The translations under genes were made by a program, and so were the position numbers. Positions 1 to 29,920 of a stretch of DNA of 29,920 nucleotides are shown here, one piece after another (the first letter of the stretch is position 1; each line of letters opens with the position of its first letter). The stretch spans positions 1 through 29,920 of IMG/VR virus record IMGVR_UViG_3300034082_001461; one strand, 5' to 3'. This DNA is from a virus. The notes below the pieces were generated by a model. The model was not told the DNA's origin. It saw nothing but the letters and a program-made list of their open reading frames with translations, and ran no database searches.

Positions 1-268
1 AACCAAGGGCGGAATAAAGCACCAAGGGAGGACCTCCTCAGTAAGCTTGCCGATGTGGGTGTAGAGCTTCTTAGTGCGCTTGTCAATGTGATGCTTATAG
101 GTGATGTCAAGCATCCACATCAACTCAGGGTTGATGTGGATGCTTGACATCACCTATAAGCATCACATTGACAAGCATCCACATCAACTCAGGGTTGTGG
201 TATTTAAGATAGTCAATGGCTTCTTCGCACATCGGGACCATCCAAGATCCGGTTACTGTCATTTTCAT
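1..268 (-). pseudogene. Hypothetical protein gene, disrupted and partial
   Basis: A minus-strand reading frame starts with ATG at 268 (MKMTVTGSWM) and runs to NPELMWML, where it meets a 64-base insertion (removable as 109-172) that shifts the frame and brings a stop near 125. If those 64 bases are removed, the frame continues without a stop (DITYKHHIDKRTKKLYTHIG and on) to the left edge of the window, so the ancestral gene was longer and is also cut by the window end. An in-frame ATG at 316 would overlap the upstream gene; 268 leaves a 19-base gap and has an A-rich leader. It is the last visible gene of the minus-strand cluster. I do not recognise the family. The reconstructed frame is directly visible; whether the break is real or an assembly error is open. 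Confidence 0.6.
78..176. repeat. Perfect inverted repeat, 46-base arms
   Basis: Positions 78-123 are the exact reverse complement of 131-176, separated by the 7 bases CTCAGGG. A direct repeat of 26 bases (108-133 and 172-197) overlaps the structure. Together they account for a 64-base insertion made of a direct duplication plus an inverted copy of its flank, the signature of a snap-back template switch, or of a chimeric read near a contig end. It disrupts the minus-strand gene at 1-268. Confidence 0.93.
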
Positions 269-287
269 TTGTTTAAAATGGTTTAAG

Positions 288-521
288 TTATTTCCAAAGG
301 TTGTCTTCATTCTCAATCCAATATTGGCTTTTCTTAGTTAGGGCATCAACTTCTTTATCGCTGAATGGGAGTGTATTGCCGCCAGGCTCAACCCCTATAA
401 CCTGCCATCCTTTTTTGTACATATAAGAGATGTAGTTGCTGAGATGGCGGTCATCAGTAAACTGCTTTTGCAGTTCTTTGTATCTGCCTTGCTGATCTTT
501 AATAGTGATTGTCGCTGTCAT
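288..521 (-). CDS. Small phage protein of unknown function
   Basis: This 77-residue protein (MTATITIKDQQGRYKELQKQ at the start) has no signal peptide or membrane segment. The middle (HLSNYISYMYKKGWQVIGVE) suggests a short helix followed by a beta strand, a pattern of small soluble phage proteins. Its ATG at 519-521 overlaps the stop of the upstream gene (518-520) in an ATGA junction, which fixes the start and implies coupled translation. It is the third gene of the minus-strand cluster transcribed from about 944. I do not recognise the family; early accessory function is only inferred from position. Confidence 0.72.
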   Translation of the reverse strand: MTATITIKDQQGRYKELQKQFTDDRHLSNYISYMYKKGWQVIGVEPGGNTLPFSDKEVDALTKKSQYWIENEDNLWK

Positions 522-682
522 TTGTAGTCAGATTCGTCATCAATGATGGATGATTTGAAGGCTATAAAGGCTGCTAACGCTATTAGGAAGCAGAGTCCAG
601 CTACCTTCGTCACCAGCTCTAAATCGTCAGTAAACCAAATGCCGTGAATGCTCAGGGCAATCGTCAAGAGAAGTACTTTCAT
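518..682 (-). CDS. Small two-segment membrane protein
   Basis: A 54-residue protein (MKVLLLTIALSIHGIWF at the start) with a hydrophobic segment at about residues 2-17 and a second at 27-42 (VAGLCFLIALAAFIAF), ending in an acidic tail (DDESDYK). The ATG at 680-682 overlaps the upstream stop (679-681), and its own stop (518-520) overlaps the next ATG, so it fits between its neighbours with ATGA junctions on both sides. That fit is the main evidence that so short a frame is real. It probably sits in the inner membrane of the host. Its role is unknown; small early membrane proteins of phages may act in superinfection exclusion, but nothing here shows that. Confidence 0.7.
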   Translation of the reverse strand: MKVLLLTIALSIHGIWFTDDLELVTKVAGLCFLIALAAFIAFKSSIIDDESDYK

Positions 683-915
683 ATCGTCAAGGGTTTAACA
701 GTGTGAATCATACCGTCAAGACCATAGGAGCAGTCCCAGCCATTGGCGTTGAGTTCTGCTTTGATGCGCTTGCATTCCTGGTAAGGGTCTTCATCAAAGT
801 CAAATGTATCTATGATGGCTTTGATTTCGTCAATCGTCAAGCGCTTGGGTAGGCTTGCTAACATCACCCTACCATCTGAGGCAGCGATCATGTCCTTTAG
901 AGTTGGTTTGCTCAT
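679..915 (-). CDS. Small phage protein of unknown function, first gene of minus-strand cluster
   Basis: A 78-residue soluble protein beginning MSKPTLKDMIAASDGRVMLA. Residues 28-60 (TIDEIKAIIDTFDFDEDPYQ, then ECKRIKAELNANGWDC) look like two helices with an acidic linker, and the C terminus (SYGLDGMIHTVKPLTI) looks like beta strands. The start at 913-915 is preceded on the minus strand by an A-rich leader (AACTAAACGAAACGACA) typical of Bacteroidota genes and by a good promoter at 944-974. The stop overlaps the next ATG. Several CGTCA repeats fall inside the gene, so its DNA may also be a protein-binding region. Family not recognised. Confidence 0.74.
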   Translation of the reverse strand: MSKPTLKDMIAASDGRVMLASLPKRLTIDEIKAIIDTFDFDEDPYQECKRIKAELNANGWDCSYGLDGMIHTVKPLTI

Positions 916-943
916 TGTCGTTTCGTTTAGTTGTTTGACTCTG

Positions 944-974
944 CAATACTACAAAGGCTGATTCTAATTGCAAA
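944..974 (-). promoter_or_regulatory. Bacteroidota-type promoter for the minus-strand cluster
   Basis: On the minus strand, TTTG (forward 971-974) is followed after 19 bases by TAGTATTG (forward 944-951), close to the Bacteroidota consensus TTTG / TAnnTTTG. The extended upstream box TTTTGCA and a preceding A/T tract match the opposite promoter at 1265-1294 base for base over 19 positions. Confidence 0.65.
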
Positions 975-996
975 ACTTTTTTTAAAATATTTTTTT

Positions 997-1115
997 CGTC
1001 AGTCGTCAAGTGCTTGTCAATCATCAACTTATCGTCAATAATTTTTTTCGTCAAGGCATCGTCAGTCGTCAACAAATCGTCAATCGTCAATCGTCAATCG
1101 TCAACATATCGTCAG
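997..1115 (+). repeat. Iteron-like CGTCA repeat array
   Basis: CGTCA, mostly as TCGTCAA or TCGTCAG, begins at 997, 1004, 1033, 1049, 1060, 1067, 1078, 1085, 1092, 1099 and 1110, with degenerate copies near 1015 and 1021, all in the same orientation. The steps are mainly 7 or 11 bases. The array lies just upstream of the minus-strand promoter. It resembles the iterons of replication origins or a multi-site operator; the sequence does not decide which. The minus-strand frame that could be read through it is repeat-derived and not a credible gene. Confidence 0.8.
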
Positions 1116-1192
1116 CCTGGCAAAAGATCCATTTGTTTTGTGCTGTGTTTAGGCTGTTCCCAGGCATTGGTGTTGGCTTGTGTTACTTATGT

Positions 1193-1205
1193 ATGCGTGA
1201 CGCAT
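1193..1205. promoter_or_regulatory. Short palindrome in the divergent control region
   Basis: ATGCGT-G-ACGCAT is a perfect 6-base inverted repeat around one central base, roughly 75 bases upstream of the plus-strand promoter. It has the size of a dimeric repressor half-site pair. No binding protein is evident, so the operator role is inference. The remaining bases between 1116 and 1251 show only A/T tracts and no gene. Confidence 0.35.
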
Positions 1206-1264
1206 TGCGCAAAGTTCTACATTTTTTGGCATTTCAACTTTTTAAAAAGTTTTTTAAAAAAAGT

Positions 1265-1294
1265 TTTGCAGTTTGGGAAACGTCCGTATATTTG
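1265..1294 (+). promoter_or_regulatory. Bacteroidota-type promoter for the Gp88-like gene unit
   Basis: TTTG at 1265-1268, 18 bases, then TATATTTG at 1287-1294 gives a full match to TAnnTTTG. An A/T-rich tract precedes it. Transcription would begin near 1300, leaving a short A-rich leader (AACAAAACGACAAA) before the ATG at 1322. Confidence 0.75.
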
Positions 1295-1321
1295 CACTCA
1301 ACAAATAAACAAAACGACAAA

Positions 1322-1576
1322 ATGATTCCAAATTTCAAAACTCTCAAAATAGGCGTTTATGTTAATACACAGCCTATAAACGTAAAGAATACACCAAAAA
1401 CAACTAAAAAAAACGATATGAACGCACAAATCAAAAAAGAGTTTAAAGAGTGGATGAACGATGGAAACGTGGTTAAAATTAACGGAACGTTTCGCACTCA
1501 AGATGCACAATACAAAAACCGCATAGCGGATATGAAAGCCTTAATGGCATATTACATTAAAGAGTTTTGCATTTAA
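1322..1576 (+). CDS. Small basic protein of unknown function
   Basis: An 84-residue protein if it starts at ATG 1322, which follows the typical leader AAACGACAAA a short way behind a strong promoter; an internal ATG at 1418 would give 52 residues (MNAQIKKEFKEWMNDGN). The frame extends further upstream, but that part runs through the control region and is not credible as coding. The protein is Lys- and Asn-rich. The C-terminal half (NGTFRTQDAQYKNRIADMKA) looks like a compact helical domain. The gene uses AT-rich codons like the next two genes and unlike the small genes from 3727 onward. It sits 23 bases before the Gp88-like gene, so shared transcription is likely. Family not recognised. Confidence 0.65.
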   Translation: MIPNFKTLKIGVYVNTQPINVKNTPKTTKKNDMNAQIKKEFKEWMNDGNVVKINGTFRTQDAQYKNRIADMKALMAYYIKEFCI

Positions 1577-1599
1577 TTTAACCTATAAAAAACCACAAA

Positions 1600-2340
1600 A
1601 TGACTAACTACAGCCAAATTTTCAAAAAGCGCAGTTTACTATCTGATGGCAGCACCAATGCCAAAACAATTAAAAATAGCCTAAAAAGCTACATTTTGTA
1701 TCTTTCGCCATACACCAAAAACAGCAAAGGGATAAACATTTGCCCTAATGCATCGAATGGCTGTATTTTGGCTTGCTTAGATACCTCGGGAATGGGCGTT
1801 TTTTCAAACGTTCAATTTGCAAGAATTCAAAAAACTGATTTTTACATTTACGAGCGCACAGCATTTATAAATAAACTTGTAAATGAGTTAATGCGATTAA
1901 ATAAGAAAGCCGAAAAATTGGGCGAAAAATTTGCCATTCGTTTGAATGGGACATCTGATTTGGATTTCATTGCAATTATTAAAAATCGCAGTGGTATTGA
2001 TGTGCTTGAATGTATGCCTAATTTGGTTTTTTACGACTATACAAAAACTTTAGGCAAAGTTCGAAAGTATGCTGGCACAAATTATGTTTTGACCTTTTCA
2101 CGTTCAGAGAGCAACCACAGCGAGTGCATAGAGGCTTTGGCTTTGGGCGCAAATGTAGCAGCGGTGTTTAGTGGTGGTTTACCATCTAATTATTTAGGCG
2201 CTGTTGTAGTAGATGGGGACAAATCAGATATCGTTATGCTTTACAATCGTGGTGTAATTTTAGGATTAACCGCAAAAGGAAAAGCGAAAAAGGACGATAG
2301 TGGTTTTGTTGTTAACTCTAATTCTTTACACTATGCATAG
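1600..2340 (+). CDS. Gp88-like (DUF7227-type) phage/plasmid protein
   Basis: A 246-residue protein that I recognise as the family of mycobacteriophage gene product 88, common in phages and plasmids and of unknown biochemical function. The signatures visible are a conserved LSPYTKNSKGINICP region (residues 35-49), three cysteines C48, C55 and C59 (Cx6Cx3C), the downstream GVFSNVQFARIQKTDFY segment and RLNGTSDLDF around residues 114-123. The alternating strands and helices and the clustered cysteines would suit a TIM-barrel-like metal or iron-sulfur fold, but this is inference. The ATG follows the A-rich leader AAAAAACCACAAA. The gene shares a promoter with the gene before it, overlaps the next one by 8 bases, and is AT-rich compared with the structural genes. 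Confidence 0.8.
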   Translation: MTNYSQIFKKRSLLSDGSTNAKTIKNSLKSYILYLSPYTKNSKGINICPNASNGCILACLDTSGMGVFSNVQFARIQKTDFYIYERTAFINKLVNELMRLNKKAEKLGEKFAIRLNGTSDLDFIAIIKNRSGIDVLECMPNLVFYDYTKTLGKVRKYAGTNYVLTFSRSESNHSECIEALALGANVAAVFSGGLPSNYLGAVVVDGDKSDIVMLYNRGVILGLTAKGKAKKDDSGFVVNSNSLHYA

Positions 2341-2533
2341 TTATCATTTCGCTGTAGGTAATTTCTACCTACGTTCTATGAGATATCTAGAAACAAAAAA
2401 ACCAGAGCATCTACAAAGCATATTAAGTGCCTCTATCTACTTAAAAACGCATAAAGGATGGGTATTTGATAGCGACTATATAAACTCTTTAAGCATAGAG
2501 CAATTAATATGCTTGACTAACAAGATAGCATAG
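2333..2533 (+). CDS. Small protein of unknown function coupled to the Gp88-like gene
   Basis: A 66-residue protein (MHSYHFAVGNFYLRSMRYLE at the start) whose ATG at 2333 lies just inside the end of the Gp88-like gene. The frame is open further upstream, but the ATG at 2333 gives the usual phage overlap and leaves the neighbour intact. The sequence appears helical with several aromatics (YLKTHKGWVFDSDYINSLSI). A rho-independent terminator begins 19 bases after the stop, so this is the last gene of a three-gene unit. I do not recognise the family; association with Gp88 is only positional. Confidence 0.65.
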   Translation: MHSYHFAVGNFYLRSMRYLETKKPEHLQSILSASIYLKTHKGWVFDSDYINSLSIEQLICLTNKIA

Positions 2534-2551
2534 CAAAACACCACTAATAAG

Positions 2552-2584
2552 AAAGGATGTAATTAAGTTTACATCCTTTTTTTT
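2552..2584 (+). terminator. Rho-independent terminator
   Basis: AAAGGATGTAA (2552-2562) pairs perfectly with TTACATCCTTT (2569-2579) around a 6-base loop, followed by more T residues to 2584. It closes the 1322-2533 unit. Confidence 0.88.
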
Positions 2585-3677
2585 ATGCCTAATTGTTAAC
2601 GCCCTATTTTTAGCCGTTTTAAGGCGTTATTTCGGTTCGTTTGGTACATTGGTATGGGTTGATAGGTTAACGTGGCTTAGAAGGCTTTAAAATAGCCTTA
2701 GATGCGATGTTACAAGCTTTGGTGTTTATAGGCTTTTTATATGTGGTGTTTTGTAGTGGTGATTTGGTGTATTGATTTGGTGTATTGTGTAAGGGATTGA
2801 TTAAGGGGATTTGGTATTCCGCCATCCGTCCACCTCATAAAAAAACACAGCGATTTCAGATAATATGAACGCCTGGTAATCGCATCTACCTTGTGTTATG
2901 CGAGGTCAGTCCTTATCCATTACGGCTATGACTTGTGTTGCAAGCACAAGGTACAACCCGCCCAGATTTGAGTGGTGGGGTGGGAGTTCCCCCATCTCCA
3001 TAATACTCAATCTATCTAACACAAGACAAAACATACCATACTCTATTCTCTTCCCTCCGACAACTCTTGGGGAAAGCAAGCTGATGTCTCCATGGTCCTC
3101 CACATAAACGCTAATGGTGTTTAGCTGCGATGTAACGAACGAACTATGCTGGGTGGATAGATTGTATGCCTCCAGTTATTTTAAGCCTTTAGAGGGCAGA
3201 TTCTTTCCTTACCCACCAACTTTTTGAAAAACACCTTTCCAACACAAGACTAACCAAACTATGCTGATTTCAGTCAAAAAAAGCAAAATCGGACAATATA
3301 TATATTTACTAGTAATAGTATTAATAGTAATATCTTATTAATAGTAATAGTATTAATAGTAATATAACTATTATATATTCAATATAGAAGGTCGAAACTA
3401 ACTTCCAAGCTTTTTCTTTCAAAGTTTTCCGCAGAAAGTAGGTCAGAATGGTTCTTTAGAGGCTAATTTTTGAATTGTTTAATAAGTTAGTTTTAGTGTA
3501 ATTCAAATCTAATTCTAAAGGTTCGGTGTTTTCTACACGGATAAGCTATTGTGGTTTAATTTCTTATGAAGGTTTCTACACGATGAGAAGACAGTTGTAA
3601 GACAGTGTTTGGATTCTGTAAATTATCCACATTTGTATATATCAGGGGTAAGGTATATTTTTTTTTTAATGAACAAA
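2585..3677. other. Long non-coding region with repeats; candidate replication origin or control region
   Basis: About 1.1 kb with no frame that looks like protein. What can be seen: an inverted repeat TAACGCC / GGCGTTA (2597-2603, 2623-2629); a hairpin AAGGCT / AGCCTT (2681-2686, 2694-2699); repeated TTGGTGTATTG near 2765-2787; the octamer CTTGTGTT at 2890 and 2932 and its reverse complement AACACAAG at 3018 and 3241, the last two both extended to AACACAAGAC; an AT-rich direct repeat at 3310-3365; and TTTCTACACG at 3530 and 3573. The overlapping frames on both strands near 2900-3107 mirror each other and have no recognisable content. Repeats, an AT-rich unwinding-type stretch and the lack of genes would fit an origin, but this is inference. 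Confidence 0.55.
3310..3365 (+). repeat. AT-rich 24-base direct repeat
   Basis: A 24-base unit starting TAGTAATAGTATTAATAG is present at 3310-3333 and again at 3342-3365, a 32-base period. The surrounding 3290-3390 is almost purely A and T. Such elements melt easily and are typical of origin unwinding regions. Confidence 0.85.
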
Positions 3678-3707
3678 GTTGACTTTTGCAGAAAGTTTGT
3701 ATCTTGC
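3678..3707 (+). promoter_or_regulatory. Bacteroidota-type promoter for the small-gene cluster
   Basis: GTTG at 3678-3681, 18 bases, then TATCTTGC at 3700-3707, a near match to TAnnTTTG. A run of T lies upstream. The first gene starts 19 bases later, after an A-rich leader (CTAACTAAAACAAC). Confidence 0.6.
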
Positions 3708-3726
3708 GCCTACTAACTAAAACAAC

Positions 3727-3936
3727 ATGAGCGAAACACTTGAGAGGCACATTAGCGTGTCTATCCGTACTCCTGAAACTAAGTTTTCAGTTGAACTACC
3801 TGCTGGATCTACCGTGCAGGATATCATTAATCTTATCGGCTTCATAATCGATAAGGATGTTAAACCTTCTAGCCAGGCTACTGATGCAATTGTATTGCAT
3901 AGGAAAGTGCCGAAGACAGATTTAATCGACTTATAA
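3727..3936 (+). CDS. Small protein of unknown function
   Basis: A 69-residue soluble protein beginning MSETLERHISVSIRTPETKF. The pattern of two strands followed by a helix (KFSVELPAGSTVQDIINLIG, residues 19-38) loosely recalls ubiquitin-like beta-grasp folds, a fold-level guess only. The ATG follows an A-rich leader just behind a promoter. It is the first of four small same-strand genes before the packaging genes and ends 4 bases before the next ATG. No family recognised. Confidence 0.7.
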   Translation: MSETLERHISVSIRTPETKFSVELPAGSTVQDIINLIGFIIDKDVKPSSQATDAIVLHRKVPKTDLIDL

Positions 3937-3940
3937 GCTT

Positions 3941-4252
3941 ATGAAGGAATCTAAACTACGCCTACTGATAAAGGAACTCCTAGGCAAGCAGTACGAGCTT
4001 GTAGGACTTACCTTCGAGCAAGCCACGGAGATGCCATTCGAGAAGTTTCTTGAATACAAGATAACTATGGACCAAAGCCAAGAATGGAGCAAGTGGGCTA
4101 TAAAGTACGCAGCAAAGAAAATGGGCTGGACTATGGCTATGGCTAGAAAAGAGATATTGTGGCTTGACCTCCATAGAGGCCTTAGCGTTAAGCTAACAAG
4201 TGACGAGTACGAACTTAAAGACTTAAAACCATATTTTGATGAAGAACGGTAA
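3941..4252 (+). CDS. Small helical protein of unknown function
   Basis: A 103-residue, mostly helical and charged protein (MKESKLRLLIKELLGKQYEL at the start) with a Trp-containing middle (QEWSKWAIKYAAKKMGWTMA, about residues 47-66) and an acidic C terminus. The ATG lies 4 bases after the previous stop, and the end overlaps the next gene by 14 bases, so it belongs to the same transcription unit. Nothing shows an enzyme motif. Position just before the terminase genes is common for small DNA-binding or regulatory phage proteins, but there is no direct evidence of that. Confidence 0.72.
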   Translation: MKESKLRLLIKELLGKQYELVGLTFEQATEMPFEKFLEYKITMDQSQEWSKWAIKYAAKKMGWTMAMARKEILWLDLHRGLSVKLTSDEYELKDLKPYFDEER

Positions 4253-4409
4253 ACAAGAGGGCGCAGATAAGAAGAAGCCCGAAAAGCACGACCTAAACAA
4301 GAACCCCGATAAATACCGAGTAAGGATATTCGACCCTAGCCACTACGAGCGAGTGCTTCAGGTATTCCCTAACGGCAGCACCGGCTGGGTGGAAAGGAGA
4401 AAGTCATGA
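4239..4409 (+). CDS. Short charged protein of unknown function
   Basis: A 56-residue protein: a Lys-rich N terminus (MKNGKQEGADKKKPEKHDLN) followed by a compact stretch (YRVRIFDPSHYERVLQVFPN, residues 26-45) and GSTGWVERRKS. The start overlaps the previous gene by 14 bases, and the stop TGA at 4407-4409 overlaps the next ATG at 4406, so it is held by overlaps at both ends. The two-strand look of residues 26-52 suggests a small beta domain. Family unknown; real-gene status rests on the junctions and on protein-like composition. Confidence 0.6.
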   Translation: MKNGKQEGADKKKPEKHDLNKNPDKYRVRIFDPSHYERVLQVFPNGSTGWVERRKS

Positions 4410-4621
4410 CCGATAAGATGGTTGAGCAGGTAGTCGCTAAGTTCCGCAGACGATCCGAGGTAGGTATTAACAAGTACGGCACTACCCTTTGCAGGAACAA
4501 TGCAGAAATCAATGACCGCCTTACCCACTTAGAAGAAGAGCTGATGGATGCCACCCTTTACATTCAGTGGATCAAGCAGAAGCTAGAATACACGGATGAA
4601 CAACCCACGGATATTTTCTAA
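4406..4621 (+). CDS. Small phage protein with MazG-like EExxD signature
   Basis: A 71-residue protein with the pattern common in phage proteins of this type: a Lys/Arg-rich helix (VVAKFRRRSEVGINKYGTTL, residues 9-28), then HLEEELMDATLYIQWI (about residues 42-57). The EELMDA segment is the EExxD metal-binding motif of all-alpha nucleotide pyrophosphohydrolases related to MazG. At 71 residues it is shorter than full MazG enzymes, so it may form dimers or keep only the metal-binding helices. If active it would hydrolyse nucleoside triphosphates in the host cytoplasm. The start overlaps the preceding stop (ATGA). The family link is moderately sure, the activity inferred. Confidence 0.65.
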   Translation: MTDKMVEQVVAKFRRRSEVGINKYGTTLCRNNAEINDRLTHLEEELMDATLYIQWIKQKLEYTDEQPTDIF

Positions 4622-4711
4622 CTTTGCTCTAACAGTACCTCGCAGCCTCTCAACGATGCTTACTGGCGTGGTCTTTTACAACCTTTGGGATCGTGAGTAC
4701 ACGGTCGATAG

Positions 4712-4741
4712 ACCCCAGCAGAAGTGTTGGGGTTTCTTTTT
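4712..4741 (+). terminator. Rho-independent terminator after the small-gene cluster
   Basis: ACCCCAGCA (4712-4720) pairs with TGTTGGGGT (4725-4733), with one G-U pair, around the loop GAAG, and is followed by a T-rich tail to 4741. Confidence 0.8.
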
Positions 4742-4986
4742 GTCCAGCTTATCACAAGCCAGGTTATATCCTTAGTAACTATAATATACTTTAAGGCTAA
4801 CCCCTTAAAACAAAGCCCCGGATTTCTCAACCCAGGGCAGCTAAACAAAATAAAGAAACAACAGTACTTTTAGCAAAACAAAAAGTAGCAGCACAAATGT
4901 ACCCATAAACAAATCGAAAAACAAGTATATTTGTATATCGTTTTTAGTTAGTTTCCTTTGTGTAAGAGCTGCCTTATGGTGGCTCT
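4742..4986. other. Non-coding gap before the terminase genes
   Basis: No credible gene is visible between the terminator and the promoter of the packaging genes. An isolated TATATTTG stands at 4926-4933 without a matching upstream box. A hairpin, AGAGCTGCC (4965-4973) with GGTGGCTCT (4978-4986) using two G-U pairs, is followed by TTTTG and could act as a second terminator; its T run is also the upstream box of the next promoter. Confidence 0.45.
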
Positions 4987-5018
4987 TTTGCATAATTCAA
5001 TATTAGGAACTAAATTTG
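4987..5018 (+). promoter_or_regulatory. Promoter of the packaging and tail genes
   Basis: TTTG at 4987-4990, 20 bases, then TAAATTTG at 5011-5018, a full consensus match. The start codon of the next gene lies only 4 bases further on, so transcription should begin at or next to the ATG, giving a leaderless or nearly leaderless mRNA. Confidence 0.75.
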
Positions 5019-5022
5019 CTTC

Positions 5023-5454
5023 ATGCCCGAAGAAAAGCCAAGCAAAAACAAGCACGACCACCGAGCAAACCTCATCCCTATCTCAGGTCCCGATGACCCA
5101 AGGATAGTAGCTGTCAAAAAGTTAAGGGAAGCTAAGAAGAAGGACTTAAAGAATATGCTTGAGATAGAACTCAACAAAAGCATAAATGGAGTCACTCGCA
5201 TGGAAGGACTGATTGCAAGATTAGTCTCTGAGGGTATCCGTGGCAATATGAGAGCCATAGAGCTTGTTCTTGCCTACATCTATGGTAAGCCACAGAATGC
5301 AGTGCAGGAGAACAACGACAAGCCATTCGTGCTTGAACTAACTGACGGAAATGACTCGGTAACAGTATCAGGTGATTCGATGCCGCAGGTGGTTGACATT
5401 GATGACTCCGAAGAGATAGAAGAAGACTTACGAGAAGAAGATGAAATTAACTAA
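5023..5454 (+). CDS. Terminase small subunit (putative)
   Basis: A 143-residue protein with a basic N terminus, a helical core (about residues 35-95) containing ALV-type helices and the segment NMRAIELVLAYIYGKP (about residues 74-89), and a strongly acidic C-terminal tail (DIDDSEEIEEDLREEDE). The core resembles DUF5681-type proteins encoded before large terminases. In known phages the small subunit recognises the packaging site and feeds DNA to the large subunit. The call depends mostly on position: it ends 14 bases inside the terminase large subunit gene. The ATG lies 4 bases behind a TAAATTTG promoter element. Confidence 0.68.
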   Translation: MPEEKPSKNKHDHRANLIPISGPDDPRIVAVKKLREAKKKDLKNMLEIELNKSINGVTRMEGLIARLVSEGIRGNMRAIELVLAYIYGKPQNAVQENNDKPFVLELTDGNDSVTVSGDSMPQVVDIDDSEEIEEDLREEDEIN

Positions 5455-6781
5455 AAGACAAACGGAGGCCTATCGGCTTGCGCTGTCCGGAGAGAAGCAG
5501 TTCATCTTGTTTGGCGGAGCTATCCGGGGTGGAAAAACTTACTGGCTTCTTCTAACCTTCATATCCCTATGCTCCAAGTTTCCGAAGAGCAGATGGGTGA
5601 TTGTTCGTGCGAATATGCCTACGCTCGAAAGAACTACCTTAGTAACTTTTAACTCCATTCTAAATGAAGGATTGGCTAAGTATATTTCCTCTTGGGACAA
5701 AAAGGCGCAGACGGTCACTTTCACTAATGGCAGCGAGATTATCTTCATGGGCGAAAACTACGAAACGGATAAGGACTTGGACCGCTTCAAGGGACTCGAA
5801 ATAAATGGAGGAGGCATTGACGAGATTAACGAGTGCCAAGAGCAGACGCTGTACAAAATGCTCGAACGTGCTGGATCATGGAACAACTCTGTTGGCAGAC
5901 CGCCTATCGTAGTACTTGCCACTTGTAACCCTGCTAACAACTGGGTAAAGGAAGAAGTCTACGACAGATGGCAGAAGAAGTCATTGCCCGAAACTTGGGC
6001 GTACATTCCTTCCAAGATTACAGACAACCCTTACATCCCTGCCGACTACCTTCAGTCTCTAAAGGCGAATATGCCCGAATACGAATACCTACGATTCGTG
6101 GAGGGAGACTGGGAGATTCAAGAGAAGCCCGACAATCCGTTTTTCATGGCGTATGACGCACTAACTCACGAAAGTCAGTCCATACACTTCAACCCGAATA
6201 TTCCGTTGCTTATATCGCTTGATTTTAACTTGCAGCCTTTTGCTGGTATCGTAGCGCAGAAGTGGAAAGATGACCAAGGAGAACATTTCCACATAGTAGA
6301 TGAGTTTAACGTAGTGGATGGAAGCATCCCGAAGATGATAGATGTGATTAAGGAAAGGTATGAGCCATATCTTCCTATGTGCCTTATTACTGGTGATGCC
6401 ATGGGCAAAAGGGGAGACCTCTCTCAGAGGGACAATGCCAACTACTACGAGCAGCTTGCAAGAGGGCTTAACCTTAGCACTAAGCAGATACGGATACAGC
6501 CTAACCCTAAGCACGAAAACAGCAGGGCGCAATGTAACTATGTCCTTAGAAACCACCCCGACTTCAAGGTGAATCCTAAGAAATGCCCGAATATGTCAAG
6601 GGACTTTAAGCAACTTAGATGCGATGCTGCTGGCAACATTATAAAACGTAACCGACAGATTATCAGCCAGTTAGCGGATCACGGTGACTCTTGCAGATAT
6701 ATGATTAATACCTTTTTGAACGATTGGTATTTGATTCATTTGAAAAGAAGTGGATATAAAACTTTACCTTTACCTCATTAA
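5441..6781 (+). CDS. terL: Terminase large subunit (ATPase and nuclease)
   Basis: A 446-residue DNA-packaging motor protein, a usual length for the family. Walker A is GGAIRGGKT (residues 25-33), Walker B is GGGIDE (123-128) with the catalytic E128, and the coupling motif is ATCNP (160-164). The RNase H-like nuclease domain carries acidic residues in SLDFN (D261), TGDAMG (D319) and ADHGD (D413, D416). It pumps genomic DNA into the procapsid through the portal and cuts the concatemer. It overlaps the small subunit gene by 14 bases. Unlike most phages, the next genes are tail genes, and the portal lies 11 kb downstream. Confidence 0.96.
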   Translation: MKLTKRQTEAYRLALSGEKQFILFGGAIRGGKTYWLLLTFISLCSKFPKSRWVIVRANMPTLERTTLVTFNSILNEGLAKYISSWDKKAQTVTFTNGSEIIFMGENYETDKDLDRFKGLEINGGGIDEINECQEQTLYKMLERAGSWNNSVGRPPIVVLATCNPANNWVKEEVYDRWQKKSLPETWAYIPSKITDNPYIPADYLQSLKANMPEYEYLRFVEGDWEIQEKPDNPFFMAYDALTHESQSIHFNPNIPLLISLDFNLQPFAGIVAQKWKDDQGEHFHIVDEFNVVDGSIPKMIDVIKERYEPYLPMCLITGDAMGKRGDLSQRDNANYYEQLARGLNLSTKQIRIQPNPKHENSRAQCNYVLRNHPDFKVNPKKCPNMSRDFKQLRCDAAGNIIKRNRQIISQLADHGDSCRYMINTFLNDWYLIHLKRSGYKTLPLPH

Positions 6782-6796
6782 TAAAATAGTAAAGCT

Positions 6797-7135
6797 ATGA
6801 GCTGCCTTGAATGCACCGATTGTCTTGATTTGGGAACTTACGATATCTGCTGCGAAGAAGTGTTTATCGGGAGGATGCCTGATGCAGAAACCGAGTATTT
6901 ATTACTGATTAAAGACTTGTCTCTTAATTCGATTATTAGGCAGGTGTATGAGTCTTCTGCTCAAGGAGATGTTTACCTCATTCCTGACCAAACTAAATTT
7001 GCTGTAAATAGAACATATGAAGTCAGAATTTACCCTGCTGATGCTTGCAATTTTGATGATCCCCTTGATATTGATACGGATATCTCTGAGGATCTTGAAA
7101 GCTGTGTTTCGTTGGATTTTTTCTATTCCGAATGA
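6797..7135 (+). CDS. Cys-rich small protein of unknown function in the tail module
   Basis: A 112-residue protein with a cysteine-dense N terminus (MSCLECTDCLDLGTYDICCE: six Cys in the first 19 residues) followed by an all-beta-looking body. Cysteine-rich N termini recur in the virion genes of this phage (12439, 22881), suggesting metal binding or disulfide cross-links in the particle. It starts 15 bases after the terminase stop and overlaps the next start (ATGA). Unrecognised family; a structural role is inferred from position. Confidence 0.7.
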   Translation: MSCLECTDCLDLGTYDICCEEVFIGRMPDAETEYLLLIKDLSLNSIIRQVYESSAQGDVYLIPDQTKFAVNRTYEVRIYPADACNFDDPLDIDTDISEDLESCVSLDFFYSE

Positions 7136-7422
7136 TAGAGAGAGCGATAATAGTTAGTCTACTCATAGTAGCTACTCATATCTCCTTTGAACCTGATATG
7201 ATATTCGAGAAGATTGGACGCTTTTTGTCCAAAGCTTTCCCCGAAGGTAATCCCCTTAACAAACCCACACACGCTTGTGTCGCTTGCATGGCTTCTATTT
7301 GGGGCGTTATTTACTACGCTGCCACATCTTTTGCACCAGGCTTTGATTTTAACGCTTTAGAGATGATATTTGTATGCGCCATGTGCGTACCGCTTAATTT
7401 CATCTTTATAAAACTAGCTTAA
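7132..7422 (+). CDS. Small membrane protein with CxxCxxxxW motif
   Basis: A 96-residue protein with hydrophobic segments at about residues 5-18, 50-67 and 74-95, so probably three membrane passes. Between the first and second lies a conserved-looking loop KPTHACVACMASIWG with C49, C52 and W57. I recall small membrane proteins with such a CxxCMAS(I/V)WG motif as frequent in phages of Bacteroidota, without known function. Overlapping junctions on both sides (ATGA in, TAATG out) place it in the packaging and tail operon. A role in assembly at the membrane or in changing the host surface is possible but unproven. Confidence 0.7.
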   Translation: MIERAIIVSLLIVATHISFEPDMIFEKIGRFLSKAFPEGNPLNKPTHACVACMASIWGVIYYAATSFAPGFDFNALEMIFVCAMCVPLNFIFIKLA

Positions 7423-8036
7423 TGATAAAATTTGTTTATCGGCTTTTCAAGAAAGAGCTGACCCAAATGGTTTGGGACGAGACCTACAAGCCTGACCGAA
7501 TGCGAGGCTTAAAGTTTGCCATGGTCTGCGAGGGGCATAAGTTTTTTGTTTACAACAACTTATTCGATGTCCCTATCGAACGAATGGGCAGAGTGCAAGA
7601 TTATATCATCCAGCTTAACCGAGTAGTTAGCAATGATGAGCTAGCAAACTTTATTCAGAACATGGAGCAGGCTTTATTCAATGCTACCAGCGGAGATAAG
7701 GTAAAGGACTTGGCTAAGATTGGTTTCCTTATAGGAGAACTTAAAAGCAGAAAAGAGATGCTCTTGCATCCTGAGATTATGATGGAGTTAGCCGGTGCGC
7801 TATACATCCGTGAAGACCAAGACCCAGCTGAGTGGAACGATGAATTCGAACACAAGAAAGTGGATATGTTCCGCAAGAACTACACGAGTGGCCAGCTTTA
7901 CGATTTTTTCGTTACAGGCGGATTGAGTCAATTCTTTCCCAACTTCGAGTCTTTAGAGAAAGACTGGATGGTATTATGGGAGCAATCCCAAATCCGCCTA
8001 CAAGCAATTCAGGACCTGATGAAGTCCTCACAATAG
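7422..8036 (+). CDS. Putative tail assembly chaperone (upstream, short form)
   Basis: A 204-residue soluble, mainly helical protein. It is placed two frames before the tape measure gene, the standard position of the lambda G protein and its analogues, which keep the tape measure protein soluble during tail assembly. It begins with a basic stretch (MIKFVYRLFKKELTQMVWDE), and its middle is rich in amphipathic helices (LAKIGFLIGELKSRKEMLLH). A T TTT TTC heptamer at codons 162-163 in this frame would allow a -1 shift into the overlapping frame, open from 7844 to 8194, giving a predicted 257-residue long form. No direct sequence similarity to G was established, so the call rests on position and the slippery site. 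Confidence 0.6.
   Translation: MIKFVYRLFKKELTQMVWDETYKPDRMRGLKFAMVCEGHKFFVYNNLFDVPIERMGRVQDYIIQLNRVVSNDELANFIQNMEQALFNATSGDKVKDLAKIGFLIGELKSRKEMLLHPEIMMELAGALYIREDQDPAEWNDEFEHKKVDMFRKNYTSGQLYDFFVTGGLSQFFPNFESLEKDWMVLWEQSQIRLQAIQDLMKSSQ
7904..7910 (+). other. Candidate -1 ribosomal frameshift site (T TTT TTC)
   Basis: The heptamer T TTT TTC is in register X XXY YYZ with the upstream frame (codons 7905-7907 and 7908-7910). The -1 frame is open from 7844 and runs into the 7976-8194 frame. This matches the G/GT arrangement of siphovirus tail assembly chaperones. No downstream pseudoknot was identified by eye. Confidence 0.5.
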
Positions 8037-8194
8037 GAGCAGAACTCTACATGAGTGATGTTAACTGGAGGGAGCTATTCATAAGCATGGCTCAAGGGGA
8101 CATTATTGCCTATAACGAGTATATGAAATCTCCATTGGAGAAAGCCTTAACTTTGTTTTCGTACAACCGAAAAAAGAAGACCAAAGATGGCTAA
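7976..8194 (+). CDS. Putative tail assembly chaperone C-terminal (T-like) part
   Basis: The frame immediately before the tape measure gene, overlapping the preceding gene by 61 bases in the -1 frame and the tape measure start by 8 bases. It may be made as the tail of a frameshift fusion (the frame is open from 7844) or independently from ATG 7976 or ATG 8051; the latter gives 47 residues (MSDVNWRELFISMAQGDIIA at the start). The Trp-containing helix NWRELFISMA and short basic end (RKKKTKDG) are typical in length for the T part of GT proteins, which contacts the tape measure. Function inferred from position. Confidence 0.55.
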   Translation: MGAIPNPPTSNSGPDEVLTIGAELYMSDVNWRELFISMAQGDIIAYNEYMKSPLEKALTLFSYNRKKKTKDG

Positions 8195-10769
8195 TGTTAC
8201 TATTCAGTACACCGCAGATATTCAACAGCTAAATGCAAAGCTTGACTTAATAATTCAAAAGCAAGACCAGCTGGCTTCTTCTGCGAAAAAGGCTTCGGAT
8301 GATATGGTTAGCTCTAACAAAAAGGCTGCCGAAAGCCTTGATCCGTTGGCTAATCAGCTCAACAAGATAGGTGGGATGATAGTTGCGGCATTTAGTATTG
8401 ATAAAATAATTGAATTCAGCAAATCTGTAATTGATACCGAGAGAAAGTTAGAACTTCTTCAAAACAGATTAAACTTTGTTGCTGGATCTACCGCAGATGG
8501 CGAGAAGCTATTTAAGAGACTCGTTTCGACAAGTAAAAACCTTGGAATAAACATTGAAGTATTAGCTGAAGGCATGGCTGCTTTTGGTATATCTGCTACA
8601 CAAGCTGGATTTAGCGCAGCTAAGGCAGAACAAATATTTTTAAAGATGTCAGCAGGTCTTCGTGCTGCTGGTGCTACCTCCCTTCAGTCGCAGAGAGCAT
8701 TTTTTGCTTTGCAACAGATGATTGACAAGGGAGTTGTTTCTGCGGAGGAATTAAGGAGACAGCTTGCTGAAGCATTGCCAGGTGCTACATCATTGATGGT
8801 AAAGGCATATAATAACCTTAACCCAAAGCAGCAAGTGACGATGGATCAGTTTATAAAGCTTCAAGAAGCTGGTAAAATACTTTCTCGTGAAATACTTCCT
8901 GAGTTTGCAAATGTAATTGAGAAAGAATTTGCGCCTGCCCTTGCTGGTAAAAAAGAATCCCTTGATGCGGCTCTCGATAGAGTAAATACTCAATTTACTT
9001 TGTTGAAATCAAACCTTGCCAATTCAGCATTCATAAAAACTGTTGCCTCTACAATATCTACCGAATTAGAACGGGTTAATTCGATTTTGAACAGCAACTT
9101 TACCGCAATGGAAAAGGCTGGAATGGTTCTTAATCTATTTACATCTAGCAGAAGCGCGTCTGTCATTGTTGCCAATGAATTCATAAAGACTGAAGAACAA
9201 ATTGTTAAAGTTCAGGAAGAGATAAATAAAGAAGGAATAGCTAATGCGAAAAGGATAAGCCTTCTTAAAGGAGAGGAAAAGAAGCAGGCACTCGATGAGC
9301 TTTCTAGGCAAAAACTAATCCTTGAGGGGATGGTTAAGGCTGGTACGGCTACCAAAGAGCAGATACGGTCTTTTGAAAGAATAAAAGCTACGCAACAAGA
9401 GCTTTTTGATTTAGAAGTGCAAAGCGCAGCAAATAGCAAAACCTCTGAGGAAGAACGTAAAAAGGCAAGAGAACAAAGATTAAAAGACGAAGTTGCTCTT
9501 GCTAAAATACGAGTAGAACAATCTGAAAAAGGAAGCATTGAGGAAAACAACGCTCGTGCAAACCTTGCCCAAAAACAAGGTGACCTCGATGTTTTTATGG
9601 CTAAGAGTTCTGCCGAAATGCAGCTTGCAAGGGTTGTTGCTGAGAAAAAGGCAAACGAGGAGATAGAAATAGCTCGTGCAAAAACTGCCGATGCTCTGTC
9701 TCAAGAGGTATTAGAGGGGGAGGAAACTCCTGACCCTAGCAAAGACCCTAACTTAAAAGCAATAGACAAACTTCTTGAAACATATAGAAAGAATGAAGAT
9801 AAGATTTCTGAGGGAATTGCTGCTCCATTCATGAGTGCAATGGATAAAGAGCTTGTTGCAGCAGCGTCTCATTATATTGATTTGATTAAGCTTACTGATG
9901 AAAATTCCGATGAAAGAAAAGCGCTTGAAGAAGCCTTACAAAAGGAGCTTGACAATATAAGGCAGAGGTATGCCGACAAAGAGGCCAAGAGTCTTGAGCA
10001 AAAAATAAAAAAATATGCTAGTGCTGCAATCGAAATAATAGGGCAGGCAAACTCTTTAATTACCGGATATGCCGATGCAGAAAGGAAAATGAGAGAAAAC
10101 GCTATGACAGCAGAGCTTCAATCATTATCAGCAAGGTTTGAGGCAGGCGTAATGGGAGAGGAAGAGTATCAGAAAAGAGTAAACGAAATAAAAAAACAGC
10201 AATTTATAATAGATCAAGAGGCTGCAATTTCTAAAATAAAAATGGATACCGCAGTAGCTATAATAAACTTATTTGCTCAACTGCCATTTCCTGCTGCTGC
10301 TCTTTTAGTAGCTCCAGTCGCAGGATTAGGGCTTGCTCAAATAGACGCAGTAAAATCAACTCCAATGCCTACGTTCCACGATGGAGGTATAGATATTGGA
10401 GGGGATGGAAGGATGACTTCAGGCCCATTAAAATCAGATGAATTCATAGCGAAACTACAAAAGGGGGAGTCTGTTATGACGGCTAATGAAACAGCAAAAT
10501 ACAAGGATGTTTTGTCTGCCATTAGAGAAGATAGATTACCTGGACTGATTGCTGAAAAATACATTATTCCAGCATACAGAGACTCTATGAATGATGTAAA
10601 AAGAAAAAATACATCTCAGTCTACTATGGAGCTTGCCTTTCAAACAGCAGAACTTGTTAGCGCAATAAAAAACAACAAGAGAATCAAGATAGATAACGTA
10701 AAGGAGCTTTCAAAAGCAATGAATAAAAACAGTACGATAGAGCAAGTGATCAGAAGGAGGAGTTGGTAA
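8187..10769 (+). CDS. Tail tape measure protein
   Basis: An 860-residue protein. Residues about 110-200 carry the tape-measure N-terminal domain (TIGR02675 type), with the hallmark KGVVSAEELRRQLAEALPGA at 181-200. Long coiled-coil stretches fill residues 330-550, and a hydrophobic segment (AIINLFAQLPFPAAALLVAP, about 690-710) is typical of the membrane-penetrating part. It is the scaffold that sets tail length and is ejected with the DNA. At about 0.15 nm per residue it predicts a tail near 130 nm. The start overlaps the previous stop by 8 bases; the stop shares one base with the next ATG (TAATG). Codon use is more AT-rich than in the head genes. Confidence 0.93.
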   Translation: MANVTIQYTADIQQLNAKLDLIIQKQDQLASSAKKASDDMVSSNKKAAESLDPLANQLNKIGGMIVAAFSIDKIIEFSKSVIDTERKLELLQNRLNFVAGSTADGEKLFKRLVSTSKNLGINIEVLAEGMAAFGISATQAGFSAAKAEQIFLKMSAGLRAAGATSLQSQRAFFALQQMIDKGVVSAEELRRQLAEALPGATSLMVKAYNNLNPKQQVTMDQFIKLQEAGKILSREILPEFANVIEKEFAPALAGKKESLDAALDRVNTQFTLLKSNLANSAFIKTVASTISTELERVNSILNSNFTAMEKAGMVLNLFTSSRSASVIVANEFIKTEEQIVKVQEEINKEGIANAKRISLLKGEEKKQALDELSRQKLILEGMVKAGTATKEQIRSFERIKATQQELFDLEVQSAANSKTSEEERKKAREQRLKDEVALAKIRVEQSEKGSIEENNARANLAQKQGDLDVFMAKSSAEMQLARVVAEKKANEEIEIARAKTADALSQEVLEGEETPDPSKDPNLKAIDKLLETYRKNEDKISEGIAAPFMSAMDKELVAAASHYIDLIKLTDENSDERKALEEALQKELDNIRQRYADKEAKSLEQKIKKYASAAIEIIGQANSLITGYADAERKMRENAMTAELQSLSARFEAGVMGEEEYQKRVNEIKKQQFIIDQEAAISKIKMDTAVAIINLFAQLPFPAAALLVAPVAGLGLAQIDAVKSTPMPTFHDGGIDIGGDGRMTSGPLKSDEFIAKLQKGESVMTANETAKYKDVLSAIREDRLPGLIAEKYIIPAYRDSMNDVKRKNTSQSTMELAFQTAELVSAIKNNKRIKIDNVKELSKAMNKNSTIEQVIRRRSW

Positions 10770-12442
10770 TGGGGTTTACTTTTTTATTAAATACACAACC
10801 CGTAGAAGAGCCGATGGGCTGGAGAGAGGCTGACTTAAAGATTATAAGAGATGCTGCTCTGCCAGGCTTATTTACCGAGGTTATAGCGGATTTAGAATTT
10901 TACGGAGAGGGATATCTTTTACTAAAGTCACTATACGATTCGTCTAACGGCTGCGTAGAGGTTTCGGTGGAAATATCTAGCGATTGTGGATTTTCGTTTA
11001 ATGGAATAATATATCTCTCGAATGTAGAGTTTGATTTAAAAAGGTGTATAGCATCTTGCTCGGTAGAAGACAATACCGCAGGTAGCATTATATCAAGGTT
11101 AAAAAGCGTTGATGTCCAAATTAATGGAGGTCTATCGTTAGATGGTTCTGCAATTGCAAATATTGGGGAAACGCTAGCCGCAGGTGGCACTGTCGGCAAT
11201 AAAACATGGTTTAAAGCCGGTGATTTGCTTCAGTATTGCTTAGACTATTTTTCTAATTCTTCTATACAAATAGTTAGCGACTTTCTGTTTACAGATGAAT
11301 ATAGACCTAGAAGACTTCAGGTAACCGTTACTGCCCTAGGGCCAAGCGGATTATTTAGGCCGACTTGGGCAGACATATATGGGCAAACTCAAGGGCCTAT
11401 AACTGCAGCAATCGCTGGAGGTCTGACTTCTATTCAGCTTGCTACAAGAATGTCTCAAATATTAAACGGACAATCTCAGTTATTTGGAGGTGGAGCAAAT
11501 GAGGCAAATGGTATATGGCCAATATACGCAAACAATAATGGGACTAACACAATAGAGATATTGTTTTTTGGGAATCAAACCATAAGCTTTGGCGCTACCT
11601 TTCCTTGGGGGGCATTATCTGTTTCCGAAGTCGAGTCCGCAAGCTATGGGGCGGCTAATGTTTACCTTACAACTGGCTCTATAATTAAAGATGAAATAGA
11701 GGCGTTTTTCGTTTCTTTCGAAAATATCTTTAATGGAATAGCTGGGTGGTATAACCTATCGGTAGAGCCTTATTTTTCTGCTGGTCAAAATTATTTAAGG
11801 ATAGAGCAAGAGCCTTACTTTTTCCAACAATCTCAAATAGCAGAAGTTAATAACTACGAGTCTATAACTCAGCAAAAGCAAGATATTTATAACTTTAGCT
11901 CATTAAATTACGGACGAACATCGACTGATGAAAACGCATTTTTGCACCAAGAAATAAGTTATGTGGGTCAATCATGTAGCACAAAACAGATTGATATAAA
12001 TTCACAAATTCAAGTGCCTACATCCGACTTCCCAACTAACCCTTCTTCATACGGATCTAAAGATATAATTATAGCAGAAAAATGGAATCCCACCATAGGA
12101 GTTGATGCAGTAAGGAGTTATCTTGTTAGTTATTTTGATGGAACATCCATTCAGTCAGGAGAGTATTGGGCCGCATCCATATCACATCCCTTTGTAGCTA
12201 AAAACTATTCCAACAGAGCGCCTGACGGACTTACTCTTCAGGGAATAAATGTCCCCAATTTAAATAATCCCAAATTAAAAAGCGTTGTCGTTTTCAATGC
12301 TGGGATAAATTTATCGCAATTATCTAGCATTAGAGCAAATTTAAAGGGATACATTCTTTTTGACGGAACAAAAGGTTGGATAAAAGAAATTTCTACTAAT
12401 TTAACTACTGGGTTAACTTCTTTTCAATTAATTACAGAATGA
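10769..12442 (+). CDS. Distal tail / baseplate-like structural protein (putative)
   Basis: A 557-residue protein, starting at the ATG that shares a base with the tape measure stop; an upstream TTG would add two residues but is less likely. The N terminus (QPVEEPMGWREADLKIIRD, residues 9-27) resembles the N terminus of the next gene (QPLGWSE), suggesting a shared module. The rest is beta-rich with several Cys in the first 110 residues. Genes right after the tape measure usually encode distal tail and tail-associated proteins that form the tip, so a tip or adhesin-carrier role is likely. I do not recognise a named family. A purine-rich AGGAGG precedes the start. AT-rich codon use matches the tape measure gene. 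Confidence 0.65.
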   Translation: MGFTFLLNTQPVEEPMGWREADLKIIRDAALPGLFTEVIADLEFYGEGYLLLKSLYDSSNGCVEVSVEISSDCGFSFNGIIYLSNVEFDLKRCIASCSVEDNTAGSIISRLKSVDVQINGGLSLDGSAIANIGETLAAGGTVGNKTWFKAGDLLQYCLDYFSNSSIQIVSDFLFTDEYRPRRLQVTVTALGPSGLFRPTWADIYGQTQGPITAAIAGGLTSIQLATRMSQILNGQSQLFGGGANEANGIWPIYANNNGTNTIEILFFGNQTISFGATFPWGALSVSEVESASYGAANVYLTTGSIIKDEIEAFFVSFENIFNGIAGWYNLSVEPYFSAGQNYLRIEQEPYFFQQSQIAEVNNYESITQQKQDIYNFSSLNYGRTSTDENAFLHQEISYVGQSCSTKQIDINSQIQVPTSDFPTNPSSYGSKDIIIAEKWNPTIGVDAVRSYLVSYFDGTSIQSGEYWAASISHPFVAKNYSNRAPDGLTLQGINVPNLNNPKLKSVVVFNAGINLSQLSSIRANLKGYILFDGTKGWIKEISTNLTTGLTSFQLITE

Positions 12443-13875
12443 GTATATACAATATAGTCCCTAACCAGCCTCTCGGTTGGAGCGAAACGATTCCAACTGA
12501 CGAATGCGGATGCGAAAAGCACGAGTACTGCGCTCCCCTTCTGTTCGAGTTCACCAATGCTGTATATGAAGCATACACGGCTCGTGCTATTGCCGATGGT
12601 GCTTTGCCTAGCGATAGGTCAGCAGCTTGTATGGAAGAGGTTATGGATACGTTCTACGAGATTTCTAGGTCAGTAAGGTATGTGTCAGACCCTATAAGTA
12701 TATTGTATCAAGGAGACCCATCTGAAGAGGAAACTTGTAGTAATATGCCGTACATACTTGACGCAGTCCCAAGCATAGAAGGAGGCTCAACTACGGTGAT
12801 AGGCAGCGAAGACCCAGGTTACATAGAAGGGCAACTTAGTTTTCTTACCGAAGTTGGAGAAGAGGAGGCAACCCCACAATTTATTCAAGTAATTTTCGAG
12901 TCTCCATTTACGGGTGGCTGCAAAAATACAGTATGCTTTTCAGTAGAGCCTGATGACAGAGTAGTTGATTATCCTTGGCAAATAATAGTCGGTAATTCAA
13001 ATGGCACTTTTGAAATAAACTCTAATCCATTAAATGCTGCTGCTCCGTTTAGCATTTGTTTTGAAATGGACTTATACGACCCGGTAATTGGGATTATAGA
13101 AATATCAATGCCATTAGGAAGTGGAGATGAAGTATTTCAAGGCATATTCAGAATAGCTTCTGCAACCGAGAACTGCAACTTTGCTCCGTTAGGACTTGTG
13201 GAGTCGACTACTGGAGATGTTATTGGTGAAATTTACGAGCAAACAACTGGCACTATCGTAGATGGCGATGAGGTTTCTTTTTTTACAGAGGCCACGATTG
13301 GCGTTGCTTCAATAGAAGAGATAAAGAACAAATGCTTTTATATTAAGATTGCTTCCGAATGTTGTTGCGATGATGTGTTTTACAGCAAATGTATAAAGCC
13401 ATTATCTGACGCTTGCCATACTGTTGGAATAAGCTTTTGGCAAGGGGTTACGGCTACTGTGCCTGCTTACGGATTCGGTTTCTACTACCCTGCTGCATCC
13501 CCAGGCAATGAGTTCAAGCAATTCATGCGTGTATGGGGAGAGATTCGCAATCCGCAGTATGACGGAGAGATGGAAATGTACCAAGACAGCTTTGGCAGAA
13601 GGCAAGTAGTGTATGCTGAGAGCAGAGAGTTTAAGAGCTTCATTATAAACTACTCTCCTGAGTATGTTCACAATGCTTTAAGGCTAGCTTGCAGACATGA
13701 TAACTTTGAGTTGACAGATGTCAGCTACAATATCATTGCTCAGAACTCTTTCACTCGCTCTGAGGCATATTCTCCATCTTGGATACGGATAAGCAGGCTT
13801 GCACCGGTAACCTTAGAGGTAGAGAAGAAGACTCAGAACCTTGTTGGAGGAAGCTCAAAAACATTCTGTTCTTAA
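12439..13875 (+). CDS. Cys-rich tail tip protein (putative)
   Basis: A 478-residue protein overlapping the previous gene by ATGA. The N terminus has QPLGWSE, as in the preceding protein, then a Cys cluster (DECGCEKHEYC, residues about 22-32). The middle (about 130-300) is beta-rich and acidic, and a second cluster, CCCDDVFYSKC, lies near residue 310. The C-terminal third (SFWQGVTATVPAYGFGFYYP and on) looks compact and conserved. The DNA appears more AT-rich in the central part than at either end, which hints at an exchanged inner domain. Likely a tip or receptor-facing tail component by position; family unknown. Confidence 0.62.
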   Translation: MSIYNIVPNQPLGWSETIPTDECGCEKHEYCAPLLFEFTNAVYEAYTARAIADGALPSDRSAACMEEVMDTFYEISRSVRYVSDPISILYQGDPSEEETCSNMPYILDAVPSIEGGSTTVIGSEDPGYIEGQLSFLTEVGEEEATPQFIQVIFESPFTGGCKNTVCFSVEPDDRVVDYPWQIIVGNSNGTFEINSNPLNAAAPFSICFEMDLYDPVIGIIEISMPLGSGDEVFQGIFRIASATENCNFAPLGLVESTTGDVIGEIYEQTTGTIVDGDEVSFFTEATIGVASIEEIKNKCFYIKIASECCCDDVFYSKCIKPLSDACHTVGISFWQGVTATVPAYGFGFYYPAASPGNEFKQFMRVWGEIRNPQYDGEMEMYQDSFGRRQVVYAESREFKSFIINYSPEYVHNALRLACRHDNFELTDVSYNIIAQNSFTRSEAYSPSWIRISRLAPVTLEVEKKTQNLVGGSSKTFCS

Positions 13876-13878
13876 TTG

Positions 13879-13886
13879 TATATTTG
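13879..13886 (+). promoter_or_regulatory. Promoter -7 element upstream of the putative major tail protein
   Basis: TATATTTG is a full match to the Bacteroidota -7 box, just past the stop of the previous gene, but no TTTG is seen at the proper distance upstream. It would give a leader of about 60 bases with a small TGGC / GCCA hairpin (13902-13905, 13914-13917). Confidence 0.45.
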
Positions 13887-13954
13887 TCCTGTCGTGCGTT
13901 GTGGCCTTGACTTGCCATCCAAATGTCAAACAAAACATTCCCAAATCTTAAAAC

Positions 13955-14503
13955 ATGGCATATTTTGAATATGGCTGCGGTACTTTGCCGAATCACCAGC
14001 TTTTAGCTTGTGGTGTTTATGATCGTGGGGGTATTTCGGCAATTGGTATTTTGGAAGCAGACCACACAATTGTTGATTACTCTAACGCTTCACAATACAC
14101 TGCAAACATTGCTGCTGGTAACCTGAAGGTTATCAAAAACATTCGTGGAACAGTACCTGATGCCTCTCCCGTAGAAGGAGATAATCCAGTTGGCTGCGGT
14201 CCTGATACAATCCTTAACGGATTTAACTTCACCGCTACTTGGCAGGATGCTAACACTAACAGCGCAAACGTAAGCTTTTACTCTCAGCTTAACACACGCA
14301 CAACCGAATTGGTATTATTCCTTTGCGGAAGTGACGAGGTGTTGGTTGTGAACAACAAAGTGAACTTTGTATGTAACCCAGTGATGGTCCCTGCAAACAA
14401 CAAAGAACTTCAGATGTTTAACTGTACAGCTCGTGCCTCTATTGGCCCGAACGAGTTGCCACAGAAATACACTGCACCTGCTGGTATCTTTGACCTCCCG
14501 TAA
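13955..14503 (+). CDS. Putative major tail protein
   Basis: A 182-residue, beta-rich protein (MAYFEYGCGTLPNHQLLACG at the start) of the length usual for siphovirus tail-tube proteins. It stands apart from its neighbours: its own upstream leader with a promoter-like TATATTTG, an A-rich start context (CAAATCTTAAAAC) and a strong terminator 25 bases after the stop. That isolation, seen also for the capsid gene here, suits a protein made in large amounts. The codons are also more even than in the gene before. It ends the tail module and precedes the glycosyltransferases. Tail tube is the best guess; another abundant virion protein is possible. Confidence 0.6.
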   Translation: MAYFEYGCGTLPNHQLLACGVYDRGGISAIGILEADHTIVDYSNASQYTANIAAGNLKVIKNIRGTVPDASPVEGDNPVGCGPDTILNGFNFTATWQDANTNSANVSFYSQLNTRTTELVLFLCGSDEVLVVNNKVNFVCNPVMVPANNKELQMFNCTARASIGPNELPQKYTAPAGIFDLP

Positions 14504-14527
14504 TTGTCGCTGCTGACAACTACTTAG

Positions 14528-14553
14528 ACCCTACCTATATGGTGGGGTTTTTT
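14528..14553 (+). terminator. Rho-independent terminator after the putative major tail gene
   Basis: ACCCTACC (14528-14535) pairs with GGTGGGGT (14541-14548), with one G-U pair, around TATAT, followed by a T run to 14553. Confidence 0.85.
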
Positions 14554-14560
14554 ATTTTTG

Positions 14561-14589
14561 GTTGATTAGCAATTAATTGCCTAAATTTG
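14561..14589 (+). promoter_or_regulatory. Promoter of the glycosyltransferase cassette
   Basis: GTTG at 14561-14564, 17 bases, then TAAATTTG at 14582-14589 (TTTG at 14557-14560 with 21 bases is an alternative). The ATG of the first glycosyltransferase follows 3 bases later, so the transcript should be leaderless. It lies directly behind the terminator, giving the cassette its own transcription. Confidence 0.7.
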
Positions 14590-14592
14590 GGC

Positions 14593-15516
14593 ATGACTAC
14601 GGGAATTATAATGATGGCTTTCGGTAAGCCATCCTACTATCAAATGGCATATAACCTTGCCTTGTCCATCCGTTGCTTCGATAGGGACATTCCAATTCAA
14701 CTTGTACACGATGGAAATTGGGGTATCGTAGATGACGATAAGTGGGTGTTTAACGACTTTACCCAAGTAGAGAAAGATGACTTGTACGTTGATGGCAAGT
14801 TCTCTCCCGGTAAGGCAAAGACTCGCATAGACAAATACCTAATCTATGACAACAACATTTACTTAGATGTAGATGCGGTTTGTTTGAAGCCTATCGCCCC
14901 TTTGCTAGACCACCTAAAGACTCTTAATGGCTACTTCTACTCGCAGACTGCTGCGTGGATGACTGAAGGCGGAAAGACTCCGAAGGGCAACCTAAAGAGA
15001 GATGGGAATAGCTTCCCTGAGATGCAGTGGGCAACCTTAGAGACTATTTGGGAGATTCATAAGCTTAAAGAAGATGCCGAGGTTACTGCTATTAACAGCT
15101 CGTTCATGTATCTTAAAAAAGGAGCGAAGCTTACCAAGTTCTACGAAAAGGTAAGGGATAATATCGATAACGGCATTCCTATTGATAGGCTTGCTATGCC
15201 ATGGGGAGGCACTTACCCTGATGAGCTTGCTTACAACATAGCTTGCGCTCAGTTTGAGTTAGATCCGTTTGCAGGCGTTAACCCTATCATGTTTCAGTAC
15301 TTAGAGCCTCTAAGAGACATTGCTGGCATGAACGAAAAGTATTACTTCTTAGGACTTTACGGAGGCATAGGCTTCACGCATATCTCTGCGTGGGAGTACT
15401 CCGATAGGCTCATCCGCAAATACCATTCTGAATTAGGATTGCTACACAAATACAAGTGGCATTACTTAGCAAAAGACAAACACGCTGCAAAGCAAAAAGT
15501 ACTTGTTGCACGATGA
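14593..15516 (+). CDS. GT-A fold glycosyltransferase (GT8/GT32-like)
   Basis: A 307-residue protein from the ATG at 14593; a TTG at 14587 inside the promoter box is not needed. It has an N-terminal strand and loop (GIIMMAFGKPSYYQMAYNLA), a K-R-D segment before the core (KTRIDKYLIYD, residues 76-86) and the DxD metal and nucleotide-sugar motif in YLDVDAVCLKP (D92, D94). This architecture fits GT8- or GT32-like enzymes. It would transfer a sugar from an activated donor in the host cytoplasm to an unknown acceptor. The stop overlaps the next start (ATGA). With the next genes it forms a glycan-modification cassette between tail and head modules. Confidence 0.8.
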   Translation: MTTGIIMMAFGKPSYYQMAYNLALSIRCFDRDIPIQLVHDGNWGIVDDDKWVFNDFTQVEKDDLYVDGKFSPGKAKTRIDKYLIYDNNIYLDVDAVCLKPIAPLLDHLKTLNGYFYSQTAAWMTEGGKTPKGNLKRDGNSFPEMQWATLETIWEIHKLKEDAEVTAINSSFMYLKKGAKLTKFYEKVRDNIDNGIPIDRLAMPWGGTYPDELAYNIACAQFELDPFAGVNPIMFQYLEPLRDIAGMNEKYYFLGLYGGIGFTHISAWEYSDRLIRKYHSELGLLHKYKWHYLAKDKHAAKQKVLVAR

Positions 15517-16151
15517 AAGTAAGCATTATAACCACCTGCAAAGGAAGACTCCACCACTTGAAGGAGGCTCTTCCCACATGGCTTGAGCAGATTGGCAAGA
15601 CTACCTACGAGATTATCGTAGTAGATTATGCTGACCCTGACAATAGCTACGACTATGTTGCCTCTTTGAACAACCCGAAGGTTAAGGCTGTAAAGGCTAC
15701 CGATTGCGGAGATTACTTTAACCTTAGCAGGGCAAGAAACATTGGGGCATTAGAAGCCCGTGGAGACATCCTTTTCTTCTTAGATGCAGATGCACTCCTT
15801 GAGCCAAAGTTCTTACACTACCATGTCTCTAAAGTGCTTGTAGATGGAAGTTACGTTACTGGCTGGGACTATGGAGATGGCACTGGCTGTTGTTTTGTTT
15901 GGAAGAGAGACTTCCTTGCTGTCAGAGGCTACAACGAAGTGGTAGATGGCTGGGGATGGGATGACATTGACTTCTACTACCGCTTAGACCAAAAGTTCAG
16001 CATTGATAGGCGCAAGTTCGCCTTTGGGCTTACTACAATTAAGCATGGTGATGAAGAACGAATTGAATTTTATAGAGGCAAAGACCTTGCTGCTAGCAAC
16101 CGAGAGAATCAAGCAAAAGCAAAGCGCAGATTTGTTAGCTCGATTGCATGA
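15513..16151 (+). CDS. Family 2 glycosyltransferase with 7C-like C terminus
   Basis: A 212-residue GT-A enzyme. The ATG at 15513 forms an ATGA overlap with the previous stop; a longer frame upstream lies inside that gene and is rejected. The N terminus MKVSIITTCKGR is typical of GT2, the acidic DAD motif is FLDADA (D91, D93), and the C-terminal RGYNEVVDGWGWDDIDFYYR (about residues 140-160) matches the galactosyltransferase 7C signature, where GWGxED-type residues bind the acceptor and serve as base. A role as a hexosyl- or hexosaminyltransferase is likely; donor and acceptor are unknown. Translation is coupled on both sides. Confidence 0.88.
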   Translation: MKVSIITTCKGRLHHLKEALPTWLEQIGKTTYEIIVVDYADPDNSYDYVASLNNPKVKAVKATDCGDYFNLSRARNIGALEARGDILFFLDADALLEPKFLHYHVSKVLVDGSYVTGWDYGDGTGCCFVWKRDFLAVRGYNEVVDGWGWDDIDFYYRLDQKFSIDRRKFAFGLTTIKHGDEERIEFYRGKDLAASNRENQAKAKRRFVSSIA

Positions 16152-17041
16152 TTAAACTACCCATAATTTTGGAAAAGCCTACAAAAATAAGAGTCATAAC
16201 AAATTGGTGCGATAGCTTTGCTATTCATGATAGGATTATTGACCAATATGTAAGCACCAAGCAGTTTAAGGACAACCTACACTTTGTTAACGATGACTCT
16301 TACGAGTGGCTTGTGATATTCAATGACAAGAAGGACTTCGATATAAAGGTCCCCAAGAGCAATGTGATAGGGTTTATACAAGAGCCACCTGATCATAACT
16401 TCTTTGACAGAAACATTGGCAGCTACTGCGATGTTGTTTACACTTGCACAGAGCCTGAGGCTTACGGCATAGAAGGCAACTTAGTAGGCTTCCCTGCTGG
16501 GATGTTCTACCACATGGACGGAGATGTCGAAGAGTACCTCCAGCCTATCGAAAAGACCAAAACGCTTTCTATGATTACTTCGGGTATCCGTGGAGGCTTC
16601 TACGAGCATAGGCACAATATAGCCAGGATGCTTGCAGGCACTAACACTTGCGATGTCTTTGGTAGAGGTCTTAATTACAGAGGCGTAAAGGGTGAGTTAG
16701 GCAATAAGTCTTACGGCTTGCTGCCTTATAAGTTCTCTATCTGTATGGAGAATGGCATTTGGGATGACTACATATCAGACAAGATTATAGATGCTGTGAT
16801 GTGTTCTTGCATTCCTATTTACGTTGGAGCAAGGAATATAAAGAAGCATATGCCTTTTGCGATAGAGCTGAAGTCTTACGAGTCTCCGAGACACGCTCTA
16901 AACGAAATAAACGAAATCATATCGAGTGTAGACTACGATAAGCAAGTCTTAGAGGTAAATAAATTCAAGCAAAAGTTCTTAAAAAAATACAGCATCTATG
17001 AAAGAATCAAAGCTAGTGTACAACAAGCCAGTTGTAAGTGA
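16148..17041 (+). CDS. GT10-like fucosyltransferase
   Basis: A 297-residue protein. The region YKFSICMENGIWDDYISDK (about residues 196-214), followed by CIPIYVGA, matches the conserved nucleotide-binding motif of GT10 alpha-1,3/1,4-fucosyltransferases, which read YKF-x-x-x-x-EN then DY-x-(T/S)-(E/D)-K and (V/I)P-(V/I)-(V/Y)-x-G. The upstream half shows the expected GT-B pattern, including VIGFIQEPPDH (about 75-85). It would add fucose, or another sugar from a GDP-linked donor, to a glycan. It begins within the previous stop codon (ATGA) and overlaps the next gene by 44 bases. Family assignment is good; the sugar is inferred. Confidence 0.86.
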   Translation: MIKLPIILEKPTKIRVITNWCDSFAIHDRIIDQYVSTKQFKDNLHFVNDDSYEWLVIFNDKKDFDIKVPKSNVIGFIQEPPDHNFFDRNIGSYCDVVYTCTEPEAYGIEGNLVGFPAGMFYHMDGDVEEYLQPIEKTKTLSMITSGIRGGFYEHRHNIARMLAGTNTCDVFGRGLNYRGVKGELGNKSYGLLPYKFSICMENGIWDDYISDKIIDAVMCSCIPIYVGARNIKKHMPFAIELKSYESPRHALNEINEIISSVDYDKQVLEVNKFKQKFLKKYSIYERIKASVQQASCK

Positions 17042-17300
17042 GGGCTTCCTTATTTGTGAGTGCGCCCATAATCGCCCTGAAGAGGGTGTGCAGATAGACT
17101 ACCATGCTTTGGGTATATCTCCTCCTATGGAGTCTACCAATTACAACTGGAAACCAGCTCTATTTGCTATTGATGTTATTGATTTTGCCATTACAATGCA
17201 CGATTGTGCCGATGGAACACCTACCTTTATGATTAGAGTGCAGGATATGTCTTTTATTATAAAGGGCAAGGTAGAAGACTTTAAAGACTTGATTATATGA
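16998..17300 (+). CDS. Small protein of unknown function in the glycan cassette
   Basis: A 100-residue protein (MKESKLVYNKPVVSEGFLIC at the start) overlapping the fucosyltransferase gene by 44 bases and the methyltransferase start by ATGA. It contains Cys/His residues near the N terminus (LICECAHNRPEEG) and alternating strands at the C terminus (TFMIRVQDMSFIIKGKVED). No transferase motif is visible. Its position among four glycan-modifying genes suggests a linked role, such as an accessory or acceptor-binding protein, but this is inference. No alternative ATG would remove the overlap without shortening it strongly. Confidence 0.62.
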   Translation: MKESKLVYNKPVVSEGFLICECAHNRPEEGVQIDYHALGISPPMESTNYNWKPALFAIDVIDFAITMHDCADGTPTFMIRVQDMSFIIKGKVEDFKDLII

Positions 17301-17908
17301 AAGAGATACATTCGATTATCCGAAAGCTTTTAAAGGGCGTAGAATCCCCTATAATTGTAGAGATAGGCGCACATAAGGGAGAAGACACGATAGTGCTTGC
17401 AGAGGTCTCTAATAGCGTTGTACACGCATTTGAGTGCGACCCTCGTAACCAGCTTACGAGAATGCCTAGCAATGTAGTGGTGAACTACAAAGCCATCTCC
17501 GATAAGGAGGGTATGACAGACTTTTGGTTAAGCGAAAGACCTGGCGCACAATGGACTTGTTCTTCCAGCCTACTCCAGCCTGGCAACCACTTAGTGGAGC
17601 ATCCCGATATTAACTTCCAGCATAAGGTGCAAATCAAATGCACTACCCTTAGTGGCTACTGCGATGCGAAGGGAATTGATAAGATTGACTTCTTATGGAT
17701 GGATACCCAAGGTGCAGAGGCTATGATTATAGAAGCTTCCTTAGAAGCCATTCAAAAGACTGCATGGATTTATACGGAATATTCTAACAAAGAAGATTTT
17801 AAAGGTCAAAAATCCTTAGATGAAATTATGTTAATTTTGGGGGAGGATTGGGAGATTGTAAAGAAGTGGGATTGGGATGTCCTTTTAAAGAATAAACGCT
17901 ATGTGTAA
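17297..17908 (+). CDS. FkbM-family SAM-dependent methyltransferase
   Basis: A 203-residue Rossmann-type methyltransferase. SAM motif I is VEIGAHKGEDT (residues 21-31), the acidic residue at the end of strand 2 is in HAFECDP (about 42-48), and DFLWMDTQGAE (about 130-140) is the FkbM signature corresponding to the D-x-(E/Q)-G pattern. FkbM enzymes methylate hydroxyl groups, often on sugars, which fits its place after three glycosyltransferases as the enzyme that caps a glycan by O-methylation. It starts within the previous stop (ATGA). It is the last gene of the cassette before the portal. Confidence 0.87.
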   Translation: MKEIHSIIRKLLKGVESPIIVEIGAHKGEDTIVLAEVSNSVVHAFECDPRNQLTRMPSNVVVNYKAISDKEGMTDFWLSERPGAQWTCSSSLLQPGNHLVEHPDINFQHKVQIKCTTLSGYCDAKGIDKIDFLWMDTQGAEAMIIEASLEAIQKTAWIYTEYSNKEDFKGQKSLDEIMLILGEDWEIVKKWDWDVLLKNKRYV

Positions 17909-17920
17909 GTGTAGAACAAG

Positions 17921-17926
17921 AGGAGG
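17921..17926 (+). promoter_or_regulatory. Shine-Dalgarno-like site AGGAGG before the portal gene
   Basis: AGGAGG sits 6 bases before the portal ATG at 17933, an ideal spacing. Most genes in this window have no such motif, so it stands out. It also lies inside a tiny 11-codon frame (17901-17936) that ends in an ATGA overlap with the portal start. Confidence 0.6.
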
Positions 17927-17932
17927 CAAACG

Positions 17933-19717
17933 ATGATCCTTGAATTAGCAGAAGAACTGCTTTCAAAGATTGCCAAGGAGTATGCCATTTATGAGCAGAA
18001 GAAGAGGTCGAACAAGTATTACGTTCCTGACTTCTATCCTACTTATAAAGAGTGCGTAGAGATGGCAGAGCGTCTGCGTATCCATTCGGACTATGACGCA
18101 TTCCCCGAAAAGTTATTTCGAGAGAAAGCACCCAACGAACTACCTCACGAGTTTAACTATCGTAAGGCTATCTACCGACCTATTACGGTCCCTTACTTCC
18201 ACAAGGCTGTAAACATTGCAGGTCGTGTTTGGAACAGACAGAACTTCGAGGTTCGCTTTGACAACCAAAATCAAGAGCGTTACTTCACCGAGCAATACCC
18301 TCGCTTTGGCAGCTTAGAGAACTACTTCCAGCAGATTGTAAGCTTTGAAACGCTTACCGACCCGAATGCGGTTGTTGCCATTATGCCTATTAACCTTGAG
18401 TACTTCGAGAGCGGTGAGTTCAACGACTCCGTAGAGGTTACTCCAGTAGCGTACTGCTTTAAGAGCAAGCGTGTATGGGCATGGAAGGACGAGGAGTATG
18501 CAATCATTAAGGCAGAGCAGAAGAGCTATGTAAAGACCGGTAATAACGGCAAGGAAGAGGAAGAGGGCTTAGTGTTCTACATCTTCGATAAGAACGAGAT
18601 ACAAATAGCGAAGCAAGTTGGGAAAAAATCCGACTTTGAGTTCGAGATTGAGTTGTACTACCGACATAACTTAGGATACTTGCCTTGTCGCAGACTTGGT
18701 GGCATATCCGTACAAGAGTCAGGAGACTACTACTTCCAGTCATTCTATACTCCAGCAGTACCTGCCCTTGACCAAGCGGTGAGTGACTTCTCTACCTTAC
18801 AGATGTCTAAGTTCAGCCACGCCTTCTTGCAGAAGTGGGAATACGTTGATGAGTGCGATACTTGTAATGGCACGGGAGAGACTGAAGAGGCTATCGGCTT
18901 CGAAGAGAAAGTAGCTATTGCTTGTAGCAGCTGCGGTGGCTCAGGCACTAAGCGTATGTTTGGTCCGATGAGCGTTTACCAAGTTCAAGCACCTAACCGC
19001 TTTACCAGCGAGACAGAGACCAAGATAAACATTCCGCCTGCTGGCTTCATCGATGTGAAGCACGAGATTCTTGAGTTCTTGAATAAGCAGGTTATTACGA
19101 ATATCCAAATGGCTTTCGAGCTTTTGAGTATTGACGTAATGAACAACGAAAAGATTTCGGGCAGAGAGACAGCTACCGGTAAGGCTATCGATAGGGAAGA
19201 ATTGTATTCTTTCTTGCTTCGCTTTGCTAACACTGTATTCGATGACTTCGAGTTTGCTATCGATACGATTGGCTCTATGCGCTATGGCTCTGAGTGGCAG
19301 ATGCCAGCAGTACGCTATCCGCAAAACTTTGAGATGCGTACAGATGCAGAGTTGACAGAGGAGATTAAACACGCTCCTAACTTCTCTCGTGCTATGCTTG
19401 CCCAGCAGTACTTAGAGACTCGCTTCCCTATCCAAGAGGCTAAGAGTGCTATTATGAAGCTATCGGTTCAAGTTGACCCTTACTTCAACTTAGATCCGAA
19501 GGATGTGCTTTCTTTAGTTGCTTCAGGCATTGCCGAGAAGTGGAAGGCTGTTATGCACTTTGAAATCGAAGCCATTATTAAGGGCTTGGTAGAAGAGAGC
19601 GAAGGGTTCTTAGACTTACCTATGTTGGAGCAGAAAGCTATCATTGAGGCTAGGGCTAAAGAGATGACTCCACAAGCACAACAAGGATTATCTGTTGACA
19701 CTATTTTGAACGCATAA
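17933..19717 (+). CDS. Portal protein with CxxCxGxG zinc-like motifs
   Basis: A 594-residue protein in the position of a portal, followed by a MuF-like gene, scaffold and capsid. Its length and mostly helical character, with a long C-terminal helical part (residues 380-594), suit the SPP1 gp6 / HK97-like portal superfamily. The portal forms the dodecameric DNA channel at the capsid vertex and docks the terminase. Odd feature: CDTCNGTG (C308, C311) and CSSCGGSG (C331, C334) form two DnaJ-like CxxCxGxG motifs 19 residues apart, likely one zinc site. The start has a clear Shine-Dalgarno site. The stop overlaps the next ATG (TAATG). Portal call is by context and overall look. Confidence 0.78.
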   Translation: MILELAEELLSKIAKEYAIYEQKKRSNKYYVPDFYPTYKECVEMAERLRIHSDYDAFPEKLFREKAPNELPHEFNYRKAIYRPITVPYFHKAVNIAGRVWNRQNFEVRFDNQNQERYFTEQYPRFGSLENYFQQIVSFETLTDPNAVVAIMPINLEYFESGEFNDSVEVTPVAYCFKSKRVWAWKDEEYAIIKAEQKSYVKTGNNGKEEEEGLVFYIFDKNEIQIAKQVGKKSDFEFEIELYYRHNLGYLPCRRLGGISVQESGDYYFQSFYTPAVPALDQAVSDFSTLQMSKFSHAFLQKWEYVDECDTCNGTGETEEAIGFEEKVAIACSSCGGSGTKRMFGPMSVYQVQAPNRFTSETETKINIPPAGFIDVKHEILEFLNKQVITNIQMAFELLSIDVMNNEKISGRETATGKAIDREELYSFLLRFANTVFDDFEFAIDTIGSMRYGSEWQMPAVRYPQNFEMRTDAELTEEIKHAPNFSRAMLAQQYLETRFPIQEAKSAIMKLSVQVDPYFNLDPKDVLSLVASGIAEKWKAVMHFEIEAIIKGLVEESEGFLDLPMLEQKAIIEARAKEMTPQAQQGLSVDTILNA

Positions 19718-20532
19718 TGACTCCTGAGCAATTAGAAAGCAGGATACAAGACAATTTAGACTCTGTGAACGAAGAGTTCATGGAGAAGGTGGAGGAGTCG
19801 CAAGAGGAATTACTTGCACTCCTTTTGCTTTTGTTGCGTAACCTGAAGTATGATGGTGATGAGGTGGCTAACTCGCAAGAGAACTACGCTGCTGTAAATG
19901 GCATTATGCAGGAGGCAGAAAGGGTTATGGGCAGCGGTAAATACCTTGAGGCATTAGTCTTTTATAGAGACAAGCTTGAAGAGCAGTTTCAGCTCATTAG
20001 AGACTACTTCGAGTCTATTGGTGAGCAGTTATCCCCTGAGGACATTGAAGCCATTGAAGCGCAGCAAAATAGCCTTGAGCGTTCTGCTCTTGAGTCCCTA
20101 ACAGAAATAAACGCATCTGTTTACTCTCCTATCCAAAATGCCTTGATTCTAGCCATTGCTGGAGCAGGCACGAGGTCTGTATTGGAAGACTCCTTTAAGG
20201 AGATTGTTGTAGGAGATTCCATTCGTAAAGGCAGGTTATTTGTGTTTGCGAACACTTTATCCGACACGCTGTTCACTTCTATCACAAGGTCTTTGGTAAG
20301 CACCTTTTCAAGGGTATTAGGCTTTACCAAGTTTAGATACGCTGGTGGATTGATTAAGGATTCGAGAGACTTCTGCGTAGCTAGGAATGGCGGTGTTTAC
20401 AACGTAGATACAATTAGGTCATGGGCAGACATTGGCACTTGGCAAGGTAAAATACCAAATACAACAAGGACAACTATCTTCTTTTACTTAGGCGGATACA
20501 GATGTAGGCACTGGCTTATTCCCGTTAGATAG
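19717..20532 (+). CDS. MuF-like minor head protein
   Basis: A 271-residue protein directly coupled to the portal (TAATG). The N-terminal half is a long helical, acidic region (residues 1-130), then a hydrophobic helix (QNALILAIAGAG). The C-terminal part, DSRDFCVARNG and then YLGGYRCRHWLIPVR (residues 257-271), matches the Mu F / SPP1 gp7 head-morphogenesis signature, with its conserved C, G, C and H residues. These proteins bind the portal in the procapsid and may be ejected with the DNA. No toxin-like C-terminal extension is present, as the protein ends right at the motif. Confidence 0.82.
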   Translation: MTPEQLESRIQDNLDSVNEEFMEKVEESQEELLALLLLLLRNLKYDGDEVANSQENYAAVNGIMQEAERVMGSGKYLEALVFYRDKLEEQFQLIRDYFESIGEQLSPEDIEAIEAQQNSLERSALESLTEINASVYSPIQNALILAIAGAGTRSVLEDSFKEIVVGDSIRKGRLFVFANTLSDTLFTSITRSLVSTFSRVLGFTKFRYAGGLIKDSRDFCVARNGGVYNVDTIRSWADIGTWQGKIPNTTRTTIFFYLGGYRCRHWLIPVR

Positions 20533-20562
20533 TTGATTTTCAAATATTCTTACTTAACTTTA
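20532..20562 (+). promoter_or_regulatory. Possible promoter before the scaffold and capsid genes
   Basis: GTTG at 20532-20535, 19 bases, then TAACTTTA at 20555-20562, one base off TAnnTTTG. The next gene starts at 20579 after an A-rich leader (CAAAAAACACAAACC). Confidence 0.5.
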
Positions 20563-20578
20563 TCAAAAAACACAAACC

Positions 20579-20839
20579 ATGGACAGAAAAATCAGAGCCG
20601 TTGGTCCTCGTGGAGTAATTTTTATTTCTGAGGCAACAGCAAGAAACTCCAAGTTTCTATCAAAGTATGGCATCCGAGTAGAGGATGAGACCTACTCTGA
20701 ACAGCAGCCTATTGCTCAAACCAAGATTGGCAAGGCAGTAGTTGCAAGCGAAATGAAAGACCCGATGTTAGAAATATCTGAAATCGAAGTCCTTCCCAAA
20801 AAGAAGATTAAACCACAAACCATTACACCAAACAACTAA
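20579..20839 (+). CDS. Small protein of unknown function in the head module
   Basis: An 86-residue protein starting MDRKIRAVGPRGVIFISEAT after a typical A-rich leader. The N-terminal half looks like a small strand-helix unit (KFLSKYGIRVEDE), while the C-terminal third (about residues 60-86) is low-complexity and rich in Lys, Pro and Thr, so probably disordered. It lies 2 bases before the scaffold gene. In related phages a short frame between the MuF-like and scaffold genes often encodes a head-associated protein, but I do not recognise this one. Confidence 0.66.
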   Translation: MDRKIRAVGPRGVIFISEATARNSKFLSKYGIRVEDETYSEQQPIAQTKIGKAVVASEMKDPMLEISEIEVLPKKKIKPQTITPNN

Positions 20840-20841
20840 TT

Positions 20842-21678
20842 ATGGCTATCGATCACAAGGAAATTAGCAAATGGCTATTTGACAAAGAAGTAGAGTTTGA
20901 ATCTCTCGACACATTTAAGGATGAACTATCTAAGCGTTATGTCTCTCGTGAGGTTGCTGCCGATGATGAAGACATTCGCAACAAGGTAACCGGGAAGACT
21001 CTCGGCACTCTTGAGACTAAGTTTAAACGCCAGTTTGGACTTACTGAAGAAGAAGTAAAAGGCAAGAAGCTTAGTGACCTCTTCGAGATTGCTGAGACGA
21101 AGCAGAAGGGATTGATTGATGACTTGCAGGCACAGATTAAAACGCCAGGTCAAACTCCCGAAGAGATTAAGGAACTGAAGGCTCAGTTGGAAGATGCTAA
21201 GAAGCGCAGCAAAGAGCAAGAAGAGCTTGCTGTTGACTTAGGCAAGAAGCTACAAGAGAACGAGGGCGAGTTCAATAATCGTATCAATTCGTATATGGCT
21301 GATATGGAATTGAACAAAGTGAAGTCTTCTATTCAATGGGCTGACTCAGCGAATCAATACGCTAAGAAAGGCTTTGAAATTGATATTGCAGAAAAGTTTA
21401 ACTTTGTGCTGTCTGATGGCAAGTTGATTGCTACCGATAAGGCTGGAAATCAGGTTAAGAATGAAAAGGGGACTGGATATATGACCCCTGAAGAAATTCT
21501 CCAATCTGAAGCCTCCAAAGCTGGATTAATTAAAAAAGCAGGAGAGGCAGGTTCTCAAACGGTAACCACCAACACATCTGTTCAGACAAATACTGGCTCA
21601 GGCAACGGAGCGCAGAGAAGGTTCATTCACCCACGGGCGCAAGGACATCTCGAAGCACTCGCAGCTGCTAAAGCTTAG
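20842..21678 (+). CDS. Capsid scaffolding protein (putative)
   Basis: A 278-residue, highly charged protein dominated by a coiled coil at about residues 85-160 (EEIKELKAQLEDAKKRSKEQ in the centre), followed by a small folded region and a flexible Thr/Gly/Asn-rich linker (about 235-260) with a basic end (RRFIHPRAQGHLEALAAA). This domain layout and the position immediately before the capsid gene match GP20-like scaffolding proteins, which guide procapsid assembly and bind the capsid through the C-terminal tail. No protease gene is evident, so the scaffold may exit intact. Confidence 0.77.
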   Translation: MAIDHKEISKWLFDKEVEFESLDTFKDELSKRYVSREVAADDEDIRNKVTGKTLGTLETKFKRQFGLTEEEVKGKKLSDLFEIAETKQKGLIDDLQAQIKTPGQTPEEIKELKAQLEDAKKRSKEQEELAVDLGKKLQENEGEFNNRINSYMADMELNKVKSSIQWADSANQYAKKGFEIDIAEKFNFVLSDGKLIATDKAGNQVKNEKGTGYMTPEEILQSEASKAGLIKKAGEAGSQTVTTNTSVQTNTGSGNGAQRRFIHPRAQGHLEALAAAKA

Positions 21679-21778
21679 TAATCGCACGACAAAGCTGTGT
21701 CTCGATGGACATTAAACATCGAAGTGTGCCTTGGCTGGGCAGTTAACAGCCGTTTAACAAAAACTTTGATTTTTAACA
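21679..21778 (+). promoter_or_regulatory. Leader of the major capsid gene with two hairpins
   Basis: The 100-base gap contains TCGATG / CATCGA (21702-21707, 21717-21722) and GGCTG / CAGCC (21733-21737, 21747-21751). An A/T-rich run (TTTAACAAAAACTTTG) then leads to the ATG. Such a structured leader could stabilise the message of a highly made protein; no clear promoter was found in it. Confidence 0.45.
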
Positions 21779-22813
21779 ATGTCTTACGCATTTTCTTCAT
21801 TCGTTTCTTGCCCTGATATTCAGGGCCGCATTGACGAGGGTTACTTTAAAGCAGACCCTACAATGTTCCCAGGCTTCATTAACACCTTGCGTGCCGTTAC
21901 ATCTCCGATGAACGAAGCAGGTATTTTGCAGAGCCAAATCGACTCAAAGAACGGTCACTACCGTGCTGTTGAAGTTGTTTACCAACCTCGTATGTCTGAC
22001 GCAGATACTTCAAGCTCTGCTGAACTTACTTGTGCTGCTGGTCCTACTTTTGGCGAGACCTCTAAGCTGTACACCATCGACCCTACCGAAGGTGCTTCAC
22101 GCAGCTGGTCTCTCTCTTTAGACCAACTCGCTCCACGTTGCGAAAGTGACGAGAACTATGTTGCTCGCCAATTAGCTATGCACATGCAAGCTATCAAGCG
22201 TTCAATCAACTCTGAGGCTGTATCTTTCCTTTCTACCAACTTTGGTAAATTGGCTGGTGGTGGCACATTGTTGACTACTGCCACTAAGAACAACACTACT
22301 GGTGTTTACTTGGATGACTACTTGAGCGATGTAACTTACGCTTACCAAGTTGCTGAAGGATGGGATCGTCCTATCATCATCGGTGGTGAGTTGACCCAAA
22401 AGTACATGACTGCTTTGAAGAGCCATTGCTGCGCTACTGTAAACGTAGACTTAGAGGCAATGATGCAGAGCGATGCTCAGTCATACTTCTTCTTCGAGCC
22501 TAAGGCTGACACTGTATTCGGTGCTGGTGAATTCGCATTCATGGCCCCTGGTGCTGTACAGATGCTTCGCTACAACGCTTTCAAAGGCGCACAAGGCATC
22601 CGTGTAATTGACGATGAGTCTATCAAAAAGGGTACTATCGTAGACCCTGAGACTGGCTTGGAGTTCGATTACTATGCTCAGTTGGATTGTAACACATGGA
22701 AGTTTTGGATGGGATTGAGCTACAAGTTTGTAACTCTACCTGAAGACATCTTCTTGACTACCGATGAGTTGCATGACGTTAACTACGTCTTCAACGGCAA
22801 GGTTTCTAACTAA
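21779..22813 (+). CDS. Major capsid protein (putative)
   Basis: A 344-residue protein, a normal length for an HK97-fold capsid subunit without a delta domain. It starts MSYAFSSFVSCPDIQGRIDE, has long helices around residues 120-145 (ARQLAMHMQAIKRSIN) that could be the spine helix, and a strand-rich C-terminal domain. The position after a scaffold, the structured leader, the terminator 23 bases after the stop and less AT-biased codons all point to an abundantly expressed head protein. Many Cys residues are spread along the chain. The fold is inferred; I do not see a diagnostic motif. Confidence 0.8.
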   Translation: MSYAFSSFVSCPDIQGRIDEGYFKADPTMFPGFINTLRAVTSPMNEAGILQSQIDSKNGHYRAVEVVYQPRMSDADTSSSAELTCAAGPTFGETSKLYTIDPTEGASRSWSLSLDQLAPRCESDENYVARQLAMHMQAIKRSINSEAVSFLSTNFGKLAGGGTLLTTATKNNTTGVYLDDYLSDVTYAYQVAEGWDRPIIIGGELTQKYMTALKSHCCATVNVDLEAMMQSDAQSYFFFEPKADTVFGAGEFAFMAPGAVQMLRYNAFKGAQGIRVIDDESIKKGTIVDPETGLEFDYYAQLDCNTWKFWMGLSYKFVTLPEDIFLTTDELHDVNYVFNGKVSN

Positions 22814-22835
22814 GTTTAGAAGGTTCGCAATTACG

Positions 22836-22864
22836 AGGGGTGCTGAAAAGCATCCCTTTTTTTT
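22836..22864 (+). terminator. Rho-independent terminator after the capsid gene
   Basis: AGGGGTGC (22836-22843) pairs with GCATCCCT (22850-22857), with one G-U pair, around TGAAAA, followed by T residues to 22864. Confidence 0.85.
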
Positions 22865-22868
22865 GTAT

Positions 22869-22876
22869 TAACTTTG
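22869..22876 (+). promoter_or_regulatory. TAnnTTTG element directly before the start codon at 22881
   Basis: TAACTTTG ends 4 bases before the ATG, behind the capsid terminator. The matching upstream TTTG is not evident (the position is taken by the terminator stem), so either a weak promoter with leaderless start or another start-linked element. Confidence 0.5.
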
Positions 22877-22880
22877 AGCC

Positions 22881-23882
22881 ATGAGTTGCTGGAATAATGT
22901 AATAGGTATAAGAGGGTTGTGCGAAGCGCAAGAACCTTCAAGCGGTCTGTATATAAACGACCTCACGGGTATCTCTATTCAAGACTTGAATGCAGGGGTA
23001 AACAGCGAGGATTCTACCGCATTTACGCTCATTCAGAGGAAGATTGACCAAGCTGCTACTATGATGCAGGCAGAGGCTTTATCTTACCTCTACAACCGCT
23101 GGAACTACACTACAAGCTCTTGGAACGGACAGATTGGATACTTCCCTGAGTCTTTACGTTCTTTAGGTGCTTCTGCTGTTTATAGAGGCATAGGAATGCG
23201 TTACCGCCAAGCAGACTACATTAGTGTATCTCTGAATGCTGTTACGCTTTTACTACCCGTTACGGCTACGATTAACGTATTGGTGGTTGACCTTATTACG
23301 GGGACCATCTTGGACACCATCCCGGTGAATGCCATTGCTAATAAACAAATTCGTTTAGTTACTAATAAGAAATACGCCAGCAATGGGCAGATGCTTAATT
23401 TAGCTGTTGTGTACAATGCTACATCTGTTGCTTCTTTTCAGACAGGTCTTTACCCTACTTATAACTGCGGAAGCTGCGGAAGAAACTATCGCTGGTATGA
23501 CAATATGCTTGAGCGGACCATTGAAATCCCTACAAGCGGATCTATCCTTGAGCAGAACATTAGCGGTGGAAGCTGGACTGGTGGCTTGAGTATAGACTAC
23601 CAAGTGGCTTGTAGCTTCGAGAGCCTTCTATGCGCTCATATAGGGCAGCTAGGCTATCCTTTGCTCTACAAGGCTGGAATGCTTATCTTGAAGGAGATGG
23701 AGTTCTCTAAGCGTCTTAATGGCGTTATCTCTTACAACAGAGAGCGCAACCAAGAGTTAGGCGAATACTACCAAGCGCAGTACGATGCTTATATGCAGAG
23801 ATACTTTGATGCAGCGCAGCTACCTCAGAGTGGATGTTTTTCTTGTAAGCAGAGAGTAAGGCAGGCAAGCCGAATCCCATGA
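22881..23882 (+). CDS. Head-tail connector / neck-region structural protein (putative)
   Basis: A 333-residue protein with an N-terminal segment (CWNNVIGIRGLCEAQEPSSG, residues 3-22, then LYINDLTGISIQDLN) that I have seen as a recurring pattern in phage contigs of Bacteroidota next to capsid genes. Helices at about 50-75 are followed by a beta-rich middle. Cys pairs occur in YNCGSCGRNYRW (about 195-206) and in GCFSCKQR near the C terminus. Its place between capsid and the HK97 gp10-like gene corresponds to the head-completion or adaptor proteins of other siphoviruses, but no homology is shown. Its stop overlaps the next start (ATGA). Confidence 0.62.
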   Translation: MSCWNNVIGIRGLCEAQEPSSGLYINDLTGISIQDLNAGVNSEDSTAFTLIQRKIDQAATMMQAEALSYLYNRWNYTTSSWNGQIGYFPESLRSLGASAVYRGIGMRYRQADYISVSLNAVTLLLPVTATINVLVVDLITGTILDTIPVNAIANKQIRLVTNKKYASNGQMLNLAVVYNATSVASFQTGLYPTYNCGSCGRNYRWYDNMLERTIEIPTSGSILEQNISGGSWTGGLSIDYQVACSFESLLCAHIGQLGYPLLYKAGMLILKEMEFSKRLNGVISYNRERNQELGEYYQAQYDAYMQRYFDAAQLPQSGCFSCKQRVRQASRIP

Positions 23883-24469
23883 CCCCTGAGCAATTCATAG
23901 CGCAGCTTAAAAGACAGAAGAGTACCTTACAAGCGGCAGCAGAGCAGTCTTTAGAAGAGGCAGCTAAGGCTACGCATATGAAGGTTTCTTCTCGCATCTT
24001 TATCCAAGGTAAGGCTGCTGATGATAGTAAGATAGGCAACTATTCTACCAAGCCATTAGTGGTTTCTAAGAAGTCTTTCGTTAATAAGTCTGCTTTTAAG
24101 CAAAGCCAGCGACCTAACAAAGGAGGTGGCACTCGCCCTATGTTTATTAAGTTTCCTAACGCCAAGAAGGCTACTCCCGTTATGGTGTTGCCTGGTGGAT
24201 ACAAGCAGTTAAAGCAGATACAGAACCTTAAAAGCCAGTATGTGGACTTGATATACACGGGAAGAACGCAGAGGGCATTTATAGGCTCTCTACGGAAGTT
24301 TGGAAGGTATGGCTGGGCAGCAATACTCCGAGGCACTAAAACTGCTGAGAAGGCTGTATTGAACGAGAATAAGTTTGGCAAGAAGATATTCGCCTTGACT
24401 AGGGAAGAGGAAGTATTCTTCACTAGGCGGTTTGTATCCACCTTCAATAAGAAATCTCAAATAACGTAA
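23879..24469 (+). CDS. HK97 gp10-like / virion morphogenesis protein
   Basis: A 196-residue, very basic protein (MTPEQFIAQLKRQKSTLQAA at the start). It has an N-terminal helix, a flexible Lys/Gly-rich middle (SQRPNKGGGTRP) and a core GYKQLKQIQNLKSQYVDLIY followed by TGRTQRAF (about residues 101-130), reminiscent of phage morphogenesis proteins of the Mu G / HK97 gp10 group that take part in the neck or tail completion. It lies between connector and tail-terminator candidates. Coupled to the previous gene by ATGA. Confidence 0.65.
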   Translation: MTPEQFIAQLKRQKSTLQAAAEQSLEEAAKATHMKVSSRIFIQGKAADDSKIGNYSTKPLVVSKKSFVNKSAFKQSQRPNKGGGTRPMFIKFPNAKKATPVMVLPGGYKQLKQIQNLKSQYVDLIYTGRTQRAFIGSLRKFGRYGWAAILRGTKTAEKAVLNENKFGKKIFALTREEEVFFTRRFVSTFNKKSQIT

Positions 24470-24474
24470 CTTTG
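24467..24474 (+). promoter_or_regulatory. TAnnTTTG element directly before the start codon at 24480
   Basis: TAACTTTG overlaps the stop of the previous gene and ends 5 bases before the ATG. No upstream TTTG is seen at proper spacing. It repeats the arrangement at 5011, 14582, 22869 and 25615. Confidence 0.4.
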
Positions 24475-24479
24475 AGGAT

Positions 24480-25076
24480 ATGATAGTAACGGACATTACG
24501 AGCGAGATATTTGAGAGGCTGAAGCAATATCAGCTTGTTAAGCATTACGGCTTTGCGGAGATGCTTCCCGATGGGGATGCTACTATCCCTGCTGTATATT
24601 GCTCTAATGGCGATTATCGGCACGTTATAAACGATTACGAGTGGACTGAGGGCATTGCCTACATCCGCTACAATGGAGCAGAGAATACCACTTTGGTAGA
24701 CGAGGTCTTTATAGGCTGCCAAGACTTGCTTAATACTGTCTTCCCTATGCGCTTAGTGGTTATAGGCAAGAGGAAAGGGCAGAAACCTTACGAGGTAGCT
24801 TCTCTGATTAAGAGTAAGATTACCGGTATGTACGAGAACCTTGCCCAAGCTTACGGAGCAGTCTATGTAGACATTACCGCTGCCTCTGTGCAATACGATA
24901 TACGGGTTAACTTAAACTCCGAGTTTGATGGAGCAGACATTGCTTGGGACACCGAGCTGTACATTATCTCTGTTGATCTTAACATAGAAGTTCGTGGTGA
25001 TGCCACTTGCTTGAACGACTTAGAGCCTTGCGCTACAAGAATATTTGATAACACTTTTGACCAAACATTTAACTAA
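24480..25076 (+). CDS. Tail terminator / tail completion protein (putative)
   Basis: A 198-residue protein beginning MIVTDITSEIFERLKQYQLV. The alternating helix-strand layout (a first helix, then YCSNGDYRHVINDYEWTEGI, later ASLIKSKITGMYENLAQAYG and SVQYDIRVNLNSEFD) is like that of tail-completion proteins that cap the tail tube and link it to the head. Position after the gp10-like gene supports this. The stop shares a base with the next start (TAATG). Identification is by context; no diagnostic motif is present. Confidence 0.58.
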   Translation: MIVTDITSEIFERLKQYQLVKHYGFAEMLPDGDATIPAVYCSNGDYRHVINDYEWTEGIAYIRYNGAENTTLVDEVFIGCQDLLNTVFPMRLVVIGKRKGQKPYEVASLIKSKITGMYENLAQAYGAVYVDITAASVQYDIRVNLNSEFDGADIAWDTELYIISVDLNIEVRGDATCLNDLEPCATRIFDNTFDQTFN

Positions 25077-25609
25077 TGGGACAGCTACTTACAGATGCGT
25101 TAGTAATTAAGAACGAAACGCTTTCGGGCGCAAACACCGCAACGAGAGTTGGTGGATGGATGGAAGACGCTGCTACATACATTGAGGAAACACCGAGTGT
25201 GTTAAACTTCTTTGACTTTGCTACTGAAGGCACTACTGTCTTAACGCAAGATGTTTGGTCACCTTTAAACGCTACCATTACGGTAGGATTTAGCAGAAAC
25301 GGATTAAGTGTTAATACTGCTGGACTCGTAACTTATACTGGTCCGCAGAAGTACTTCCGTGTAAGCTTTATTGCTGCTGTATTGGCTCAGACAAATAGGA
25401 AAGTGCATATTGCCTTGTTTAAGAATGGGCAGCTATGGCCTTGCTCTGAGTTTGCTCAAGCAGCAGGTTCTGTTAGCGAGGTAACCCTTCCAGGTCAATG
25501 TGTAGTCCCTTTATCTACGGGAGACACTATCCAAGTTTACGTTAAGTGTTCTACCCACGCCATTACGATTACCTTGGATAACTTGAATGTGATTATTAAC
25601 GAGTTTTAA
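25076..25609 (+). CDS. Fibre protein with C1q/TNF-like jelly-roll C terminus (putative)
   Basis: A 177-residue protein. Residues 1-40 (with NTATRVGGWMED at about 20-31) resemble short attachment regions of fibres in phages of Bacteroidota. Residues 90-177 form an all-beta domain (KYFRVSFIAAVLAQTNRKVH, then IALFKNGQLW) ending in GDTIQVYVKC and DNLNVIINEF, the strand pattern of C1q/TNF-like jelly rolls used by phage head or tail fibres. It probably trimerises on the virion surface and binds the host or stabilises the particle. Coupled to the previous gene by TAATG. Confidence 0.65.
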   Translation: MGQLLTDALVIKNETLSGANTATRVGGWMEDAATYIEETPSVLNFFDFATEGTTVLTQDVWSPLNATITVGFSRNGLSVNTAGLVTYTGPQKYFRVSFIAAVLAQTNRKVHIALFKNGQLWPCSEFAQAAGSVSEVTLPGQCVVPLSTGDTIQVYVKCSTHAITITLDNLNVIINEF

Positions 25610-25614
25610 ATTGC

Positions 25615-25622
25615 TAAATTTG
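25615..25622 (+). promoter_or_regulatory. TAnnTTTG element directly before the start codon at 25627
   Basis: TAAATTTG stands in the 17-base gap between genes and ends 4 bases before the ATG. No TTTG is found 17-21 bases upstream, so promoter strength is doubtful. Confidence 0.45.
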
Positions 25623-25626
25623 CAAC

Positions 25627-26130
25627 ATGGCATTATCCAAGCTCACTAACTACGTCCTAAGCGACAGCTTCATTAGGCTCGACTATGCTGATGGTCGGCA
25701 ATGGTATGTCCCTTATGGACAAATCATAGCTACGTTAATTGACCCTACGAGCGGTCAGTACATTGCTAAGTTGTTTGAGAAGGGATTGGTAGGAGAGACT
25801 TTGGAAGCTACCCAGGCTGACTTAGCTGCTTTAGGCACTAACGTACAAGCCTTTATCGATGCTTTGAATACTATCCTTAAAAACTTTAGCTTTTGGACTT
25901 CTATATATGAGGATTACATGAGCAGAGCTGCTACTGACGGAGGAAGCGTAGATACGAGGTTCAATTCAAGATGTGCTAAGTCCACTTTCATAGAGGATAT
26001 GCCAACTGCTACTGACGAGTACGTTTTAGTTTGGAACACTCAGACAAGGTCTTTAGCTGATGGTGGAAACGGATTCGATGCTAGATCCCTTGATTGCTCA
26101 TATGAAATTGCAGAAGAAATATTAAACTAA
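25627..26130 (+). CDS. Small tail-fibre-associated protein (RLDYADGRQ family), long form
   Basis: A 167-residue protein. Residues 17-25 read RLDYADGRQ, followed by VPYGQIIATLIDPTSGQYIA and a FIDALN segment near 75, a module found again in the gene at 28773-29030 (RLDYADGRQ, IDPTTGIY, ALGT, LN). Beyond residue 85 this copy has an extra C-terminal domain (TSIYEDYMSRAATDGGSVDT and on). The two copies flank the fibre genes, so the module may be an attachment piece or fibre-cassette protein. Function unknown; the internal paralogy is clear by eye. Confidence 0.68.
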   Translation: MALSKLTNYVLSDSFIRLDYADGRQWYVPYGQIIATLIDPTSGQYIAKLFEKGLVGETLEATQADLAALGTNVQAFIDALNTILKNFSFWTSIYEDYMSRAATDGGSVDTRFNSRCAKSTFIEDMPTATDEYVLVWNTQTRSLADGGNGFDARSLDCSYEIAEEILN

Positions 26131-26137
26131 AAGAATA

Positions 26138-27322
26138 ATGGCTACACCATCCTTATATATTGCCCCTGATATGCTGAAAGCTGGAAAGCTTTACTCGCAG
26201 CTACCTCCTTCAGGCGCAGGTGACTTCACGGTAGTACGCAACACTACTGCGACTCGTGTTAACGCTTCGGGGTTGATTTCGAGCGTGGCTGCCAACGTAC
26301 CGAGGATTGATTACACTGGCGGTGGATGCGGAAGCCTTTTAGTTGAGCCTGCTGCGACTAATTTAGTTTTAAGGAGTGAGGAGTTTAGCGTATCAGGAAC
26401 TTGGGCGCAGGTTGATACGACAATTACGGCAAACGATTTTACAGCACCTAACGGCACAATGACCGCTGACCGAATGAACATAGCAGGTCAAAATAGCAGG
26501 GTAACACAAAGTTTTTCATTGGGAGCGACTACGGTTACTTTTAGCATTTACCTTTATAGTGCTGTATCTTTTACATTGAGAATTGTTGCGGTCGTTGATG
26601 GCAGTAATGTTAGCAGAAATATTACCATAACTGCTGGGCAATGGACAAGGTTTGCTGAAACATTTACTTCAACTGCTACTATTACAAGCGTAGCGGTAAG
26701 GGGGTTAGCTGGCGGTAGCACGGGAGACATCTTCCTTTGGGGCGCACAACTCGAAGTCGGCTCAGTCGCTACCTCCTACATACCCACGGTCGCAACGACA
26801 CAAACCCGTAATGCCGATGCAATATCCCTAACGGGCGCATCTGCTTTGATTGGACAAGCGAGCGGTACTGCTTACGTTGAATTTACATATAGAGGTGCGC
26901 CAACAATTAGAAGTGGTCCGCTTTATTTAAGACAAGCCACCCTTAGAGGTATTAGTTTAAGTTACGCTTCAGCTGTTGGGGGGATTGAGGTGTTATCACG
27001 CAATAATGCAGGCACTGCTTTTATCACCGCTGTGTCAGGAACGCTTCAAATAGGCACTAATTACAAGATAGCTATTGCATACGATGCAGCAGGTACAGCA
27101 GCAGGCGGAACTCGGGTTAACGGCATAACTATTTATGTCAATGGTGTTCTTGCTGCAACTGGTAATTTTCAAGTACCTGATGCGGCAGGTTTAAATGACA
27201 TATGGTTCTATGGCGCAAATTCTTCTACCGAGGCAGAAGCATTTAATGGGCGCATCAACACCGCTGCCCTCTATCCGACTCGTCTTACTAACGCTGAACT
27301 CGCAGCACTAACCACCTTATAA
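26138..27322 (+). CDS. Tail fibre / adhesin with carbohydrate-binding and LamG-like domains, copy 1
   Basis: A 394-residue protein. The N-terminal module (residues 1-85: SGAGDFTVVRNTTATRVNAS, then PRIDYTGGGCGSLLVEPAAT) is a hallmark of adhesin-like proteins in phages of Bacteroidota. Residues about 85-215 look like a carbohydrate-binding beta sandwich ending in LWGAQLEVGSVATSYIPT, and residues 225-394 look like a LamG/concanavalin-like domain (YVEFTYRGAP, then INTAALYPTRLTNAELAALT). It likely binds surface glycans of the host. It is followed by a paralogue with TAATG coupling. Identity with copy 2 is high at both ends and low in the middle. Confidence 0.82.
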   Translation: MATPSLYIAPDMLKAGKLYSQLPPSGAGDFTVVRNTTATRVNASGLISSVAANVPRIDYTGGGCGSLLVEPAATNLVLRSEEFSVSGTWAQVDTTITANDFTAPNGTMTADRMNIAGQNSRVTQSFSLGATTVTFSIYLYSAVSFTLRIVAVVDGSNVSRNITITAGQWTRFAETFTSTATITSVAVRGLAGGSTGDIFLWGAQLEVGSVATSYIPTVATTQTRNADAISLTGASALIGQASGTAYVEFTYRGAPTIRSGPLYLRQATLRGISLSYASAVGGIEVLSRNNAGTAFITAVSGTLQIGTNYKIAIAYDAAGTAAGGTRVNGITIYVNGVLAATGNFQVPDAAGLNDIWFYGANSSTEAEAFNGRINTAALYPTRLTNAELAALTTL

Positions 27323-28452
27323 TGGCTACACCTTCACTACTAATAATCCCCGACCGCTACAAAGCAGCGAAGCTATACTCACAAATCCCCGAATCGGGGG
27401 CAGGTGACTTTACCGTTACAAGAGGCACAACGGCTACCCGTGTGAACGCTTCGGGACTAATCGAATCCGTAGCATCGGGAGTGCCGAGGATAGACTATAC
27501 TGGAGGGGGTTGTGGTAGCTTGTTGGTCGAGCCTGCTGCTACTAATTTGGCTTTGTACAGCGAAGATTTTACCCAAGCCGTATGGGCGAAAACGGTAAGC
27601 GCATCAGTATCGGGCAACACAACGGTATCGCCTGATGGAACGACAACGGCAGACACTTTTACAGCAGGTGCAAATGGCAGCCAAGTGCAGCAAGTTTTTG
27701 TAGGCGTATCAGGAACGACTTATAATGTTTCTTTTTATATTAAAAGAAGAACTGGCAGCGGAGTAGTAAACATTCGTGCAGTTGAAAATGTTAATACACC
27801 TATAACAATTACCAATAATTGGACAAGGGTTTCTTTGTCTGCAACAGCTACGTCTACCTCTATTAGGGTAGGATTAACGCTTGCAACTTCAGGTGATGCG
27901 GTTGACATTTGGGGCGCACAACTTGAAACAGGCAGCGTAGCCACATCGTACATCCCTACCGTAGCAACCACACAAACCCGTAACGCTGACGTTATCTCTC
28001 TCTCATCCGTGAGTGGGTTGATTGGGCAGACCGAGGGAACTTTGTATGCGGAGGTAGATGTAAGTAAATTACTTGGCACAGTTGTCAGGGGAATGTTAAC
28101 AATTAGCAATAACACCACAGCCAATAGGATTCAAATTGGATTTACTGGTGCATCTGCAAATACTATCAGGGTAATTTATTCGGGAGCATCAACACTAAAT
28201 TACAATTTTGCTATAACAACTACTGGCATTTACAAGATAGCATTTGCTTACAGCGCATCTTCTACTGCTTTTTATGTCAACGGTTCTTTAGTTTCTGCTT
28301 TAGGTGGAAATTCATTTTCTGCCTCGGTTGGAAATGTTTATTTAGGTTCAGTTTTTGACGGAACTTCTGCCCTGAACGACCGCATATCCGCAGCAGCAAT
28401 ATACACATCTCGCCTTTCAAATTCTGAACTCGCTCAACTCACAACCTTATGA
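27322..28452 (+). CDS. Tail fibre / adhesin, tandem paralogue, copy 2
   Basis: A 376-residue paralogue of the preceding gene with the same order: N-terminal module (GAGDFTVTRGTTATRVNASG, PRIDYTGGGCGSLLVEPAAT), central beta sandwich ending in GSVATSYIPTVATTQTRNAD, and LamG-like C terminus (FYVNGSLVSALG, RISAAAIYTSRLSNSELAQL). Shared protein segments use many different synonymous codons, so the duplication is old or the copies came from different sources. Two adhesins may widen host range or form a hetero-oligomeric tip. The stop overlaps the next start (ATGA). Confidence 0.82.
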   Translation: MATPSLLIIPDRYKAAKLYSQIPESGAGDFTVTRGTTATRVNASGLIESVASGVPRIDYTGGGCGSLLVEPAATNLALYSEDFTQAVWAKTVSASVSGNTTVSPDGTTTADTFTAGANGSQVQQVFVGVSGTTYNVSFYIKRRTGSGVVNIRAVENVNTPITITNNWTRVSLSATATSTSIRVGLTLATSGDAVDIWGAQLETGSVATSYIPTVATTQTRNADVISLSSVSGLIGQTEGTLYAEVDVSKLLGTVVRGMLTISNNTTANRIQIGFTGASANTIRVIYSGASTLNYNFAITTTGIYKIAFAYSASSTAFYVNGSLVSALGGNSFSASVGNVYLGSVFDGTSALNDRISAAAIYTSRLSNSELAQLTTL

Positions 28453-28733
28453 TAAAGAAATACGAATTTCCGACAAAAGAAAAAGCACTTGCTGAACTAA
28501 ACGCAACAAGCGAGCAAGTAGGCTTCCTCCAAGTAGAAGGCGCAGAGAATGCCGTTGACCTTGGGCATATCACTTTGGTAGATGCCGTAATGGATGGCGA
28601 GAAGGTAGTAACCCCTGCGGTCTTATCTCAAGGCTACTGCGTGGATGTGATGTGGACTATTGCACCTCCTGCTCACTTGAGTAAGTACGAGGTTGCCCCA
28701 AAAGTATCAAAGCACGGCTTCAGCGAAAGCTAA
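28449..28733 (+). CDS. Small protein following the fibre genes
   Basis: A 94-residue protein (MIKKYEFPTKEKALAELNAT at the start) with an N-terminal helix, then mixed strands (VDLGHITLVDAVMDGEKVVT) and a hydrophobic centre (CVDVMWTIAPP). It is coupled to the second fibre gene by ATGA. Small genes in this position can encode fibre-assembly factors or minor virion proteins, but no motif supports either. Family not recognised. Confidence 0.66.
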   Translation: MIKKYEFPTKEKALAELNATSEQVGFLQVEGAENAVDLGHITLVDAVMDGEKVVTPAVLSQGYCVDVMWTIAPPAHLSKYEVAPKVSKHGFSES

Positions 28734-28772
28734 TAACTTAATTTGTATTACCTTAGTACCAAATTATAAACA

Positions 28773-29030
28773 ATGGCAGCTTTACCATCATTGACAGCAT
28801 TCAACTTCGGCACAGAGCAGTTAAGGCTCGATTACGCTGACGGAAGGCAGTATTTCTTAAACTACAAGGACATTGTAGGAGTGCAGATTGACCCGACTAC
28901 TGGCATTTATGTCGTTCGTATCTATCCTTCGGGAGAGGTGGGTGTATCTATCTCCGTTGCAAACCCTGACTTAATAGCTTTAGGCACTACCTACACGGCA
29001 TTCGTTTCTACCCTTAACTCCTACCTCTAA
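28773..29030 (+). CDS. Small tail-fibre-associated protein (RLDYADGRQ family), short form
   Basis: An 85-residue paralogue of residues 1-85 of the protein at 25627-26130: RLDYADGRQ (18-26), VGVQIDPTTGIYVVRI, GEVGVSISVANPDLIALGTT and a final FVSTLNSYL line up without large gaps. It lacks the extra C-terminal domain. It begins after a 39-base gap with an A-rich leader (TTATAAACA) and ends by sharing a base with the holin start (TAATG). Function unknown. Confidence 0.72.
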   Translation: MAALPSLTAFNFGTEQLRLDYADGRQYFLNYKDIVGVQIDPTTGIYVVRIYPSGEVGVSISVANPDLIALGTTYTAFVSTLNSYL

Positions 29031-29353
29031 TGCTACAAGTTAAGCAGTTCCTACTCGAAATCGGAATAAACATCGGCATGGCTCTTAGTGGCTTTTTTGG
29101 CAGCTTACTCTTAGTAGGCAAGCAGAAAGACGCTGACATCCGTACACAGCTGTTCTCTGTAATCGCAGGCACTCTTAGCGCAAATTACGTTACTCCACTT
29201 GTAGTGGATATTGCCAACCTCGATATGCAGTCTGCTCAGTTTGCTATCGCATTCTTAGTAGGCTTTGGAGGTTTGAAGCTTGTTGAGCATTTAGATGCTA
29301 AGTACATCCATCCTATTACTAAAGTAAAGGAAGATGAGAGCGACTCTAACTAG
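29030..29353 (+). CDS. Holin-like membrane protein
   Basis: A 107-residue protein with three hydrophobic segments at about residues 11-30 (IGINIGMALSGFFGSLLLVG), 40-60 (QLFSVIAGTLSANYVTPLVV) and 69-87 (AQFAIAFLVGFGGLKLVEH), and a charged C terminus (KVKEDESDSN). Size, topology and the next gene, a putative lysis protein, fit a holin that opens the host inner membrane at the end of infection. Small-residue faces in the helices also suit oligomerisation. No family motif was identified with certainty. Confidence 0.68.
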   Translation: MLQVKQFLLEIGINIGMALSGFFGSLLLVGKQKDADIRTQLFSVIAGTLSANYVTPLVVDIANLDMQSAQFAIAFLVGFGGLKLVEHLDAKYIHPITKVKEDESDSN

Positions 29354-29759
29354 GATTCACCACGAAGAGAAGCAGACAAGAGGTACTCTTCAAATCTTTA
29401 ACAGAGACAATAAGAAGATCTTCGAGTGCTTAACCTTAGAACTCCCTTGGAAGAACAACGAGCGTAAAGTTTCCTGCGTTCCGGTAGGAGAGTATGATGT
29501 TGTCCCTCGTGTTTCTCAGAAGTATAGCAAGCATTTGCATTTATCCAATGTGCCAGGTAGAGACCTTATTCTCATCCACCAAGGCAATTACCATACAGAC
29601 ATCCTTGGCTGCATTTTAGTAGGCAGCAGGTTCTCTGATATAAACAAAGACGGAGTACTGGATGTGCTTAACAGCAAAGCCACTATGAAGTCATTAATGT
29701 CTACCGCTCCAAAAGGATTCACTTTAACCATTATAAATCATGCCACTCAAGCAAGCTAA
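29334..29759 (+). CDS. DUF5675 protein, probable lysis-module enzyme
   Basis: A 141-residue protein that I recognise as DUF5675: GTLQIFNRDNKKIFECLTLE (17-36), PWKNNERKVSCVPVGEYDV (38-56), PGRDLILIHQGN (74-85) and DILGCILVG (89-97). The invariant-looking H82 and C93 resemble the His and Cys of L,D-transpeptidase-like active sites, and the family often sits in lysis modules, so peptidoglycan cleavage is plausible but not proven. It overlaps the holin-like gene by 20 bases. The family call is sure, the activity inferred. Confidence 0.83.
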   Translation: MRATLTRIHHEEKQTRGTLQIFNRDNKKIFECLTLELPWKNNERKVSCVPVGEYDVVPRVSQKYSKHLHLSNVPGRDLILIHQGNYHTDILGCILVGSRFSDINKDGVLDVLNSKATMKSLMSTAPKGFTLTIINHATQAS

Positions 29760-29901
29760 AGGAAAAAGCAAGAAAGCCATGTCTAAGGCTGTTTCTTCAA
29801 ACATCTCAGAATTGACTACTGCAAATAAGTCAAAGCCTAAAGGCAAGAAAAGAAGTGCAAAGCAAATTGCTGCTATCGCTTATTCTGCTGCTAGAAAATG
29901 A
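29740..29901 (+). CDS. Small basic phage protein
   Basis: A 53-residue, Lys-rich protein (MPLKQAKGKSKKAMSKAVSS at the start) with a C-terminal AKQIAAIAYSAARK helix. Very similar short proteins with a KSKKAxSKN...QAVAIAYS layout are common in phages; none has a proved function, and DNA binding or virion packaging has only been supposed. It overlaps the end of the DUF5675 gene by 20 bases, and its stop overlaps the next ATG (ATGA). Confidence 0.72.
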   Translation: MPLKQAKGKSKKAMSKAVSSNISELTTANKSKPKGKKRSAKQIAAIAYSAARK

Positions 29902-29920
29902 GAAACCCTCTAAATTATTT
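29898..29920 (+). CDS. Start of a further gene, cut by the window end
   Basis: An ATG at 29898 overlaps the previous stop (ATGA) and opens MRNPLNY before the window ends. The coupling matches the rest of the operon, so a gene probably continues beyond the window, but only seven full codons can be read. Confidence 0.45.

Follow-up and report, generated by a model that had tools for sequence, protein, structure and literature searches.

Two adjacent phage fiber genes that likely share an old duplicated chassis and four exchangeable domain slots

The window analyzed here (i.e., the whole stretch of 29,920 nt, positions 1 to 29,920 of IMG/VR virus record IMGVR_UViG_3300034082_001461) carries two adjacent putative fiber genes, A and B. 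We consider it likely that they form a modular fiber pair that arose by an old duplication and holds four exchangeable cassette slots, the contents of which are swapped between phages by homologous recombination. Each copy would consist of a conserved chassis (i.e., an N-terminal attachment module, a joint, and a C-terminal tail) and two exchangeable domains (i.e., a central carbohydrate-binding-type beta-sandwich and a LamG/CBM40-type beta-sandwich), giving four slots for the pair. That phage host recognition is modular is already known; this locus offers a natural pair of strains with all four cassettes exchanged, along with another phage carrying exact copies of single cassettes.

Tandem fiber genes alike in protein and different in codons

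The products of both genes (Table 1) matched PHROG 34853 (A, E = 7.9e-41; B, E = 6.1e-46) and PHROG 5939, "tail protein" (A, E = 3.6e-36; B, E = 4.6e-43). The labels of their PHROG matches are mostly "tail," with one weak "minor head protein." Pfam Laminin_G_3 exceeded its cutoff in both A (E = 1.2e-8) and B (E = 2.8e-6; 28.0 bits versus a cutoff of 27.6). The stop codon of A is overlapped by the start codon of B (TAATG).

An earlier note on this DNA had described the genes as tandem fiber paralogues alike in protein but different in codons, and the alignment bears this out. Over their full length, 190 of 364 aligned residues are identical (258 bits, E = 1e-78, far above chance) at a DNA identity of 54.8%, and the codon differs at 114 of the 186 identical degenerate residues. 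The segment PRIDYTGGGCGSLLVEPAAT lies at residue 55 in both proteins (12 of 20 codons and 13 of 60 nt differ), and GSVATSYIPTVATTQTRNAD lies at residue 208 of A and 204 of B (13 of 20 codons and 15 of 60 nt differ). Amino acid and nucleotide identities are 83% and 66% in the N-terminal module and 92% and 71% in the joint, versus 35% and 52% in the central domain and 34% and 47% in the LamG part; the divergence that the note had seen in the latter two is thus evident. The longest exact run shared by A and B is 16 nt, and their joints are 78% identical over 82 nt.

Table 1. Coordinates of the gene pair, its chassis pieces (anchors) and cassettes, and the partner gene in the window
Feature	Position	Strand	Observation
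ORF A	26138..27322	+	394 aa, fiber/adhesin, first copy
ORF B	27322..28452	+	376 aa, fiber/adhesin, second copy
A N-terminal module (anchor 1)	26138..26359	+	95% nt identity in L007; 91% over last 174 nt in L005, first 48 nt unmatched
A central cassette, beta-sandwich	26360..26735	+	376/376 nt identical in L005 and L049; no L007 match
A joint (anchor 2), holds GSVATSYIPTVATTQTRNAD	26736..26869	+	L005, 96% over 125 nt; L007, only 57 nt (26804-26860), 95%
A LamG cassette	26870..27250	+	Laminin_G_3; among fetched loci, DNA match in the window's own phage only
A C-terminal tail plus B N-terminal module (anchor 3)	27251..27548	+	97.3% (L005) and 91.3% (L007) over 298 nt
B central cassette, carbohydrate-binding-type beta-sandwich	27549..27905	+	Best DNA match, 70.6% over 293 nt (L126); none in L005, L006, or L007
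B joint (anchor 4)	27906..28062	+	99.4% L005; 86.8% L007; 78.1% L006
B LamG cassette	28063..28374	+	312/312 nt L005; 94.5% of 311 nt L006; no L007 match
B C-terminal tail (anchor 5)	28375..28452	+	89.7% L005; 84.6% L007; 76% over 59 nt L006
Partner gene, 94 aa	28449..28733	+	Start overlaps B stop (ATGA)

In the structure model of A, residues 81 to 210 were modeled confidently (pLDDT blocks of 78 to 90), residues 1 to 60 were not (34 to 49), and the LamG part was poor. In the model of B, the central part (residues 72 to 220) resembled a Pa193 baseplate/tail-fiber chain (VIA Z = 15.0), an arabinanase domain (Z = 15.2), and several CBMs (Z = 13.5 to 14.3), and the LamG part (residues 226 to 376) resembled a sialidase CBM40 (VIA Z = 15.7). 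The cassettes are therefore predicted to have a carbohydrate-binding (CBM/LamG) fold, which by itself shows no function; the two fibers are probably glycan binding. The 94-aa partner gene is a candidate fiber assembly or accessory protein gene. A homologue follows within 1.5 kb in 76 of 154 genes with the N-terminal module, where one homologue in a tandem pair is scored for both genes, and 27 of the other 78 genes have no room for one.

Age of the duplication

Synonymous sites in the chassis are saturated (NG86 pS, 0.81 in the N-terminal module and 0.82 in the joint), while dN is low there (0.19 and 0.10, respectively) and high outside. The observed nucleotide identities (0.657 in the N-terminal module and 0.705 in the joint) are close to those simulated with random codon choice (0.648 and 0.699); the codon differences are thus what saturation predicts. 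On the basis of these comparisons, the N-terminal module, joint, and C-terminal tail of the two genes appear to be products of an old duplication, and the note's proposal of an old duplication under strong protein-level constraint at the attachment and joint regions is supported. Nearest relatives with a low synonymous distance, which the note had named as evidence against its reading, were not what pairwise dN/dS by domain returned: the copies are near relatives, but at a saturated synonymous distance.

Trees were built by quick searches (113 rows for the N-terminal module, 70 for the central domain, and 65 for LamG), and two constrained trees exceeded the free one in likelihood. For the N-terminal module, which gives few columns, the AU test did not reject a single clade uniting both copies from three phages (p = 0.78), nor a separate A clade (p = 0.79) or a separate B clade (p = 0.46). 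The evidence from this tree is moderate, since in the free quick tree the B copies were not resolved, A was nested within them, and a long-branch copy (L018) also fell inside (support, 88).

Given the saturated synonymous sites, a recent gene conversion between the two copies is ruled out. So is selection for additional codon divergence, as the identity equals that of random codon choice; since the divergence is no greater than this, the low DNA identity looks like a consequence of age more than of detectable selection. Codon usage marked neither copy as foreign: A and B (-1.241 and -1.253) differ to a similar extent from the 19 other genes of the window that were compared (-1.018 to -1.157).

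Exchange of single cassettes among relatives

The A/B pair was found in three distinct phages (i.e., that of the window, L005, and L007); L007 and the single-copy relative L006 are each represented by one assembly. L007 is a close strain (97.0% identity over 21385-26362 and over 28378-29920) that keeps the anchors, and all four of its cassettes are without a DNA match to the window. L005 has a different backbone, with a match of only 161 nt upstream of the pair, yet it is identical to the window without interruption over 459 nt (A, central) and 482 nt (B, joint and LamG). The similarity breaks off abruptly at the chassis borders, and each chassis piece matches its own slot best: the same slot gave the best match in 12 of 12 comparisons of anchors (covering N-terminal module, joint, and tail), and the longest exact runs were 16 to 20 nt in cis versus 62 to 482 nt between same-slot copies. 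The alignments indicate that, in these relatives, each cassette was replaced without regard to the others or to the backbone. The alternative in the note, that one copy was acquired from another phage, is not supported in that form, because single domains and not whole copies were exchanged among the phages compared.

Independent combination of cassettes was also found in the wider family, i.e., in the 91 proteins with a recognized joint among 154 distinct proteins with the N-terminal module (the 63 without the joint motif were left out). In single full-length pairs, LamG was 96% identical over 447 nt with no match in the central domain (L008/L009), the central domain was 95% identical over 477 nt with a LamG match of only 57 nt (L080/L121), or the N-terminal module and LamG were 100% and 95% identical with the central domain at 65% (L110/L116); the full set of 207 pairs also includes ones with a missing or truncated LamG. 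For the type-2 central domain, the best 80 of 202 loci were used. Their selection patterns cover the end of the N-terminal module, which inflates the proportion of loci with this module in front.

Phylogeny by domain, as the note had proposed, was in part consistent with exchange. The duplication clades of the N-terminal module were not rejected, while a central-domain clade of the B copies (p = 0.0045) and a LamG clade of the A copies (p = 0.0035) were; a LamG clade of the B copies was not rejected (p = 0.43). The three A copies grouped together in the central tree (support, 42), but two of them are identical and that of L007 has a very long branch, and this join may be false. The L007 A central cassette scored 1.9 bits against the central-domain HMM, under the best shuffled decoy (5.2 bits); the A central slot thus accepts a different or unrecognizably diverged domain. 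No cross-slot move of a cassette was seen among the three A/B phages, and the L006 copy is not assignable to a slot. Scans with the A LamG cassette and with the L007 B central cassette returned only their own phages, and a scan of genome contigs with B found no relative.

An old duplication followed by rapid divergence in place under host-surface selection, without cassette transfer, would also leave the chassis with low dN and saturation at synonymous sites and the remainder with high dN, and it agrees with the unrejected LamG clade of the B copies. This explanation is improbable, however, as it can yield neither the 376/376- and 312/312-nt identities of single cassettes on a different backbone nor the loss of all four DNA matches in a 97% strain. 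It is already contradicted by these identities and losses, unless the contigs concerned are chimeric. The records are indeed metagenome contigs, and exact stretches of at least 100 nt (113 nt in the A anchor) exist, across which an assembler could have joined the cassettes of different phages from a strain mixture. We regard such an artifact as very unlikely: two more records repeat the arrangement of the window (100% over 9085 nt and 99.98% over 9783 nt), L049 (99.98% identical to L005 over 5404 nt and ending inside A) has the same A N-terminal/central junction as L005, and cassettes mix independently among many other contigs.

Diversity-generating retroelements and DNA invertases typically target variable receptor domains that adjoin a constant N-terminus. 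Such programmed variation is hardly credible as the source of the variable domains here. Strains differ by the replacement of whole domains, not by point changes limited to a variable repeat. The ORFs scanned (30 of the 48 listed for the window and 8 downstream; the genome is incomplete) included no reverse transcriptase or invertase, and inverted repeats in 24400-29920 amounted to five weak pairs (18 to 23 nt; 73 to 89%).

Relationship to known fibers

The fibers are homologous to the head-spike fiber Rcc01080/GhsB of RcGTA from Rhodobacter capsulatus (PDB 6tb9; profile E = 1.3e-46; single-sequence E = 3.8e-17 for A and 1.8e-15 for B). The likeness begins at residue 31 of both A and B and covers the second half of the N-terminal module, the central domain, and the joint. 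Relatives in phages RcapMu and RcWaterboi are annotated as tail fiber or tail proteins. Unlike A and B, Rcc01080 (325 aa) stops soon after the joint and so has no LamG domain, and the two copies side by side are a further difference. Tagged RcGTA fiber reportedly attached to wild-type cells with a capsule and scarcely to a mutant lacking it (PMC10218006). The N-terminus of Rcc01080 is described as docking in a base pentamer by an Ile/Leu-Gly repeat (PMC7296036); by eye, this repeat is absent from A and B, which begin MATPSL. The ORF at 25076-25609, considered as a neighboring jellyroll base protein like Rcc01079, gave a BclA_C match (E = 0.0036) that is below the cutoff and no PDB sequence match.

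The TSP1-4 clusters of Ackermannviridae (Kuttervirus), as portrayed in PMC8432352 and PMC11414711, likewise combine adjacent receptor-binding genes, conserved N-termini, and exchangeable receptor modules, and slot-specific conserved N-termini in adjacent genes are what the same-slot matches of A and B show. The TSP receptor modules are beta-helices, reported in more than one TSP type (PMC8432352); A and B differ in having two cassettes per gene, whose confidently modeled parts are predicted beta-sandwiches. The LtfA/LtfB genes of the T5-like phages DT57C and DT571/2 are also tandem fiber genes with related regions, both with receptor domains, and host range was switched through recombination within ltfA (PMC4728585). 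Recent exchange of fiber domains between phages was reported by Smug et al. 2023 (PMC10684548), whose survey, in the sections considered here, compares single proteins, whereas A and B are a duplicated two-cassette chassis followed at the DNA level. Exchange of domains between phages at high identity, with a common conserved N-terminus, is seen in the A/B family as well.

Proposed mechanism and insulation of the slots

Cassettes would be replaced by homologous recombination inside the chassis DNA of coinfecting phages, a process that an Erf-like annealing protein of the phage itself may drive. Downstream on a sister contig, outside the window, lie an Erf-like protein (a C-terminal piece only, at the contig end) and a match to a Holliday-junction-resolvase PHROG. 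A and B may no longer recombine easily with each other, their chassis DNA having drifted to codon saturation. The payoff would be a combinatorially changing set of glycans for the virion to bind. An Erf/exonuclease pair handled a range of divergence that covers the A/B joints (PMC3945230), so the insulation may leak.

The note had suggested that low DNA identity would prevent loss by recombination. The 16-nt limit on exact A-B runs and the accidents in high-identity tandem fibers (PMC4728585) agree with this; selection is not detectable, and the protection is possibly incomplete. Insulation of the slots by DNA divergence is plausible. That the difference was itself selected, more-alike chassis variants having been lost by copy deletion, seems to us unlikely, although several observations fit. 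In all 14 of 14 tandem pairs with the N-terminal module, module nucleotide identity is 41 to 68%, and the longest exact runs are 11 to 38 nt (27 nt or less in 12 of 14), with four pairs comparing fewer than 50 codons. LtfA/LtfB, in contrast to A and B, have long DNA repeats and were fused by deletion in one isolate (PMC4728585), and an added tsp5 recombined with tsp4 (PMC11414711). However, a divergence equal to random codon choice shows no excess, and age alone explains it; moreover, the tandem sample came from a search at the protein level, and short-read assemblies can break at long repeats.

Returning to the modular pair, we tentatively, and with some doubt, extend it to a four-slot display insulated from internal recombination, in which the chassis would provide same-slot landing pads, codon divergence would separate the copies, and four glycan-binding domains, including ones of different families, could be shuffled without gene loss. 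It makes the testable claim that protein-conserved, DNA-diverged chassis copies permit exchange with other phages and not within the genome. If true, it would give a rule for predicting stable tandem fiber genes and a way of reading host-range potential from metagenomes. If the insulation is false, there is still clear cassette exchange on an RcGTA head-spike-fiber chassis, here joined to LamG domains. The pair suggests how such viruses keep changing what they attach to. Our literature searches found no paper on this gene pair, and to our knowledge, a DNA-level look at how phages keep two near-duplicate adjacent fiber genes has seldom been taken.

Mismatch and G+C patterns around the cassettes

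In favor of exchange, 65 of 613 positions within 100 nt of cassette edges are mismatched between L007 and the window versus 25 of 884 farther out. The gradient is uneven (19/240 at 1 to 30 nt, below 31/186 at 31 to 60 nt), and the backbone at 25385-25884 also has 50 mismatches in 500 nt. Similarity in the A joint stops at 26869 in both the L005 and the L007 comparisons; such shared end points may mark where protein constraint ends rather than crossovers.

G+C content was compared in 83 usable proteins, 77 of them with enough flank; the proteins are related and the counts are not independent. Also in favor of exchange, G+C content at 4-fold sites is lower in the cassettes than in flanking ORFs (central, 69/77; LamG, 67/77). 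It still tracks the backbone (Spearman, 0.65 and 0.62); thus, low cassette G+C content may partly reflect relaxed codon use. GC3 of the N-terminal module exceeds that of the central domain in 83/83 proteins. Raised chassis G+C content as a sign of GC-biased conversion was rejected, since the N-terminal module is above the flank in only 38/77 (p = 0.36) and the cassettes are the low part. The mean internal G+C step is 0.185 in 88 fibers versus 0.022 in 125 flanking control ORFs.

Among the 10 listed of 663 matches, the terminase of the window phage had its highest scores with a Bacteroides phage and Flavobacterium phage 11b.

Gene layout and predicted function

The 29,920-base virus record also encodes terminase, tape measure, and portal proteins. 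The stop of the fibre ORF A overlaps the start of ORF B (TAATG) and that of B overlaps the start of the next gene (ATGA), overlaps from which we infer that the three genes are probably translated together. Both proteins match PHROG 34853 and PHROG 5939 ("tail protein") and end in a Laminin_G_3 domain. Below, the N-terminal module, joint, and C-terminal tail are called the chassis (its conserved pieces being anchors), and the central domain and LamG part are called cassettes.

Features of the fibre region of the window
Feature	Position	Length	Remark
Gene upstream of flanking gene	25076-25609	177 aa	tail-fibre PHROG matches, weak BclA_C match
Upstream flanking gene	25627-26130		paralogue of downstream flanking gene
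ORF A	26138-27322	394 aa	adjoins B
ORF B	27322-28452	376 aa	adjoins A
Gene after B	28449-28733	94 aa	possible fibre assembly partner
Downstream flanking gene	28773-29030		paralogue of upstream flanking gene

The two flanking genes share 35 of 83 residues, and the fibre pair is thus enclosed by a second, likewise diverged pair. Homologues of the 94-aa gene lie downstream of 76 of 154 N-terminal-module genes (27 of the remaining genes have no room, and a tandem pair counts one shared copy); similarity to the counterpart at this position in Nonlabens phage P12024S is weak (E = 3e-4).

Among solved structures, Rcc01080, the head-spike fibre of RcGTA, is nearest by sequence (profile E = 1.3e-46). 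As reported in PMC10218006, tagged Rcc01080 bound encapsulated cells and hardly bound a capsule-less mutant; PMC7296036 describes only residues 2 to 10 at high resolution in the particle, the remainder being flexible. Homologues of rcc01080 are noted in phages RcapMu and RcWaterboi (PMC8601537), in which relatives of the fibre protein carry tail protein annotations. Clues to the location of A and B conflict: most PHROG names point to the tail, but Rcc01080, the closest relative of solved structure, belongs to a head spike, and its N-terminal docking repeat is absent from A and B. The model of B contains two high-confidence beta-sandwiches, with low confidence in the N-terminal module (pLDDT blocks, 33 to 47) and joint (36 to 56). 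Structural matches of the central sandwich include an arabinanase domain (Z = 15.2), a Pa193 baseplate/tail-fibre chain (Z = 15.0), and several CBMs, and the LamG sandwich matches a sialidase CBM40 (Z = 15.7); such a predicted CBM-type fold does not prove sugar binding. The model of A is confident in the central domain and poor in the LamG part.

Age of the duplication

A and B share 190 of 364 residues overall, and different codons are used at 114 of 186 identical degenerate residues. The amino acid/nucleotide identities are 83/66% in the N-terminal module, 92/71% in the joint, 35/52% in the central domain, and 34/47% in the LamG part. The earlier note had described the copies as alike in protein, different in codons, and divergent in the central and LamG parts; these values bear it out, as do its two 20-residue segments, which occur in both copies with codons differing at 12/20 and 13/20 positions. 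Synonymous differences (NG86) are saturated in the N-terminal module (pS = 0.81; dN = 0.19) and similar in the joint (pS = 0.82; dN = 0.10). When both proteins were fixed and codons drawn at the phage's own frequencies, the module was expected to have a nucleotide identity of 0.648 and the joint 0.699, against 0.657 and 0.705 in the actual sequences, where the longest exact runs are 11 and 14 nt, respectively. Age alone thus accounts for the DNA difference between A and B, and this agreement rules out both recent A-B conversion and extra divergence beyond age.

In AU tests on a tree of 113 N-terminal modules (few columns), neither a single clade uniting A and B copies from the three phages carrying the pair (the window, L005, and L007; P = 0.78) nor a separate A clade (P = 0.79) or B clade (P = 0.46) was rejected. 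The free quick tree did not cleanly resolve A from B and placed a long-branch L018 copy beside A. A single duplication predating the split of the three phages is the simplest reading, with moderate evidence.

Exchange of cassettes between phages

The window and L007 represent strains of one phage (97.0% identity over 21385-26362 and over 28378-29920). The L007 N-terminal modules (A, 95%; B, 90%), joints (A, 95% over 57 nt; B, 87%), and tails (A, 96%; B, 84%) match the window, and none of the four cassettes has a DNA match (E limit, 1e-4). The backbone of L005 differs, only 161 nt upstream of the pair matching the window, and yet its A central cassette (376/376 nt, within a 459-nt exact run) and B LamG cassette (312/312 nt, within a 482-nt exact run) are identical to those of the window; no DNA match was found for the A LamG part or the B central part of L005. 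The 161 nt start at 25044 and cover just the start of the 177-aa gene, several kilobases of other sequence then preceding the fibre pair in L005. The junction between the A N-terminal module and central cassette of L005 recurs in another record, L049 (99.98% identity over 5,404 nt), which ends inside A. In the more distant single-copy locus L006, the B LamG cassette is 94.5% identical, but the joint (78%) and tail (76%) are less so. The L005 and L007 comparisons give the same similarity edges to within 1 nt (26869, 27251, and 27548/27549); these edges may reflect the limit of protein constraint and not crossover positions.

The trees of the cassettes support independent combination in part. 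Single clades of the three phages were rejected for the B central (P = 0.0045) and A LamG (P = 0.0035) copies and not for the B LamG copies (P = 0.43); the window B central domain groups with L126 and L129. The A central copies already fall together (support, 42), two of the three being identical and that of L007 being a very long branch. Judged from these sequences, the old duplication proposed in the earlier note, with an acquired copy as its alternative, holds for the chassis (saturated pS), while the differences between the copies lie in cassettes moving between phages. Fibre modularity is known, and this locus is a clearly delimited example whose form is unusual (two cassettes per gene, two genes, and slot-specific DNA).

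Slot fidelity and a possible exchange mechanism

In 12/12 comparisons (L005 and L007; two copies each and three anchors per copy), the anchor found its best match in the window at the same slot. The longest exact runs between same-slot copies of different phages were 459, 482, 113, and 62 nt, those across slots were 15 to 20 nt, and those between A and B in cis were 16 (window, whole genes), 20 (L005), and 18 nt (L007). L005 A has no match to window A over its first 48 nt, and its first residues are B-like in protein; the anchors are thus mosaic as well. Among 14 tandem pairs from 13 loci (four pairs compare <50 codons), the N-terminal modules show 41 to 68% nucleotide identity and longest exact runs of 11 to 38 nt (≤27 nt in 12/14). 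The hazard of alike tandem copies is illustrated by reports of the fusion of ltfA and ltfB through deletion in DT530(1) (PMC4728585) and of recombination between an added tsp5 and tsp4 in phage S117 (PMC11414711). Insulation of the slots by codon divergence is an attractive possibility, consistent with the comparisons except for one stretch of the joints.

Cassette exchange may be driven by an Erf-like annealing protein, which is encoded (Pfam ERF match at E = 2.4e-8; truncated by the contig end) on a sister contig that extends the window downstream (99.98% over 9,783 nt), together with proteins matching Holliday-junction-resolvase and DNA-repair-exonuclease PHROGs. For the Erf/exonuclease pair of D3, recombination of DNA with 78% identity is reported to be about as efficient as with lambda Red (PMC3945230). 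The same-slot anchors of L005 and L007 (84 to 99%) are inside this range; the identity between A and B mostly falls short of it (module, 66%; joint, 71%), but 82 nt of the joints, the excepted stretch, reach 78%. Scans of 30 of the 48 listed window ORFs and of 8 downstream ORFs revealed neither an invertase nor a reverse transcriptase, and 24400-29920 contains only weak inverted repeats. On L206, a C5 cytosine methylase (L206:11587-13122; 511 aa) lies beside the Erf-like gene, which the contig end truncates; PHROG 116 aligns to its residues 1 to 501 with only 283 profile positions, and it therefore seems to carry a large insert.

If chassis DNA adjoining a cassette came in with it, mismatches should be raised near the edges; mismatches to L007 are in fact denser within 100 nt of cassette edges (65/613) than beyond, to 600 nt (25/884; Fisher P = 7e-10). 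However, the innermost 30 nt are less divergent (19/240) than the next 30 (31/186), and the backbone at 25385-25884 is equally divergent (50/500), so we regard the gradient as supportive only. Shortly before the fibre pair, 24885-25884 is unusually divergent from L007 (85 mismatches in 1,000), and the variable region may therefore begin upstream of A.

Generality and composition

The first 88 residues of B were searched against viral contigs, and the best 80 of 424 relatives were kept. Cassettes combine independently across the 91 proteins in which a joint was recognised: L008/L009 (96% over 447 nt) and L093/L100 (95% over 452 nt) have LamG parts in common without a central match; L008/L097 (89% over 465 nt; N-terminal module, 73%) and L080/L121 (95% over 477 nt; LamG match, 57 nt only) have central domains in common; and L110/L116 are 100% identical in the N-terminal module, 95% in LamG, and 65% in the central domain. 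The L007 A central cassette scored 1.9 bits against the central-domain HMM, below the best decoy (5.2) and so no match, and belongs to another widespread domain; the chassis thus seems, from these profiles, to accept domains of different families. The N-terminal module precedes this domain in 89/91 ORFs (best 80 of 202 loci), a sample biased by search patterns favouring such cases.

Four-fold-site G+C content is lower in cassettes than in flanking ORFs (central, 69/77; LamG, 67/77), and that of the N-terminal module is at the flanking level (above it in 38/77); ordinary flanking ORFs show no such internal step. Since cassette G+C content follows that of the backbone (Spearman, 0.65 and 0.62), its low level may partly reflect relaxed codon use.

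The second, widespread central-domain family, to which the L007 A central cassette belongs (L211 to L290), often has its own joint variant, and one contig carries three tandem N-terminal-module genes (L018:4710-8706).
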